Below, in pieces: positions 1 through 64,000 of a stretch of DNA of 64,000 bases. Made by a program: the position numbers and the translations under genes. Numbering within the stretch: the stretch's first letter is position 1; every line of letters begins with the position of its first letter. Under the pieces are notes generated by a model. It was given only the letters and a program-made list of their open reading frames with translations. It was not told the origin of the DNA and did not search any database. Origin of the DNA: Gilvimarinus sp. 2_MG-2023 (GTDB taxonomy: Bacteria > Pseudomonadota > Gammaproteobacteria > Pseudomonadales > Cellvibrionaceae); assembly GCF_030547685.1 (NCBI RefSeq), contig NZ_JAUOQM010000048.1, forward strand, positions 186,001 through 250,000. The letters are read 5' to 3'.

Positions 1-599
1 GGATGTTGGTGAACCACGTTCCTGTTTGGCTAGAGAAGTCATCAAAAGGCCGTTCTTGTGCATCCCTGCGTCCACGACATTATTTATTATGCGGCTCTTT
101 GCAATGAAGTTTCCCGAGAAAAACGGACCTAATTATTTTGCGACATTTATTGCTTTTATTTGCCGGCGGTGTTTGATGTAGACTTGCCTCGAAAACCAAA
201 ACAACCAGCCTGATCAATTGTTGTATGAACCATGCGATAATCGAATTTTGATGTGCTGGTCAGACCTCCCCAATAGAAATGACAAGTCTGGCGCCATAAA
301 TAACCCATTGAACAGTACTCTGTACCCTTCTAAAGACTGGTTGAGTGCTATCTGCCACATTGAGCGAGGCTTTGGTCGTGTCATCAGTCTAGTTGTCAAA
401 GACACTGATCTAGGTAAATTGTTAGCCCCAACTGAATATGGGTCATTGGCCACCGCTGACACATTCACAGTATATGGGGGACAACAGCCAATATGCTAAT
501 GACCGAACGACTGTTCTGATATCGTTGATCGGCGGCATTTAATCGTTTTGTTTGTGGCAATAATACAATAAATACCGGCGCTAGGCCGGTAACAAATAA
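1..599. other. 600-bp region without a confident gene
   Basis: I cannot support a gene here. Two overlapping open frames exist on opposite strands (218-499 plus, 93 codons; 214-468 minus, 84 codons). Neither has a recognisable domain or a clear ribosome binding site, and at least one must be a shadow. The region may be a decayed gene or ordinary spacer. The only structured element seen is a stem-loop at its right end, which probably ends the minus-strand operon. Confidence 0.4.
574..590 (-). terminator. stem-loop downstream of the DUF815 gene
   Basis: ACCGGC and GCCGGT form a 6-bp stem around a GCTAG loop, about 10 bp past the stop codon of the minus-strand DUF815 gene. Read on the minus strand it is followed by a T-rich stretch (ATTTATTGTATTATT). 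It probably terminates the smc-to-DUF815 run. The stem is short, so confidence is moderate. Confidence 0.5.
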
Positions 600-1454
600 C
601 TACAAGCCCATCCCCCCGACCCTATCCCTGGCAAACTGCCAAGCCACTCGCCCACTACGCGAGCCACGGGTCATACTCCAACGCAAGGCCGCGGCTCTTA
701 CCTCGTCATCCCACTCGCCGCCCAAATGCTCAACCCAGGCTTGTGCGGCCTGCATATACTCCTCTTGCCGGAATGGGTAAAAGCTTAACCACAGGCCAAA
801 CCGCTCAGATAGTGAGGTTTTTTCTTCTATTGTATCGCCGGGGCGTATATCGCCATCGACCAACTCTGTTTCCAGATTTTCGCTCATTTTATGGGGCATA
901 AGGTGGCGGCGGTTGCTGGTGGCGTAGAATAAGACGTTATCACCAGGGGCAATGATTGAGCCGTCTAGTGCTGATTTTAACGCTTTGTAGTTACTTTCAC
1001 CTTCTTCAAAAGAGAGATCGTCGCAAAAGATAATAAAACGATCTTGTTCTCGCTCGCTTAATAGCGAAAGCAATTGGCCTAGGTCTTTCAAGTCGGGTTT
1101 ATCGATCTCGATTAATTTCACCAAGTCTTTTTGCGCATACCAGCAACTTTTAATTAAGGTGGATTTACCGGTACCGCGGGCGCCGGTTAGAAGAATATTA
1201 TTGGCCGGTAAACCCTGGGCAAATTGAGCGGTGTTGCGAAAGATAGCCTGCTTTTGCTGCTCTACATTTTGCAGGGCATCTAGTGGTACATGGTGTGGTT
1301 CATAGACCGCTTGTAAGTGGCCACCATGGGTACCGCCGCGCCAATAAAAAGCCGGGGCTTGCCAATCGCAAGGCTGACTGGCGGGAGGTATCAAAGGCTC
1401 TAAACGGTCTAGCAATTGATTAAGACGGTTAAATAATAAGTCGATGTCACTCAC
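600..1454 (-). CDS. DUF815 family AAA+ ATPase
   Basis: A 284-residue P-loop ATPase of the DUF815 family, whose cellular role is unknown. A Walker A motif (GARGTGKST, residues 91-99) follows an N-terminal region. A Walker B-like strand (RFIIFCDD) lies near 139-146, and a sensor-1-like segment (YATSNRRHL) near 177-185. The C-terminal part (SLSERFGLWLSFYPF) matches the family's conserved tail. It is the last gene of the minus-strand run, starting 33 bp after the ion channel gene. A protein- or nucleic-acid-remodelling role is typical of AAA+ proteins but cannot be specified. Confidence 0.88.
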   Translation of the reverse strand: MSDIDLLFNRLNQLLDRLEPLIPPASQPCDWQAPAFYWRGGTHGGHLQAVYEPHHVPLDALQNVEQQKQAIFRNTAQFAQGLPANNILLTGARGTGKSTLIKSCWYAQKDLVKLIEIDKPDLKDLGQLLSLLSEREQDRFIIFCDDLSFEEGESNYKALKSALDGSIIAPGDNVLFYATSNRRHLMPHKMSENLETELVDGDIRPGDTIEEKTSLSERFGLWLSFYPFRQEEYMQAAQAWVEHLGGEWDDEVRAAALRWSMTRGSRSGRVAWQFARDRVGGMGL

Positions 1455-1487
1455 AAGTAGAGGCTCCGGTGAATAGTGAACGTTAGG

Positions 1488-2348
1488 TTACTGCTCGCGT
1501 TTGGAGCTTTCTTGATCGCGCCGCAGTAATTCGTTAACAGAGGCCTGCAGTTGCTGAATTTGAGATTCCAGGTCGGCGCGGTTAGGCTGCTCGCCCTCCT
1601 CTTCCAACTGGCGGGCACGATTTTCCGATTCAATGACATTAACCACAATGCCGATAATCATATTGAGGAAGGCAAAGGCCGTAAGGAAAATAAAGCTCAC
1701 ATAAAACAACCAGCTAAACGGGTACTGCTCCATGGTTTCGTACATAACGTCGGTCCAGTCTTCAAACGTCATTACCCGAAACAGAGTTAACATGCTAATG
1801 GCGATATCGCCCCACAGCACGTCATTGATGGAGGCAAAAAAGAAGCTGCCCACGGCGCCGTAGATATAAAAAATAATGAACATCAGTAGCGCCACGTAAC
1901 CGAGTTGTGGCATCGCCTTTAATAGTGAGCTAATCAAAATACGCAGCTCGGGGATAATGGAAACCATCCGCAGGACGCGGAACACCCGAATTAAACGGCC
2001 AATAAGCGCCATATCACTGTCTTCAATTGGCACCAGGCTGACAATGACAATTAACGTATCGAAGATATTCCAAGCCGATTTGAAAAAGTTGCGTTTGTGC
2101 GGCTCGCCAAGAAAACGAATGGTGATTTCCACTAAAAAGAATAAAGTGATAAACCAATCGGTAATTACAATTACCTGCGATACGAGAGGCGGAATATCGT
2201 AGGTCTTGGCGCCGATAACCAAAGCAGAGAAAACAATAATACCCACTACAAAAAGCTCAAAAGCTTTATTGCTGCGCAAGCGATTAAACTTATTTTGCAG
2301 CGTATTATCACGCGCCGCTTGCATGGTTTTTTCTAAATCAAAACTCAC
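1488..2348 (-). CDS. NaChBac-type voltage-gated sodium channel
   Basis: A 286-residue single-domain six-helix ion channel in the inner membrane; such channels work as tetramers. The S4 voltage sensor carries arginines at every third position (R118, R121, R124, R127). The pore loop at 193-199 reads MTFEDWT, with the filter glutamate E196 and the tryptophan W198 typical of bacterial Na+ channels (TLESW in NavAb). The S6 helix runs about 212-240. A charged linker leads into a heptad-like coiled coil (about 255-280), as in the BacNav tetramerisation domain. The filter variant TFEDW places acids at two consecutive positions, so ion preference (Na+ or Ca2+) cannot be settled from sequence. It lies 17 bp after the DUF3012-like gene. 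Confidence 0.9.
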   Translation of the reverse strand: MSFDLEKTMQAARDNTLQNKFNRLRSNKAFELFVVGIIVFSALVIGAKTYDIPPLVSQVIVITDWFITLFFLVEITIRFLGEPHKRNFFKSAWNIFDTLIVIVSLVPIEDSDMALIGRLIRVFRVLRMVSIIPELRILISSLLKAMPQLGYVALLMFIIFYIYGAVGSFFFASINDVLWGDIAISMLTLFRVMTFEDWTDVMYETMEQYPFSWLFYVSFIFLTAFAFLNMIIGIVVNVIESENRARQLEEEGEQPNRADLESQIQQLQASVNELLRRDQESSKREQ

Positions 2349-2365
2349 AGGTTATGCCTCGCAGG

Positions 2366-2689
2366 CTATGGCGTTGGGTAAATACAATGTTGAGCGAAAA
2401 GTTTGGCATCGGCGGTTTGCCACTGGGCGTCTGGCAATTGCATCATGGCTTCACACCAGAGCTCTGAGCCTGTGGCTGCGTCTTCTATTAGTGTGGTATC
2501 ACCCGTTGCGGATTCAGATTGGGGCAAGCTGGGAATCATATAATCTGCTTTATCAGCGGTTCCTTGAGCGCTAGGGTCGGCGTTAAAATTAGCCGGCGCC
2601 GGGGTTTGGCTCAGAATATAAAGCCCTACTACAATGGTAAAAATTCCAATGACAGTGGTTGTAAGGGCGACGATTAATTGTTTGGACAT
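2366..2689 (-). CDS. membrane-anchored DUF3012-like small protein
   Basis: A 107-residue protein read from the ATG at 2689 (MSKQLIV). That start has a GAGAAAG ribosome binding site and avoids overlapping hemB; an in-frame ATG at 2806 would overlap hemB by 26 bp. Residues about 5-27 form one transmembrane or signal-anchor helix, followed by a Ser/Thr/Asp-rich linker. The last 30 residues (GSELWCEAMMQLP ... FAQHC) resemble DUF3012, normally a short lipoprotein with a Trp-Cys pair and a terminal His-Cys. Here that module sits on a transmembrane anchor rather than after a lipobox. The domain match is by eye. Confidence 0.6.
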   Translation of the reverse strand: MSKQLIVALTTTVIGIFTIVVGLYILSQTPAPANFNADPSAQGTADKADYMIPSLPQSESATGDTTLIEDAATGSELWCEAMMQLPDAQWQTADAKLFAQHCIYPTP

Positions 2690-2780
2690 AGCTTTCTCAG
2701 TTGGCCTTTCACTGTGTTGTGATTTTGGTTCTATGTTTTGCGTAACATCACATTCTGTTTGCTGAATGCTGGCCTGTAGG

Positions 2781-3755
2781 CTAATGATCCTTGAGCCAAC
2801 GGGCAAGGTCCTTAGCGTAGTAAGTAATGATTAAATCGGCTCCGGCTCTTTTAAAGGCCGTCATGGTTTCGCAGACAATGGCTTGTTCATCAATAACCCC
2901 AGCGGCGGCGGCGGCTTTAATCATAGCGTACTCACCACTGACATGATAAACAGCCAAGGGGCGCTCACTGTGCTGGCGAATGTTAGCCAGTACATCCAAA
3001 TAGGCGGTGCCGGGTTTGACCATTAAAATATCGGCGCCCTCTTGCTCGTCTTGCATGGATTCGGCCAGTGCTTCGCGGGCATTGGCGGCATCCATTTGGT
3101 AGGTGCTGCGGCTGCCTTTAAAAGTGCTGTCAACCGCATCGCGAAACGGGCCGTAAAAAGCCGAGGCAAATTTAGTGGAGTACGACATTACCGGTATATG
3201 GGTGAAACCGGCGTCATCCAATGCGCTGCGAATGGCGCTGATCATACCGTCCATCATGCCCGATGGGGCAATCATATCGACACCGGCCTTTGCGCAGTTA
3301 ACCACTTGCTGTTGCAGGTTGGCTAAGGTGGTGTCGTTGTCCACATCGCCATTACACACCACGCCACAGTGGCCGTGATCGGTGTATTCACAAAAACAGT
3401 TATCGCTGATTACGGTCATTTCTGGTGCCGCTACTTTGGCGATTTTAATCATACGCGCCAGCAGGCCTTCGCTGTGCCAAGTGTCGGCGCCGATGGCATC
3501 TTTGTGCTCGGCCACACCAAACAACAATACCGCCTTGATGCCTAGCTCCCACGCATCCGCCACGGCGTCAGCCAATTGGCTTTCGGGGTAACGCACTACC
3601 CCGGGCATGGAGTCGATGGTTACCGGCGCAGCAATATTTTCTTCGACGAAAATAGGCAGAATTAAGTCGTTGACGCTGACTTGGGTTTCTCTGACCATAT
3701 CGCGCAATGCCGCGGTGCGGCGTAGGCGACGAAAACGAAAGTTATTGGGTTTCAT
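2781..3755 (-). CDS. hemB: delta-aminolevulinic acid dehydratase (porphobilinogen synthase)
   Basis: A 324-residue cytoplasmic enzyme that condenses two 5-aminolevulinate molecules to porphobilinogen, the second step of tetrapyrrole synthesis after ALA. The two catalytic lysines are visible: K195 (SYSTKFAS) and K247 (MVKPG, Schiff base). The cysteines C120, C122 and C130 (NCFCEY...GHC) mark the zinc-dependent type rather than the Mg-only type. I chose the ATG at 3755 (MKPNNFRF). A longer frame to 3794 would run into the upstream gene, whose stop lies 2 bp before this start. Haem supply and the ccm genes nearby serve the same respiratory pathway. Confidence 0.96.
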   Translation of the reverse strand: MKPNNFRFRRLRRTAALRDMVRETQVSVNDLILPIFVEENIAAPVTIDSMPGVVRYPESQLADAVADAWELGIKAVLLFGVAEHKDAIGADTWHSEGLLARMIKIAKVAAPEMTVISDNCFCEYTDHGHCGVVCNGDVDNDTTLANLQQQVVNCAKAGVDMIAPSGMMDGMISAIRSALDDAGFTHIPVMSYSTKFASAFYGPFRDAVDSTFKGSRSTYQMDAANAREALAESMQDEQEGADILMVKPGTAYLDVLANIRQHSERPLAVYHVSGEYAMIKAAAAAGVIDEQAIVCETMTAFKRAGADLIITYYAKDLARWLKDH

Positions 3756-3757
3756 AG

Positions 3758-4183
3758 TTAAGCTCGCAGATAATCTTCGTGGCTCCATTCGCACTGCACA
3801 AACATGTCACCAGAGCCCGGCACATGGTAATTGCGCTTGCATTCCCAGGTAAATGTATGGGTGCCGCTGAGTTCGGTTTCTAGGTGCACGGTGGCAGACA
3901 CCCAGTACATACGACTGAGCAGACTTTCAAACTGCTCAATCCACTGTGTCCATTCGTATTCCACGGCGCGATAAGAGGCGCCGAAGTGCATAACATCGGT
4001 TTGGTAGTTGCCAGGCTGTGTGACAGGGTCCGGGATTGAGAACATCTCTTGGCAGAGAAATGGCCACTCTTCGGCCCGGGGTAATGACAGCATAGCGCTG
4101 CGATTCATTTGAATACGCTCGCTCTGCCCATCGCCCAATATACTGTCTTTAATACAGCCGTATACTATTGATTCGCAATCCAT
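3758..4183 (-). CDS. conserved hypothetical protein between ligA and hemB
   Basis: A 141-residue soluble protein with no domain I recognise. It has no signal peptide or membrane helix, and is rich in Trp, Glu and Tyr (segments AVEYEWTQWIEQF and FTWECKRNYHVPG). It sits 17 bp after ligA, and its stop lies 2 bp before hemB, so it is almost certainly cotranscribed with both. The mix of charged and aromatic residues suggests a folded beta-rich protein. No function is assigned. Confidence 0.75.
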   Translation of the reverse strand: MDCESIVYGCIKDSILGDGQSERIQMNRSAMLSLPRAEEWPFLCQEMFSIPDPVTQPGNYQTDVMHFGASYRAVEYEWTQWIEQFESLLSRMYWVSATVHLETELSGTHTFTWECKRNYHVPGSGDMFVQCEWSHEDYLRA

Positions 4184-4200
4184 AACACCTACTCTTTGTA

Positions 4201-7328
<3,128 letters not shown>

Positions 7329-7361
7329 AGCAAGTCCAGCTACCTTTTTACCGTAATGTTG

Positions 7362-10300
7362 TTAAATGGCGGCCAGCTCGGCCGCCTCGTCTACGTCGAC
7401 GGTTACTAAGCGCGATACACCGGGTTCGTGCATAGTAACCCCCATCAACTGATGCGCCATTTCCATCGCAATTTTGTTGTGGGTAATATAAATAAATTGT
7501 ACGTGCTCAGACATTTCTTCCACCATGCGAGCGTAACGGCCCACGTTGGCGTCATCCAGCGGCGCGTCAACTTCATCCAGCATACAGAAAGGCGCTGGGT
7601 TGAGTCTGAAAATGGAAAATACCAGAGCGATGGCCGTCAGTGCTTTTTCACCACCGGAGAGCAAATGGATGGTGCTGTTGCGCTTGCCCGGTGGGCGCGC
7701 CATGATGGCGATACCGGTGTCGAGTAAATCTTCGCCGGTAAGCTCTAGGTAAGCGTGGCCACCGCCAAACACCTTGGGAAACAGTTCTTGCAAGCCGCTG
7801 TTGACCTTGTCGAAGGTTTCTTTAAAGCGGGTGCGGGTTTCGCGGTCAATTTTCTTAATCGCGTTTTCCAGTGTTTCCAGCGCTTCTAGCAGATCTTCAT
7901 TCTGAGCATCCAAATAGTTTTTGCGCTCAGACTCAGACTTGTACTCATCGATGGCTGCCAAGTTAATGGCGCCTAGGCGAGATATCCGGTTTGCCAACTG
8001 TTCTAGCTCGGCCTCTAGCGGTTGCATCTCAGCGTCTTCAGCTAAGTTTTCTAGCAGGCTGTCCAGATCGAAATTATCTTCAGCCAGTTGATCGGCCAAG
8101 GTTTTGCGCTGTACTTCGAACGTTTGTGCGGCCAAGCGCTCTTGCTCTAGATGCGAGCGAACGGCTTGCACTTCTTGCTCGGCGCGGTTGCGCGATTGTT
8201 CTGCTTCACGCAGGTCGTGCTCTACAGTTTCTAGGGCGCGGCGTGATTCGGTTAACTCTTCTTCGACGGCAATGCGTTTGGCCAGCGCGGCTTCCAACTC
8301 TAGTTGATTGTCTTCGGCCGGGTCGCGATTTTCGCTCATGGATTCGGCGAGTTGTTCGCGCCGCTCTGCCAGTGTTTCTGTTTGCTCTTCCATGCGCGCA
8401 ATATTGAGCTTGATGCTGTCAATTTGCGTATTGAGTGACGCGGCGCGCATTTGCAGCTCGTGCGCTTTGTCTTTGTCGTGACGAGCTTTTTGGCGAGCGG
8501 TGTCGAGTTTGGTACGATACTCGTCGCGACGAGCCAGTAAGGTTTCGCGCTCCTCAGTATCGGCTTCCATCGCTTCGATGGCATCACTTAAAATGGTGCG
8601 CGCTTCGGCGAGTTGTTCTGCCTCTTGCTCCATTTGTTCGCGTGCGTCGGCAATGTCGCCTTGTAAACGCGATTTGCGCTGGCCCAGTTGCTCGGCTTTT
8701 ACTTGAGTGGCGCTAATGTTTGAGCGCAACTCACTGTGCCGTGCGTTTAGGCTGTCTTGTTCACGTCGATGTTGTTCGCGTGCCGCCTCAGTCGATTTAA
8801 TGGCCTCGCGGTTTTGTTCGAGCTGCTCGGCAAGCGACTCTACTTTTTGTTCGGTTTGAGCGATCTGCTCGGCCAGAGTTTCTAGCTCTTGTTTGCGGGC
8901 GATAACACCGGCGCTGGCGTCAATTTCTCGGGCTACTTTTATCCAGTGAGCGCTGAGCCATAGGCCGTCTTTGGTGACGACCGATTCGCCGCTGCTCAGT
9001 GTGGCACGAATGCCCAGTGCATCGGTTAAATTGTCGGCAATATAAATACCCGCCAACAATCCGTCGGTATCCCAATTGGCGTCAACTTGGCTGGCCAGTG
9101 TTTCGGCTTTGGTGTGGCTGGGGCTGTCGGTACGGACTTTGGTGTCCAGCAGAATTAACTCGCCCTGCTCTAACCCCTCTAGGGTATTGACCACGCCATC
9201 TGCGCCCTCGACACAAACCGCTTGCAGGGTGTTGCCCAGAACGGTTTCCAGGGCTGTGTCCCAGCCATTGCGAGCGCTAACCTGCTCGGCTAGGCGCGGA
9301 GCATCCACCAACGCATGGGTTTCTAACCATTCGGTAATGGTTTTGTTCTTTTCGCCTAAAGCGGCCTGTTGCAACGCTTCGAGGGAGGCGTGACGACCAC
9401 GCATGCTCTGTAAATCACTGCGCTGGCTGTCGAGCTGGTCGGTGAGCTGTTTGTTTTCGTTGCGCGTCTGCTCAAGGCGATCGAGAAACCCCTCGCCTTT
9501 TTCGCGGGTGCTTTCCAGTTCAAGCTCAAGTTCGGCCATGGCTTCGCGCAACAGTTCGACTTCTTCACCGGACTCTTGGTCTTCACCTAGCGCGCGTTTC
9601 TCTTCATCGAGCTTTTCAATGCGCACTAGCAATCGCTGCTGAACTTGCTCAAGGTGCTGAATGCGCGATTGTTGGACTTCGGCCCGCTGGCGTGGTTCTG
9701 CCGCGCGCTGGTTGAATTGGTCCCAATCGTTTTGCCAGTTCTGCATAAGCTCTTCAGCCTCATGCAGCAGGTCACCTGAGGATTCTTCGGCCGCTTCGAT
9801 TAATTCCAGCTCGGGTTCTATCTCAAGCAGTTCTGCCTGCCAGAGTTGCTCGCGATCGCGGTCGGTTTCGAGCCGGTCTTTAACTTCGCGAGATTCCTGA
9901 TCGGTGCGCTCAAGATCGGTTTGCAGTTGGCGGTTGCGCTCTTCGGCGTGTTTGATGCTCTGCTCAACCCGGGCAATATCGGCGCCGATGGCATAAAAGC
10001 GCCCCTGCACCTCATTGAATTTGTCGCCTAAATCGGTGTACTGAGCTCGGTATTTTTCAATTTGAGTGTCTTTGTTGACCTGGTCGGTCACAAAAGACTC
10101 CATTTTGATTTCGAGATCGCGAATGCCCTGCTGCTTACCCTGAGCCTGCTGATCAAGATTGCGGTACTTAAGCGCTTGCACTTGTGCCTTGAGGCTGCGC
10201 TCTTGCTTTTTAAATTCGGTATATTTTTCCGCCGCTTGGGCCTGACGCTCCAGGCGAGACAGCTGGCGTTCAAGCTCATCGCGGATATCGGTTAGGCGCT

Positions 10301-10874
10301 CAAGGTTTTCTTGAGTGCGGCGCATACGGTTTTCGGTGTCGCGGCGGCGCTCTTTGTATTTTGATATGCCGGCGGCCTCCTCGATGTAAACCCGCAGCTC
10401 TTCGGGTTTTGCTTCGATAAGGCGCGAAATCATGCCCTGTTCAATAATGGCATAACTGCGTGGGCCGAGGCCGGTACCCAGGAAGATATCGGTAATATCG
10501 CGGCGGCGGCACTTGGCGCCGTTCAGGTAGTAAATATTTTGGCTGTCGCGGCTAACCTTGCGCTTGATGGAGATTTCAGTAAAGGCGGCGTACTCGCCTA
10601 CCAAAGTGCCATCGCTGTTGTCGAAGACCAGTTCAATGGAGGCTTGGCCGACGGGTTTACGCCCACCAGAGCCATTGAAAATGACGTCCGTCATGGACTC
10701 GCCGCGCAGATTTTTGGCCGAGGACTCCCCCATCACCCAGCGCACCGCATCGATAATGTTGGACTTACCACAGCCGTTAGGGCCTACCACGGCGCCTAGA
10801 TTGCTGGGGAAGTTAACTGTAGTGGGGTCTACAAAGGACTTGAACCCCGCCAATTTAATACATTTTAACCGCAT
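7362..10874 (-). CDS. smc: chromosome segregation ATPase SMC
   Basis: A 1170-residue condensin ATPase for chromosome compaction and segregation. The Walker A motif (GPNGCGKSN, from residue 31) lies in the N-terminal half-head. Two long coiled-coil arms flank a hinge (about 515-660). The C-terminal half-head has the ABC signature LSGGEKALTA and a Walker B motif (FCMLDEVDAPLDD). Length and architecture match bacterial SMC. The start has a good ribosome binding site (AAGGA, about 5 bp before the ATG). No ScpA/ScpB or MukEF partner is within the window. Confidence 0.97.
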   Translation of the reverse strand: MRLKCIKLAGFKSFVDPTTVNFPSNLGAVVGPNGCGKSNIIDAVRWVMGESSAKNLRGESMTDVIFNGSGGRKPVGQASIELVFDNSDGTLVGEYAAFTEISIKRKVSRDSQNIYYLNGAKCRRRDITDIFLGTGLGPRSYAIIEQGMISRLIEAKPEELRVYIEEAAGISKYKERRRDTENRMRRTQENLERLTDIRDELERQLSRLERQAQAAEKYTEFKKQERSLKAQVQALKYRNLDQQAQGKQQGIRDLEIKMESFVTDQVNKDTQIEKYRAQYTDLGDKFNEVQGRFYAIGADIARVEQSIKHAEERNRQLQTDLERTDQESREVKDRLETDRDREQLWQAELLEIEPELELIEAAEESSGDLLHEAEELMQNWQNDWDQFNQRAAEPRQRAEVQQSRIQHLEQVQQRLLVRIEKLDEEKRALGEDQESGEEVELLREAMAELELELESTREKGEGFLDRLEQTRNENKQLTDQLDSQRSDLQSMRGRHASLEALQQAALGEKNKTITEWLETHALVDAPRLAEQVSARNGWDTALETVLGNTLQAVCVEGADGVVNTLEGLEQGELILLDTKVRTDSPSHTKAETLASQVDANWDTDGLLAGIYIADNLTDALGIRATLSSGESVVTKDGLWLSAHWIKVAREIDASAGVIARKQELETLAEQIAQTEQKVESLAEQLEQNREAIKSTEAAREQHRREQDSLNARHSELRSNISATQVKAEQLGQRKSRLQGDIADAREQMEQEAEQLAEARTILSDAIEAMEADTEERETLLARRDEYRTKLDTARQKARHDKDKAHELQMRAASLNTQIDSIKLNIARMEEQTETLAERREQLAESMSENRDPAEDNQLELEAALAKRIAVEEELTESRRALETVEHDLREAEQSRNRAEQEVQAVRSHLEQERLAAQTFEVQRKTLADQLAEDNFDLDSLLENLAEDAEMQPLEAELEQLANRISRLGAINLAAIDEYKSESERKNYLDAQNEDLLEALETLENAIKKIDRETRTRFKETFDKVNSGLQELFPKVFGGGHAYLELTGEDLLDTGIAIMARPPGKRNSTIHLLSGGEKALTAIALVFSIFRLNPAPFCMLDEVDAPLDDANVGRYARMVEEMSEHVQFIYITHNKIAMEMAHQLMGVTMHEPGVSRLVTVDVDEAAELAAI

Positions 10875-11241
10875 AGGTCCTTGTCACTCTTATACGTGCC
10901 TGATGGCCACCGGGTTTCTTAGGTGCGACAAAGCTCAGGTTTTTTACATCCCTGTTGGGTGATGTCCTGCGCCACTGGCTCTTAAACCGTGCCCAAGTAA
11001 AGCTGGAAATTTTACACGCTTGAGAAGCGCTTTACACCCGCGTGACGCCTCAATTTACAAAGAAATCAATGCTTTCGCGCAATTGAGATCACAATCGCAT
11101 AAAAAGTAAACAAGTGGTTGGCCCATATTGGGCTCTGCGGGGTGTGAGTGGCGGTAAATTGAATGCAGCAGAAGACGTGGTGCGCGGACGCGGCAAGATT
11201 TGTGGCACTCAGCCCAAGGCCTCAGCGCCACTATCACTGAG
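10875..11241. other. gap between ccmI and smc
   Basis: About 370 bp with no gene I can support. It must hold the promoter of the smc operon, since ccmI ends at its other side. I found no convincing -35/-10 pair by eye. A 60-codon minus-strand frame (11055-11237) has no domain, unusual composition and no clear ribosome binding site, and I treat it as noise. Confidence 0.4.
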
Positions 11242-12489
11242 CTATAGCGTCTGGTCGATAACGACCTGAACTGGGTCTGCGAGCTTGCTCATGTCGACAG
11301 GAGCGGTACTCCCCTGTAAATCGCCAGGTTGCGGTGCGGCTGTGCCCGCCAGAGAAACCCGCGCGACCACTTCCAATGGGCCATTGGCGTGCAAACGGCT
11401 CTTGGTTGTCATGGCCATAGTTTCATCAAGAATAATTGACAAAGGAAACTCTGTCAGCTGCAAGCGTTGTACTGCAAGGGGCATGGGGCTGCCGTTGTGC
11501 TCACGCACTAAGACAAACACAGTTCCGGAGTCCGGCAAGCTAAGATTGGGCGCCAATGACACCTCAATCGGCAACTTCCAGGTCGCGTTTGTTTCAGTAT
11601 CAGGCTCTGTGCCCAATTCCTGCTTGGCCCGGTTAATACCGGCCATCAGTGCCTGCCTGCCCGAGGCACCCACGGGGGTTAGATCCACCGCTGACTGCCA
11701 GTGTTCAATGGCCGCCGCATAATCCTGAGAGCTAAAAGCATTAATTCCCGCCAGACCGAGGGCTGTGGTGTCTTCGGGGTCAGACTCTAGGGCGCGTTCG
11801 ATTAAAAAACGAATCTCGTCGGTTATTTGATTGTCTTCGACAAAGAACAGTGCTTGCGCCAGCTGGGAGGCAATTCCCGGATCGTTGGGCGATATGTCAT
11901 AAGCCCCCCGAAACCCCTCAACCGCTAATTCGTAGCGCCCGACCTGATTGGCATAGCGCCCCAATAAATACCAATATTGAGGGTTGTCGCTGCGAGTTTT
12001 GACGCGCTCTTGCAGCAGTTCGATCAGCTCAGTGGTGGGCCCGATATCGGGCTGGCGGCCGGCTTGCATGGCGGCGACATTGTGTTCTGCCACGCGCTTT
12101 TGTAATTTTACAAAAAGTGCATCACCGATAGAGCCTTGTGCCAGGTAAAGCCAAACACAAACGCCTGCCATGATTATTGCGCTTACCGACAACACCCACA
12201 AGCCACTACTGTGGGCACTAGAGCGTCGCTCAGTGCTGTGGTCCGAGAGCAGGTTTCGTTTTAACTCTGTCACCAGTTTTAGGTGCTGCTCCTGATTAAT
12301 TCGCCCCCGATCCAGGTCTGCATCAACCTCTTTCAGGTGTTCAAGGTATAAGGCGATGTTCTGCGCTTCACGCTCTTGTTCGCCAATGTGAACAGCATCG
12401 CTGCTGCGCCTGTGGCGACACAGAGGCCAAAGCAGTGTTATCAGGGCAATGAGTAATAGTGCAGCTGCCCCAAGCATAAAAAGTGTCAT
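11242..12489 (-). CDS. ccmI: cytochrome c maturation protein CcmI (CycH)
   Basis: A 415-residue membrane protein that delivers apocytochrome c to the haem ligation complex (CcmF/H). An N-terminal transmembrane helix (about 4-24) is followed by a cytoplasmic leucine-zipper-like stretch (IALYLEHLKEVDADLDRG) and a second helix (about 95-117). A periplasmic TPR domain comes next (about 155-270), with a C-terminal beta-rich domain (about 295-410) that binds the apocytochrome C-terminus. Its start overlaps ccmH by 4 bp (ATGA). It ends the ccmHI pair downstream of the inserted tRNA operon. Confidence 0.93.
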   Translation of the reverse strand: MTLFMLGAAALLLIALITLLWPLCRHRRSSDAVHIGEQEREAQNIALYLEHLKEVDADLDRGRINQEQHLKLVTELKRNLLSDHSTERRSSAHSSGLWVLSVSAIIMAGVCVWLYLAQGSIGDALFVKLQKRVAEHNVAAMQAGRQPDIGPTTELIELLQERVKTRSDNPQYWYLLGRYANQVGRYELAVEGFRGAYDISPNDPGIASQLAQALFFVEDNQITDEIRFLIERALESDPEDTTALGLAGINAFSSQDYAAAIEHWQSAVDLTPVGASGRQALMAGINRAKQELGTEPDTETNATWKLPIEVSLAPNLSLPDSGTVFVLVREHNGSPMPLAVQRLQLTEFPLSIILDETMAMTTKSRLHANGPLEVVARVSLAGTAAPQPGDLQGSTAPVDMSKLADPVQVVIDQTL

Positions 12490-12944
12490 TGGCTTTCCTT
12501 GTTATATTTGGCCAACATTGAGGCAATTTTTGCCTCGTCCTCATCGGTAAGTGGCGTCGGTGCTGTTTGACGGCGGCGCACCATGCGCCAGAGCACTAGA
12601 GTGCCCAGTACCAACAAAAGCGCTGGGGCTAACCAGAGCACCGCTGTTTTCCACTCCAGAGGGGGTTTGTACAAAATATAGTTGCCGTAGCGGCGAACCA
12701 TGTCATCTACGATTTCCTTATCGCTGCGCCCGGCCAGGATTTGCTCGTACAAATCCTGGCGTAAGCTTTCGGCCACTAAAGAGTCCGAACCAGCCACGTT
12801 TTGATTTTGACACTGGGGACAACGCAGTTCTTGATTAAACTGATCAAAGCGCTCGCGGTCCACTGGGTCGTCGAATGAATAGATTTGCTCGGCTGTGGCT
12901 AAAACACTTAACCAGCACAGTGAAAATAGTAAAGCTAGACGCAT
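12486..12944 (-). CDS. ccmH: cytochrome c maturation protein CcmH (CcmL type)
   Basis: A 152-residue periplasmic thiol protein that reduces apocytochrome cysteines before haem ligation. A signal peptide covers about 1-18. The redox motif RCPQCQNQ has C42 and C45. A three-helix region follows, then one membrane helix (about 100-122) and a short basic tail. It lacks the TPR half found in the fused E. coli CcmH; that half is the separate ccmI here. The ribosome binding site AAGG lies about 9 bp upstream. Its start is 545 bp from ccmG, with a tRNA operon on the opposite strand between them, so it probably needs its own promoter. Confidence 0.95.
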   Translation of the reverse strand: MRLALLFSLCWLSVLATAEQIYSFDDPVDRERFDQFNQELRCPQCQNQNVAGSDSLVAESLRQDLYEQILAGRSDKEIVDDMVRRYGNYILYKPPLEWKTAVLWLAPALLLVLGTLVLWRMVRRRQTAPTPLTDEDEAKIASMLAKYNKESQ

Positions 12945-13070
12945 GAAAATACCTTGTTTAGAGCTGTCCGGAGTATACCGCCCTGCCCGCTTCGACGCGA
13001 CCCCACAAGCTGAGTGCCGATCAACATTTAAACAGCAATCAATAAATGTAAGAAATATGCAAAAAAGTAG

Positions 13071-13098
13071 TTGACCTGCCCTAAGTTTTCATTAGAAT
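13071..13098 (+). promoter_or_regulatory. sigma-70 promoter of the plus-strand tRNA operon
   Basis: TTGACC (13071-13076) and TAGAAT (13093-13098), separated by 16 bp, lie 18 bp before tRNA-Val. The other tRNA copy at 43.4 kb has the same arrangement (TTGACA, 16 bp, TAGAAT), which supports function. Confidence 0.75.
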
Positions 13099-13115
13099 AC
13101 GCATCTCCTGAACGG

Positions 13116-13191
13116 GGGTGGTTAGCTCAGCTGGGAGAGCATCGCCCTTACAAGGCGAGGGTCACAGGTTCGATCCCTGTACCACCCACCA
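13116..13191 (+). tRNA. tRNA-Val (anticodon TAC)
   Basis: A 76-nt tRNA with acceptor arms GGGTGGT and ACCACCC, discriminator A and an encoded CCA. The anticodon loop CTTACAA gives TAC (Val), and the T arm has GGTTCGATCC. It is followed after 12 nt by tRNA-Asp. By eye its sequence is identical to the second copy at 43368-43443. Confidence 0.97.
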
Positions 13192-13203
13192 ATTCAGGAT
13201 TGC

Positions 13204-13280
13204 GGACCGGTAGTTCAGCTGGTTAGAATGCCGGCCTGTCACGCCGGAGGTCGCGGGTTCGAGTCCCGTCCGGTCCGCCA
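13204..13280 (+). tRNA. tRNA-Asp (anticodon GTC)
   Basis: A 77-nt tRNA with acceptor arms GGACCGG and CCGGTCC, discriminator G, an encoded CCA and anticodon loop CTGTCAC (GTC, Asp). It is closely similar to E. coli tRNA-Asp and is cotranscribed with tRNA-Val. It is identical by eye to the copy at 43280-43356. Confidence 0.97.
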
Positions 13281-13286
13281 CTATTT

Positions 13287-13317
13287 AAAAAGGCTCCACT
13301 TTGTGGGGCCTTTTTTT
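13287..13317 (+). terminator. intrinsic terminator of the plus-strand tRNA operon
   Basis: AAAAAGGCTCCAC and GTGGGGCCTTTTT pair around a TTT loop and run into seven T residues. The same hairpin follows the second tRNA operon (43243-43273). Confidence 0.9.
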
Positions 13318-13488
13318 ATGCCCGTTGAAATTGTCTATGTTGGCAGACGAGACGATGAACCTTAGGCGGCGTTCAATTTAATCGTACGGGGCAATATGCC
13401 CACCGTGCAGAGTCTCAGTAAGCTACCCCACTCGTTCAGTTTTAAACGGCTCCTGCTAAGCCCGTAAAGCGAATGGAACACTAGTGCC
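13318..13488. other. spacer between the tRNA operon and ccmG
   Basis: No gene seen. The first 100 bp can be aligned by eye with the sequence after the second tRNA operon's terminator. Both share TTTTTTATGCC, then ATGTTG, then a GACGATGAACC block and a GGCGTTC/CGGTGTTC block. The perfect hairpins of the second locus are not preserved here. It looks like a diverged copy of the same duplicated flank. Confidence 0.5.
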
Positions 13489-14025
13489 TTATTGCCCAAC
13501 CTGATTGTATTGGCTGTAAAGCGGCTCTAAGGTGTCTTGCCAGACGCGTTCATTGACGACGCCGATATGGCGATAGCGAACAATGCCTTGCTTGTCTACT
13601 AGGTAGGTTTCGGGGGCGCCAGTGACGCCTAGCTCTAGCCCCAGTTTACCGTCTTGATCGTAGAGGCTATAAAGGTAGGGGTCGTGTAATTCTCGCAACC
13701 ACTTCTGTGCGGCTTTGCGATCATCTTTATAGTTCACGCCAACAATGTTGATACCCTCTTCAGACAGAGAGTTTAAGTATGGGTGCTCTGCTTTGCAGGC
13801 AAAGCACCAAGTGGCCCATACATTGAGCAAGGACACCTGTCCTGTTAAATCCTTGTGACTGGCACTGTGTTGCTCATTGGCAACCAAAGGTAAAGAGTAC
13901 TCGGGCACCGGATTGCCGACCAGTGCCGAGGGCATTGCAGTTGGGTCAATGGATAATCCAACATAAAATAGAGGCAGCAGAATTAATACAATTAATAACG
14001 GTAAAAATAATTTAAGTCGCCCCAT
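13489..14025 (-). CDS. ccmG: thiol:disulfide interchange protein CcmG (DsbE)
   Basis: A 178-residue periplasmic thioredoxin-fold reductant for cytochrome c maturation. It is anchored by an N-terminal hydrophobic helix (about 5-25). The active site is WCFAC (C74, C77), where E. coli has WCPTC. The cis-proline loop TGAPET (P138) and the acidic family segment GVNYKDD are present. It begins at the ccmF stop with a one-base overlap, so it is part of the ccmA-G transcript. It is the last gene before the tRNA insertion. Confidence 0.95.
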   Translation of the reverse strand: MGRLKLFLPLLIVLILLPLFYVGLSIDPTAMPSALVGNPVPEYSLPLVANEQHSASHKDLTGQVSLLNVWATWCFACKAEHPYLNSLSEEGINIVGVNYKDDRKAAQKWLRELHDPYLYSLYDQDGKLGLELGVTGAPETYLVDKQGIVRYRHIGVVNERVWQDTLEPLYSQYNQVGQ

Positions 14026-16016
14026 TACTGTGCCCCCGATATTGCTGTTGCGTTTGCTGGTGATTTTTCATCCGCCGTTCGAACTCTTTTGCGGTATCGT
14101 TTATCGATAACCGCGAGCATGCCACCTACTGCCATCAATAAAGCGCCGAGCCAAATCCAGCGCACAAAAGCATTGTAGTGAATCCGCATGGGACGGGTGT
14201 TGGGCGATATGTTTTCCGCCTCGCCTACGGCGATGTATATATCGCGCAAGAACCCAGGGGCAATAGCCACCTCGGTCATGATTTGCCCGCTGGCTAAATA
14301 GCGCCTTTTTTGTGGCTTAAACTCGCGTATCACCCGGCCATTTTTTCGCATAACGACGCGTGCTTCATCGGCAATATAATTAGGGCCTCGTACTTTATCT
14401 AACGATTCCAGCGTAAATTCGCGCTCCGCCACTACCACAGGTTGGCCAATACTCATGCGTACTTTTTGCTCATCGCTGTACTGGGTGGTATAGCCTACCC
14501 CTAATACGGTAAAGGCAATGCCAGTGTGGGCGATGATCATGCCCCAATAACTTAGGCTGTGTTGTTTTAGCCCTTTACTAAAACCCGCTTTATGGCTTGA
14601 TTTAACCAGCAAATCGGTCCAGGTAGTGCTCAGCACCCAAACACCGACAAAGCTTACGGCAACGGCAATAGTTGTGTACTTGCCTAACAATAAAGGCACT
14701 AAAGCAGCCGCGCTTAGCGAAATGATAATCGGCGCTTTTATGTTGCGGCGAATGCTGTCGCCGGAGCTGCGCTTCCAGCGGCTAAAAGGTGCAATGCCCA
14801 TCAGCAAACACACCATGGTGATAAACGGGGTGAAGGTTAAATTAAAGTACGGGGCCCCTACCGAGTATTTACCTAGCTTCATGGCATCGGCAATGAGTGG
14901 AAACAGCGTACCAAATAAAACGGTGAGCATGCTGATCATTAATAAAATATTGTTGGCCAGCAATAATGCCTCGCGCGAGAACAGGTTAAAACCCGGGCGG
15001 GATTTAACCACCGGCGCACGCAAGGCAAACAACAATAGAGACCCACCGACTACAACGCCCAAAAAGCCGAGAACAAACAAACCGCGATCCGGGTCGTTGG
15101 CAAAAGCATGTATCGAATTGAGCACCCCTGAACGCACCAGAAAGGTTCCCAGTAAGCTTAAAGAAAAAGCAAAAATGGCTAATAAAATCGTCCAACTTTT
15201 GAAAAGACCGCGTTTTTCAGTAACCGCCAGCGAGTGGATTAAAGCGGTGCCGACCAGCCAAGGCATAAAGGCGGCGTTTTCGACGGGGTCCCAAAACCAC
15301 CAGCCGCCCCAACCCAACTCGTAATAAGCCCACCAACTGCCAAGCGCTAAGCCCAACGTTAAAAACGCCCACGCGGTGGTGGCCCAGGGTCGCGACCAGC
15401 GTGCCCAGGCAGTATCGAGCTTACCGGTTAGTAGTGCCGCAATTGCGAAAGCAAAGACAGTACTAAAACCGACATAGCCCATATAAAGTAATGGCGGATG
15501 AAAAATCAGCCCCGGGTCTTGCAGTAGCGGGTTGAGGTCAGAACCCTCCAAAGGCGCCATGGGCAAAATACGATCAAATGGATTCGAGGTGAGCAAAATA
15601 AATAAGGCAAACCCCGTGGCCACAAAACCCATTACGGCCAAAACCCGAGCCTGCATATCCAATGGCAGAGATCGGCTGAGCATGGCTATGGCAAATGTCC
15701 AGCCCGAAAGCATAAACATCCAAAGCAATAAAGAGCCCTCGTGGCCGCCCCATATAGCGCTGATTTTATAGTAAACAGGCATTAAGGAGTTGGAGTGACC
15801 GGCAATATAAGAGACCGAAAAATCATCGTGCAAAAAAGCATAACCCAAGCAGGCCAGCGCAATGCTGACCATTATAAACTGCCCGGTCGCCAGTGAACGG
15901 CCACTGTACATTAAGGTGGTGTTTGCGGTATAGGCGCCCCATAAAGGCAAAACAAACAGTACCGCGCTTAGGCCCAAAGCAATAATGAGCGCAAAGTGTC
16001 CTAACTCAGGAACCAT
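14025..16016 (-). CDS. ccmF: haem lyase subunit CcmF
   Basis: A 663-residue polytopic inner-membrane protein that, with CcmH and CcmI, ligates haem to apocytochrome c. The tryptophan-rich WWD signature (WGGWWFWDPVENAAFMPW) covers about 236-253. Conserved histidines include HPPLLY near 173 and the GGHEGS segment near 91. About 13-15 membrane helices are apparent, with a large periplasmic C-terminal loop (about 510-610). Its start overlaps ccmE by 11 bp. Length is typical for the family. Confidence 0.97.
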   Translation of the reverse strand: MVPELGHFALIIALGLSAVLFVLPLWGAYTANTTLMYSGRSLATGQFIMVSIALACLGYAFLHDDFSVSYIAGHSNSLMPVYYKISAIWGGHEGSLLLWMFMLSGWTFAIAMLSRSLPLDMQARVLAVMGFVATGFALFILLTSNPFDRILPMAPLEGSDLNPLLQDPGLIFHPPLLYMGYVGFSTVFAFAIAALLTGKLDTAWARWSRPWATTAWAFLTLGLALGSWWAYYELGWGGWWFWDPVENAAFMPWLVGTALIHSLAVTEKRGLFKSWTILLAIFAFSLSLLGTFLVRSGVLNSIHAFANDPDRGLFVLGFLGVVVGGSLLLFALRAPVVKSRPGFNLFSREALLLANNILLMISMLTVLFGTLFPLIADAMKLGKYSVGAPYFNLTFTPFITMVCLLMGIAPFSRWKRSSGDSIRRNIKAPIIISLSAAALVPLLLGKYTTIAVAVSFVGVWVLSTTWTDLLVKSSHKAGFSKGLKQHSLSYWGMIIAHTGIAFTVLGVGYTTQYSDEQKVRMSIGQPVVVAEREFTLESLDKVRGPNYIADEARVVMRKNGRVIREFKPQKRRYLASGQIMTEVAIAPGFLRDIYIAVGEAENISPNTRPMRIHYNAFVRWIWLGALLMAVGGMLAVIDKRYRKRVRTADEKSPANATAISGAQ

Positions 16017-16470
16017 AATTGGCCTCCTCGCAGCTCGCTTGATGCTGTTCGCCGTTATTCATCGCTTCGGCTACTTCTGGTGGCATATAAGTTTCATCGT
16101 GTTTGGCCAGCACTTGGTCGGCGTAGAAAACATTGTTATTGGACCAGGTGCCGTTTACGACAGCCGCTTCACCCTCGGCAAATAAATCGGGCAGTATTCC
16201 GTCATAAGCCACCTTAAGCCGGCCAGTACCATCAACCAAAGCAAATTTGACCAACAGAGAATCTGAGTCACGCACCACGGAGCCAGGCTCAACGCAGCCG
16301 CCCGCGCGCACCCTTACCTCTCGCGGTACTTCATTGGCACTGAATTTAGCCGGAGGGTAAAACAAATTAATATTCTCACTCAGCGCGTAGACCAGTAAGC
16401 CAATGGCCAACGAGGATAACGCCACAATGGCAAGCACGATGATTAAACGCTGCTTACGAACCGGATGCAT
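16006..16470 (-). CDS. ccmE: haem chaperone CcmE
   Basis: A 154-residue periplasmic haem chaperone with one N-terminal anchor helix (about 9-29) and an OB-fold domain. The haem-binding histidine is H124 in HDETYMPP, with the conserved Y128 four residues on. I chose the ATG at 16470 (MHPVRKQR), the family's usual start; a longer frame to 16629 runs antiparallel through ccmD codons. The start is 8 bp after ccmD. Confidence 0.96.
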   Translation of the reverse strand: MHPVRKQRLIIVLAIVALSSLAIGLLVYALSENINLFYPPAKFSANEVPREVRVRAGGCVEPGSVVRDSDSLLVKFALVDGTGRLKVAYDGILPDLFAEGEAAVVNGTWSNNNVFYADQVLAKHDETYMPPEVAEAMNNGEQHQASCEEANYGS

Positions 16471-16478
16471 ATTGATAC

Positions 16479-16694
16479 CTAAGTTTGGTTTTCTTGCTGG
16501 TGCTGGGACAGTTGCGCTGCGAGCACTGCTTGCTGCTGGCGTAACTTCTGAAGTTGGCGTTTGCGCAGCCATAAAGGGTGCACAATAAGCGCTGTTAATA
16601 AAACCAAGGCAATCGCGGTACAGCTCCACACATAAATGCCGTGTCCGCTCATGTGAATAAACTCTGCCAGTGAGTCAAATTTAAAGCTTGGCAT
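16479..16694 (-). CDS. ccmD: haem exporter accessory protein CcmD
   Basis: A 71-residue single-helix protein that releases holo-CcmE from the CcmABC complex. The helix covers about 19-40 (YVWSCTAIALVLLTALIV) and is followed by a basic, Gln-rich coiled tail. The conserved Tyr before the helix (GIYVW) is present. It overlaps the end of ccmC by 14 bp, as expected for translational coupling. Confidence 0.92.
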   Translation of the reverse strand: MPSFKFDSLAEFIHMSGHGIYVWSCTAIALVLLTALIVHPLWLRKRQLQKLRQQQAVLAAQLSQHQQENQT

Positions 16695-17460
16695 GAGCTC
16701 CCCCTTGGTTTTTACCGGGCAATTGAGATAAGTCTTTTACCCATTGAGTGCGCGCTTCCCGCACAAGAATTTCATGGCGGGTATATAAAATAAGGGCCAG
16801 TGAAAACACACAATAATAGGCCACAACACAGATGAGCAAGGGGTACAACATACTGGCGTGAATGCTGCTTTCACCGGTAAATTTAATACTGGCCGGTTGA
16901 TGTAAGCTGTACCACCAATCGACGGATTTATAAATAATAGGAACATTGACCGTGCCGACTAATGCTAACAGAGCACAAGCTTTATCGCCGGCATCGCGAG
17001 AAGGATAAATAGAGCCCAGCAATATAATGCCCAAATACAAAAACAGCAGTATCAGCATAAAAATATTGCGGGCATCCCACTCCCAGAAGGTGCCCCAGGT
17101 GGGATGCCCCCACAGCGAGCCGGTGATTAGTGTCAGTGCCGTTAAAACCGCGCCTATGGGGGCGGCTGATTTCATAACCATAAAAGGCAGTTTCATTCGC
17201 CATATAAGGCCAACAGCGCCGGCAACAGCCATTACGTAATAGCCGGCTAAGGCAACTACGGCGGCAGGCATATGAATAAAAATGATTCGATAACTATCGC
17301 CCTGCTTGGCATCGATGGGGGCAAATGCCAAGCCCCACACCAAGCCTGTTGCTAACAGGGCCAGGGTAAGTGGCATTAACCAAATTAACCAGCGACTGGA
17401 TTTGTCGTAAAACCAGCGAGGGGATCCGAGCCTGTGAAACCATTGCCAAGCCAAAAGCAT
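16681..17460 (-). CDS. ccmC: haem transporter subunit CcmC
   Basis: A 259-residue six-helix membrane protein that loads haem onto CcmE. The WWD motif appears as WGTFWEWDARNIF, flanked by the haem-ligand histidines FIHMPAA (N-side) and SSIHASM (C-side). Length and topology match CcmC. It follows ccmB after a 41-bp gap. Confidence 0.96.
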   Translation of the reverse strand: MLLAWQWFHRLGSPRWFYDKSSRWLIWLMPLTLALLATGLVWGLAFAPIDAKQGDSYRIIFIHMPAAVVALAGYYVMAVAGAVGLIWRMKLPFMVMKSAAPIGAVLTALTLITGSLWGHPTWGTFWEWDARNIFMLILLFLYLGIILLGSIYPSRDAGDKACALLALVGTVNVPIIYKSVDWWYSLHQPASIKFTGESSIHASMLYPLLICVVAYYCVFSLALILYTRHEILVREARTQWVKDLSQLPGKNQGGAHAKL

Positions 17461-17501
17461 TCCTCCAACTCTTAGGCACCTATAATGTTAAAGGTGTTTT
17501 C

Positions 17502-18191
17502 TTATTGATTGGTTGATATTTTAAGTGCCCCGGCAATGGCCGGTGGCATAACAATTAACGCTATCGCTAAACCCGCAATTAAAAGCGCCAATTCGCGGTC
17601 AAAACCAAAACCGGCAACCGCACTCGATACGGCGCTAGAGCCAATAATCAACACAGGCAAATAGAGCGGCATAATAATTAGAGTCATCACCAACCCTCCG
17701 CTGCGTAAACAGACGGTTAATGCGGCCCCTAGGGCGCCAACCAATGTCAAAATTGCCGTGCCGGGTAAGAGTGTTAGCAGTAAAGCCCAGTAGCCATCAG
17801 CCGGAAGCGATAGCATTAATCCCAACATCGGTGCCATTAGAGTCAGTGGCAAGCCGGTACTCAACCAATAAGCGAGCACTTTGTATAAAACGATTAAATA
17901 CAGGGGCTGGCTGGATAATTGAAACTGTGCCAGTGAGCCGTCTTCAAAATCTGTACGAAATAATGCATCAAGCGACAATAACGTGGCGAGCATGGCCATA
18001 ATCCAGAGCATACCTGGGGCTACGGTTCCCAACAGCTGCTTGGAGGTCCCAATCGCCAACGGCAGCATGGTAATACCAATCAAATAAAAGATCACGGGGT
18101 TGACGATATCGCTGCGGTGGCGCCAAATAAGACGCATATCACGACTTAATATCGCACCGGCCCCGGTATTAGCTTCGTTCAACTCAGCCAT
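17502..18191 (-). CDS. ccmB: haem exporter permease CcmB
   Basis: A 229-residue six-helix inner-membrane permease that pairs with the ATPase CcmA to release CcmE-haem. The cytoplasmic N-terminus (ILSRDMRLIWRHRSDIVNP) is characteristic. I chose the ATG at 18191 (MAELNEAN), which overlaps the ccmA stop by 8 bp; an ATG at 18209 is possible but lengthens the overlap. Confidence 0.94.
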   Translation of the reverse strand: MAELNEANTGAGAILSRDMRLIWRHRSDIVNPVIFYLIGITMLPLAIGTSKQLLGTVAPGMLWIMAMLATLLSLDALFRTDFEDGSLAQFQLSSQPLYLIVLYKVLAYWLSTGLPLTLMAPMLGLMLSLPADGYWALLLTLLPGTAILTLVGALGAALTVCLRSGGLVMTLIIMPLYLPVLIIGSSAVSSAVAGFGFDRELALLIAGLAIALIVMPPAIAGALKISTNQ

Positions 18192-18837
18192 GGGCGATAT
18201 GCTCCTCAAGGCTTGGCTGGTAGCGCGACAAATCCAAGCTTTGCAGGTGTTCCAGCTCCACCGGCTGATGGGAGGTCAAAACTACGATGCCCCCGCGCTC
18301 GGTATGCTGCTGTAGCCTCTGAGCCAGCTTTGCCACGCCGGCTTTATCAATACTGGTAAAGGGCTCATCAAGCACCCACAACGATGCTTGGGTCAAATAC
18401 AGTTGGCTCAAGGCCACACGGCGCCTTTGGCCAGCTGATAACTGGTGGCAATGTGTATCGGCATAAGCAAGTAAGTCGACCTCAATCAGGGCTTGCTGGA
18501 TCGACGTATATGACGGTGCTGGGTGCAGTGAGCGGAGCCACTGGATATTTTCAGTAACGGTAAGATGACCCTTGACCGGCGTTTGATGCCCCAGAAAGAA
18601 CAGAGATTGCTTAAATAATTGGGGGTTTAAGCTGATGTCTTGTGCTTGCCAGAGAATCTGACCCGTGGCGGGTTGTCTTAGGCCACAGAGGGTGTGTAAT
18701 AAAGTGGTTTTGCCCGCGCCGTTAAAGCCTACCACTTGTAACAAGGTGCCAGATTTACACTCATAGCTGAGATTGTTGAACAAAATTCGTTCATCTCGCT
18801 CACAGCTGATATTATTAAAGGACAAACTGGCTAGCAA
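18184..18837 (-). CDS. ccmA: haem exporter ATP-binding protein CcmA
   Basis: A 217-residue ABC ATPase, first gene of the ccmABCDEFG run. Visible motifs are Walker A (GFNGAGKTT, residues 37-45), a Q-loop segment (LGHQTPVKGHLT), signature LSAGQRRRVALSQL, and Walker B with catalytic Glu (LWVLDEPFTSID). It is transcribed divergently from the FliK-like gene. A minus-strand TATAAT at 18927-18932 could be its -10 box, although no good -35 accompanies it. Confidence 0.96.
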   Translation of the reverse strand: MLASLSFNNISCERDERILFNNLSYECKSGTLLQVVGFNGAGKTTLLHTLCGLRQPATGQILWQAQDISLNPQLFKQSLFFLGHQTPVKGHLTVTENIQWLRSLHPAPSYTSIQQALIEVDLLAYADTHCHQLSAGQRRRVALSQLYLTQASLWVLDEPFTSIDKAGVAKLAQRLQQHTERGGIVVLTSHQPVELEHLQSLDLSRYQPSLEEHIAHG

Positions 18838-18951
18838 AACTGGCTTCCGTTGTTAGGAGTGATCTTTCGGGCATTAGTGCTCAACTTCGCTGGGCAACGG
18901 CCGACTATACCTATAACTGCGCGCTGATTATATAGTCCTTTGCGGCAAAAG

Positions 18952-18981
18952 TTTACCTAGGGCTGTACTCTCCAGTATAAA
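18952..18981 (+). promoter_or_regulatory. sigma-70-like promoter of the FliK-like gene
   Basis: TTTACC (18952-18957) and TATAAA (18976-18981), 18 bp apart, lie 30 bp before the ATG at 19012. The ATG has an AGGA ribosome binding site. Nothing resembling a sigma-28 or sigma-54 flagellar promoter was seen. Confidence 0.5.
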
Positions 18982-19011
18982 GATCTATTTTGAGAGTCTA
19001 TCAGGATTCAT

Positions 19012-20673
19012 ATGCCGATTGATTTTACCCAGTTGCACGCCCCTGCCTCCGCGAATACGGCGGCCACTACGACCAGCACGACTCGTTTGTTGTCCAACCT
19101 GTCATTGCGTGTTGGGCAACCGGTAGCCGCTGAGGTGACGGGGGTCCGTGTGTTGACCGGGGCCGAAAAGCAGCTAATGCAAGCTCAGGCAAGTTCAACT
19201 GGGGCCAGGCCAAGCAGTAACGCACTCAACGCCATTAAGCCGGAGTTGGCGACTAGCCTGTTGCAGCAATCCTCCCTCAAATTGGTCAATGTCAAAATCC
19301 AAGCTCAACAGGTCGCGCTGTTGAGCGCCCTGCCCTTAGCAAAGGGGGATAGCGTTTGGGTGAATCGAGTTAACCCACAGAAGTTGGAGATAATGAGTGA
19401 AAATGGCAAGCCGGTAATGGTTAATCCTCAATCGGCGGGCCCCAAGCAAGGCTCAACCACCGCTACAGCTTCGGTTTTGGGGCAAATGAGTCGTCCCGAG
19501 GTGGCCGCGGTACAACAAACCTTACGGGAAATTCTACCCAGGCTGCAGGGCGTAAGCCTTGAGCAGCAAAGCCAAAGCTTGCAGTTGCTCAGTAAATTGT
19601 TGCCCCACAATAAGCTGGCCAATGCGATTAACGAATCTTTAAAGGCGTTAGACAAGCAAGCGGTGCCCATTGAAGTGCTTAGGACTGCCCCACAGAACAT
19701 AGCTGGTGTGGCTATTAAGCAGGCAGTTAACAATAGCGGTACTTTTTTTGAGGCCAATCTAATGAAGCTGTTGACTGGTGCTCAGGGTAAATCCACCGAG
19801 CTTCTGCTCAACACGGATCGCAAAGCCATTTTGCTTAATTTGGCGCGGCTTACGGGCGCTAATAACCTAGCAGCCTCCACTCAGGCGGGCTCTATCGCGC
19901 AAGGCGCGGCCTCTCAGAGTACAAGCTCTGAATCTGCCAGTACGCACAGTCTGGCACAAATCATCAAATCATTAATGACTCCCAGTTCGACGAGCGCGGC
20001 CTCTACACCGGCCTCCAATGTGAATTCCAGCAACAATGCTGCATCACCGTTAACCGGTCATGCAGCACAAATGGCAAAAGCCAACTTATTAGAGGTAAAC
20101 CGACTGCTGCCCAGTCTTTCGCAAGCGTTTTTGTCGGGAGTAACCGCAGCACCACAAAGCGCCGAGGCCGCAAGTTTACAAACGCAGCTTATGTTGTTGA
20201 CCCATCAGTTGAGCTTAAATAGCCTGGCGAAAATTCGCGGCCAACAGTTAGGAGCGGATCCTGTCAATCCTAAATCGGCCGAATCAGTCGGCAGTAGCCA
20301 GCAATTTGCTGTTGATTTGCCCGTGCGCTGGGGCGAGCAGACTCAACATGCCAGAATAAGTTTTGAACCGGAGCGTGATAACGTCAACGATAAAACGTCC
20401 ACTCAAGCCCATGCTTGGTTAGTAAAGCTGCATATTAACACCGAAGCTGTGGGCGATATTTACGTGCATATACGCTACTGTAATGAGCAGCTAGGTTTAG
20501 GGTTTTGGGCGCAAGATACATCGGTTTTACAAGAGGCCAAAGCCAAACTTGAGACGATTCGCCAGGCCATGCAATCGGCGGGACTCGCTATTACGCAGGT
20601 CAATTATTTTCAAGGTAAACCGGCAGGCAATAGTAATGAGCTGAGTTATAACCTGGTGGATGTTAAAACATGA
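19012..20673 (+). CDS. flagellar hook-length control FliK family protein
   Basis: A 553-residue protein with a long Ala/Ser/Gln/Thr-rich N-terminal half and a low-complexity Ser-rich linker (about 300-350). The C-terminal Flg_hook domain (about 435-545) includes LPVRWGEQTQHARISFEP, LHINTEAVGDIYVHIRY and LGLGFWAQ. In FliK this domain switches export specificity by contacting FlhB. The neighbouring gene, overlapping by 4 bp, encodes an FlhB-tail-like protein, which fits that partnership. No other flagellar gene is in the window, so a role outside hook-length control cannot be excluded. Confidence 0.85.
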   Translation: MPIDFTQLHAPASANTAATTTSTTRLLSNLSLRVGQPVAAEVTGVRVLTGAEKQLMQAQASSTGARPSSNALNAIKPELATSLLQQSSLKLVNVKIQAQQVALLSALPLAKGDSVWVNRVNPQKLEIMSENGKPVMVNPQSAGPKQGSTTATASVLGQMSRPEVAAVQQTLREILPRLQGVSLEQQSQSLQLLSKLLPHNKLANAINESLKALDKQAVPIEVLRTAPQNIAGVAIKQAVNNSGTFFEANLMKLLTGAQGKSTELLLNTDRKAILLNLARLTGANNLAASTQAGSIAQGAASQSTSSESASTHSLAQIIKSLMTPSSTSAASTPASNVNSSNNAASPLTGHAAQMAKANLLEVNRLLPSLSQAFLSGVTAAPQSAEAASLQTQLMLLTHQLSLNSLAKIRGQQLGADPVNPKSAESVGSSQQFAVDLPVRWGEQTQHARISFEPERDNVNDKTSTQAHAWLVKLHINTEAVGDIYVHIRYCNEQLGLGFWAQDTSVLQEAKAKLETIRQAMQSAGLAITQVNYFQGKPAGNSNELSYNLVDVKT

Positions 20674-20966
20674 ATCGCAATGACGATAATGCCGAATTAC
20701 TGCAAGCGGTTGCCTTGTATTACGACGGTGAGAAATCCCCCATACTCAGCGCTAAAGGTCGTGGCGATGTGGCGCAACAAATCATCGACATTGCCAACGA
20801 ACATGAAGTGCCCCTGTGTGACAACAAATCCTTAGTGGATTTTCTGGTGACATTGGAGCTGGGTGAGGAAATACCAGAAAAACTCTATGTGGCAGTCGCT
20901 TATATAATTGCCTTTGCCTACGACCTTAAAGGCGTTGTTCCGGGTCAGCGTAACGATAGCGAATAA
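20670..20966 (+). CDS. FlhB-like cytoplasmic domain protein (stand-alone)
   Basis: A 98-residue protein resembling the cytoplasmic C-terminal domain of FlhB/YscU (AVALYYDGEKSPILSAKGRGDVAQQIIDIA... VPLCDNKSLVDFLVTLELGEEIPEKLYVAVAYIIAF). It has no membrane part, and the NPTH autocleavage motif is absent because the protein starts after that point. Such detached tails occur beside FliK-like genes in many proteobacteria and presumably bind FliK. Its ATG overlaps the preceding stop (ATGA). Its 3' end overlaps the convergent gene by 41 bp. Confidence 0.88.
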   Translation: MNRNDDNAELLQAVALYYDGEKSPILSAKGRGDVAQQIIDIANEHEVPLCDNKSLVDFLVTLELGEEIPEKLYVAVAYIIAFAYDLKGVVPGQRNDSE

Positions 20967-21708
20967 TCACGTCTTGATCACCCCCTGTGCTGTCGGACAA
21001 GTTGGAGCGCCCGCGGTATTCCGTCAGGCGCTGCTGTTGATCAAAGCCGAGTGTAATCGAGTCGACAAACATTGCGAGAAATCGATTGCTCAGTGCCATT
21101 TCAAAGCAATGGTTTGCCTGCATTCGCGCTGGGCACTTTTTCTGCCGCGCGGCTAAACGAGCGTTAGTTGCTCGGTTGGGCAGTGCAAAGAAAAAGTCGA
21201 TGCTCTGCCCTGCCTGCAATGCCGACCAATTGTTTCGAATAACGGCGGTAAAGCCGGCATCCACTACTTGATTCTTTTTACGCTCAAGCGTGGCTCGTTC
21301 AGCTTGCGGGCCAGATTTCAGATACAACTCAACATTAGATGCGTTGACTTCTACCCGTTTGCTAATCTGATGTCGCTGATCTTCAAAAATAAAACTTGGT
21401 GTTAATCGCCCCGTTGCGTAATCGAGAACTTTTTCTGCAATTAACTGCTCCGAGTGGTTGGTATAGAACACCTGCACCTGATTATCTGTCAGGAAGTAGT
21501 AGTCTTCGCGGTAAAGCCACGGCGCTTGAGTGTCGCTATTATCTGACATGGTATAGGCAAAACCACTGATCGCCGGAATTTTTTCATCGGCTTCAGCAGT
21601 ACTGATGTTCAATGTTGTCAGAACCATTAAAAGCAGTAAGGTGGTACCTGCCCAACCGAGCAGCTTAAGCAGTGGATCTGTGTTAATCAGTGGTTGCAAT
21701 TTGACCAT
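20926..21708 (-). CDS. exported protein of unknown function in the Cfa/photolyase cluster
   Basis: A 260-residue protein whose family I do not recognise. Residues about 14-34 form a signal peptide or anchor (LLGWAGTTLLLLMVLTTLNISTA). The rest looks periplasmic and beta-rich, with DYYFLTDNQVQVFYTNHSEQLIAEKVLDYATG and IRNNWSALQAGQSIDFFFALP. Its fold resembles DUF3108-like proteins in flavour, but this is not a firm match. I chose the ATG at 21708; an upstream frame to 21822 overlaps DUF2878. In related clusters a DUF3833 lipoprotein often occupies this slot; this one is not DUF3833. Its last 41 bp overlap the convergent FlhB-like gene. Confidence 0.75.
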   Translation of the reverse strand: MVKLQPLINTDPLLKLLGWAGTTLLLLMVLTTLNISTAEADEKIPAISGFAYTMSDNSDTQAPWLYREDYYFLTDNQVQVFYTNHSEQLIAEKVLDYATGRLTPSFIFEDQRHQISKRVEVNASNVELYLKSGPQAERATLERKKNQVVDAGFTAVIRNNWSALQAGQSIDFFFALPNRATNARLAARQKKCPARMQANHCFEMALSNRFLAMFVDSITLGFDQQQRLTEYRGRSNLSDSTGGDQDVIIRYRYADPEQRL

Positions 21709-21713
21709 AAGGT

Positions 21714-22229
21714 TTACGTTTCGACCTGAACAAATTTTTTCATTAACGAATAATGCAACGGCAAAATGAATAGCCATGCAAATGCGATTATTAGACTTCC
21801 CCATCCATCCAATATTCCCCACTGGGCACCACTTAATTTAACCCCGGCACTATAAGCTACGGCTCCGCCCACAGCGCCTAACAGTGAAGCTAAAATTTTA
21901 TTTCGATAGATAAAATGTAAACTATGGTTCAGTGTTAAGCCCAGCAACACCCAGATCGCCGATAGCCACGGCGGTGGTATGATGCTATCGCCAATGACCA
22001 GTACACCAGTTAACAACAGCGCCACATCGTGCAGATAACCGATAGCGAACAACGGTAAAACGGCGCAGTAATCGAATCTTCGTGTGGTGCTATAATAAAA
22101 ATGCAGTGTTCCGGCGAAAATTACATAAGCAATGGCTGCGCGACTACCAAGCATCACTGCTATTGCCCAGCCAACCTGAAACATCAGAAAGTTGGCGAAA
22201 ATAAAGAGTCTACGACAGCCTGTTAACAT
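21714..22229 (-). CDS. DUF2878 family membrane protein
   Basis: A 171-residue inner-membrane protein with about five hydrophobic helices (7-25, 30-48, 55-80, 88-105, 112-165). The central DUF2878 pattern is YYSTTRRFDYCAVLPLFAIGYLHDVALL. Its function is unknown, but the family is almost always encoded beside Cfa-type methyltransferase and DUF1365 genes. Its start shares one base with the cfa stop. Confidence 0.85.
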   Translation of the reverse strand: MLTGCRRLFIFANFLMFQVGWAIAVMLGSRAAIAYVIFAGTLHFYYSTTRRFDYCAVLPLFAIGYLHDVALLLTGVLVIGDSIIPPPWLSAIWVLLGLTLNHSLHFIYRNKILASLLGAVGGAVAYSAGVKLSGAQWGILDGWGSLIIAFAWLFILPLHYSLMKKFVQVET

Positions 22230-23494
22230 CAGAAACGGTACTCAGGGCCGGCAAATACATATTGGCCAGTACCAATAGTGCGCTCCATAAAGCCGCCCTC
22301 GCAGTAGCATAAATAGTAATCCCACATACGAATAAAGCGCTCATCGAAACCTAGTTCGCGCACGGCAGCCATTTGCTGCCAAAATCTTTGCCGCCATAAT
22401 CGCAATGTTTGTGCGTAGTGGCTGCCAATTTCATCAAATCCAATAAGGTTTAGAGCCGTATGTCGTGTGACTAATTCGGTTATTTTTTGAGTCGATGGCA
22501 AGCCGCCACCTGGGAAGATATAACGCTGAATAAAATCCACACTATTTTTGGCCAACTCGTAACGCTGATCGGCAATCGTAATCGCTTGAATCAGCATCAG
22601 TCCGTCGGGCTTGAGTAGCTGGCCACATTGACGAAAGTAACCGGCGTAATGTTCGTGACCCACCGCCTCAATCATTTCAATAGAAACTAGCTTGTCAAAC
22701 GTGCCCTGAAGGTCGCGGTAATCTTGCTGTAAAACGGTTACCTTATCTTGCAGGCCCTGCGCTACTACCCGCTCAACTGCCCGATCGTGCTGTTCTTTCG
22801 ATATTGTTGTGGTGGTAACACGACAGCCGTACTGACTGGCAGCGTAGGCGGCTAAGCCACCCCAGCCGGTGCCTATTTCGAGCAGGTGATCACTGGGCTT
22901 TAATTGCAATTTTTCACACACCACCTGCAGTTTGTACTGCGCGGCCTCATCCAATGAGCTGTCGATATTGGGAAATATAGCCGACGAATACATCATTGAA
23001 TGGTCGAGAAACAGTGAGAAGAATTCGTTACTTAAATCATAGTGGGCACTGATGTTGCGTTTAGCCCCCTCTTTTGAGTTTCGATTAAAATAGCTGAATA
23101 CTGATAGCGCCGCTTTACTCCACCAGGATTGCGATTGATCCATAGCATCCAGTGTGGATAAGTTAAGTACAAAAATGCGCACCACACGGGTCAAGTCCGG
23201 CGAAGACCAATAGCCCGACATATAGGCCTCCCCCGAGCCCACCGAGCCGGCAAAAGCGACATCCCGATAGGCTGCTTGGTCGTGTACATAGATGTCGGCC
23301 ACAAGTTCAGCTTCATCGGAACTTTGACCGTACTCGGTACACTGCCCTGTATCGTGAATGCGCAGACAGCCGATTTTAAGCTTGCCAAGTTGAGCCAGTA
23401 CCAGTTTTTTGGCAATTCTATGGTTTTTGTTAAAAACCTTGGCTCGATGTCCTGAGAGTTCGTTAATGCCTCTGTGGGCGCTTGCGTTGGTCAC
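22229..23494 (-). CDS. Cfa-type SAM-dependent fatty acid methyltransferase
   Basis: A 421-residue enzyme of the cyclopropane-fatty-acyl-phospholipid synthase family, which methylates acyl chains of membrane lipids. An N-terminal lipid-binding region is followed by a Rossmann fold with the SAM motif LEIGTGWGGLAAYAA (about 200-214) and the bicarbonate-site motifs IEMIEAVGHEHY and YIFPGGGLPS. Its neighbourhood (FAD oxidoreductase, DUF1365, SDR, photolyase) is that of the singlet-oxygen-induced cfa paralogues rather than the stationary-phase cfa. The product could be a cyclopropane, branched or furan fatty acid. Confidence 0.92.
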   Translation of the reverse strand: MTNASAHRGINELSGHRAKVFNKNHRIAKKLVLAQLGKLKIGCLRIHDTGQCTEYGQSSDEAELVADIYVHDQAAYRDVAFAGSVGSGEAYMSGYWSSPDLTRVVRIFVLNLSTLDAMDQSQSWWSKAALSVFSYFNRNSKEGAKRNISAHYDLSNEFFSLFLDHSMMYSSAIFPNIDSSLDEAAQYKLQVVCEKLQLKPSDHLLEIGTGWGGLAAYAASQYGCRVTTTTISKEQHDRAVERVVAQGLQDKVTVLQQDYRDLQGTFDKLVSIEMIEAVGHEHYAGYFRQCGQLLKPDGLMLIQAITIADQRYELAKNSVDFIQRYIFPGGGLPSTQKITELVTRHTALNLIGFDEIGSHYAQTLRLWRQRFWQQMAAVRELGFDERFIRMWDYYLCYCEGGFMERTIGTGQYVFAGPEYRF

Positions 23495-23518
23495 GATCGG
23501 TCTCCTCGACGCAGTTAC

Positions 23519-24271
23519 TTATTTGTCTACAGGTTGGTGGTCGTAAATGGGGGCCTTCTTCCACCAAAGCTTTATAGCTTGCCAATAAATTAACAGCGGC
23601 ACTTTAATTGTGTTGAAGGGAGTACGAATTAACGCGCGATTCAGATGCGCAGAGCTCCAGCTTTTTTTCTGTAAACTTAAGGTTGCATCCATATGTTTTA
23701 TATCGCTTTGCCAATTTTCCATATGGATATCGATACTTTGCCCCGGCTCATTGGACTGCCAACGATAATCCATTATCAGCGGATTAAAGGGCGATACATG
23801 AAAGCGTTTTGCGAAGTGGTATTGATAAGGGGACACTTGATCGGTGGTATTAACCACATAGCGATGTCGCTCCTTCCAAGGGGTATTGTTGACCTCGGCT
23901 ACAATGCCGACTAATTCCTCGGTATCAAACACGTAATAAAAACTAACGGGGTTAAAGCAGAACCCCCACTGGCGAATATTGCTCAATAAATAGACTTTAG
24001 GTGAATTCACCGTGCACAGAAGTGCTTTTTCGACTTCGCTGACGGCGATAGATTTTAAGTCTTGATGATGCGGTGCCATATAATCGGAGCGGCGAAACTG
24101 CGCCAGGCTCCAGCGCTGGCAAGAAAACCAGCGCGACTGCGCCATTAATTGATCTATCTCATCCAAATTGAGTAAAAATAGCGTTATTGAATAACTAAAT
24201 TCGTGCACCACCGGATAAAAACGCCGGTGGCGTACGATACCGGTATAGACCGCGCTGTCGGGAAGTGTCAC
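23519..24271 (-). CDS. DUF1365 family protein
   Basis: A 250-residue protein of the DUF1365 family, identified by SAVYTGIVRHRRFYPVVHEFSYSITLFLLNLDE near the N-terminus and IRQWGFCFNPVSFYYVFD centrally. I chose a GTG start at 24271 because it overlaps the upstream stop as GTGA and places the family's opening motif at residue 6. A longer ATG frame to 24391 lies inside the oxidoreductase gene. The family's biochemical role is unproven; it travels with Cfa-type methyltransferases. Confidence 0.88.
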   Translation of the reverse strand: MTLPDSAVYTGIVRHRRFYPVVHEFSYSITLFLLNLDEIDQLMAQSRWFSCQRWSLAQFRRSDYMAPHHQDLKSIAVSEVEKALLCTVNSPKVYLLSNIRQWGFCFNPVSFYYVFDTEELVGIVAEVNNTPWKERHRYVVNTTDQVSPYQYHFAKRFHVSPFNPLIMDYRWQSNEPGQSIDIHMENWQSDIKHMDATLSLQKKSWSSAHLNRALIRTPFNTIKVPLLIYWQAIKLWWKKAPIYDHQPVDK

Positions 24272-25533
24272 GGTGTTACGCCCAGCTGTTGAGCCACCTT
24301 TAGCGCCGACACAACACCGTCCTCGTGAAAACCATTGCGCCAGTAGGCACCACAATAATATATTCGGTCGGCTCCCGAGACTTGCTGCCATTGCTGCTGC
24401 GCGGCGATCGACTCTCGAGTAAAAACCGGGTGGTGGTACTGGTACTCACCGAGCACTTTGCGGGTATCGAGTCGATCACCCGGATTCACACTGACACAAA
24501 ATGTTTCCGGGGCGCGAATATTTTGCAAGATATTCATATTATAGGTCAGCAACGTTTGTGTATCGGTATCGCTTTCGAGCTTATAGTTCCAACTGGCCCA
24601 GGCGGCTTTCTGGGTGGGTAAAATGGTGTTGTCCGTATGCAACACAACCTGATTGGGTTTATAAGTTATCGCCCCCAAAACTGTTTTCTCGGCAGCGCTG
24701 GGGCTATGTAACAGGCCCAGGGCTTCGTCACTGTGGCAAGCCATCACGACGGCATCGAAGCTTTTTACCGAGTTGTCGTCAAAATGAATATCTACGCCCG
24801 CCTCCGCTCTTTGCACAGCGCGAATACGTGCATCGGTGGTGATTTGATTGACGAAGGGAGCGATTAAGGGCGCTAGGTATTGGTTTGAGCCGCCGCGCAC
24901 TGTTTTCCACTGCGGTTGATCAAATATACTCAGCAATCCATGGTTATGAAAGAAGCGAACAAAGAATGTCAGAGGCATTTGCTCCGCAATGGCAGTACCC
25001 GAGGACCAGATAGCCGACACCATGGGCAAAATATAATAAGCCACCAACTCTTTGGAGAAACTTTCCTGACGTAAAAATTCACCCAGTGTCCTACGATCGG
25101 ACAACGGCAATCGTTGGTAGAGACTCGAGCACAGGTTATTAAAGCGCACAATATCGCGCAACAAGCGCCAATGTGCACGTTTAAATATATTTTTCCGCTG
25201 AGCAAAAAGACCGGCAATAGACGTACCGGCGTATTCATAACCGGTGTGCTGACAGCTGACGCTAAAGCCCATTTCGGTGTTCTGCCCTTCTACACCCAAC
25301 TGGTTTAACAGTCTTATAAAATTAGGGTAGGTTCTGTCATTGTAGACAATAAATCCCGTATCGATGCTGTAGTCGCCAGAGTCGATACTGACTTTTTTGG
25401 TGGCCGTATGACCGCCAATTTCGCTATTTTTCTCAAACACAGAGACGTGATATTTTTGGCTAAGTAAAAACGCGCTGTACAGACCACTTATGCCGCTGCC
25501 AATAACCGCTATATGTTGTTTTGCATCGCTCAT
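24268..25533 (-). CDS. FAD-dependent amine-oxidase-like oxidoreductase
   Basis: A 421-residue flavoprotein with an N-terminal dinucleotide-binding fold (HIAVIGSGISGLYSAFLLS, then VFEKNSEIGGHT, about 7-44). A C-terminal FAD motif reads YYCGAYWRNGFHEDGVVSALKVAQQLG. It belongs to the amine oxidase/phytoene-desaturase-like group always found with DUF1365 and Cfa genes. By analogy with the UfaD desaturase of the Rhodobacter furan-fatty-acid pathway, it may desaturate a methylated acyl chain. That is inference from context. It overlaps the SDR and DUF1365 genes by 4 bp each. Confidence 0.88.
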   Translation of the reverse strand: MSDAKQHIAVIGSGISGLYSAFLLSQKYHVSVFEKNSEIGGHTATKKVSIDSGDYSIDTGFIVYNDRTYPNFIRLLNQLGVEGQNTEMGFSVSCQHTGYEYAGTSIAGLFAQRKNIFKRAHWRLLRDIVRFNNLCSSLYQRLPLSDRRTLGEFLRQESFSKELVAYYILPMVSAIWSSGTAIAEQMPLTFFVRFFHNHGLLSIFDQPQWKTVRGGSNQYLAPLIAPFVNQITTDARIRAVQRAEAGVDIHFDDNSVKSFDAVVMACHSDEALGLLHSPSAAEKTVLGAITYKPNQVVLHTDNTILPTQKAAWASWNYKLESDTDTQTLLTYNMNILQNIRAPETFCVSVNPGDRLDTRKVLGEYQYHHPVFTRESIAAQQQWQQVSGADRIYYCGAYWRNGFHEDGVVSALKVAQQLGVTP

Positions 25534-26288
25534 TCTTTAGGGACCATTTTTTGTAAAAATTTAACCTGTAAAGGCAGAGGCAAACGGGCGATTAAGCGCA
25601 ACGACAAGGCTAACTGCCATGGGAAACGATAGTTGTACTTGCGCTGCTCAATGGCTTTCAGTACATGTTGTGCGGCCACCTCCGGCTCCATTAAAAATGG
25701 CATCGCAAAATCATTGCGATCGGTCAAAGGCGTTTTGACAAACCCTGGCTGTATCAAGGTAACATCCACCCCGAACCGGTAAAGGTCGGCTCGCAGCGAA
25801 TTAAGCATATAGGCAAACCCCGCTTTACTGGCACCATAGGCCTCAGACCGAGGTAAAGGTAGCTCAGTCACTAAGCTAGAAATACCGACAATATGCGGCC
25901 GCTTCTCGGACTTAAGTAACTTGGGAATAACAACCTCTAAAATATTCGCGTTGCCTTGCAGGTTGACGTTAATTACCCGGGCAAAACTGGCGGCGTCGAA
26001 TTGGCTGGCTTCAATATATTCACAGGTGCCGGCGTTGAGAATCACCGAATCGAATACCGCAATATTACTTAGCGCCTGGCGCACAGAGTCTAGCTGAGTA
26101 ATATCGGTGGCAATCGCCGTTAAATGCTCTGGGTACTGTGCCTGTAAATCGGCAACGGCGGCTGTATTGCGGGCCAGTACAACCACCCTACACTGCTTGT
26201 CTAACAACAGTTTTAATGTTTGCAGACCAATGCCTTGGGTGCCGCCGGTTAAGAGCACTTTGCGCCCGGCTAATGGATTAGTGTTCAT
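25530..26288 (-). CDS. short-chain dehydrogenase/reductase
   Basis: A 252-residue classical SDR. The cofactor motif TGGTQGIG is at residues 14-21 and the catalytic YGASK motif lies near 155. A Ser precedes it in GISSLVTE, and the NAG motif appears as ILNAGT. I chose the ATG at 26288, which has a strong AAGGAG site; it overlaps photolyase by 11 bp. Substrate unknown; context suggests lipid modification. Confidence 0.9.
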   Translation of the reverse strand: MNTNPLAGRKVLLTGGTQGIGLQTLKLLLDKQCRVVVLARNTAAVADLQAQYPEHLTAIATDITQLDSVRQALSNIAVFDSVILNAGTCEYIEASQFDAASFARVINVNLQGNANILEVVIPKLLKSEKRPHIVGISSLVTELPLPRSEAYGASKAGFAYMLNSLRADLYRFGVDVTLIQPGFVKTPLTDRNDFAMPFLMEPEVAAQHVLKAIEQRKYNYRFPWQLALSLRLIARLPLPLQVKFLQKMVPKE

Positions 26289-27717
26289 GGGACTCCTTGG
26301 CGTATTGCTCTTTGCAGGCTTTAAACACAGCAATAGCCTCTTTGCGGGTGGCTTTTACGTCAACCATGGGTGCCGGGTAGCCATTTATCGGACCGGGGTT
26401 GTGAATATTCTTGCCTTTTACGGCCGCAAGTTCAGGTAACCACTGACGAATAAAGTGGCCCTGTGGATCATAGCGCTCCGACTGAGTCAGCGGATTCATA
26501 ATGCGAAAATACGGTGCGGCATCGGTGCCGGTCGAGGCACTCCACTGCCAGCCCCCGTTGTTAGCACTGAAATCGCCATCAATAAGCTGTGACATAAAAT
26601 AAGCCTCGCCCTTACGCCAATCGATTAGCAAATTTTTGCTAAGAAACATGGCCACAATCATGCGCAGACGATTATGCATCCAACCGGTTTGGTTCAGCTG
26701 CCGCATAGCGGCGTCGATAATGGGGATGCCAGTCTCGCCCTGGCACCAGCGCTGAAAATCGGTTTCGTTTTGACGCCAGGGAATACATTCAGTATAGGCC
26801 TGCAGCGGTCGATGCATACTCACCTTGGGATAAATAGCGGCGATATGCATATAAAATTCACGCCAAATCAGTTCGTTAATCCAGGTGTGGGCGCCCACAT
26901 TCTCACTCACTCCGACCGCGTGGCGGCAGGCGATATAACATTGCTTGGGGCTTAACAACCCAACCGACAAATACGGAGACAGTTTCGAGGTAGCTTGCAG
27001 TGCGGGATAATCTCGTTCTTCGTCATAATCGGCCAGATGTTGTTCTATAAAATCTTGCAGCGCATCCAGAGCAGAGTGTTCATCGGCTTGCCAAAGTACG
27101 GGCTGACAATCGGCGCCAGCGCGGGAAAATAAACGGTTGATAGTGTCGCTAGGCGCTGCAACTGCCTGAATTTTGCTCTTGGGGGCGGAGTAGATTTGAA
27201 ATTGTGAGGCATCTGCCAGCTTGCGCCAAGCGCGGGCAAAGGGAGTGAACACCTTGTAATGGTCACCGGCCTGAGTTTTAAGTGCGCCAGGGGGGATAAG
27301 GCAGCGATCGTGATAGGCGTTAAAGGTAATTCCTTGCTCTTCACACAGCGCTTTACAGTCTTGATCTCGGCGTCTTTCATCGAGCGGGTATTCACGATTG
27401 CAAAACACGACGCGCGCGCCGACGTGGCTGCAGACATCAACTACACGCTGAGCGATATCGGCCTTTTTCTCCACATATTCGGTGCGTAGCTCTATCCCTT
27501 GCTTGGCCAAACCCTGTGCTAGGTTAAGCAGAGCTTCTTGCATAAAGCGCAGCCGTTTGGCGCCAATAGGATGGGTATCGATGTACTCTTGACAGAGAAT
27601 AAACAACGCCGACACAGGGGCGTCGTCAGTGCCAGTCGTTTTATCGTCAAGACAGTGATGCAACGCCGGGTTGTCGATCAGTCGTAAATCGTTGCGAAAC
27701 CAGATAAGCCGGTTCAT
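26278..27717 (-). CDS. phrB: deoxyribodipyrimidine photolyase (class I CPD type)
   Basis: A 479-residue flavoenzyme that repairs UV-induced cyclobutane dimers with blue light. The N-terminal antenna domain begins LIWFRNDLRLIDNPAL. The C-terminal FAD domain carries TGIPIIDAAMRQL, WMHNRLRMIVAMFLSKNL and NNGGWQWSASTGTDAAPYFRIMNP, which include the flavin and electron-transfer tryptophans. Length matches the family. Its place in a Cfa/SDR cluster points to a light or singlet-oxygen regulon. It overlaps the NTF2-like gene by 4 bp. Confidence 0.95.
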   Translation of the reverse strand: MNRLIWFRNDLRLIDNPALHHCLDDKTTGTDDAPVSALFILCQEYIDTHPIGAKRLRFMQEALLNLAQGLAKQGIELRTEYVEKKADIAQRVVDVCSHVGARVVFCNREYPLDERRRDQDCKALCEEQGITFNAYHDRCLIPPGALKTQAGDHYKVFTPFARAWRKLADASQFQIYSAPKSKIQAVAAPSDTINRLFSRAGADCQPVLWQADEHSALDALQDFIEQHLADYDEERDYPALQATSKLSPYLSVGLLSPKQCYIACRHAVGVSENVGAHTWINELIWREFYMHIAAIYPKVSMHRPLQAYTECIPWRQNETDFQRWCQGETGIPIIDAAMRQLNQTGWMHNRLRMIVAMFLSKNLLIDWRKGEAYFMSQLIDGDFSANNGGWQWSASTGTDAAPYFRIMNPLTQSERYDPQGHFIRQWLPELAAVKGKNIHNPGPINGYPAPMVDVKATRKEAIAVFKACKEQYAKESHEH

Positions 27718-28175
27718 TTGCTTGCCAAGCGCTTTTTAATGCTGCGTATCAAGCGGCCCAGTAACGGAATGTTTTCGTACAGCATCTCCCCCAGGTCGTA
27801 GTAATCGCGATGGTAGTAGATCTTATCGCTGTAACGAAGGTGAGAGCAACCTGCCAAACTGGTAGCCACACCGCTGTTAAGCTTGGGGTGGGAAAAGCGC
27901 ATTTGCCAAAATAAGACCGCGCTGGATTCGCCCTGCGGGCAGTAATCATTAATAACGGATTGAAAATCAAACTGACAGCTGGTTAAATTTTCTGCCAAGT
28001 TGGCAAAGTATAAGCGTAGGTCCTCTTTCCCGTCGAGCCTTTCGACGGGGTCGATAAAGCAGATGTCATCATTGTAGAGCGAGAGTATATCCGCAAGACT
28101 GGATTTATCGAAGGTTTGGTAATGCGCTTTAAGCGTATCAATTAATAGATGTTTCTCATCTTGCACTATCACCAT
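27714..28175 (-). CDS. NTF2-like (SnoaL fold) protein
   Basis: A 153-residue small alpha+beta barrel protein of the NTF2/SnoaL superfamily. The start LLIDTLKAHYQTFDKSSLADILSLYNDDICFIDPVERLDGKEDL is the typical cone-fold opening. I chose the ATG at 28175 because of its GAGGT ribosome binding site; a longer start at 28229 has a weaker one. Family members are often enzymes or binding partners, but no catalytic residues can be assigned. It is first in the tightly overlapped phrB-to-DUF2878 transcript. Confidence 0.82.
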   Translation of the reverse strand: MVIVQDEKHLLIDTLKAHYQTFDKSSLADILSLYNDDICFIDPVERLDGKEDLRLYFANLAENLTSCQFDFQSVINDYCPQGESSAVLFWQMRFSHPKLNSGVATSLAGCSHLRYSDKIYYHRDYYDLGEMLYENIPLLGRLIRSIKKRLASK

Positions 28176-28287
28176 GATTTGACCTCTGTCCCGTTGATTG
28201 CTTTTCGGCCACTTATTATCTAAGTTCATCCTTAATACGTCTTACAATTCCTTTTGGTTGTGTCCAAGCAACACTATTTTTGCGGGA

Positions 28288-29250
28288 TTAGGTGGGGATT
28301 ACATTGCGCAAGCCGAGCCGCTCTGGGTGCGGGTTCCAAAACGTCTGGCGCTGCAGATAGTCATCATCAATTTTTAGTAGGTGGTGTTTTAGCAACGTAA
28401 GCGGCACCACCAGCGGTACCAAGCCTTCGCGATAATTGTCGATTAACCCAGATAGCTCTTGATTCTCTTGAGCATCTAATTTCCCGCGTAAATATCCGCG
28501 CAGATGTAACAGAGTGTTGGTGTTGCCTTTGCGTGTTGCCAAATGCGATAAGGCAGTCATAAAAATAGTCAGAAACTGTTCGCATACGGTTTCGATCGGT
28601 GGTGTTTTTAAATCCGCCAGTAAGGGTCCGATTGCCTTGTAGCTGGGCACATGATGGGCCATTACTTGATATTTATAGCGTGAGTAAAATTCAATTAACG
28701 CGCCCGGACTGGGATCCTGGGCTACTGATACCTTCCAATCGTGATAGGCAAAGACTCGACTGATAAAGTTATCGCGCAATCCAGCATCGTTTAGTCGCCC
28801 TGCCTCCTCGATTGGCAGTAGCGGAAAGCGCTGCATAATTTCATCGGCAAAGGCGCCCCGTCCATTTTTATCCAGCGGGTATCCATTACTACCGTAACGC
28901 TTCATGCCAAAAGCACCGCAACTGGGGGAGTTTTGCATAAAAATATAGCCGCATACGTTTTCTATATCGCTCGTCAGGCTTCGCGCATAGTCGCGCAGCG
29001 GATCGGTAACATCGATACTCGCGTCATCTGCTTGTACCACGCGAGTCATACCATCGGTTGCCAATAAACGTATCGGTTTGCGTGGAATCCCGAGGCCTAT
29101 GGCCACTTCGGGACAATAGGCTCGGTATTCAAAGTAATCACTTAGGGTATCGGTGATGTAGCTTGAGCGTTTATGCCCACCGTCAAAGCGCACGCGCTCT
29201 CCCAGTAAGCATTCACTAATCGCCACAGGAATTTTGCCGGACTCTACCAT
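28288..29250 (-). CDS. DUF523/DUF1722 fusion protein (YbgA-like)
   Basis: A 320-residue protein. The N-terminal DUF523 half (about 5-150) has VAISECLLGERVRFDGGHKR, CPEVAIGLGIPRKPIRL and QNSPSCG. The C-terminal DUF1722 half (about 190-305) has YKYQVMAHHVPSYKAIGPLL, as in E. coli YbgA. In E. coli ybgA lies next to phr, as it does near phrB here. Function unknown; conserved cysteines suggest metal or redox chemistry. It precedes the NTF2-like gene by 112 bp and may have its own promoter. Confidence 0.9.
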   Translation of the reverse strand: MVESGKIPVAISECLLGERVRFDGGHKRSSYITDTLSDYFEYRAYCPEVAIGLGIPRKPIRLLATDGMTRVVQADDASIDVTDPLRDYARSLTSDIENVCGYIFMQNSPSCGAFGMKRYGSNGYPLDKNGRGAFADEIMQRFPLLPIEEAGRLNDAGLRDNFISRVFAYHDWKVSVAQDPSPGALIEFYSRYKYQVMAHHVPSYKAIGPLLADLKTPPIETVCEQFLTIFMTALSHLATRKGNTNTLLHLRGYLRGKLDAQENQELSGLIDNYREGLVPLVVPLTLLKHHLLKIDDDYLQRQTFWNPHPERLGLRNVIPT

Positions 29251-29344
29251 GAGCTAGCCACCTTTTGAGTTATGTCATCTGACTGGGTATTCGTATGGCC
29301 CGAGTCTTCAGATCACTACTGCGAGATAAAATTGTTGCGGTCGT

Positions 29345-29371
29345 CCTGGAGACTCGTACGAGAACTCCAGG
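29345..29371 (-). terminator. 27-bp near-perfect palindrome after cysB
   Basis: CCTGGAG-A-CTCGT is followed at once by ACGAG-AA-CTCCAGG, giving 12 paired bases per arm with a small internal bulge. It lies 7 bp past the cysB stop. On the minus strand it is followed by a weak T-containing stretch (ACAATTTTATC). It may be an inefficient terminator or a binding site for a dimeric regulator of the DUF523 gene that starts 95 bp further on. Confidence 0.4.
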
Positions 29372-29377
29372 CGAGTA

Positions 29378-30382
<1,005 letters not shown>

Positions 30383-30464
30383 TTATAAAAATATAGTTGA
30401 TTATTCATCCATAGAATAGTCGAATTTTGCGCTAAGTACCAAAATATAGTCTTTTGAATAATAT

Positions 30465-31397
30465 TTATCCATTGCTGTTGGGTTTTTGCTCAACTGACTT
30501 GGTGTTAGCAACCCCATGGGGGACATGCCCGGTGGCAACATGGGCACTGGCTGAATCGATGTGTGCCTGTTGGTCATCGAAGAAGACATCGGCCCCATAG
30601 GCCTTTAAAAACTCGCCCTTAGGCAGTCCGCCGAGAAATAATGACTCATCAATACGGATATTCCAGGCTCTCAGTGTGCGGATAACTCGCTCGTGAGCCG
30701 GCGCAGAACGTGCGGTAACCAAAGCGGTGCGAATGGGACAATCCTCTACATCGCCAAATTCGGCCTGTAAGCGGTGTAAAGCATCCAAAAATGGTTTAAA
30801 TGGACCGCCCGGTAGTGGTGTCTTAGCGGCGGCTTTTTCACTTTCGGTGAAAGCCGACAGCCCTTCCTGCTTGAAAATACGCTCGGCATCATCCGAGAAT
30901 AAAACGGCGTCACCATCGAAGGCAAAGCGCAATTGACTGGCGTTTTTACTGCTAGTTTTAGGCGCCATCAAGGTAGCGGCGGCAATCCCGTGCTCTAATG
31001 CATTGCGTACGTCGTCGGCCTCGGTGGACAGAAACAATTGACAGCCAAACGCTTGTGCGTAACGGTATGGGCTATGCCCCCCACCGAAAGCCGCACGGGT
31101 GATATTGAGCTTATAGTGCTCAATGGAATTAAACACCCTGAGACCGGTATCAGCGCTGTTTTTCGACAGCAAGATGACCTCTACCCGAGACTCTCCGGCT
31201 AGCCCTTCGTTTAGGTGCAATAATTTTTGTACCATAGGAAAAGCATCGCCAGCTTCCAGCGGTTCGTCTTCGTGCTCAATTTGATAGCGGGCGTAGGCCT
31301 CAAGCCCATTATCTTTATAGACTTGGTGGCTCTCATCCAAGTTAAACAGTGCTCGCGAGGAAATGGCGATAACCAGTTTATTGCTTGTTTCAGGCAT
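30465..31397 (-). CDS. 5'-nucleotidase (NT5C1A-like family)
   Basis: A 310-residue cytoplasmic nucleotidase of the family related to eukaryotic cytosolic 5'-nucleotidase 1A, which dephosphorylates nucleoside monophosphates. Visible segments are VIAISSRALFNLDESHQVYKD, EVILLSKNSADTGLRVFNSI, FGGGHSPYRYAQAF, LRFAFDGDAVLFSDDAE (HAD-like acidic core) and DVFFDDQQAHID. It follows pepN by 32 bp in the same direction. Confidence 0.88.
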   Translation of the reverse strand: MPETSNKLVIAISSRALFNLDESHQVYKDNGLEAYARYQIEHEDEPLEAGDAFPMVQKLLHLNEGLAGESRVEVILLSKNSADTGLRVFNSIEHYKLNITRAAFGGGHSPYRYAQAFGCQLFLSTEADDVRNALEHGIAAATLMAPKTSSKNASQLRFAFDGDAVLFSDDAERIFKQEGLSAFTESEKAAAKTPLPGGPFKPFLDALHRLQAEFGDVEDCPIRTALVTARSAPAHERVIRTLRAWNIRIDESLFLGGLPKGEFLKAYGADVFFDDQQAHIDSASAHVATGHVPHGVANTKSVEQKPNSNG

Positions 31398-31429
31398 GTA
31401 AGACTCCTATTGCACCATTGCCTAGCCTA

Positions 31430-34087
31430 TCAAGCCAGGCTTTTGCTGACCACTTCATAACAGTCGGGAGATAAACCGGGCTGTTGGGCTAACTCCTGCA
31501 GCTGTTCACGCATTAACTCACTAAAAGGCGCAGCATAACGACGCCAGCGCGTCAGCGGGCTCAGTAAGCGGGCGGCGATTTGTGGGTTTTTAGCGTCTAG
31601 CTCACGAATCTGCTGGGCTAAAAAGGCATAGCCCCCCTGCGCTGCCGGATCGCTAATGTTGTGAAAGTTAGGCGTGTTCGCCCCACAAAAACTGCCGATA
31701 ACCGATCTGATTTTGTTGGGGTTGGTACTATCGTAAGCCTCGTGTTGCATTAAAGCGTTGACCCGTGTAAGACCACCGGCGGCCGTATTGCGCGCTTGCA
31801 GTGCCAACCACTGGTTGACCACCAGGGCTTCATTTTTCCATTTGTTATAAAAGCTTGCTAACGCTTGCTCGGCGGCTTGTTGGGCCTGTTCGTTATCGGC
31901 CATAACCAGTGCGGTTAAAGCTGCCATCTCATCGGTCATGTTGTTGGCTGATTGGAATTGCTCAAGGCACAAAGAGAGCTCTTGTTCGCCAGGGGCATCC
32001 ATTAAATACGACAGACACACATTTTTTAAGCTGCGCTTGGCAATTGCTTGCGCATCGGCACTGTAAGGCACAATCGCTTTGAGGTTTTCAAACACCGCCT
32101 TGAATTCAGCATGCAGTGCTTGAGCCAGAGCGCTTTTGACTTGCAGACGGGCTCGATGAATAGCCAGTGGGTCAATAAGTGTTTGTTGTTCGGCTATATA
32201 GCCTTCGGCGGGCAAGCTCAACATATAAGCGAGCATAGCCTGATCCAAATCCGGTTGAGCTAACAATTGGCGATAGATGTCGGTTAAACGCGAATCCAAG
32301 GTAAAGCTAGCGCCGCTTGCATTGGCATTAAGTGCGTCGTCGATAACCGCCATCGCTAGGTTTTGCACCGCCTCATAACGGTTAAAGCCATTGCTATCGC
32401 GTATGGCGAGTGCACACAGATCGTCACGGCTGTAATTATATTTTATCTTCACAGGTGCTGAGAAATCGCGCAGTAAAGAAGGTACGGGTTTTTCTGGCAC
32501 ATTGTTAAATACAAAGCTCTGCGTAGTTTCTGTTATTTCTAATACCCGATCGGTGTTATCAGAGGGTAAGTCTTCTACAGTCTCGTCAGCCAGTGTTAGT
32601 GCCAATTCGCCGGCATCACCAATTAAGCCGACCCGCAGCGGTATATGAAATGGTTTCTTTTCACTCAATTCAGGCGTGGGTGGTGTGTATTGGCTGATGG
32701 TTAAAGTGTACTGACGTGAGTTTTCATCGTACTCATCGGTAATGGTGAGCTCAGGTGTCCCCGCTTGATTGTACCAATGGCCAAATTGAGTCAGGTCACG
32801 GCCGGATACCTCGGCCATTGCGGCTACAAAATCTTCCGTGGTAACAGCCTCGCCATCGTGGCGCTGGAAATAAAGATCTGAACCTTGACGGAATAATTCA
32901 GGCCCAAGCAGGTTGGCAATCATGCGCACCACTTCACAACCTTTTTCGTAAATGGTTAAGGTATAGAAGTTGGATATTTCCATATAACTGGCGGGTCGAA
33001 TGGGGTGTGCCATTGGGCCGGCATCTTCGGCAAACTGATGAGTACGCAAAAACGCAACATCTTCAACTCGCTTAACGGTTCGCGATCCCATATCGGCGGA
33101 GAATTCCGAATCCCGATAAACCGTGAACCCTTCTTTCAAGCTCAACTGGAACCAGTCCCGGCAGGTAACCCGGTTGCCGGTCCAGTTGTGGAAATATTCG
33201 TGTGCGACAACTCCCTCCACTCGCTGAAAACCAGCATCCGTAGTGGTTTCAGGGCTTGCCAACACACACGACGTGTTGAAAATATTAAGTCCTTTGTTTT
33301 CCATGGCCCCCATATTAAAGTCATCAACCGCGACAATCATAAAGATATCGAGGTCGTACTCACGGCCATATTGCTCTTCATCCCAACGCATGGCATTTTT
33401 GAGTGACGCCATAGCGTGATCACATTTGGTTAAATCTTTTGGTTCGACAAAGATTTTTAAACACACCTGTTTCCCAGAGCAGGTGGTAAACGAATCTTCG
33501 ATATGAGCCAAATCTCCCGCTACCATTGCAAAAAGGTAAGCGGGTTTTTGGTGTGGATCATGCCACACCGCAAAATGACGACTGTCGTCCAGATCGCCAC
33601 TGTCGATTAAATTGCCGTTAGAAAGCAGCACCGGGCAGGTGGTTTTATCCGCGGATAGTCGAGTGGTGAAGTCACTCATAACATCAGGGCGGTCTAAATA
33701 ATAGGTGATTTTACGAAAGCCTTCGGCCTCGCACTGCGTGCAATACATCGTTCTGGAGCGATACAAACCCTCAAGCGATGTGTTCTTTTCAGGCTCAATT
33801 CGAACACGCGTCTCTAGTGTAAAGTTCTGAACGGGGGGCGTTAAACTCAGGCTAGTATCGGTTAAAGTATACTCACTTTCCGCCAGATTTCTGCCGTCAA
33901 TTTTAATCTCAAGCAGCTCTAGGTTTTCACCGTGTAAGTCCAAAATTTGGCTTTGCACCGCTGAATTTTTTTCAATGGTAAGCTTGCTCTGAACAAACGT
34001 TTCACCGCTGTAAATGGCTACATCCAGTTCGGTCTTTTTAATCCAATAAGCTGGCTGTTGGTAGTCTTTTAAATAAATTGTTTTCAT
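31430..34087 (-). CDS. pepN: aminopeptidase N (M1 family)
   Basis: An 885-residue zinc metallopeptidase that removes N-terminal residues from peptides in the cytosol. The substrate motif GAMEN (NMGAMENKGLN) is followed by the zinc site HEYFHNW...E (HExxH-18-E, near residue 296). The C-terminal half is the alpha-helical ERAP-like domain. I chose the ATG at 34087 (MKTIYLKDYQ), which begins at the family's first conserved strand. An ATG at 34114 (MNIAESE) is equally possible, and a longer one at 34174 overlaps DUF2797. Confidence 0.96.
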   Translation of the reverse strand: MKTIYLKDYQQPAYWIKKTELDVAIYSGETFVQSKLTIEKNSAVQSQILDLHGENLELLEIKIDGRNLAESEYTLTDTSLSLTPPVQNFTLETRVRIEPEKNTSLEGLYRSRTMYCTQCEAEGFRKITYYLDRPDVMSDFTTRLSADKTTCPVLLSNGNLIDSGDLDDSRHFAVWHDPHQKPAYLFAMVAGDLAHIEDSFTTCSGKQVCLKIFVEPKDLTKCDHAMASLKNAMRWDEEQYGREYDLDIFMIVAVDDFNMGAMENKGLNIFNTSCVLASPETTTDAGFQRVEGVVAHEYFHNWTGNRVTCRDWFQLSLKEGFTVYRDSEFSADMGSRTVKRVEDVAFLRTHQFAEDAGPMAHPIRPASYMEISNFYTLTIYEKGCEVVRMIANLLGPELFRQGSDLYFQRHDGEAVTTEDFVAAMAEVSGRDLTQFGHWYNQAGTPELTITDEYDENSRQYTLTISQYTPPTPELSEKKPFHIPLRVGLIGDAGELALTLADETVEDLPSDNTDRVLEITETTQSFVFNNVPEKPVPSLLRDFSAPVKIKYNYSRDDLCALAIRDSNGFNRYEAVQNLAMAVIDDALNANASGASFTLDSRLTDIYRQLLAQPDLDQAMLAYMLSLPAEGYIAEQQTLIDPLAIHRARLQVKSALAQALHAEFKAVFENLKAIVPYSADAQAIAKRSLKNVCLSYLMDAPGEQELSLCLEQFQSANNMTDEMAALTALVMADNEQAQQAAEQALASFYNKWKNEALVVNQWLALQARNTAAGGLTRVNALMQHEAYDSTNPNKIRSVIGSFCGANTPNFHNISDPAAQGGYAFLAQQIRELDAKNPQIAARLLSPLTRWRRYAAPFSELMREQLQELAQQPGLSPDCYEVVSKSLA

Positions 34088-34121
34088 TGCAGTCTCTGAT
34101 TCGGCAATATTCATAAAGGGC

Positions 34122-34997
34122 TCACGAATTAGAAATGGATATATCGACATGATAGCCGCCGAACTTACGCACATTTAGCACCTGATCACCAAATATTAGG
34201 TATTGACCTTTGATGCCGGTAAGTTCGCCGGTGAAAACTGGTGTTTTATCAAGATTAACGGATTTGACTTTGACCGGGTGACTATTAACCGGATAGTGTA
34301 TGCGGGTGCTTTTAGTATCGTTCGAGACTAAATCCGTCATGCAGTCCGTGCCAAATTCATTTTGTATTGTCTTTATTTCCAGCGCCACTTTGGCCTGTAG
34401 CTCTAACGCTAACTGATGTAAATCAATGTCCTCAGGAGTCGCTTTTAACATTCGTTGCCATTGTGTGCGATCACTGATGTGGGGCTTGTAAATCACCTCG
34501 ACCAGCCCTGCTATACGGCGGCTGGACGTTTTGAGAATGGGTAACGCTTGAGCGGCACCTTGATCAACCCAACGCGTGGGGATTTGCGTGGCGCGGGTGA
34601 TGCCTATTTTAGGTGCCGATGAATTCGCCAAATACACGATATGGTCATTCATACAAAAATCATCGCCCCATGCAGGATCGCGACACGTGCCCATGTGATA
34701 GTGACATTTCTCTGGACTCACAATACAGGAGTCGCATTGGGCCAGTGATTGAAAGCACGGGTAACAGTAGCCCTGGCTAAAGCTTTTGCGAGTTTTACGG
34801 TTACAGTGCAAGCAGTGGATTGCTCCGGCATAGGTGATCGTCAAGGTGCGACCAATGAGTTCATTGGCATTTACGGTGTGTTGGCCGCAGTGTAAGGCGT
34901 AACTAACCTGAGCATTGCTATTATTTAAACTAACAGCCATTTTCTTTAAGCCACCGCTCATACTCTCTGGCAGCTCGTTTACGGGAATTACTTCCAT
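34122..34997 (-). CDS. DUF2797 family protein with cysteine cluster
   Basis: A 291-residue protein of the DUF2797 family. A zinc-ribbon-like cluster (CLHCNRKT...YCYPCF...CDSC) spans about 63-92. A GIY-YIG-like stretch follows (HIVYLANSSAPKIGITRATQIPTRWVDQGA), then IAGLVEVIYKPHISDRTQW. Whether the GIY-YIG-like region is catalytic is unclear. It overlaps DUF1315 by 10 bp. Internal ATGs at 34961 and 34940 are alternative starts. Function unknown. Confidence 0.86.
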   Translation of the reverse strand: MEVIPVNELPESMSGGLKKMAVSLNNSNAQVSYALHCGQHTVNANELIGRTLTITYAGAIHCLHCNRKTRKSFSQGYCYPCFQSLAQCDSCIVSPEKCHYHMGTCRDPAWGDDFCMNDHIVYLANSSAPKIGITRATQIPTRWVDQGAAQALPILKTSSRRIAGLVEVIYKPHISDRTQWQRMLKATPEDIDLHQLALELQAKVALEIKTIQNEFGTDCMTDLVSNDTKSTRIHYPVNSHPVKVKSVNLDKTPVFTGELTGIKGQYLIFGDQVLNVRKFGGYHVDISISNS

Positions 34998-35254
34998 TTA
35001 AGAGGCTGCTCCGAGCTGTTTTGTTTTGTTTCGTCGTCACAGGCGTCACCCGGCTTGGGTGGAATATAGCCTACCTGCTCTTCGGGGGGGAGGTGAATAT
35101 GTTCGTAGGCAATAACCGCTTGCATGCAGGTGTCGCGCTGCTCTTGAGTTAAAACTTTTCCGTCTGGCCATTTGCCCAGTTCAACGGCACGCTTCAGGTT
35201 TTGGTAAACATCTGGGGTCAGGTTATTAATAACCTGCTGAAAATTGTCGTTCAT
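34988..35254 (-). CDS. DUF1315 family protein (YeaC-like)
   Basis: An 88-residue soluble protein homologous to E. coli YeaC, recognised by the pattern NLTPDVYQNLKRAVELGKWPDGKVLTQEQRDTCMQAVIAYE. The C-terminal tail is acidic. Function unknown. It overlaps the rhomboid gene by 4 bp and DUF2797 by 10 bp. Confidence 0.9.
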   Translation of the reverse strand: MNDNFQQVINNLTPDVYQNLKRAVELGKWPDGKVLTQEQRDTCMQAVIAYEHIHLPPEEQVGYIPPKPGDACDDETKQNSSEQPLKWK

Positions 35255-36123
35255 TTCTGCTCCGAAAAAAATCTATCAAATAGCAAGCTAATAGCTGCTA
35301 TAGATACGCCTGCAATTAATCCACCTAAATGTGCCGCATTGGCAACACTGCCGCTTATCGCAAAGTCGATTACACCGGTAAACCCTATAGCCAGCCAGAT
35401 CAACATAAACATCAAAATACCGCGCGGAATGGCCGTTAGCGGATGGGGCTTAAGCGCGTGTGAAACCGCTAAGAAACCTAAATACGCATAGACTACACCG
35501 GACATGCCCCCCAGCAAAGATGGCTCGGGGGACCAATAATATTGTAATAAATTACCCGAAATGGCGGCCACCATAAAAAAGCCCATTGCAAAGCTGGTGC
35601 CTTTGAGCACTTCTATACGTCGGCCCAGTTCCCAGGTCCAAAGTCCATTAAACACTAAATGTAGAATGGAGAAGTGCAAAAACGCAGGGGTCACTAAGCG
35701 CCAATATTCATGGCGTCCTAATGAGTCGGAGAGCTCTCCAAAGGCTAACCATCGGCCCGATACGATTTCTATTGGAACCAATGTAAGGACAAACTGCCAA
35801 TGTTGTAACGCGGGTAAGGTGCTGACAAAGTAACCCGCCAGACTCAATATTAACAAAATGGCAGTGACTGGCGTTTGCGCAAGCTGGTGCAGCGATAGGC
35901 CATGCCACAGGCTTGTCTGTGACCTAGGCGCGTTATTGTAATCACCTTGCTCCCAGCGTTGCAGAATCGCCCGACCAGCCTCTTGTTGGGCCGGGTCTAA
36001 AAATAGGACTTGTTCACCATTGCGCTCAATTACTCGACAATTAACGCCACCGGATCGCAAGTTTTCAACCAGATCGGTTAAATCTCGGTCGATTGGGAAT
36101 GATTGAATGGGTATCCAGGACAA
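35251..36123 (-). CDS. rhomboid family intramembrane serine protease (GlpG-like)
   Basis: A 290-residue membrane protease. An N-terminal cytoplasmic domain (about 1-65, FPIDRDLTDLVENLRSGGVNCRVIERNG) resembles the GlpG N-domain. Six membrane helices follow, with catalytic S208 in GGMSGVVYAYLG and H265 in NAAHLGG. The HxxxN-type segment FLHFSILHLVFNGLW supplies the oxyanion residues. It cleaves membrane proteins within the bilayer; substrates unknown. It ends 8 bp after the metallophosphoesterase start region. Confidence 0.93.
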   Translation of the reverse strand: MSWIPIQSFPIDRDLTDLVENLRSGGVNCRVIERNGEQVLFLDPAQQEAGRAILQRWEQGDYNNAPRSQTSLWHGLSLHQLAQTPVTAILLILSLAGYFVSTLPALQHWQFVLTLVPIEIVSGRWLAFGELSDSLGRHEYWRLVTPAFLHFSILHLVFNGLWTWELGRRIEVLKGTSFAMGFFMVAAISGNLLQYYWSPEPSLLGGMSGVVYAYLGFLAVSHALKPHPLTAIPRGILMFMLIWLAIGFTGVIDFAISGSVANAAHLGGLIAGVSIAAISLLFDRFFSEQK

Positions 36124-36131
36124 AGTACGGC

Positions 36132-37097
36132 CTAAGGGTCAACATAAACCCAGTTGTATTGGTTGGGGTGTAACGTCTGACGACCATCACATCGATAGGC
36201 CACTAAGCGACCAAACTTTACTGCACTGTAATCCAGACATGCAATATTTTCTGTAATTGGCTTGGGTGAGCCATTGAGCCAATAATGACCCACAAATAGT
36301 GGTGGCTGGCTTGAATCGTACACGACCAGCTGCGCTTTAATATCGTCAGTAACAGGTAGCGCGGCCACTGAATCTGGTAGCGGGTCCGGCTGAAAGGCTA
36401 AGGCGCCCAGGTTTACTGGGTTTGACTGCCAAAAGCCGGCCCGAAACGACCTGCGTCTGTACCCTTCAGCACTGAGCATAATATGGGGCTCAGGCAGAGG
36501 TAATTCAACACCTGAGGTTAAGCGTTTAACGTCGCGTGACAGCTGACTGGCTGGGTCCGCCAACTCTGACCACCTAGCCTCGGGAATAACAGCAGCCAGC
36601 CTGTTAATAACCGACTGGTCCCAACAGGCGTGAATAACACGCACTCCCGGCATTTGAAAATACAGTGGGCGCTGCTTAAGCCACCTCAAGTGGTCTTGCC
36701 AGTCCTGGGAGTGATTTGCGAATTGCTCTAACGTCTCTTGGATAATAGAGGTATTGCGAGGGGTATGAGGGCGCAAATAGTGGTTGGGAATATTGGGGTT
36801 AGGCAAACAGTAACACAATGCATGCAACTCATGGTTGCCCAGCACCATAGTGGCCTCCCCAGCATCCACCATATCACGCACTATGGCTAGAGCTTCACGT
36901 ATTCTAGGGCCACGATCGACAATATCACCCACAAAGACTACTTTGCGTTGAGGGTTGCGATAGACCCCAGCCACTTTTTGGTAATCGAGCTTTTGCAGCA
37001 GCCTTTGTAAGGTATTGGCGCAGCCGTGTACATCGCCAATAATATCCAACTGGCTCGCTTTAACGTTTAACTCTTCTGTGGCTTGGAGATCACTCAT
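36132..37097 (-). CDS. calcineurin-like metallophosphoesterase
   Basis: A 321-residue phosphoesterase with the binuclear metal motifs in order: GDVHGC, FVGDIVDRGP, LGNHELH, and a later GHYWLNG histidine. These resemble PrpE/ApaH-type phosphatases that act on dinucleotide polyphosphates or phosphoproteins. Its ATG overlaps the nadK stop (ATGA), implying coupled translation and perhaps a shared link to nucleotide metabolism. Substrate not determinable. Confidence 0.9.
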   Translation of the reverse strand: MSDLQATEELNVKASQLDIIGDVHGCANTLQRLLQKLDYQKVAGVYRNPQRKVVFVGDIVDRGPRIREALAIVRDMVDAGEATMVLGNHELHALCYCLPNPNIPNHYLRPHTPRNTSIIQETLEQFANHSQDWQDHLRWLKQRPLYFQMPGVRVIHACWDQSVINRLAAVIPEARWSELADPASQLSRDVKRLTSGVELPLPEPHIMLSAEGYRRRSFRAGFWQSNPVNLGALAFQPDPLPDSVAALPVTDDIKAQLVVYDSSQPPLFVGHYWLNGSPKPITENIACLDYSAVKFGRLVAYRCDGRQTLHPNQYNWVYVDP

Positions 37098-37993
37098 GAT
37101 CGCTCCAGTAGATGCCCTCCCCAGCCTAACTTTGAGCGACAGCGCTCATAAAAGTTATGATTGACTGGATGAATAAGTTGCAGAGTTTGTGGTTTTTTGG
37201 TGATGATGACTTTATCGCCGCCTTGTACTGTATCGTGGGTTTGGCCATCACAGGTCACTTGCGGGATAGCGCTATTACCCTCGCCCACCACAATTTCTAT
37301 TAAGCTACCGCCGGGCACGACCATTGGCCGACTGCTCAAGGTGTGAGGGTTCATCGGTACCAGACCAATGGCGTCTAATTTGGGGTGCATAATGGGGCCA
37401 CCACCACTCAGAGCGTAGGCGGTAGAGCCCGTAGGCGTTGATACGATCATGCCATCGGAGCGCTGTGAGGTGACGAAGTGTTTGTCGACATAGAGCTCAA
37501 ATTCGAGCATTCGGATAAATTCACCGGGATGGAGCACCACGTCATTCAGGGCATCGCCCCGGCATACCGTCTCGCCACAACGCTCAACGCGCATATCCAG
37601 CATAAACCGCTGTTCTTGCACGTATTCGCCGGTAAGCACTTCGGTGATTTTTTGTTCAATATCGTCCGGCACAATATCGGTTAAAAACCCAAGCCGGCCA
37701 CGATTAATGCCTAAAATGGGGACATTGTATTCGACCAAATCTCGAGCCCCACTGAGTAAGCTGCCGTCACCTCCCACTACAATAGCCAGATCTGAATTGG
37801 CGCCTAATTCTGGCATAGCAACCTTGCTTACGCCTTTAAAGTCGCGATCAACGTTAATTAACTGCCCGGTTTGTTCATCGATATAAACCTTAACGTCGCA
37901 GGTCTCAAGGAACTCTATAAGTCGTCGAACCGTGTATTTTGCCCGGTCATTATCGAGACGTCCGATTAGTCCAATTCGAGAAAACTGACTCAT
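37094..37993 (-). CDS. nadK: NAD kinase
   Basis: A 299-residue ATP-dependent NAD kinase that makes NADP+. The GGDGS motif is at residues 74-78, the NRGRLGFLTD motif follows, and the TGSTAYALSGGGP motif lies centrally. I chose the ATG at 37993 (MSQFSRIG), which has GAGGA about 7 bp upstream, over the start at 38005. It heads the minus-strand run to the rhomboid gene. Confidence 0.97.
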   Translation of the reverse strand: MSQFSRIGLIGRLDNDRAKYTVRRLIEFLETCDVKVYIDEQTGQLINVDRDFKGVSKVAMPELGANSDLAIVVGGDGSLLSGARDLVEYNVPILGINRGRLGFLTDIVPDDIEQKITEVLTGEYVQEQRFMLDMRVERCGETVCRGDALNDVVLHPGEFIRMLEFELYVDKHFVTSQRSDGMIVSTPTGSTAYALSGGGPIMHPKLDAIGLVPMNPHTLSSRPMVVPGGSLIEIVVGEGNSAIPQVTCDGQTHDTVQGGDKVIITKKPQTLQLIHPVNHNFYERCRSKLGWGGHLLERS

Positions 37994-38070
37994 TATAATC
38001 CTCATAGCCTAGCTATTGATTGACACCTAATTATGGCAGGCGAATAATAACACGCCGATTAACCAAGGAG

Positions 38071-39012
38071 ATGCCTATCAACCCCTGGCTAGAATTTGTG
38101 CATTCATTGCGTACACCGCAGGTTCGTGACCTGGCGGCTAGCTGTATGGGCGAGCACTTATTGAGCACTCCGCTGGCCAACGGCATGGAGTTTTATCAGC
38201 CCGCAACCAATAAAGATGATATCTGCCTGTGGTTAAAACAACAGGATGACAACCCCAGTTTATTATTGGCGCATTTAGCACAGCGTAAAAGTACTCGGTT
38301 AGGTTTATATTTTGAGTCACTTTGGAGCTTTTTTTGGCAAGCTGGCGGGAACACTAAAATCCTTGCCCATAATTTACAAATTGAACACAACAAAAAAACC
38401 ATTGGTTCACTCGATTATGTCATAGAAGAGAATGCTCGGTTTATACACATTGAAGCTGCGGTAAAGTTTTATTTGCTGGTCGGTGATAATCCTCAGTCGT
38501 ACCACCACTGGATTGGCCCCAACGCCAATGACAGTCTTGGGAAAAAACTGGATCATTTGCAAGGCCATCAATTTCCGTTGCTACATAAGACCACCACACA
38601 AACTGTTTTAGCCCGAAACCAGATTGATTTCGGCTTAATACAACAGCGTTTAATTCTAAAAGGTGCGCTATTTTGGCCCGGGCATAGAGACTTGAAATCT
38701 ATCGCGAATCAAGGCCAGTATCACAACAAAATTGCCGCTGAATATCTATGGTTACCCGTTAATCAGCTGCACAGGGTTGATAAAAAAGGCCTCTACACGA
38801 TTATTCCTCGCAATCGCTGGATTGGCCCTGCCCGGCTTCATAAATGTTGTATACCGTTAACAGCTCCTCAGTTGTGCGCGGCATTATATGGCCAAATAAC
38901 CTACGATGGACATCCCCGTATGGTGGCACAATTGCAATACCATCAGAATGGTTTTTGGTTCGAGACCCGCCGCTACTGTGTAGTCAACAATCAATGGCCC
39001 GGCTTAGAGTAG
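38071..39012 (+). CDS. DUF1853 family protein
   Basis: A 313-residue protein of the DUF1853 family (TPQVRDLAASCMGEHLL, RLGLYFESLWSFFW, LDYVIEE..RFIHIEAAVKFYL), with a PD-(D/E)xK-nuclease-like look in the LDYV...H.E..VKFYL segment. That nuclease relation is an inference. Start choice is uncertain. The ATG at 38071 has an AAGGAG almost touching it, while an upstream in-frame TTG at 38020 would extend the protein by 17 residues. Its 3' end overlaps the convergent gene by 22 bp. Confidence 0.82.
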   Translation: MPINPWLEFVHSLRTPQVRDLAASCMGEHLLSTPLANGMEFYQPATNKDDICLWLKQQDDNPSLLLAHLAQRKSTRLGLYFESLWSFFWQAGGNTKILAHNLQIEHNKKTIGSLDYVIEENARFIHIEAAVKFYLLVGDNPQSYHHWIGPNANDSLGKKLDHLQGHQFPLLHKTTTQTVLARNQIDFGLIQQRLILKGALFWPGHRDLKSIANQGQYHNKIAAEYLWLPVNQLHRVDKKGLYTIIPRNRWIGPARLHKCCIPLTAPQLCAALYGQITYDGHPRMVAQLQYHQNGFWFETRRYCVVNNQWPGLE

Positions 39013-40127
39013 CCTTCGCGCAGAACATAGTTTGAGCCAACTTCTAGCTCAGGGCTATCCTTACAGCCCTCAAAAACCTGCTCACAGTTCGCGAGCGCTT
39101 TAACCATAAAGCCCTGCTCTCGCAATAAATGCGTGGCGGCTTGGCTGCGTCGGCCGGTATCACAATAACAAATATACTCAACGCCAATGCGCAATAAGCG
39201 TGACTTTATGCCCAGTAAGTGCAGAGGTATATTGACCGCTTGGTGCAGATGGCCAACGGCATACTCTTCATCGGATCGAACATCGACCAGTACCTGTGGT
39301 AGATCATTCACGTACTCGATGGCCTGCGAAAGCGGCACAGTGGGTACATCGGGCGCTTTTATTAACCGATAAAACTCTTGCTTGCGTAGATACATTAAAA
39401 CACCATCAGTGGCCATGGTCACAGTGGCGTTACGCGGGGCATCGTTAACCAGAGCATCCTCGCCAAAACATCGGCCTTGATGTATTTCAGCTACAAATTC
39501 GTTACCGGTTTCACCTTGTCTTGTGACATGGGCCACTCCCTCTTTAATGAAATAGCAGCGATCACCGAGCTCTCCTTGTCGTAAAATGACTTCTCCTGTA
39601 TCGACAACGGTCGACTCCATTTGACTAAACACTTCGTCAACATTTAATGGGGAAACTTTGAAAAATAAGTTTGAATGTAAAACTTGCATCATCCACTGCA
39701 CATCTTCATCGAGGTCGCGATCGCGGGCAATAATACTGTGCAGATAATCGGCAACCTGGCTCCAAGTGAGCAGCTTGTCCAGAGTATTGCTTTCAATTCT
39801 AAGCACCGCACAATCGGTTAGTGCTGTTGCCTGCTGCTGTCTTGGCTTGCAGTGAGCAATTGGTAGTAATGAACTGCGACCTTTAATTACCTGCTGAACG
39901 CCGCATTCTGACTCTAAAAGTAAATCTCCATAGAGCAGGTACAAGTGGCAGTTATCAATGGCACCGCGATTAAAAAGCGTTTGTCCTTGATACAAATATT
40001 CTGTTTGGGCAAATTCCAGCAACTCATTAACATGTGCTTTACTCATGTCTTTGAGCGGCACGAGAGAGTGTATAAGTGCCGGATCGACCGGAGTGGACGC
40101 TTGATTTGGTTGTAATAGATTATCCAT
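38991..40127 (-). CDS. double cNMP-binding domain / rhodanese fusion protein
   Basis: A 378-residue soluble protein with three modules. The first cyclic-nucleotide-binding-like domain (about 25-120) is degenerate. A second (about 150-260) has an intact phosphate-binding cassette (FGEDALVNDAPRNATV, R232). The C-terminal rhodanese domain (about 270-365) has VDVRSDEEYAVGHLHQAVNIPL and the catalytic loop CDTGRRS (C322). There is no helix-turn-helix, so it is not a Crp-type regulator. It probably couples cAMP or cGMP sensing to sulfur transfer or persulfide signalling. The PLP enzyme gene lies 7 bp upstream. Confidence 0.9.
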   Translation of the reverse strand: MDNLLQPNQASTPVDPALIHSLVPLKDMSKAHVNELLEFAQTEYLYQGQTLFNRGAIDNCHLYLLYGDLLLESECGVQQVIKGRSSLLPIAHCKPRQQQATALTDCAVLRIESNTLDKLLTWSQVADYLHSIIARDRDLDEDVQWMMQVLHSNLFFKVSPLNVDEVFSQMESTVVDTGEVILRQGELGDRCYFIKEGVAHVTRQGETGNEFVAEIHQGRCFGEDALVNDAPRNATVTMATDGVLMYLRKQEFYRLIKAPDVPTVPLSQAIEYVNDLPQVLVDVRSDEEYAVGHLHQAVNIPLHLLGIKSRLLRIGVEYICYCDTGRRSQAATHLLREQGFMVKALANCEQVFEGCKDSPELEVGSNYVLREGYSKPGH

Positions 40128-40134
40128 ATTTAGG

Positions 40135-41106
40135 TCACATTACAGGTTTAGGTGTTGGCCAATCCATTTGTTGGGAGAACCCTCTGCGCCCTTGCAGCCC
40201 ACCAGTATGTATCACAATGACAGTGTCCCCAGTATTCCAATATCCTAGTCTGGCCAATTGATCAACCCCCCACAGCATTTTCAATGTGTAAACGGGGTCG
40301 ATCGCTATTTGATTATTTTGCTCGAATGTTCGCCAAAAATTTACGGCCTGGGCAGGTAGTCGGCGCCCGTAGCCGCCAAGATCGAAGCCCCACGCTAAAC
40401 TCCATGGCTGATGATTAATGCTGCCTAAACCGAAAAGAGTCGTTTTTTTGTGTGTGTTTTTAAGCACCGCAACACCCAAGGTGTGGCAAAGGCCACCTAA
40501 ACCTTGCACAACTCCCCGAAAGGTACCACCGGTGCCAACCGCGACACATACGCTAGAGGGGGTGCCGGAATATCGTCGAATTGCCTGACCAATGTATTGA
40601 CAGCCATTAACCCCTAAATCATTACATCCTCCCTCGGGAATAAAGTAATCATGTTGCCGGTTTTCTAATAATTTATCGGGCAGTGAAGCTTGCTCACTGT
40701 GCGGTAAATTCGTTAGTGACTGATACTCGGTAGTACTGACAAAATCTAACTGCATGCCTAATGATTGGCAGTCTTGCAGGGTTTGGCTAAGGAATTTATG
40801 ATGCTTTCCGCGAATTAATGCCCGGCTTTGCATTCCGTTTTTTCGGGCCGCCTGTGCACAGGCCAACAGATGGTTTGACCAGGGGCCACCCATAGTAACT
40901 AAGCGGCGCTTATGGCTTTTAATTGCATGATTGATATTGAAGTAGAGCTTGTAGAATTTATTGCCAATTGCGTTGGGATCAATCAAATCGTCTCTGCGCA
41001 TCAAGAGCTTTAAGCCACGTTTAGTAGTGTTCGGCATGCTAATGGCCTGATAAGGAACCATCATGGCGCGCTCTAACAGAGCACTTTCTGGCATTTGGGC
41101 ACTCAT
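40135..41106 (-). CDS. PLP-dependent ACC deaminase / D-cysteine desulfhydrase family enzyme
   Basis: A 323-residue fold-type II PLP enzyme. The cofactor lysine is K50 (IGNKFYKL). Other family marks are GGPWSNHLLACAQAARKNG (substrate loop), EGGCNDLGVNGCQ, VAVGTGGTFRGVVQGL (phosphate-binding glycines) and VIHTGGLQGRRGF near the C-terminus. Such enzymes deaminate ACC or release H2S, pyruvate and ammonia from D-cysteine. The latter would fit the rhodanese-fusion neighbour. It shares one base with the coiled-coil gene's stop. Confidence 0.88.
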   Translation of the reverse strand: MSAQMPESALLERAMMVPYQAISMPNTTKRGLKLLMRRDDLIDPNAIGNKFYKLYFNINHAIKSHKRRLVTMGGPWSNHLLACAQAARKNGMQSRALIRGKHHKFLSQTLQDCQSLGMQLDFVSTTEYQSLTNLPHSEQASLPDKLLENRQHDYFIPEGGCNDLGVNGCQYIGQAIRRYSGTPSSVCVAVGTGGTFRGVVQGLGGLCHTLGVAVLKNTHKKTTLFGLGSINHQPWSLAWGFDLGGYGRRLPAQAVNFWRTFEQNNQIAIDPVYTLKMLWGVDQLARLGYWNTGDTVIVIHTGGLQGRRGFSQQMDWPTPKPVM

Positions 41107-42437
41107 TAGCCGCGCCCTATGTTTAAATTGCCGCCTATACTTTTATGGATGTCGCAGCGGTTGGTTTCACCGTTGTGAAAATCGGTGGGGTTGGCCACTC
41201 TTTTTACACCCGCACCACACTCTTCACCGTCAGCATTTTTGGCGTTGCAGTATGGTGAATGGTTATGGTCGAGCCATAGTTTGTAGGTTTCTACCGTCAC
41301 ACCGCATTTGTCCGCTGCAAATTCTGCCGGGGCTGACATGTACTCCGCCACTTGGTCGGGTGGTAAAGTTATCTGCCCCAGCCCCGGCTGGAAGACTACA
41401 AAACTTATACCCGCTTTACTCAGAGGCACCAATATTTTTGAGCTGCCATGCTCAAGTAAAGACTCATGTTCGTCGCGTAAGGTGTTTAGCTCCTCGCGCA
41501 AGCTCTCTTCTTGCTGTTGGCGGTAAAACAGCTCCATATCTTTCATGTCTAGCTGTTGTTGTAATTCTTCTTTTACCTGTGCGACCTGAGCGTCCAATTC
41601 TTGAGTAAAACCCGATTCGAGTGCCTCTATTTGTGCCCCACCGTTAAGCTGGGCCGCACTAAGCTTGTGTTCATAGTATTCACGAACCCCCTGGACTTTA
41701 CTGTCTTTTAGCTCCAGTTCTTTTTTATGTGCCTCAATATCAGCTTGCAATTGTGCGTTCACCTCTTGCAGTGATCGCATTTGAACTTGGTAATCGGCCA
41801 GGCGTATTTGATGTTCACGCTTAAGGGCATCTATTTTCAGAGACATCTTGCTTTTTAGCGTGTTGATGCGTAGCCGCTGCTCTTTCAGTGTATGAGCAAG
41901 CCGGGTACGCATTGCGGTAGCGTACTCTCGTTCCAGTCTTTCATTAAATTCAATCTGCCCTGAATTAAGTTCCGAATTGGAGGGGGATTCTGGCTCTGGG
42001 AAGACTAGACCTAGACGATTACTGGCAACGGCTTTTTTAAGCAATACAAAGCTATTGCGCCCAGGCTCCATCGTTGGATCCCAGAGGCTTTGTTGCTGCA
42101 TCGCAATGGGGCATTGGCTATAACAAGCCAATGCAATGGGGTTGGCGCCTAGGTCAGGCCCCTTTGCCGCGTTATTCACAAGTTGCTGCAGGGGGACGTT
42201 CCACTTATCGGCGATCATGCCTTTGGTGTTAAAGCCAACTTTAAAAAAGACACAACCTGTGATTTTTAAGTCTTGATTAATTAACAGGTAAACCGCATTG
42301 ACAGTTGTACCGGCAAAGTCTGGCATGGGTACAAAACCGTCCATAACCGCCTCAAACTCAGGGTACTGAAGCTCTCTATCGATAAAATCATCGACAAAAA
42401 TGGCTATCGCTTCCTTTGTTATATCACGGTTCGACAT
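41106..42437 (-). CDS. large coiled-coil protein of unknown function with C-terminal Cys/His cluster
   Basis: A 443-residue protein I do not recognise. The N-terminal globular part (about 1-160) includes AVYLLINQDLKITGCVFFKVGF. A long heptad-rich coiled coil follows (about 165-340). The C-terminal domain (about 345-443) contains FVVFQPGLGQITLPPDQVAEY and a possible zinc site (YCNAKN....CGAG...CDIH). There is no signal peptide or membrane helix. A minus-strand TATAAT (42485-42490) lies upstream without a good -35, and AGGA precedes the ATG. The architecture suggests a structural or scaffold protein. Confidence 0.85.
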   Translation of the reverse strand: MSNRDITKEAIAIFVDDFIDRELQYPEFEAVMDGFVPMPDFAGTTVNAVYLLINQDLKITGCVFFKVGFNTKGMIADKWNVPLQQLVNNAAKGPDLGANPIALACYSQCPIAMQQQSLWDPTMEPGRNSFVLLKKAVASNRLGLVFPEPESPSNSELNSGQIEFNERLEREYATAMRTRLAHTLKEQRLRINTLKSKMSLKIDALKREHQIRLADYQVQMRSLQEVNAQLQADIEAHKKELELKDSKVQGVREYYEHKLSAAQLNGGAQIEALESGFTQELDAQVAQVKEELQQQLDMKDMELFYRQQQEESLREELNTLRDEHESLLEHGSSKILVPLSKAGISFVVFQPGLGQITLPPDQVAEYMSAPAEFAADKCGVTVETYKLWLDHNHSPYCNAKNADGEECGAGVKRVANPTDFHNGETNRCDIHKSIGGNLNIGRG

Positions 42438-42598
42438 TTCGCATCCTGTATCACCACTGTCGCCTAGGTATAGATTACTCCCTAATTATAGGGTTGGCAC
42501 AGTCAGAAATCAGCTAATGTCGTATTAGTTGGGCTTTAAAGGTGTAAATGTGGGATTTAGTTCAGGTTTTGCGGGAGGGTGTAATTAGAAAGGACACA

Positions 42599-42623
42599 AT
42601 AATGGCCGTTTTCAGGCCATTAT
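42599..42623 (-). terminator. stem-loop at the end of the 27-codon mini-gene
   Basis: ATAATGGCC and GGCCATTAT form a perfect 9-bp stem around a 7-base loop. The stem includes the stop codon of the mini-gene. The downstream T-tract on the minus strand is weak (ATTATTGTGTCC), so this may be a terminator or an mRNA-stabilising hairpin. Confidence 0.55.
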
Positions 42624-42703
42624 ACTTCGGCATAATCCTCACAGTACTCATCATCAAGGTCATCGAACCCTGTATCGAGTAATTCTTCTAAATAATCTTG
42701 CAT
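42620..42703 (-). CDS. 27-residue highly acidic mini-protein
   Basis: A short frame outside any larger gene. Its ATG is preceded by a near-consensus ribosome binding site (TTAGGAG, 7-8 bp upstream). It encodes 27 residues, starting MQDYLEELL and ending CEDYAEV, with 12 Asp/Glu, four Tyr/Phe pairs of spacing, one Cys and no Lys or Arg. The stop codon sits in a perfect 9-bp hairpin. This combination is what a real small gene looks like. I do not know its family. It lies between the coiled-coil gene (same strand, downstream) and the tRNA-flanking hairpin array. Confidence 0.6.
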   Translation of the reverse strand: MQDYLEELLDTGFDDLDDEYCEDYAEV

Positions 42704-42952
42704 TTGTAAATCTCCTAATTATTAACAATCGACTATTAGAGCTAAAACAGCGCGTTTTAGTTCCATCAACGTTAAAATCGCATAAAAATGTGACAATTAC
42801 GTGATAAAAACGATCCTTAATATGCTTATATGCGCCAACCTGCTCGCAGAGAATAGACGTATCGTCAATAAGTAGTAGATGAGGATTTTGGGGGGGTATG
42901 TCAGTGCCTGGCTGATCAACTCAAATGTTATCGCTCCGCCCGAGCGGCATTA

Positions 42953-42982
42953 CCTTTTTAAATAGTGGCGGATCGGACGGGA
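42953..42982 (-). repeat. 30-nt direct repeat: partial copy of the tRNA-Asp 3' end and downstream spacer
   Basis: This segment repeats 43267-43296 with one mismatch (T for C at the eighth tRNA base). It covers the last 17 bases of tRNA-Asp including CCA and the first part of the terminator region. Both copies have the same orientation, 314 bp apart. Duplicated tRNA 3' ends are the usual mark of integrase-mediated insertion, but a decayed tandem tRNA copy would look the same. Confidence 0.75.
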
Positions 42983-43050
42983 AACATGGCCGCCATAACC
43001 GCTATAGATGGTGGGAATGCCGAATATGCAGGAGCCATTTTTCGGCCCGT

Positions 43051-43203
43051 GGCGGCCACCCTAGTGGCAACGCCTTCGCGCTGTGCAAAATGGCTATCCT
43101 GCCATTAGTTACGGCCATCTTCCTGATGGCCGCCCTTCGGGCAGCGCGTTACGCTGTGCCAATTCGCTCCCGACGAATTGGTCGAACACCGCTTCGCGGG
43201 TTC
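43051..43203. repeat. array of seven consecutive short hairpins
   Basis: Seven stem-loops lie almost end to end: 43051-43074 (GGCG-GCCAC/GTGGC-CGCC), 43089-43106 (AATGGC/GCCATT), 43113-43131 (GGCCATC/GATGGCC), 43132-43142 (GCCC/GGGC), 43142-43156 (CAGCG/CGCTG), 43159-43181 (CCAATTCG/CGAATTGG) and 43184-43203 (GAAC-CCGC/GCGG-GTTC with one bulge). Stems are 4-9 bp, loops 3-7. Spacing and sequence differ, so it is neither a CRISPR nor a simple tandem repeat. It sits just past the tRNA-Asp terminator. Confidence 0.75.
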
Positions 43204-43242
43204 ATCGTCCCGTCAAGTCAACATGTGCCTTTTTAACAGGCA

Positions 43243-43273
43243 TAAAAAAGGCCCCACAAAGTGGAGCCTTTTT
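43243..43273 (-). terminator. intrinsic terminator of the minus-strand tRNA operon
   Basis: The same hairpin as at 13287-13317 (AAAAAGGCTCCAC / GTGGGGCC), followed on the minus strand by a run of T. Confidence 0.88.
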
Positions 43274-43279
43274 AAATAG

Positions 43280-43356
43280 TGGCGGACCGGACGGGACTCG
43301 AACCCGCGACCTCCGGCGTGACAGGCCGGCATTCTAACCAGCTGAACTACCGGTCC
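43280..43356 (-). tRNA. tRNA-Asp (anticodon GTC), second copy
   Basis: A 77-nt tRNA identical by eye to the copy at 13204-13280, with acceptor GGACCGG/CCGGTCC, encoded CCA and anticodon GTC. It follows tRNA-Val by 11 nt; that spacer differs from the first locus. Confidence 0.97.
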
Positions 43357-43367
43357 GCAATGCTGAT

Positions 43368-43443
43368 TGGTGGGTGGTACAGGGATCGAACCTGTGACCC
43401 TCGCCTTGTAAGGGCGATGCTCTCCCAGCTGAGCTAACCACCC
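43368..43443 (-). tRNA. tRNA-Val (anticodon TAC), second copy
   Basis: A 76-nt tRNA identical by eye to 13116-13191, with encoded CCA and anticodon loop CTTACAA. It is first in the minus-strand tRNA operon. Confidence 0.97.
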
Positions 43444-43460
43444 CTCATCAGATGGTGGGC

Positions 43461-43488
43461 ATTCTACTGAAATGCCGGAAGCTGTCAA
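43461..43488 (-). promoter_or_regulatory. sigma-70 promoter of the minus-strand tRNA operon
   Basis: On the minus strand, TTGACA (43488-43483) and TAGAAT (43466-43461) are 16 bp apart, 18 bp before tRNA-Val. The first tRNA operon has the same spacing and -10 box. Confidence 0.8.
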
Positions 43489-43638
43489 ACATTTTTTTAA
43501 ATAATTCCCCTAAGTGTCTATATTGTAAGCATTTTTTCTATTTTTTAATCAATATTAAGAAGTTAGAAGCAATATAAGTGCGGGCCATAAAATGCTAGAC
43601 TGAAAAAATCCTTATTATTCGACTCATTTAAATATGTT

Positions 43639-45129
43639 GTGAAAAGAATTCCTTTTTGGTTAATCCTCTGCGGCGCTTTCGTGGTGACCAGCGAATCGGT
43701 TATGGCAAGTCCCTCAGACGTTGCCTCTGACCAACGCTGGTTATGGTTTATTATTATCCTGCTACTGGCCCTACAGACTGCTCTAATTGTTGGGCTTCAG
43801 CGTAGCCGGCTAAAGATCACTCGCGCTCGACAAGCACTTTGTGCTTCGCGCGATGCGCTAGAGGAGCAAGTAAAAGCACGTACCGAGTCTTTACACAACA
43901 CGAATGATCAGCTGTATCAAGAAATTGGACGCCACGAGGCTACCGAGCTGCTGTTGCGTGAAACTCAAGAATACTTACACAGCATCATTAACTCGATGCC
44001 CTCGATTATTATCGGGGTCAGCCACCGAGGCTTTATTACACATTGGAATGCTGCAGCAGAAAAAAGGTGTGACATTCCGGCTGAGCAGGCACTGCGACAA
44101 CATATTCTGGATGTATACCCCACCTTACCGATCCAAAGCGCCACCATTGCCGAAACCATTAATGCCGGCACACCGTATATAACTGAAAACTTTCAAGAGC
44201 TGTACTCTGGCGATACTCGTTTTTGCGACCTTACGATTTACCCTCTGATTGCTGCACAATCCATCGGGGCCGTTATTCGTATAGATGATGTCACCATGCG
44301 TGTTCGTGTTGAAAATATGATGATCCAAAACGAAAAAATGCTCTCACTGGGAGAGCTCGCCGCTGGTATGGCTCATGAAATTAACAACCCCCTTAGTACC
44401 ATACTGCACGGGGTGCAAAATATTTACCGTCGAACATCACCGGAACTTCCGGCAAATCAGGTTGCTGCGCATTCACTAGGGCTAGAGTTAGATGCTCTGC
44501 AGCAATATTTTGCCGATCGCAAAGTCTCCCAGTTTTTAGAAGACATACGCGAAGCGGGGGAACGCTCGGCCGACATAGTCACCAATATGCTAGATTTTTC
44601 TCGCCATAGTAATCAACGACCTCAGCCCTATGATCTAGGCCATGTTATAAGCCATGGTATAAGCCTATTAAAGGCTGAGCCATCCCCCCTGCCCGACTTG
44701 GTGGTCGATATTGATCAAAGTGTGCCCGATTTGATTGGCTGTGCTGCTGAAATTCAACAGGTATTACTCAATTTAGTACGCAATGCCGCCCAAGCATTAG
44801 GGCCTAATTTGGATAATCAAGCCAAAATATTTATCCAACTTCAGCAAAAAGACGATAACGCCATTTTAACCGTTAAAGATAACGGCCCTGGCATGCCTGA
44901 AGAAGTCACACGTCACATATTCGAGCCGTTTTTTACCACCAAAGAAATAGGCCTAGGGACTGGCTTAGGTTTATCGGTATCATACTTTATAATCACAGAG
45001 CACCATGGAGGGTCGATCAGTGTCAATTCGACCCTAGGTGAGGGAACGGAGTTTGTTATTACTCTTCCTCTGTCCAAGCCTGCTACGGAAAGTACACATA
45101 ATTCCGCCCACCAAGCCTCACCGGAGTAA
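43639..45129 (+). CDS. PAS-domain sensor histidine kinase (orphan)
   Basis: A 496-residue kinase. The N-terminus has a signal-like hydrophobic stretch (5-22) and a second membrane helix (about 33-53). A coiled-coil linker, then a PAS domain (about 110-220), precedes the HisKA box with H246 in MAHEINNPLS. The ATPase domain has the N box (NLVRNAAQAL), DNGPGMP, FEPFFTTK and GTGLGLS. The GTG at 43639 is the only in-frame start near the 5' end; an ATG 5 bp earlier meets a stop at once. No response regulator is adjacent. A lipoprotein gene follows 5 bp downstream. Confidence 0.92.
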   Translation: MKRIPFWLILCGAFVVTSESVMASPSDVASDQRWLWFIIILLLALQTALIVGLQRSRLKITRARQALCASRDALEEQVKARTESLHNTNDQLYQEIGRHEATELLLRETQEYLHSIINSMPSIIIGVSHRGFITHWNAAAEKRCDIPAEQALRQHILDVYPTLPIQSATIAETINAGTPYITENFQELYSGDTRFCDLTIYPLIAAQSIGAVIRIDDVTMRVRVENMMIQNEKMLSLGELAAGMAHEINNPLSTILHGVQNIYRRTSPELPANQVAAHSLGLELDALQQYFADRKVSQFLEDIREAGERSADIVTNMLDFSRHSNQRPQPYDLGHVISHGISLLKAEPSPLPDLVVDIDQSVPDLIGCAAEIQQVLLNLVRNAAQALGPNLDNQAKIFIQLQQKDDNAILTVKDNGPGMPEEVTRHIFEPFFTTKEIGLGTGLGLSVSYFIITEHHGGSISVNSTLGEGTEFVITLPLSKPATESTHNSAHQASPE

Positions 45130-45134
45130 ATGTT

Positions 45135-45887
45135 ATGTCATCACAGATGGTCATATTTCGTACAGCCGTATTGGTAATGCTGTCAATGTTAGTCATTTCT
45201 TGTCAGACCAAAGAGCCACCACCGGTGACTGACGCAGAGATCTTACAACTATCAAAACAGATTCACCCCCGCGCGATTGAGCAAATGGTGTCTTTAAATG
45301 GTTGTATGAGCCTCGGTGGTGAGATTGGTGATGAGGCCAACTCCCTTTACCTTGACTGGCTCAAAGCAAATTCAAAGCCTATAAATGCCAGTGAGTTGTA
45401 CCTTGCTCACACGCGACAGGACTGGGTTCAATGGCAAGGGGGTACTTTTTCACTGCAGGATATTAAACAGTACCGAGACGTTGTAGTGCGGGTGCAAAAG
45501 CAACAGAACTTAGCCAATCGCGGCCCAGACGCACGCTATGACATTTGTCAGGCTAGCTTTGAACAAGCCAATGCCTTTTATGATTCCTATGCAGAACCTC
45601 GAAAACTATCAGCACTTTATGAGCAAGTTAGCTCAATTAATGCCGGCGCCCTGGGAGCCTTTGAGTTGTTCAAGTTATTACCAAAACTCCCTACGCCAGG
45701 CAAATCTTTCTACCAGGTCACCCAATCATTAGCCCAAACTTGCCCCCGAGCGGTTGAATTGCTCACGCTAAACAACAGCTGGCCCCAAGAAACCTATGCG
45801 AGCTACTGTCAAAATTCTGGGTTGGCATTAATCGAATGTGACTGGGGAAAGTGTAGCAAGCAAGAACCTACCGATATTCAAGACTAA
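45135..45887 (+). CDS. lipoprotein of unknown function
   Basis: A 250-residue protein with a signal peptide and lipobox VISC (C23), so it should be a lipid-anchored envelope protein. The rest is helical and shows no known domain. Conserved-looking cysteines are spread through it (NGCMSLGG, DICQASF, QTCPRAVEL, IECDWGKCSK). It starts 5 bp after the histidine kinase stop with a GGAG site, so it is probably cotranscribed and may act with the sensor. trmA starts 13 bp beyond its stop. Confidence 0.8.
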   Translation: MSSQMVIFRTAVLVMLSMLVISCQTKEPPPVTDAEILQLSKQIHPRAIEQMVSLNGCMSLGGEIGDEANSLYLDWLKANSKPINASELYLAHTRQDWVQWQGGTFSLQDIKQYRDVVVRVQKQQNLANRGPDARYDICQASFEQANAFYDSYAEPRKLSALYEQVSSINAGALGAFELFKLLPKLPTPGKSFYQVTQSLAQTCPRAVELLTLNNSWPQETYASYCQNSGLALIECDWGKCSKQEPTDIQD

Positions 45888-45900
45888 CTTAGAGATAGCA

Positions 45901-46989
45901 ATGACAATAGTTCCATTTTCGGATGAAAGTTACCCAGCACAGCTTGATGAAAAGCTAAACAAAGTAAGACGCTTACTTTCTGATACTGACATTCCCGAAC
46001 CAGAAGTGTACGAATCCCCCGCATCCGGATATAGGATGCGGGCAGAGTTTAAAGTATGGCAGGAGGGCTCAACGGCTTTTTATGCGATGTATAAAAAAGG
46101 TGAATATAAAACCCCTTACCTAATCGAGGAGTTTACACCGGGCTATCACCGCATCAATGAATTGATGCCTCGCCTTTTAGCTGAAATTAACCAAAGTGAA
46201 ACCCTTCGCAAAAGACTATTCCAGGCAGAGTTCTTGACCACTCTAGCGGGTGAGACCGTCATCACTCTGATTTATCATAAGAAGCTGGATGATGCTTGGC
46301 ACGCTGAGGCTGAAGCTCTAACCAGCTTACTTAGTGTGAGTATCATTGGTCGCAGCCGCAAACAGAAAGTGATCATTGGGCGCGACTATGTCATAGAAAA
46401 GCTATCCGTTTTGGGCCGTGAATATACCTATCAACAAATTGAGAGCAGCTTCACTCAACCTAATGCTGTCATTTGTCAAAAGATGCTGACATGGGCGGTG
46501 GAAAAAAGCTTAGACATTGGTGGTGATTTGCTCGAACTTTATTGTGGTAACGGTAATTTCACCCTGCCGCTCGCGCAGAACTTCGATAAAGTTTTAGCCA
46601 CAGAAATCTCTAAAGTTTCGGTCAATTCTGCTCTGTATAATATGCGCGAAAATAATGTGGAGAACATTAATGTGGTTCGAATGTCGAGTGAGGACTTCTC
46701 GCAAGCACTCGATAATGTGAGGCCATTCAGGCGCTTAAAAGACATTGCCTTAGAGGATTACAACTTCACTACCATCTTTGTCGATCCGCCCAGAGCGGGC
46801 TTGGATGAACACACGACCGAGGTGGCCAAGCGATTTCAGAACATCATGTATATTTCATGCAACCCTGAAACCATGGCCAGAGACATACAGGCGATGAGTG
46901 CTAGCCATAAGGTGGTTGAATTTGCCGTGTTCGATCAATTCCCATTTACTGATCATATCGAATGTGGTGCTGTATTGATGAAACGGTAA
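45901..46989 (+). CDS. trmA: tRNA (uracil-5-)-methyltransferase
   Basis: A 362-residue SAM-dependent enzyme that makes m5U54 in the tRNA T loop. The Rossmann motif LLELYCGNGNFTLPLAQNF, the motif FVDPPRAGLDEHT, and the catalytic-cysteine motif MYISCNPETMARDI (nucleophile C) are present. The start SDESYPAQLDEKL is typical of TrmA rather than RlmD. I chose the ATG at 45901, since the longer frame begins inside the lipoprotein gene. Confidence 0.96.
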   Translation: MTIVPFSDESYPAQLDEKLNKVRRLLSDTDIPEPEVYESPASGYRMRAEFKVWQEGSTAFYAMYKKGEYKTPYLIEEFTPGYHRINELMPRLLAEINQSETLRKRLFQAEFLTTLAGETVITLIYHKKLDDAWHAEAEALTSLLSVSIIGRSRKQKVIIGRDYVIEKLSVLGREYTYQQIESSFTQPNAVICQKMLTWAVEKSLDIGGDLLELYCGNGNFTLPLAQNFDKVLATEISKVSVNSALYNMRENNVENINVVRMSSEDFSQALDNVRPFRRLKDIALEDYNFTTIFVDPPRAGLDEHTTEVAKRFQNIMYISCNPETMARDIQAMSASHKVVEFAVFDQFPFTDHIECGAVLMKR

Positions 46990-47014
46990 TAGATCCATAA
47001 AATGTCATAAATCA

Positions 47015-47037
47015 CTGGAGGGTGCTACACCCTCCAG
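47015..47037. terminator. stem-loop between trmA and the convergent DUF2489 gene
   Basis: CTGGAGGGTG and CACCCTCCAG form a perfect 10-bp stem with a CTA loop in the 53-bp gap between two convergent genes. The T-tracts are weak on both sides (better on the minus strand), so it may act as a shared terminator. Confidence 0.65.
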
Positions 47038-47042
47038 CCATA

Positions 47043-47507
47043 CTAAAAGTTCCGCCCAATAATTTCTTTTGCCGCCTTAAGCACGGCCTCCTGATGTCGC
47101 GCCTCGGCCGCCACTCTCTCTTTAGTTAATCGGCGTTTTTCCTGCTTGTCCAGCTTCTGCCATGCCTCAAGGAAAGGTATGTGGGATGTCGCTTCCCGGA
47201 GCTGATAGAACGCTGAAAATTCAGTATTCACTGCCGGGTCGACATCAAGGCTGTCTAACAGCATAGATATACGGATACTGGCTTCGGTAAGAGTGATGTC
47301 TTCACTACCAACGGCTTTTGCAATCACCTGGATGCTTGTGTTCACCCTACCCCTCTGGGCTTGTGTGGCCTCGTGCTGGCGTTCAATCTCATTGTGTTGC
47401 TGTAATCTCAGCTTTTTCAGCTTCCAAAGGTAGACGCCTGCTGTGATGGTTAATATTAGGATAATAAATAACGCTAACAATAATACCCATGCTGGAAACT
47501 CATTCAT
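47043..47507 (-). CDS. DUF2489 family membrane-anchored protein
   Basis: A 154-residue protein with an N-terminal transmembrane helix (about 5-27) and a helical cytoplasmic domain (IQVIAKAVGSEDITLTEASIRISMLLDSL). This matches DUF2489, of unknown function. I chose the ATG at 47507 because AGGA lies 8 bp upstream; the ATG at 47516 has the site too close. Its start overlaps the rmuC stop, so the two are coupled. Confidence 0.85.
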   Translation of the reverse strand: MNEFPAWVLLLALFIILILTITAGVYLWKLKKLRLQQHNEIERQHEATQAQRGRVNTSIQVIAKAVGSEDITLTEASIRISMLLDSLDVDPAVNTEFSAFYQLREATSHIPFLEAWQKLDKQEKRRLTKERVAAEARHQEAVLKAAKEIIGRNF

Positions 47508-49008
47508 TGTTTTCATCCTGATTCGGTGATTGATTTATTGCACTGTGATAATGCTCGGGCATGATTTTCTTAGTTTTAGCGCCGAGCTTTTTCATATTGT
47601 CCACCTTGCGCAATAGATTGCCTCGGCCGAGTTGTAGTCGTCTTTGGGTTAAATCGAACGCCTTTTGGGTGCGGTCCAGGCCATCACCCACAGCCTCGAG
47701 AGACTCCAATAACAATATAAATTGATCGTGCAACGCACCCGCCTCATTGGCAATACGCTCAGCGTTACGGTTTTGCTTATCGTTGCGCCAAAGGTTCTCA
47801 ATGGTGCGCAACATGGCAAGCAATGTCGTTGGACTCGTTAGAATTATATTTTTATTATACGCATCACTATAAAGTGACATGTCGTTTTGTAAGGCAAGCA
47901 TAAAAGCGGCCTCGATGGGTACAAATATAAATACAAAATCGAGCCCTCGCACTTCAGGCAATTGCTCGTAGTCTTTGGCGCTTAAGTTTTTAATATGAGA
48001 TTTAAAAGAGTTAATGTGCGCCTGCAAGTGTGTTTGGCGAGAATCTTCATTATCGGCGCTGCAATATTTCTCATAATGAGTCAAGGAAACTTTTGCGTCG
48101 ATAACAATATGCTTCCCCTCAGGTAAATGAATGACAACATCAGGGATTTTCTTTTGCCCTTGCGCATCCTTCATTGACTGTTGTGTTTCGTATTCTCGTC
48201 CTTTTTGCAGGCCGGATTGCTCCAGTAATCGCTCTAAAATAACCTCACCCCAGTTGCCCTGTGATTTATTATTTCCTTTTAAAGCGTCGGCAAGCTGAAT
48301 AGCGTCTTGACCAATTCTTTGAGCTTGTTTTTGTAGCTCAATGATTTGCCCAGCAAGTTTACTTCGGTCTGAGTTCTCTTTTTCATAGACATCTTCAACT
48401 TTTTTGCGAAAGGATTCGATTTGATTTTTAAATGGTTGTAGCGTGCCTGTTAATAAGTTTTGGCTGGTAGCATCAAACTGATGCGCTTTACGATCGAACA
48501 GTTTGTTGGCCGTATTCTCAAACTCCTTAGTCAGTGCCTGTTTGGCATCATCTAAAATAGCCAACTTTTCAATAGACTGACTTCGTTCACTGTCAAGCTC
48601 CGCCTCTAATTTAGCATTCGAGGCGGTTAAGGATACAAATTGGCGCTGTAGATTTTTATAATCATTTTGTAATTGTTCAAACTGCGCCAATTTGGTTTTC
48701 GCTGTGGTGTTAAATTCGCGCAGTGTTTCATGGCGCTGTTTGTACGCCTCCAATTCAGATCGAGCGCTTTGCAAGCTAAGCTGATGCCTAGATACACTTT
48801 CTTCCAGCATACTCATTTGATGTTGGTGGTCTTTATTGTTCAGGTTCGCGGCATGAGTGAGTTCTGATATTTGCGCTCTGTACTCTCGAATAAGACGGCT
48901 GGTGGGGCGAATATAGGTTAGCCAGAGTGCCAGAAGCAGTGTGAAGAGTACCACAGCGAATATAACCGCCATCTGACCATCAAAAATGTTTACAAATTGA
49001 TCAAACAT
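47500..49008 (-). CDS. rmuC: DNA recombination protein RmuC
   Basis: A 502-residue protein with an N-terminal membrane helix (about 13-35), a long coiled coil (about 45-230) and a C-terminal nuclease-like RmuC domain (about 245-450: GNWGEVILERLLEQSGLQKGREYETQ, PDVVIHLPEGKHIVIDAKVSLTHYEKY). RmuC limits inversions between short inverted repeats. In this window that is of some interest, given the tRNA inverted repeats. Confidence 0.94.
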   Translation of the reverse strand: MFDQFVNIFDGQMAVIFAVVLFTLLLALWLTYIRPTSRLIREYRAQISELTHAANLNNKDHQHQMSMLEESVSRHQLSLQSARSELEAYKQRHETLREFNTTAKTKLAQFEQLQNDYKNLQRQFVSLTASNAKLEAELDSERSQSIEKLAILDDAKQALTKEFENTANKLFDRKAHQFDATSQNLLTGTLQPFKNQIESFRKKVEDVYEKENSDRSKLAGQIIELQKQAQRIGQDAIQLADALKGNNKSQGNWGEVILERLLEQSGLQKGREYETQQSMKDAQGQKKIPDVVIHLPEGKHIVIDAKVSLTHYEKYCSADNEDSRQTHLQAHINSFKSHIKNLSAKDYEQLPEVRGLDFVFIFVPIEAAFMLALQNDMSLYSDAYNKNIILTSPTTLLAMLRTIENLWRNDKQNRNAERIANEAGALHDQFILLLESLEAVGDGLDRTQKAFDLTQRRLQLGRGNLLRKVDNMKKLGAKTKKIMPEHYHSAINQSPNQDENNE

Positions 49009-49115
49009 AGTGTTTTTTCACGGTTGAAGCTAAACAATCTTGTATTGTATCGCTATACTGTTGATGCATTGACTGATGTGTCTCAATTCTGCATAAAACA
49101 AAAAGATGCTATCGA

Positions 49116-49541
49116 ATGAGTGACAACCTACTAACACGCCAAATTCGTCGATTCTGCGCTGATGGTTACCGTTTATACGACAAGGGCGAGTACAGGCTAG
49201 CATTGCGCTCATTCTATCAAGGGTGGCTTACAATCCCCAAACCCCAAATAGAACACCAACAAGCCGGCTGGGTACTAACCGCTATTGGAGATGCTTATTA
49301 TAAGCTCAAACAATACGAGCAAGGGGTGGAGTCATTAATTTCGGCAACCCATTGCCCAGGTGGCGACAAGAGCCCTTTCGTCTATATGCGTTTAGGGCAA
49401 TGCTTGTGGAATTTAAGACAAGATAGCGAAGCTCGGAAATACCTTTTTAAAGCCTACCGCATGCCCACTGGCAGCGACCTACTGGAGCAAGAAGACAGTC
49501 GTTATCTAACAGCCATAGCGGATTTATGCGAACATGGTTGA
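49116..49541 (+). CDS. TPR-repeat protein
   Basis: A 141-residue protein made of about three tetratricopeptide-like repeats (DGYRLYDKGEYRLALRSFYQGW, LTAIGDAYYKLKQYEQGVESLISA, YMRLGQCLWNLRQDSEARKYLFKAY). Such repeats mediate protein contacts. It has no signal peptide, and it overlaps murI by 8 bp, so it is probably cotranscribed with it. Partner unknown. Confidence 0.85.
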   Translation: MSDNLLTRQIRRFCADGYRLYDKGEYRLALRSFYQGWLTIPKPQIEHQQAGWVLTAIGDAYYKLKQYEQGVESLISATHCPGGDKSPFVYMRLGQCLWNLRQDSEARKYLFKAYRMPTGSDLLEQEDSRYLTAIADLCEHG

Positions 49542-50409
49542 GCCCTACCCAAACATATTGGTTTTTGACTCAGGCGTCGGCGGACTGACTATTGTGCATG
49601 AGGTACGACAGCACTGCCCGTCGGTAGGCATAGATTATCTGTCTGATAATGCCGGTTTTCCCTATGGTACAAAATCCGAAGCCTTTGTTATTGATCGCTG
49701 CGTCCATTTAATACAACAAACTTTAGAGTTATCAGACAATCCCATCGATTTGGTGGTGGTTGCTTGTAACACGGCAAGCACTTTGGCCTTACCTAAGTTA
49801 AGAGAGGTCTTGGACCTACCCATTATCGGGGTTGTGCCGGCCATTAAGCCGGCAGCCGAACAATCTGCCAATCAGTATTTTGGTGTGCTGGCCACGCCAG
49901 GCACAGTCAACCGCCCCTACACTAAGCAGCTAATTCGTGAGTTTGCTTCCCACTGTACGGTTGTGTCGGTGGGTAGCTCAGAGCTTGTGCAAATTGCCGA
50001 GAATAAACTGAGAGGAGTCGAGCCAAACAAAGAGGCGCTTAACGCTATATTGGCCCCGCTATTGACTATATCTCGAGATAATCCAACACCCGAAAAACTA
50101 GACACCCTGGTGCTTGCCTGTACACACTTCCCCTGGTTAAAGACCGACATTGAAGCTGTTTTAGCCAGACCTATTCAGGTTATAGATTCGGGGCTAGCTA
50201 TCGCCCGACGAGTAAGCTCTATTTTAAACCTCGACAATTCTCAAGAGCGAATATCGAACGTGTCTGCCACTAAGCAAGGGGTTTACTGGTATACCCAACC
50301 ACCCGGATACAGTGACAGTAGGCCTGCGGCAACCACAAGTAAGACAAACTTCACCTTAAAGAACCGCCCCCTTGAATTAGCTTTCGCTGCTGGTCTCAGA
50401 GAACAATAA
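49534..50409 (+). CDS. murI: glutamate racemase
   Basis: A 291-residue cofactor-independent racemase that supplies D-glutamate for peptidoglycan. Motifs are FDSGVGGLT (D12), SDNAGFPYGTKS, the first catalytic cysteine C78 in VVACNTAST and the second, C196, in VLACTHFPWL. Length is typical. Its final 33 bp overlap the end of the convergent GGDEF-EAL gene. Confidence 0.96.
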   Translation: MVEPYPNILVFDSGVGGLTIVHEVRQHCPSVGIDYLSDNAGFPYGTKSEAFVIDRCVHLIQQTLELSDNPIDLVVVACNTASTLALPKLREVLDLPIIGVVPAIKPAAEQSANQYFGVLATPGTVNRPYTKQLIREFASHCTVVSVGSSELVQIAENKLRGVEPNKEALNAILAPLLTISRDNPTPEKLDTLVLACTHFPWLKTDIEAVLARPIQVIDSGLAIARRVSSILNLDNSQERISNVSATKQGVYWYTQPPGYSDSRPAATTSKTNFTLKNRPLELAFAAGLREQ

Positions 50410-53388
50410 GGTCATAAAGTGGTCCATGGGCAATGGGCGACTATAATAAAAACCTTGACCAATATGACAGCCTCGCTGCGCCAAGAAATTATGCTGCTCC
50501 AGAGTCTCTACACCCTCTACAACCACTTCATAATTAAGGCTTTTAGCCATGGCAATAATGAGTGAGGTGATTTCACGGTCTTCTTCATCGCCGGGCAAAT
50601 CCTGGACAAAACTTCGATCAATTTTCAAACAGGTTATAGGCAGCTTCTTAAGGTAACTTAACGAAGAATAGCCGGTACCAAAGTCATCAATTGCAATGCT
50701 GCAGCCGCGCTGGCGTATCTCACGAAGCTTTGCAATAACCGCTTCAGTATCTTCCATTAGTGTGCTTTCTGTTACTTCTAACTCCAGCAAAGATGGGTCT
50801 AACCCTGCTTCATTGATACAGGCATCTAATATTTTGATAAAGTCGGGCTCACTCAGTTGGCGCGCGGATAAATTCACTGATACGCCAAATTTTCGACCCA
50901 GCGCTTTTTGAATCCCTTTGGTTTGATAACACGCTGTTTTTAAAACCCATTTTCCAAGCGGTACAATTAATCCAGATTCTTCGGCTGCAGGAATAAAGTC
51001 ACAAGGTGGCACTAAACCATGAATTGGATGATTCCAACGCACCAGAGCTTCTGCACCCACTATTTGACCGGTTGTATAGCTCACAAAAGGTTGATAGTAC
51101 ACTTCAAACTGACCACTTTTTAATGCTTGTCGCAACTCCCGCTCAATGGTTAGACGCTGCTCCACCACATGATTCATGTCCGCGGTATAAAACTGGAATG
51201 CATTGCGGCCTTTTTCTTTCGCCTGGTACATGGCAAGATCGGCGTTTTTCATTAGCACATCGATATCAACACTATCATCCGGAGCAATCGTAATACCGAT
51301 ACTGCCACCAGGTATGACTTCTTTAGTTTGAATATCGATAGGTTTGTTTAGAGCTTGAATAATCTTATCGGCCACTACATAGGCATATTGTGGACTTTCG
51401 ACATGGTGCAGTAATACCGCGAACTCATCGCCACCAAGGCGAGCCACAACGTCCTCTTGCCTTAAGCACTCTCTTAGCCGACGTGAGACTTCTATAAGCA
51501 AGTAATCGCCCGACTCGTGGCCGAATGTATCGTTAATACGTTTAAAATGATCCAAATCAATATAGAACAGGGCCATTTTTTGACCGCTGCGAGACACTCG
51601 CCCGAGCGCTAGCTGCAGCTGTGATTTAAACAGTGTCCGGTTAGCCAAGCCTGTGAGATGATCGTAGTAAGCGAGTTTTTCAACTTCTTGTTGTTTTTCT
51701 TTTAAGTCAGTAATGTCTTGCCCGACACAAACATAATATTCAAGTTCTTGATCCGGGCCTAAGATGGCAGTTACGGTTTGCATTAGCCAGAATTTATGGC
51801 CACTGGCTGTGATCGCAAGGTATTCAGCTTGCCATTTGCCGGAATCCTCACTGTAAAATCCACGCAGAATTTGCTCTTCTAGCTTGGTTTGAATTTCTTG
51901 AAAGGATAGCTTCTGCTCATCGTTGGCATCAAACAGTAATGGGTCGAACTCTAATGGCATATTTGTGGAGTCATAGCCACTAATTTGCCAATATTGTGAG
52001 TTGGCATATTCAATTTTCCAATGCTTGTTGAGTATAACGACTAGACTGGCGCTATTTTCAATGGCGCTCATCAAACGTCGAGACTCTTGGCTTGCACGGT
52101 CTAGCAAGTCAAGCTTATCGTCCAAACCGTGAACTAGGCGACGTATTTGATCAAGCATGTTATTGATGCTACTGCCTAAGCGAGCTATTTCATCGTTCCC
52201 TTCTTCGGGTACACTCAACCCCCAATTGTGCTGATTGATTTTGCCGGTTGCATTGGCGAGTGCGACTACACGCCGAACCACATATCGTCTTATGCTGAAA
52301 AAAAGCACCACAAAAAGGAATGCCGCCCAAACAATAATATTGGTATAAGCACCGCGCATAGAGCTTTGGAAATTTTTTTCAATATACGACTGTGGATAGT
52401 AAAAGCTAATAAACCATTCCATGTTGTTGAACTTTTGAGCCACAATATTGAGTTCGTTGCCGCCACTAGTTACGGCCGCCATTTCACCCAATTCGACATC
52501 ACCAGATACAACTGACTTCATATAGGCTTTAAAGCCACTTTGCGAGGCTTTAAGAATTGGGTAATGCTCACCAGTGGTAATATTCTGCTGGGGTGAGTCT
52601 CCGCTATGTATAATTAATTGTCCTTTCTCATCATAAATAAAAGAGTGTATTTGATTGCCGTCAGCATCTAATTGATTTAACTTGTCAATTAAGTAACTAA
52701 TGTTAATGTCCCCACCAACAATGCCAATAAAGTCATCATTGATATAGACTGGATACAGCAGTGATATCATCCATGTTTGTGAATACTTATCGAAGTAAAT
52801 TGGCGTCCACTGGGGGCTTCTACTAGGATTTTTTTCGGGTGCGGCTTCAGTGAAAAAGATTTCTTTCGTAACATCATGCTCGGGTAAGTGGCCAGTAACA
52901 ATATTAACCGGCCAAACCCGAGATACATTATTATGGCTAATAAAATAAAAAGCGTTGAATGTTTGCTCAACGACTGGTGTTAGTGTTTCCCAGGTCTTAC
53001 TACTAACGGATACCCATTTATTTACATCCTCGTTAATTTTACGAAAGCTCGGTACAAAAACGCCTGAGTATTCTTCAAATAAACGATAGGCTCCATCGGC
53101 GTCCCGGTACGGTCTTAAGTCGATAGCAGTGTCCGGAGAATACAGAGAGTGATTATCAATAAAAATCGAACGAGAAGCGGCCAAGATGTTGGCTCGTTGT
53201 TGGAGCTCATCCTGTAAAAATTGTATGTACCGAGTGGATAGACCCTGCAGACGATTATTATAGAGGGCCTCGATTCTTTGCGATTCTGCAAAACCCACAC
53301 GAATAGCGCCTAGTATGCCACTTAAAATGACAAAACCGATCACAATCAATAGTAACTTAGTGCTCAATGAGCGATTTATAGCGTACAA
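50377..53388 (-). CDS. dCache-HAMP-PAS-GGDEF-EAL cyclic di-GMP protein
   Basis: A 1003-residue inner-membrane signalling protein. An N-terminal helix (10-30) is followed by a large periplasmic dCache-like sensor (about 35-335), a second helix (350-367), a HAMP linker (about 370-420), a PAS domain (about 440-560), a GGDEF domain (GGDEF at 652-656) and an EAL domain (EALVRW, 780-785). The RxxD inhibitory site (643-646) is intact five residues before GGDEF. The EAL domain keeps DDFGTGYSSL, KIDRSFV and EGVET, so both synthase and phosphodiesterase activity are possible. It regulates the motile/sessile switch in general; its ligand is unknown. Confidence 0.93.
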   Translation of the reverse strand: MYAINRSLSTKLLLIVIGFVILSGILGAIRVGFAESQRIEALYNNRLQGLSTRYIQFLQDELQQRANILAASRSIFIDNHSLYSPDTAIDLRPYRDADGAYRLFEEYSGVFVPSFRKINEDVNKWVSVSSKTWETLTPVVEQTFNAFYFISHNNVSRVWPVNIVTGHLPEHDVTKEIFFTEAAPEKNPSRSPQWTPIYFDKYSQTWMISLLYPVYINDDFIGIVGGDINISYLIDKLNQLDADGNQIHSFIYDEKGQLIIHSGDSPQQNITTGEHYPILKASQSGFKAYMKSVVSGDVELGEMAAVTSGGNELNIVAQKFNNMEWFISFYYPQSYIEKNFQSSMRGAYTNIIVWAAFLFVVLFFSIRRYVVRRVVALANATGKINQHNWGLSVPEEGNDEIARLGSSINNMLDQIRRLVHGLDDKLDLLDRASQESRRLMSAIENSASLVVILNKHWKIEYANSQYWQISGYDSTNMPLEFDPLLFDANDEQKLSFQEIQTKLEEQILRGFYSEDSGKWQAEYLAITASGHKFWLMQTVTAILGPDQELEYYVCVGQDITDLKEKQQEVEKLAYYDHLTGLANRTLFKSQLQLALGRVSRSGQKMALFYIDLDHFKRINDTFGHESGDYLLIEVSRRLRECLRQEDVVARLGGDEFAVLLHHVESPQYAYVVADKIIQALNKPIDIQTKEVIPGGSIGITIAPDDSVDIDVLMKNADLAMYQAKEKGRNAFQFYTADMNHVVEQRLTIERELRQALKSGQFEVYYQPFVSYTTGQIVGAEALVRWNHPIHGLVPPCDFIPAAEESGLIVPLGKWVLKTACYQTKGIQKALGRKFGVSVNLSARQLSEPDFIKILDACINEAGLDPSLLELEVTESTLMEDTEAVIAKLREIRQRGCSIAIDDFGTGYSSLSYLKKLPITCLKIDRSFVQDLPGDEEDREITSLIIAMAKSLNYEVVVEGVETLEQHNFLAQRGCHIGQGFYYSRPLPMDHFMTLLFSETSSES

Positions 53389-53522
53389 CGTAACTCCATG
53401 GCTTTTAAGTGGCGCCTAAATGTCATTCTATATCAAATTTAGCCCTTTGGGATGCCTACAGCAAAAATGTTGCGGTGCACTCCCTTACAGCTTTAAACTT
53501 TAAAACTTAACGCAATTATGGG

Positions 53523-56225
53523 ATGGACATGTCAGCTATTTTAATGGATATCAGTGCTTTTGAGCCGGCACTGAGAGCGGGAAAACTGATTGTCACCGCC
53601 AACAATAGGCAGAAAAATCAGATACTTAGAGCCTTTAATAACCTGCAAAATAATCATTCATGGGTAGCTCCGCGGGTATTGACACTGAGCCAATGGCAGC
53701 AACAATTGTGGGCTCGTTATCAATTATCAGGCCTGCCAGATAATGACCTGTCTTTGATTGGCGCCCATCAGCGCGATTACCTCTGGCGAGTTGTGATCGA
53801 ACACTACGCCACAGCTCAGCAATTGCTGCAATCCAATCGCCTGATTTCACAAGCAGAATCGGCCCGTATGGCGCTCGATGCCTGGCTTTGCCCAATACAA
53901 ACCTTGCGTGAAGCGCAACAAACCAATGAGACCAGCCACCCATTTGATGTGTGGTATTTAGCCTATCATAAAGCTTTAGCCGACTATCGACTATCCACCG
54001 AAGAAAACATTCAACACCTGTTAATTCATGCTATAAACGCCGGCCACCTACCCTTTGAAGAGGGTGCCCTACTCTACGGTTTTGATGACTTTACCCCATT
54101 GGTCACCCAATTTATTCAGGCGGCGCTGCCAAATGCGGAAACAATAACCTCTCAAACCAACCCAAATCAGGTTCACCTGCAAGCGCTCACCGATACCCCA
54201 GATGAAATATTGCAGGCGGCGTTATGGTCGAATCGTATCCTACAGCGACAACCGGATGCCGTTATTGGGGTTGTTATCCCTAATTTAGGTCAAATCCGGC
54301 ATCAGGTGGAAGGTATTTTTCAATCGATTTTCTCGCCGCTGCAACCGATGCCCACAACCCCTGCTGAAGTTGCTCCCTATAACTTTTCGGCTGGCACCCC
54401 TCTGGCGGACACTCCTATCATTGATGCTGCACTGATGCTGGCACAAGGGCTATTGAAAAAACACAACTTAACCTCGGCCTGTGACTTTATTGGCAATCGG
54501 TATATTGGCCAATATTCGATCGAGTGGCGAACACGGCAACAAGCGATTAATCAAATTCGCAAAAAAGCTGCCCAGCAGTATTCGCTAGGCAGTATCCGAC
54601 AAGTATTTAGTGATTTGCCAGACATTGAAAGTGACAGCGAGGAGCTCTACACGTTACAACGCTGCTTAGTGAAAGTGGCGTCTCAATCTAGAAATTGGAA
54701 TGCACAGAAAAAATTTCATCACTGGAAGCAAGAACTTCTTCAATTACTGAATTTATTTTATTGGCCGGGTGATCGTGTTTTAAACAGCATGGAGCATCAG
54801 CAAGTAGCCATGTTTTATCAAGTACTAGAGGAGTTAGATACTCTGAGCTTGGTGCACCCTATTTGCAGTTTTTGGGATTACCTGGAAGCGTTGAGTAATA
54901 CGCTTCGCCGTACCCCTTTTCAGGCGCAAACACCAGACTCCCCCATTCAAATTTTAGGCACGCTAGAAGCGGCTGGGTTACAATTCACGGATTTATGGGT
55001 TATGGGTATGCACAATGGCGCCTGGCCACCGGCGGCCAGCCCCAACCCTTTGTTGCCGGTACAACTGCAACGTGACTGGGGTATGCCTAAATCGAGCTCA
55101 GAACGTGAGCTCAACTATGCAGCTCGCTTGACCCAGCGCTTGTTACATAGTGCTCCACAAGTGGTTTTCAGCTATCCCACCATCAGTGGCGACCGGCATT
55201 TACAAGTAAGCCGAATCATTGAGGAGCTTTGCCCTGCACACTCGATGAATGAGGTTGTGCTCACAGAGCAAAGTACTCAGCAAAAAAACTATTTAACCGT
55301 ATCGACATTATCCAAGCTTGAAATCGTTAACTGTGAATACGCACCCGCCTTACCACCTGGCCGCCTACCTGGCGGCACCGGAATACTCAAGATGCAGGCC
55401 ACCTGCCCGTTCTCGGCGCTGGCTAAATTTCGTTTGGGAGCCAGAGCCTTTGATGAACCAATCCTGGGTTTGTCAGCTTTAGACCGTGGCAATATTTTGC
55501 ATCAAATTCTGGCTGATTTTTGGCAAACCGTCGGCAACAAAGCTGCGCTCATCGATATGTCAGAGGAGAAAATCCAGCAATTGTTTGCAAGCTTAATCGA
55601 CCCGGTCTTAGCGAAGGCTAACAACCAATTGAATCAAACCTTAGGGCCGCGTTTTATCGCAAAAGAAAAAATACGTCTCATTAAATTATTGAATAAATGG
55701 ATTGACGAGGAACGACAGCGGCCTGACTTTACAGTAACCGCGATAGAGCAGCTCTACGCTATTGATTTATCCGGTTACCAACTGAACGTACAAGTGGACC
55801 GAATAGACACCTTAGATGGGAAAGGCACACTGATTATCGACTATAAAACCGGGGCGACAGCCACTAAGAACTGGCAGGCAGCGAGTTTTTTTGACCCACA
55901 GTTACCGCTCTATGCCTGTGAAATCAACCCTTCAGAGGTGCAAGGAATTAGTTTCGCCACACTCAACAGCCATTCAACCGCTTTTACCGGTTGGGGCGAC
56001 AACATAAGTATTAAGGGTATAAGCGAACCAGAGAGTGAATCTTGGCAGGCGCAACTGCAAGTTTGGCGAGAACAGCTATCGGGCTTGTTGAATGAAATAA
56101 CCACGGGGTATGCGCCTGTGGATTACCGCTTTGAACAAAGTAAAAGATTTGAACAAGACCTTATCAGCTTAAACCGTATTAATGAACACAGTGAACTCGA
56201 TCGCTGGAGCCAAAACCGCCCATGA
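53523..56225 (+). CDS. AddB-like nuclease (PD-(D/E)xK, proteobacterial helicase-nuclease partner)
   Basis: A 900-residue protein of the AddB/RexB-like group often called probable DNA repair protein in pseudomonads. The N-terminal half is an inactivated helicase-like region (LIVTANNRQKNQI, with no Walker A). The C-terminal half has the nuclease motif GTLIIDYKTGA (about 767-777) and a preceding DRGNILHQILADFW. Conserved cysteines near 620-635 and near 800 may hold an Fe-S cluster as in AddB, but are not certain. Its stop overlaps the AddA-like start by 4 bp. Confidence 0.85.
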   Translation: MDMSAILMDISAFEPALRAGKLIVTANNRQKNQILRAFNNLQNNHSWVAPRVLTLSQWQQQLWARYQLSGLPDNDLSLIGAHQRDYLWRVVIEHYATAQQLLQSNRLISQAESARMALDAWLCPIQTLREAQQTNETSHPFDVWYLAYHKALADYRLSTEENIQHLLIHAINAGHLPFEEGALLYGFDDFTPLVTQFIQAALPNAETITSQTNPNQVHLQALTDTPDEILQAALWSNRILQRQPDAVIGVVIPNLGQIRHQVEGIFQSIFSPLQPMPTTPAEVAPYNFSAGTPLADTPIIDAALMLAQGLLKKHNLTSACDFIGNRYIGQYSIEWRTRQQAINQIRKKAAQQYSLGSIRQVFSDLPDIESDSEELYTLQRCLVKVASQSRNWNAQKKFHHWKQELLQLLNLFYWPGDRVLNSMEHQQVAMFYQVLEELDTLSLVHPICSFWDYLEALSNTLRRTPFQAQTPDSPIQILGTLEAAGLQFTDLWVMGMHNGAWPPAASPNPLLPVQLQRDWGMPKSSSERELNYAARLTQRLLHSAPQVVFSYPTISGDRHLQVSRIIEELCPAHSMNEVVLTEQSTQQKNYLTVSTLSKLEIVNCEYAPALPPGRLPGGTGILKMQATCPFSALAKFRLGARAFDEPILGLSALDRGNILHQILADFWQTVGNKAALIDMSEEKIQQLFASLIDPVLAKANNQLNQTLGPRFIAKEKIRLIKLLNKWIDEERQRPDFTVTAIEQLYAIDLSGYQLNVQVDRIDTLDGKGTLIIDYKTGATATKNWQAASFFDPQLPLYACEINPSEVQGISFATLNSHSTAFTGWGDNISIKGISEPESESWQAQLQVWREQLSGLLNEITTGYAPVDYRFEQSKRFEQDLISLNRINEHSELDRWSQNRP

Positions 56226-59200
56226 ATACAATCGTACAGCCTAGTGATCACGTTGCACGCGAAGAAGCGCTTAATCCGGAGCGCTCTTTTGCCGTATCAG
56301 CTCCCGCCGGTTCTGGTAAAACTGGCCTTTTAACGCACCGCTTACTCAAGTTATTGCTAACCGTAAAAAGTCCTGAACAAGTACTCGCCATCACCTTTAC
56401 TAACAAAGCTGCGAGCGAGATGCAAGAGCGTGTGCTCCACGCATTAATTGATGCACGCGACAACGCCATGCCGGGGCAAGCTCATCAACAATCACTTTGG
56501 CAAACTGCCAAAGACGTTTTAGCCCGAGACAGCGAGTTGAATTGGCAGTTATTAAACAACCCCAACCGGCTAAAAATACTGACCATCGATGGCTTATCTC
56601 GCTCTATCGTCTCGCAGTTGCCTATTGACAGTAAATTGGGTGGTGCGCCTGACAACTTAGATGACCCAGAGAGTGCTTACCGGGAAGCAGCGCAAAATTT
56701 ATTAAGCGAAATGGAGGCCGATAACGCCACCGGCGAGGCTTTAATCGAGCTTGCAGCACACTTAGATAATCAGCTGGAAAAGGTCGTTGAACTTCTTGTT
56801 CGCCTATTGGGCAAACGCGAACAGTGGTTACCTTTAATTATGTCGGTAAACGGCGAATCCGCAAGACAATCTCTCGAAAGCTCTCTCGAACAAGTCGTTG
56901 AGGAGCATCTTGCTTATCTGACGGAGCTGTTATGGCCAGTGCAATCCGACATAGGCCAATTACTGGACGGAATTGGTAGCTATTTAGCAGAGGAGGATCC
57001 CGACAACCCTTACACGTGCTTTAAGGGGACCATTGGTTTACCCGCCGCTCAAGTTGATAAGTACAACCTGTGGCAAGCCTTGGGGCAAATCTTTTTAAGC
57101 TCAAGTGGCGACTACCGTAAGCGACAAGATAAACGTACCGGATTCCCTGCCGGCAAAGTGGGAAAACCACTTAAAGATAAGTTTTTAATGATCGTAGAGA
57201 CTTTGCAAGATTGCGCCCCCGAGGCTCTACTAGCCTTGCGTGAGATCAAAACGTTACCTGCATTTCGTTATAGCGATAATGAGTGGGCAATATTAAATGC
57301 ACTGTCTCAAATTCTACCCCGTTTAGTGGCGCAATTATGGGTGGTTTTCGCCGCGCGTGGCGCTAGTGATTTTACCGAAGTGGCATTGGCCGCTTTGCAC
57401 GCTTTAAAAGATGAAGAGCAAGTCAGCGATATACTTTTAAAGCTGGATCATCAAATTCAACATATTTTAATCGATGAATTTCAAGACACGTCATTACCAC
57501 AATTTGAATTATTAGAAAAATTAACCACTGGTTGGGAGGCAGGCGACGGTCGAACACTATTTCTAGTCGGCGACGGCATGCAATCGTGCTACGGCTTTCG
57601 CAATGCCAATGTGGGTTTGTTTTTAAAAGCCAGGCGTCAAGGAATCGGTGATTTAACGTTGCACCCGCTGGATTTGACCGTTAACTTTCGTTCGCAAGCA
57701 GGCGTTGTAGATTGGGTCAACCAAACGTTTGCCCAGGCATTTCCTTCACAGGATGACATTTCCCGGGGGGCCGTCAAATACAATCCCTCTGACGCTTTTA
57801 AGCCCAAGACGCAAGAGCCGGCGGTGGTTACCTATCTCAGTCATTTCGATTCGGCCATTGTTAACAAAGATCAAGCCCGTCAGCGAGAAGCTGAGCATAT
57901 TGTCGATTTAATTATTCAAACTCAAGAACGTAGGCCCGATGCATCCATTGCGGTATTAGGTCGGGCGCGCTCGCATTTGCAATTAATCATGCAAGAGCTG
58001 GGAAAACGTCGCCTGGATTATATTGCCCAGGATATGGAGTCACTGGCTGGACGCATGGTTATTATTGACCTGCTTACCTTAACCCGAGTGATGCTGCAGC
58101 CCGATAATCGAATTGCCTGGTTATCGCTTTTGCGCACGCCTTGGGTTGGACTGAATCATTTTGATTTATGCACACTTGTGGGTGAACCTGACCGCGAGGC
58201 CAAAGATCGCGACATTCAGGGCTTTGAGTTTATCTGGCAGATCTTGCAAAACGACGAGCGTTTACAGCAGCTATCCAATGACGGACAAATGATTTGTACT
58301 CGGTTAGTAACAACTCTCAAGTCGAGCTTTTCACAATCGGGGCGAAAATCCTTAGCCAGTTGGATTTATGGCACATGGTTGGCCCTTGGCGGCCCGGCCG
58401 GACTTCTTCGCGATTCGGACCATCGTGATGCCGAACAATATTTCAACCTACTTCAAAACCACGATAGCGCTGGCAGAATTACCGACTGGCCAGCGTTTGA
58501 CCGTGCAATTGAAAAGCTCTTCTCAGACACGGCCAATGCACACAGCAACATCCAATTAATGACCCTGCACAAATCAAAAGGGCTTGAGTTTGATACCGTG
58601 TTTATTGCCGGTCTAGACCGCCGCTCAGCCAATGATGACAAACAACTTATACTCTGGCGAGAACGTCTCGATCTACAGGGGCAGGCTCATTTGCTATTGA
58701 GCCCGGTGGCCCCTACAGGCGATGATCAAGGGGCCCTTTATCAACATCTAAAATACGAACAAAAGCTACAAAGTGAATATGAGTTGACCCGCTTGTTTTA
58801 TGTGGGCTGCACCCGCGCGATTGAAAACCTTTATTTAACCGGCTGCGTTCAAACAACGGAACCATCCGACGGCGAAGCTCCCGTCCCGGCCAACACCAAG
58901 CCTCAGGGATTGTTAAAACAACTGTGGCCACTGCTGGAAACAACACTCAAATTTATTGCGCCCAGCCCCGAACGCAACCAATCGTCACAGGCGCCATCCA
59001 GCCACCCGGGGACATATATTCGACGACTGCAAGCGAACTGGAGCTGCCCGGCCCTGGCGGACAACCCTACCTTGGCCCATCTACGCACCGAGACACCGCC
59101 GCCTGAAAATGCACGCAACCTGCCAGAATATGAGCCTAAACATGCTCGTTTGTTGCGAATTACCGGCACTCTAATTCACAGTATATTCGAGCAATTGTGC

Positions 59201-59671
59201 CTTGCCGGGCTACCTGATGAGACAGAAACTTATTGCCTTAATCGGGAAAAGGCTTGGCGATCCATTTTGTTGAAAAGCGGTGTTTTGCCCGAAGATCAAA
59301 ATCAATGCATCGAGATTGCCCGCCACGCCATCACCCAGGCACTCAGTACCCGCACTGGGTGTTGGCTGTTAAATAATCAGCATGAGTCGAGCCTAACCGA
59401 GCTAGAGCTTTATTCTAAATCACAGACCGCGACTCGACGCCATGTGATTGACCGGACATTTATTGAGCGCGATACGCGCTGGATTATTGATTATAAAACC
59501 ACCCAAAAAGAGCCAGACGAAGCCTTGGAGAGTTTTGTGACCCGCTTAAAAGAGGAATACAGGCCCCAGCTAGAGCGATATCGCGACCTATTCTCAGGTT
59601 CAGAGCACACCCTACAATGCGCTATTTACAATCCTCTACTGCCCGAGGAGCACGCATTGATTCTCTATTAA
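56222..59671 (+). CDS. AddA-like UvrD-family helicase-nuclease
   Basis: An 1149-residue SF1 helicase with Walker A APAGSGKT (27-34), motif Ia ITFTNKAASEMQERV, motif II DEFQDTS (about 417), motif III LVGDGMQSCYGFRNA, motif IV LTVNFRSQAGVV, motif V TLHKSKGLEFDTVF and motif VI RLFYVGCTRA. A C-terminal nuclease domain carries RWIIDYKTT (about 1085-1094). With the AddB-like partner it should unwind and trim double-strand ends for recombination. The ATGA overlap with the preceding gene indicates coupled expression. Confidence 0.92.
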   Translation: MNTIVQPSDHVAREEALNPERSFAVSAPAGSGKTGLLTHRLLKLLLTVKSPEQVLAITFTNKAASEMQERVLHALIDARDNAMPGQAHQQSLWQTAKDVLARDSELNWQLLNNPNRLKILTIDGLSRSIVSQLPIDSKLGGAPDNLDDPESAYREAAQNLLSEMEADNATGEALIELAAHLDNQLEKVVELLVRLLGKREQWLPLIMSVNGESARQSLESSLEQVVEEHLAYLTELLWPVQSDIGQLLDGIGSYLAEEDPDNPYTCFKGTIGLPAAQVDKYNLWQALGQIFLSSSGDYRKRQDKRTGFPAGKVGKPLKDKFLMIVETLQDCAPEALLALREIKTLPAFRYSDNEWAILNALSQILPRLVAQLWVVFAARGASDFTEVALAALHALKDEEQVSDILLKLDHQIQHILIDEFQDTSLPQFELLEKLTTGWEAGDGRTLFLVGDGMQSCYGFRNANVGLFLKARRQGIGDLTLHPLDLTVNFRSQAGVVDWVNQTFAQAFPSQDDISRGAVKYNPSDAFKPKTQEPAVVTYLSHFDSAIVNKDQARQREAEHIVDLIIQTQERRPDASIAVLGRARSHLQLIMQELGKRRLDYIAQDMESLAGRMVIIDLLTLTRVMLQPDNRIAWLSLLRTPWVGLNHFDLCTLVGEPDREAKDRDIQGFEFIWQILQNDERLQQLSNDGQMICTRLVTTLKSSFSQSGRKSLASWIYGTWLALGGPAGLLRDSDHRDAEQYFNLLQNHDSAGRITDWPAFDRAIEKLFSDTANAHSNIQLMTLHKSKGLEFDTVFIAGLDRRSANDDKQLILWRERLDLQGQAHLLLSPVAPTGDDQGALYQHLKYEQKLQSEYELTRLFYVGCTRAIENLYLTGCVQTTEPSDGEAPVPANTKPQGLLKQLWPLLETTLKFIAPSPERNQSSQAPSSHPGTYIRRLQANWSCPALADNPTLAHLRTETPPPENARNLPEYEPKHARLLRITGTLIHSIFEQLCLAGLPDETETYCLNREKAWRSILLKSGVLPEDQNQCIEIARHAITQALSTRTGCWLLNNQHESSLTELELYSKSQTATRRHVIDRTFIERDTRWIIDYKTTQKEPDEALESFVTRLKEEYRPQLERYRDLFSGSEHTLQCAIYNPLLPEEHALILY

Positions 59672-59804
59672 GTCCAATTTGGCGAATATAGCCAAAACAA
59701 ATAGCGACAATTGCTAAAAACATCCACAAAACACCGTTAAATTTCAGTAGAATAGCCCCATGAACCCATTATGGGTGGTTAACATAGCGATAACTGGAAA
59801 GCGA
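59672..59804 (+). promoter_or_regulatory. upstream region of the DAHP synthase gene
   Basis: The gap holds a good -10 box (TAGAAT, 59748-59753) without a clear -35. Transcription would begin near 59760, where an in-frame ATG (15 residues, MNPLWVVNIAITGKR) lies upstream of the chosen start. A short inverted repeat (ACCCA-TTA-TGGGT) covers that ATG. No TrpR or TyrR box was recognised. Confidence 0.35.
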
Positions 59805-60893
59805 ATGTCACACGAAGTTACAGAAAATGCCGTTGATGACGTCAACGTAGTCTCTCAAGAGTTGTTGATTTCTCCCGCAGAATTAAAGCGCGAGCTGCCC
59901 TTATCCGACGCGGCTCGTAAAGTAATCACCGAAGGTCGCCAGACGATTCGCAATATTCTGGAGCGCAAAGACGACAGAATATTTGTGGTTATAGGCCCCT
60001 GCTCTATCCACGATGTCGAAGCCGCCAAAGACTACGCCGCCCGGCTGAAGAAAATTGCCGAAGAGGTTAGCGACACGATTTACATCGTAATGCGTGTTTA
60101 CTTTGAAAAGCCTCGCACTACGGTAGGCTGGAAAGGTTTGATCAACGACCCTTACTTGAACGATTCCTTCAAAATTCAAGAAGGCTTGCATATTGGTCGT
60201 AAGCTCTTACTCGACATCGCCGAGCTTGGTCTGCCGACGGCTACCGAAGCGCTGGACCCAATTTCACCTCAGTACCTGCAAGACCTAATCAGCTGGTCTG
60301 CCATTGGTGCGCGTACCACTGAGTCGCAAACTCACCGCGAAATGGCCAGCGGCCTGTCTTCTGCGGTCGGCTTCAAAAATGGCACCGACGGCAGCCTAAC
60401 CGTGGCCATTAACGCCTTGCAATCGGTATCTAAGCCGCACCGCTTCCTCGGTATTAACGCCGACGGTCAGGTTTCTATTATTCACACCCAAGGCAATGGT
60501 TACGGGCATGTGGTATTGCGCGGCGGCAATGGTAAGCCCAATTACGACTCTGTTAGTGTTGCCATGTGCGAAGACGAGCTGAACTCAGCTAAAGTTGTGC
60601 CCAACGTTATGGTTGACTGTAGCCACGCCAACTCCAACAAAGATCACAACCTACAGCCATTGGTTATGGACAATGTGGCCAACCAAATTGTGGATGGCAA
60701 TAAGTCCATTATCGGCCTGATGGTTGAGAGTAATATAGGCGCCGGCAACCAAAAGATTCCAGATGACTTAAGCCAATTGGAATACGGTGTTTCGGTAACG
60801 GATGCTTGTATTGACTGGGAAGCCACCGAAAAAGCCTTGCGCTCTATGCGAGACAAGATCAAGCCGGCACTGGCTCAACGCAATAAGTCGTAA
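59805..60893 (+). CDS. 3-deoxy-7-phosphoheptulonate synthase (DAHP synthase, type I)
   Basis: A 362-residue enzyme that condenses phosphoenolpyruvate and erythrose 4-phosphate, the first step of the shikimate pathway. Motifs are GPCSIHD, PRTTVGWKG (substrate binding), GARTTESQTHREMASGL and GFKNGTDG. I chose the ATG at 59805 (MSHEVTEN), with GGAAAG upstream; a start at 59760 would add 15 residues and be nearly leaderless. Which of AroF, AroG or AroH it represents, and thus which amino acid inhibits it, is not clear from sequence. Confidence 0.95.
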   Translation: MSHEVTENAVDDVNVVSQELLISPAELKRELPLSDAARKVITEGRQTIRNILERKDDRIFVVIGPCSIHDVEAAKDYAARLKKIAEEVSDTIYIVMRVYFEKPRTTVGWKGLINDPYLNDSFKIQEGLHIGRKLLLDIAELGLPTATEALDPISPQYLQDLISWSAIGARTTESQTHREMASGLSSAVGFKNGTDGSLTVAINALQSVSKPHRFLGINADGQVSIIHTQGNGYGHVVLRGGNGKPNYDSVSVAMCEDELNSAKVVPNVMVDCSHANSNKDHNLQPLVMDNVANQIVDGNKSIIGLMVESNIGAGNQKIPDDLSQLEYGVSVTDACIDWEATEKALRSMRDKIKPALAQRNKS

Positions 60894-60920
60894 ACGACTT
60901 ATTGCGAGTTAAGACTCGCA

Positions 60921-60963
60921 GGCATTAAAAAAGGGGCGCATTTAGCGCCCCTTTTTTAATGCC
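60921..60963. terminator. very strong bidirectional terminator
   Basis: A 19-bp perfect stem (GGCATTAAAAAAGGGGCGC with its complement) and a 5-base loop (ATTTA). The arms provide A6 and T6 runs on each side, so it can terminate both the DAHP synthase gene (plus) and nfuA (minus). Two further hairpins lie just before it: 60881-60904 (11-bp stem across the stop codon) and 60903-60920 (7-bp stem). Confidence 0.9.
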
Positions 60964-60988
60964 GGTCGTTATGGCGATACGTTAGCCA

Positions 60989-61576
60989 TTAATAATAAGC
61001 TTGGGTGCGATCAGTGTGGTCGGTTATATCGCGTATGCCTTTTAACTCTGGCAGTTTATCCATTAGGGCGACTTCCACCCCATTTTTGAGGGTCATATCC
61101 ACTGCACTACACCCCTGACAACCGCCGCCAAAGCGTAAAATAGCGTAGCCATCATCGGTTATTTCCACCAGGCTTACTTCTCCGCCATGTGCTGCTAGCC
61201 CCGGGTTTACCTCGTTGTACAGAATATAACTAATCCGATCTTCGAGAGGACTGTCATCAGTAACCTGTGGCATTTTGGAGTTGGGGGCGCGGATAGTAAG
61301 CTGACCACCCATTTTATCGGCTGAATAGTCTACTTTCGCATCTTTCAAAAAAGGCAGGCTGCGCTCTTCAAACAGCGCATTAAAACCTTCTAGCTCCATG
61401 CTGACATCGCCTTCTTTTTCTTCCCCCGGACGACAATAAGCGATACAGGTTTCAGCCTTGGCTGTGCCTGGGTTAGCGACGAACATACGGATGCCCATAC
61501 CGTCATTGTTTTCCTGCTTTTGCAGGAGCTCTTTCAGGTACTGCTGGGCGGAAGGTGTGATATCAACTGCAACCAT
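60989..61576 (-). CDS. nfuA: Fe-S biogenesis protein NfuA
   Basis: A 195-residue carrier that assembles and delivers [4Fe-4S] clusters. The N-terminal degenerate A-type domain (about 1-95) is followed by a C-terminal Nfu domain with GGCQGCSAVD (C153, C156). Length matches E. coli NfuA (191). Confidence 0.96.
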   Translation of the reverse strand: MVAVDITPSAQQYLKELLQKQENNDGMGIRMFVANPGTAKAETCIAYCRPGEEKEGDVSMELEGFNALFEERSLPFLKDAKVDYSADKMGGQLTIRAPNSKMPQVTDDSPLEDRISYILYNEVNPGLAAHGGEVSLVEITDDGYAILRFGGGCQGCSAVDMTLKNGVEVALMDKLPELKGIRDITDHTDRTQAYY

Positions 61577-61711
61577 AACTATTCTACTTACCTAGATACT
61601 TGATCAAATTACTCAGGTATTTTACTCGAATTCGCGCCATATTGAAAATACTGTGGATCCGTCAAAACATTTATTTACTCCACGGGCGCTCAAGGGCCAC
61701 CCAGCCAGAGT

Positions 61712-62503
61712 TTAATTCTTCTTTTTAATCTCATCTTCTTCAAATCGACCGCGCTGCATGGCGTCGCTAAAAGCCGACGCCAATATACCGGTAGGCATTG
61801 CCACCAGTGCGATGCCCGCAATAGCAGTCAGCCCGGCCAGCACCTTGCCCAAATGCGTTATTGGGTAAACATCGCCGTAACCCACGGTGGTAAACGTAAT
61901 CACCGACCACCAGAGCGCTCGTGGAATGCTGCCAAATGCCTCGGGTTGAACATCACCCTCCACAAAATAGAGCAGAATTGAGGCAAACACCATAAAACTC
62001 AGTGCAATAATCATACTGATGGAGAGCTCGTAGCCGCGCGAGCGCACCGCCACATTAATTCGGTGAACCGCCCGTGAAAAGCGCCCAAACTTGGCAAGGC
62101 GCACAATACGTAACAAACGAACAAAACGCAGGAGTAAAGTCTGGGGGCCGACCACCCCTAGCAGCAAAGGCAAAACCGCCAATAAGTCGAGTACGGCCGC
62201 GGGCGACAGTAGGTACGCCAAGCGGCCTTTAAACGGGTGACGATAGTGGCGATTTTCCACGCAGCACCAAACCCGAACGATATACTCCACGAGAAAGACA
62301 CTGCTGAACACAAGCTCGAGGCCATGAATTAAAGCCTCGCGGCCCTCGCGCACCCCAGGCTCAGTTTCCAGTATCGCCAAGGTAGAAGACAGGGCAATCA
62401 GTGCGCATATCACCCAGTTAAATGGCGATAAGCCATAACCCCAGGCTTTTGGTTCCAGCTGAAAATAGAGCCACACACGCAAGCGGCCAAGAGAGTGACG
62501 CAT
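61712..62503 (-). CDS. voltage-gated potassium channel (Kv-like)
   Basis: A 263-residue six-helix channel subunit. The S4 segment has arginines at regular spacing (LLLRFVRLLRIVRLAKFGRFSR, about 123-144). The selectivity filter TVGYGD is at 206-211 with the pore helix WWSVITFT before it. I chose the ATG at 62503 (MRHSLGRL) with GGAG 9 bp upstream; a TTG at 62521 would overlap the pseudouridine synthase gene. No RCK domain is present. Confidence 0.93.
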   Translation of the reverse strand: MRHSLGRLRVWLYFQLEPKAWGYGLSPFNWVICALIALSSTLAILETEPGVREGREALIHGLELVFSSVFLVEYIVRVWCCVENRHYRHPFKGRLAYLLSPAAVLDLLAVLPLLLGVVGPQTLLLRFVRLLRIVRLAKFGRFSRAVHRINVAVRSRGYELSISMIIALSFMVFASILLYFVEGDVQPEAFGSIPRALWWSVITFTTVGYGDVYPITHLGKVLAGLTAIAGIALVAMPTGILASAFSDAMQRGRFEEDEIKKKN

Positions 62504-62505
62504 TG

Positions 62506-63201
62506 CTAGATACTCCGCCAAAATGGCCGTTCGGCGACGCCTGAAACCTCCGAATCATCATGCGGATGGGTAAAGCGCAGCTCACTGGCGTGTAATAGTA
62601 GTCGGTCGGCTAGCGCTCGCGTCGCCTCGGGCGCGTAAAACTCACACCCCAGTATAGGACACCCCAAGTGAGCCATATGCAAACGCAGTTGGTGTGAACG
62701 CCCTGTTTTGGGTTCGAGTGCCACCAAGCTACGATTGAGCGCCTCGTCAAACGCTAATACTTTGTAGTGAGTCACCGATGGCTTACCTTCGGGGTCAATT
62801 TTACACTTGGGCCGGTTTTCGGCATCGGGGGCAATGGGCAGATTTATAACGCCGCTCTGCTCTGGCGGGCCCCCCGCTACTACCGCGTAGTAGAGTTTGA
62901 AGGTTTGCCGCTCCTGAAATTGGCGGGCTATTTTGGCGTGCGCGGGCTTATTGAGAGCGACGACCATAATACCGGAAGTGTCAAAATCGAGGCGATGCAC
63001 GATACTGACCGTGGGGTACTCCAGCTGCAGGCGCGACGCCACACAGTCATGATTGGCTGGGTTGCGACCGGGGACTGAAAGCAGCCCAGCAGGCTTTTCG
63101 ATCAATAAAAAGTCTTTATCGCGCCGTAAAATGCGCACCGGATCGTGGCATTTGGGTAAAACGGTCAACTGATCGGCCGCAGGTGGAGTATTATTGTTCA
63201 T
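62506..63201 (-). CDS. RluA-family pseudouridine synthase
   Basis: A 231-residue RNA-modifying enzyme. The catalytic motif HRLDFDTSG has D72, followed by the later family motifs KLYYAVV and GRSHQLRLHMAHLG. It most resembles RluA (23S rRNA U746 and tRNA U32), judging by size and the lack of an S4 domain. Target specificity is not proven. It runs 2 bp into the K+ channel gene's start region. Confidence 0.9.
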   Translation of the reverse strand: MNNNTPPAADQLTVLPKCHDPVRILRRDKDFLLIEKPAGLLSVPGRNPANHDCVASRLQLEYPTVSIVHRLDFDTSGIMVVALNKPAHAKIARQFQERQTFKLYYAVVAGGPPEQSGVINLPIAPDAENRPKCKIDPEGKPSVTHYKVLAFDEALNRSLVALEPKTGRSHQLRLHMAHLGCPILGCEFYAPEATRALADRLLLHASELRFTHPHDDSEVSGVAERPFWRSI

Positions 63202-63305
63202 GCACGGATCTTATAAATAATGGGATTTTCATGCCGGCAACCGAGCCAAGAGCGGATGACACAAGCTATGATAGAATTTAGCAACAGTTTACCCTATCTG
63301 ACCTG

Positions 63306-63581
63306 ATGGATAACCCCGAAATGCAAACTCGCAATGACACAAATGCCCACGTTGAGCCTCACACTGAAGCTCCGTCCACTAAAGAGAATAAGCCTCTGGG
63401 GTTTGCTCAGGTAGTGCTCAGCACGCTGGCAGCAGCGCTGGGTGTACAGAGCAATAAAAATCGAGAGCGAGACTTTTCGGGCGGCAACTTAAAAGTTTAT
63501 ATTGTCTCAGGTGTGATATTTATGGGTATTTTTATTGGCGGCTTGGTGGTACTGGTCAATTATTTACTGGCTAGTCACTGA
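63306..63581 (+). CDS. DUF2970 family membrane protein
   Basis: A 91-residue protein. A polar N-terminus is followed by GFAQVVLSTLAAALGVQSNKNRERDFSGGN, the DUF2970 signature, and a C-terminal transmembrane helix (about 66-87). Function unknown. Either ATG (63306 or 63321) could be used. Confidence 0.88.
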   Translation: MDNPEMQTRNDTNAHVEPHTEAPSTKENKPLGFAQVVLSTLAAALGVQSNKNRERDFSGGNLKVYIVSGVIFMGIFIGGLVVLVNYLLASH

Positions 63582-63608
63582 CTTACCCCAACCACCAGCA
63601 ACGGCCGG

Positions 63609-64000
63609 TTAGTCGATATTGCGCCACTGGCGACTCGATTCAATACCCCCTTCACGCAGCAGTTTTTGAATGTGCGTTTTGAACACTCGAACCTCTGTGG
63701 CCGGCAATTGCGCTAAAAAGCGCTGTTGATGCTGCATGGCTAACTGGTCTATTTGCTGCATTTTACTTTCACCCAAGGCGGTAAGAGCAATGCGTACGCA
63801 GCGGCGATCACCATCATCGTGGACCCGTGTCAGCAATTCTTTTTCAGCCAAACGGTCCAGTAGTCTTGTCACCGCAGAACGATCGATACCGATACTGTCG
63901 GCAATTTGAGCAGGTGTGTCGGCCTCACCGTGGGCGAGCACATTTAAGCTCAACCACTGTGGCCAGGTAATGGATTGCTCCACAAGGGCTTCATTAAAGG
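63609..64000 (-). CDS. MarR-family transcriptional regulator (partial, 5' end outside window)
   Basis: A winged-helix regulator with TPAQIADSIGIDRSAVTRLLDRLAEKELLTRVHDDGDRRCVRIALT. The frame stays open upstream of the apparent GTG/ATG start near 63983 to the window edge, reading FNEALVEQSITWPQWLSL, which matches the family's usual N-terminal helix. The gene therefore almost certainly begins beyond 64000. It may repress a gene outside the window. Confidence 0.88.
   Translation of the reverse strand, partial: FNEALVEQSITWPQWLSLNVLAHGEADTPAQIADSIGIDRSAVTRLLDRLAEKELLTRVHDDGDRRCVRIALTALGESKMQQIDQLAMQHQQRFLAQLPATEVRVFKTHIQKLLREGGIESSRQWRNID

Follow-up and report, generated by a model that had tools for sequence, protein, structure and literature searches.

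The row of short hairpins behind a Val-Asp tRNA operon in the 64,000-nucleotide stretch of DNA from Gilvimarinus sp. 2_MG-2023 analysed here (the window) is, on a modest balance of probability, an RtT-like element, most likely a non-autonomous palindromic DNA module with the architecture of the repeat in the E. coli tyrT operon (rttR, RtT RNA). Behind tRNA-Asp, the T-arm and acceptor end of this tRNA are repeated, first inverted and then in direct orientation, and four-hairpin cassettes sit in the T-loop of the copy. Under the proposed mechanism, the module would be copied into hairpin loops, namely the T-arms of tRNA and tmRNA ends, other repeats and its own hairpin H1, and each copying event would add a second 3' end while the tRNA itself stays functional. 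The module may be read through from the tRNA. The parts on which this reading is built are the following:

43368..43443, minus strand: tRNA-Val(tac), first gene of the operon (ARAGORN, Rfam)
43280..43356, minus strand: tRNA-Asp(gtc), donor of the copied 3' end (ARAGORN, Rfam)
43244..43273, minus strand: intrinsic-terminator-like inverted repeat directly 3' of tRNA-Asp (arms 43245-43257/43261-43273, 92 %, 3 nt between)
43183..43214, minus strand: T'T hairpin GAACCCGC..GCGGTGTTC, an inverted plus a direct T-arm copy, 5' side of the element
43110..43182, minus strand: cassette B, four hairpins (repeats; match to cassette model R1, E 2.3e-11)
43050..43109, minus strand: cassette A, second tandem cassette, diverged (R1 match 43038-43109, E 0.0019)
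42985..43049, plus strand: nested two-hairpin sister module with a GCAGGAG loop, within H1 of cassette A (by eye)
42953..42984, minus strand: direct copy of the tRNA-Asp 3' end with terminator tail, 3' boundary of the element (30-nt direct repeat)
42931..42947, no strand assigned: eighth hairpin, at the place expected for a second terminator copy (by eye)
13260..13400, plus strand: second tRNA-Asp end, terminator and eroded relic of the element (GACGAGACGATGAACC left), 88 % identity over 13260-13361

In the direction of the tRNAs, tRNA-Asp is followed by the terminator, the T'T hairpin, cassette B, cassette A with its nested module and the copy of the tRNA 3' end; the whole feature spans 42953 to 43214. 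The inverted T-arm copy within the T'T hairpin has a 10-nt run in common with the end of tRNA-Asp, and the direct repeat (42953-42982 vs 43267-43296) covers 30 nt at 97 % identity. Cassette B is made up of hairpins H4 (43159-43181), H3 (43142-43156, arms 43142-43146/43152-43156 by eye), H2 (43132-43142, arms 43132-43135/43139-43142 by eye) and H1 (43112-43132). An exact 27-nt stretch of cassette A (43080-43106) is found again elsewhere in the same genome (G000:C6:23207-23233). The GGA of the nested module lies on the strand opposite to that of the cassette, and a module nested in H1 as in the window was also seen in loci L005, L010 and L031. A scan for terminator patterns did not flag the inverted repeat at 43244..43273, while the eighth hairpin also counts as a terminator-like match on the plus strand, where 1 was found and 1.2 were expected. 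With Rfam at the gathering cut-off, the tRNAs alone were matched in the window.

The window holds two Val-Asp tRNA operons, mutually inverted and 30 kb apart (13116-13400 vs 43200-43443), the second of which carries the eroded relic only; the relic gave no R1 match at E<=1. A pair of such operons, about 29 kb apart, is also present in the related genomes G003 and G004. At 42620-42703 on the minus strand there is a tiny acidic open frame of 27 codons (MQDYLEELLDTGFDD.., by eye), followed by a AATGGCCTGAAAACGGCCATT hairpin, and frames resembling it lie near the same type of locus in G005 (L006) and G048 (L014).

The hairpins themselves are real. When 42983-43220 was compared with dinucleotide shuffles, the z-scores were -5.7 for folding as DNA (plus strand), -4.7 for RNA of the plus strand and -3.1 for RNA of the minus strand, and in each of the three folds 0 of 200 shuffles folded as well. 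An earlier note, made from the sequence alone, had described seven consecutive stem-loops that differ in sequence and an eighth beyond the tRNA fragment. Their positions stand: the perfect 8-bp hairpin at 43159-43181 is exact in the repeat search (43159-43166/43174-43181), the one given 7 bp at 43113-43131 is exact over 8 bp (43112-43119/43125-43132), one pair beyond what was claimed, and the eighth, placed at 42932-42946, is found at 42931-42947. The seven are not unrelated to one another: a four-hairpin cassette is present twice, together with a nested module of two hairpins. The note had missed that a single cassette is repeated here and that the repeats lie within a copied tRNA end. A CRISPR or simple tandem repeat is rejected, as the note had also held, since the repeat search lists no near-identical repeats with spacers in the region.

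Two of the checks that the note had proposed, for paired changes among relatives and for further genomic copies, came out positive. A query with the window region gave matches in 24 of 97 related genomes. A tRNA or tmRNA gene (Asp, Val, Ser, Pro, Lys, Met, Glu, Gly or tmRNA) was found in 20 of the 31 loci scanned, and two further loci are at 5S rRNA (by eye); in L013 and L032 (both G035) a module of the nested type adjoins 5S rRNA genes (by eye). When 19 hand-picked cassettes were aligned over 93 columns (A1), 90.0 % of the cells were paired under the four-hairpin structure, against 29-45 % in slid controls, and two-sided changes occurred in 16 of the 26 pairs, a number reached by 0 of 500 shuffles. 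Chance palindromes are thereby rejected, on the folding as well as on the paired changes. Paired changes were also present in a further alignment, A2, which was fitted to the model, so that its pair counts lean toward the structure.

Two models of the cassette alone, R1 and R2 (the latter from 134 matches in 86 loci), and a full-length model, R3, show how widely the element is distributed; the genome tallies rest on rough E-values. R1 found 10 matches at E<=1 in the window's own genome, five of them at E<=1e-4, and at the latter threshold matches in at least 110 of the 144 genomes sampled from the family. R2, at E<=1e-6, matched at least 129 of 370 genomes of the class sample and at least 72 of 397 of the phylum sample, 33 of these outside the class. 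R3 gave full-length or partial matches, some over the cassette part only and not all beside tRNAs, in at least 176 of 370 genomes of Gammaproteobacteria at E<=1e-5. Outside the window's family, the cassette was found behind tRNA-Ser(gga) in Pseudoxanthomonas dokdonensis, two Pseudidiomarina species and a gammaproteobacterial MAG. A blastn search with one Pseudidiomarina cassette against plasmids, phages and E. coli gave no match, although diverged copies could escape it. In open-licence publications, no description of an element of this kind from any organism but E. coli was found, and a literature search by sequence strings gave a single unrelated match. Tandem arrays of similar cassettes were seen in L076 (four, 7161-7452) and L049 (three, 1352-1574). 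In L003, L086, L096, L120 and L174, sister modules carry CATGGATG-like and GCAGGAGC hairpins, which suggests a superfamily with GGA loops in common.

The cassettes are tied to the 3' side of tRNA genes. In G003 and G004 together, 25 of 42 matches have a tRNA no more than 1 kb away, and 23 of the 25 lie downstream of it; in the window's own genome 9 of 10 are as close to a tRNA, with the tenth ending in a tmRNA-like 3' end; some of these matches overlap on opposite strands or in tandem, so that they are not separate places, and two were placed by coordinates only. About 2 % would be expected near a tRNA by chance (40 tRNA matches, about 4 Mb). That all ten matches of the own genome are at tRNA or tmRNA-like ends could alternatively reflect vertical inheritance with local duplication. 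Of 125 distinct sites, 77 have a tRNA or tmRNA gene no more than 500 nt away, and 74 of these lie downstream of it. Flanks resembling a T-loop (TTC..NATCC, a motif chosen after inspection of the data) were present at 32 of the 77 near sites vs 4 of the 48 far ones; the near sites lacking them include tandem neighbours and Gly, Leu and Phe sites (by eye). The end copies are specific for the tRNA concerned: over 31 loci, the mean run shared 3' of the cassette was 12.9 nt with the end of the own tRNA vs 5.5 with other tRNA types, and for the inverted copy on the 5' side the values were 7.9 and 5.5. In the class sample, a tRNA or tmRNA gene lies no more than 500 nt from 9 of 29 R2 loci (7 of the 9 downstream), and in five of the remaining loci, which were read individually (L104, L106, L125, L127 and L129), the cassettes are inside other palindromic repeats. 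The mosaics of L104, L106 and L129 contain AAAGAAAAGTNACCAAAAGAAAGG-like motifs, apparently of another hairpin-rich repeat. Of the best 30 R3 loci, 27 have a tRNA no more than 500 nt away and 26 lie downstream of it, a rate biased upward because the training set of R3 was mostly tRNA-near and the best scores were taken. Altogether the element was found behind Asp, Ser, Ala, Pro, Lys, Arg, Met, Phe, Leu, Gly, Gln and Tyr tRNA genes and behind tmRNA genes.

To our knowledge, RtT RNA has so far been known just as a peculiarity of the tyrT operon in E. coli. In E. coli K-12, rttR is annotated as an ncRNA behind tyrT/tyrV, and the tyrT region contains four repeat copies with their parts ordered as in the window element: tRNA, spacer, the GATGAGAA..T'T hairpin, a hairpin cassette with CCCGAAGGG, and GAGTAATCC with the tRNA 3' end. 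In the window, the T'T hairpin (43183-43214) is likewise followed by hairpins that include CCCGAAGGG (43132-43142), and the element lies directly behind a tRNA and ends in a copy of that tRNA's 3' end, as an RtT repeat does. The window differs in having tRNA-Asp, two unlike cassettes and the nested module; the GGA loops of H1 and H4 also belong to the window-type cassette, whereas the corresponding loops of E. coli rttR lack GGA (by eye).

R3 was built from 30 elements with no E. coli row; in 49 kb of E. coli K-12 it matched, up to E 10, the four tyrT repeats and nothing else (22.6-31.8 bits, E 5.1e-8 to 2.9e-5), with 6.4 bits at most over the tRNA-Tyr genes. On the window its E-value was 1.3e-21, and the bare tRNA-Asp scored 8.9 bits only. 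R3 is not fully independent of RtT, because its rows include L132, which has a sub-threshold RtT match and was put in once that match was known, and L018, which lies beside an RF00391 match and is the best R3 match of L194. The cassette by itself appears to resemble the E. coli copies weakly: with R2, three tyrT copies rank first to third of 20 matches in the 49 kb (17.3-17.7 bits, weak E-values of 0.031-0.038), the fourth tying with an unrelated place at E 0.3, and with R1 three copies again rank first to third at weak E-values of 0.32-0.67.

The Rfam model of RtT RNA, RF00391, had no match in 42900-43300 of the window up to E 5, nor one above cut-off in the window's own genome. Of 145 relatives, 11 gave a match to it above cut-off, including two from the window's genus (G002 and G007); ten such loci that were fetched are at tRNA-Lys (3, including those of G002 and G007), tRNA-Tyr (4) and tRNA-Ser (3). 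In a permissive Rfam scan, RF00391 covered the element of the relative L132 with 40.5 bits (gathering cut-off 45, E 1.7e-4), a match that by itself is unconvincing since the same scan gave a sub-threshold Thr_leader match on L068 with a lower E-value (1.9e-5). Sub-threshold matches to sX4, a proteobacterial sRNA with a cut-off of 70 bits, were seen over tRNA-Ser and the start of the element in L083 (1310-1462, 42.5 bits) and L132 (1311-1484, 45.0 bits); sX4 is possibly in part such a tRNA-linked element locus. As R3 finds the tyrT repeats and RF00391 misses the window, the term RtT-like is supported and membership in RF00391 as modelled is not. The window element is a real and ordered structure, best taken as a variant of RtT that has diverged and is widely distributed.

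That the element acts as a structured RNA, made by read-through of the first terminator, cut into an RtT-like small RNA and regulatory in some way other than by binding CsrA, is rather unlikely, even if it is the most viable of the alternatives. It is favoured by the annotation of rttR as an ncRNA, by the strong paired changes in the stems, by the cassette having the orientation of the tRNA at 64 of the 77 near sites and by a second terminator copy after the element in L039, L074, L080 and L083. Against it, RttR is a row listed as unchanged (97 +/- 9 %) in the table of an E. coli screen (PMC4606813), and its values range from 0 to 0.47 in one expression table (PMC10651509). The orientation, moreover, is mostly reversed at Gly, Leu and Phe genes, which account for 12 of the 13 inverted near sites.

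The mismatches in the stems also speak against it. Over 124 distinct copies, 36 G-U and 30 A-C oppositions were counted on the model strand in 22 of the 26 pairs (2614 cells), against 28 G-U and 0 A-C in 600 cells of the acceptor and T stems of 50 distinct tRNAs, which were drawn from the fetched sequences and the window (Fisher P 1.9e-6). Four pairs were omitted from that cassette count; the loop-closing pair alone had 21 G-U and 0 A-C on the model strand, and the G-U excess seen over all 26 pairs arises from it (60 G-U and 35 A-C on the model strand, 35 G-U and 60 A-C on the GGA strand). The 26-pair count thus speaks against RNA constraint on the GGA strand, yet it does not give full symmetry. 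Even the subset in the direction of the tRNA has 15 G-U and 13 A-C on the GGA strand, although neutral decay of dispersed copies could mimic this, so that single copies may yet function as RNA; the inverted subset has 3 and 8, and the remainder 12 and 15. As mismatches are about strand-symmetric, the stems look kept or copied as DNA. The pattern agrees with DNA-level palindromes in later decay, and not with selection of a tRNA-like kind acting on the GGA strand. Compensatory changes may arise when quasi-palindromes are copied, or through selection acting as the module spreads. Of the readings offered in the earlier note, a structured RNA made by tRNA read-through is one of the two closest, having an annotated E. 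coli counterpart; selection on the stems as RNA of one strand is the part that found no support.

A more specific RNA role is still less probable, namely that of a CsrA/Rsm sponge, in which the GGA loops of H1 and H4 would bind CsrA on the tRNA strand and read-through would titrate CsrA in step with growth. Among the 124 distinct copies, GGA is present on the tRNA strand in the H1 loop of 116, in the H4 loop of 118 and in both of 112, and H1 reads CANGGANG in 92, a sequence which we take to be close to the Rsm/CsrA consensus. The phylum sample has a csrA match in 69 of 72 genomes with a cassette vs 130 of 325 without one (a comparison made by hand). This association tracks phylogeny, however, and G189, G602 and G623 carry a cassette and lack a csrA match. 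The canonical CsrA site is described as having GGA in a loop, and the E. coli sRNAs rrA, rrB and rrF, which lie between dual rRNA terminators, as read-through products that bind CsrA in vitro (PMC8144298). With the latter, which are sRNAs of Enterobacterales rRNA operons, the element would have in common a read-through position between two terminators behind a stable-RNA operon, as well as the GGA loops. Apart from the csrA distribution, the absence of GGA from these loops of E. coli rttR, the opposite strand of the GGA in the nested module and the lack of constraint on the GGA strand, in the counts by subset and over all 26 pairs, argue against a sponge. Matches to RsmY in Rfam were weak and below the gathering cut-off (E 0.11 in L049, 0.027 in L068), and no known sponge RNA family is listed by Rfam for the window.

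Very unlikely is a repeat of the REP/BIME type mobilised by a RAYT (Y1 HUH) transposase. The element is palindromic, dispersed, mosaic and intergenic like REP, BIME and REPIN sequences, rttR appears among the REP-containing entries tabulated by a REP survey of 2025 (PMC12306157), and a Y1_Tnp match was obtained in 16 of 19 cassette-rich genomes. It differs from them in its four-hairpin unit, often placed in a T-loop, and in that no link to a Y1_Tnp gene was found: the cassette-rich genomes G031, G603 and G800 have no Y1_Tnp match, and no cassette lies within 1.5 kb of 30 fetched loci of the 63 Y1_Tnp matches. The REP-like palindromic mosaic, the other of the two closest readings of the earlier note, is borne out by the mosaic nesting and by the REP listing of rttR; a link to RAYT genes was not found in these searches. 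A remnant of a tyrosine-integrase island, with the copied tRNA end as att site and the hairpins as leftovers, is just as improbable: a tRNA 3' end copy does bound the element, but the order of inverted T-arm, T, cassette and acceptor end recurs at several tRNAs and tmRNA across the class, and an all-against-all comparison of 1896 neighbouring open frames, judged by eye, showed no recurrent gene beside the cassettes, only spurious frames overlapping the elements, and host genes that belong to a common tRNA locus.

For the palindromic DNA module preferred here, neither the Y1_Tnp matches nor the comparison of neighbouring frames yielded a mobilising gene, and neither an empty site nor movement was seen in the loci at hand. 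The reading of the earlier note as a transposase substrate may still apply, with no known enzyme to go with it. The module would have moved by being copied into hairpin loops. In G553, five copies with identical ends are found in two or more different flank settings, near flanks being common to three of the five, and in L127 the cassette is inside the stem-loop of another repeat (by eye). Longer flanking repeats are common to most copies in G537 and G603, so that there a larger repeat may be what multiplied. In the window's genome, the module may be transcribed and would be mostly selfish or neutral in character. Among known systems, Rickettsia palindromic elements may come close to it, as palindromic units inserted in genes, RNA genes included.

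A broader view is put forward more tentatively, as a possibility that we do not consider the probable one. Non-autonomous mobile DNA hairpins may occur throughout the Proteobacteria, inserting in hairpin loops, chiefly the T-loops of tRNAs and tmRNA, and rebuilding the tRNA end; E. coli rtT would then be a stranded lineage, and no known type of transposase would explain such insertion. If the homology holds, RtT RNA is one branch of an element that is found behind many types of tRNA. The element is also a test case in which RNA structure and DNA palindromes can be told apart by the strand bias of mismatches, and it may represent a mobile element that targets hairpin loops without a known enzyme.
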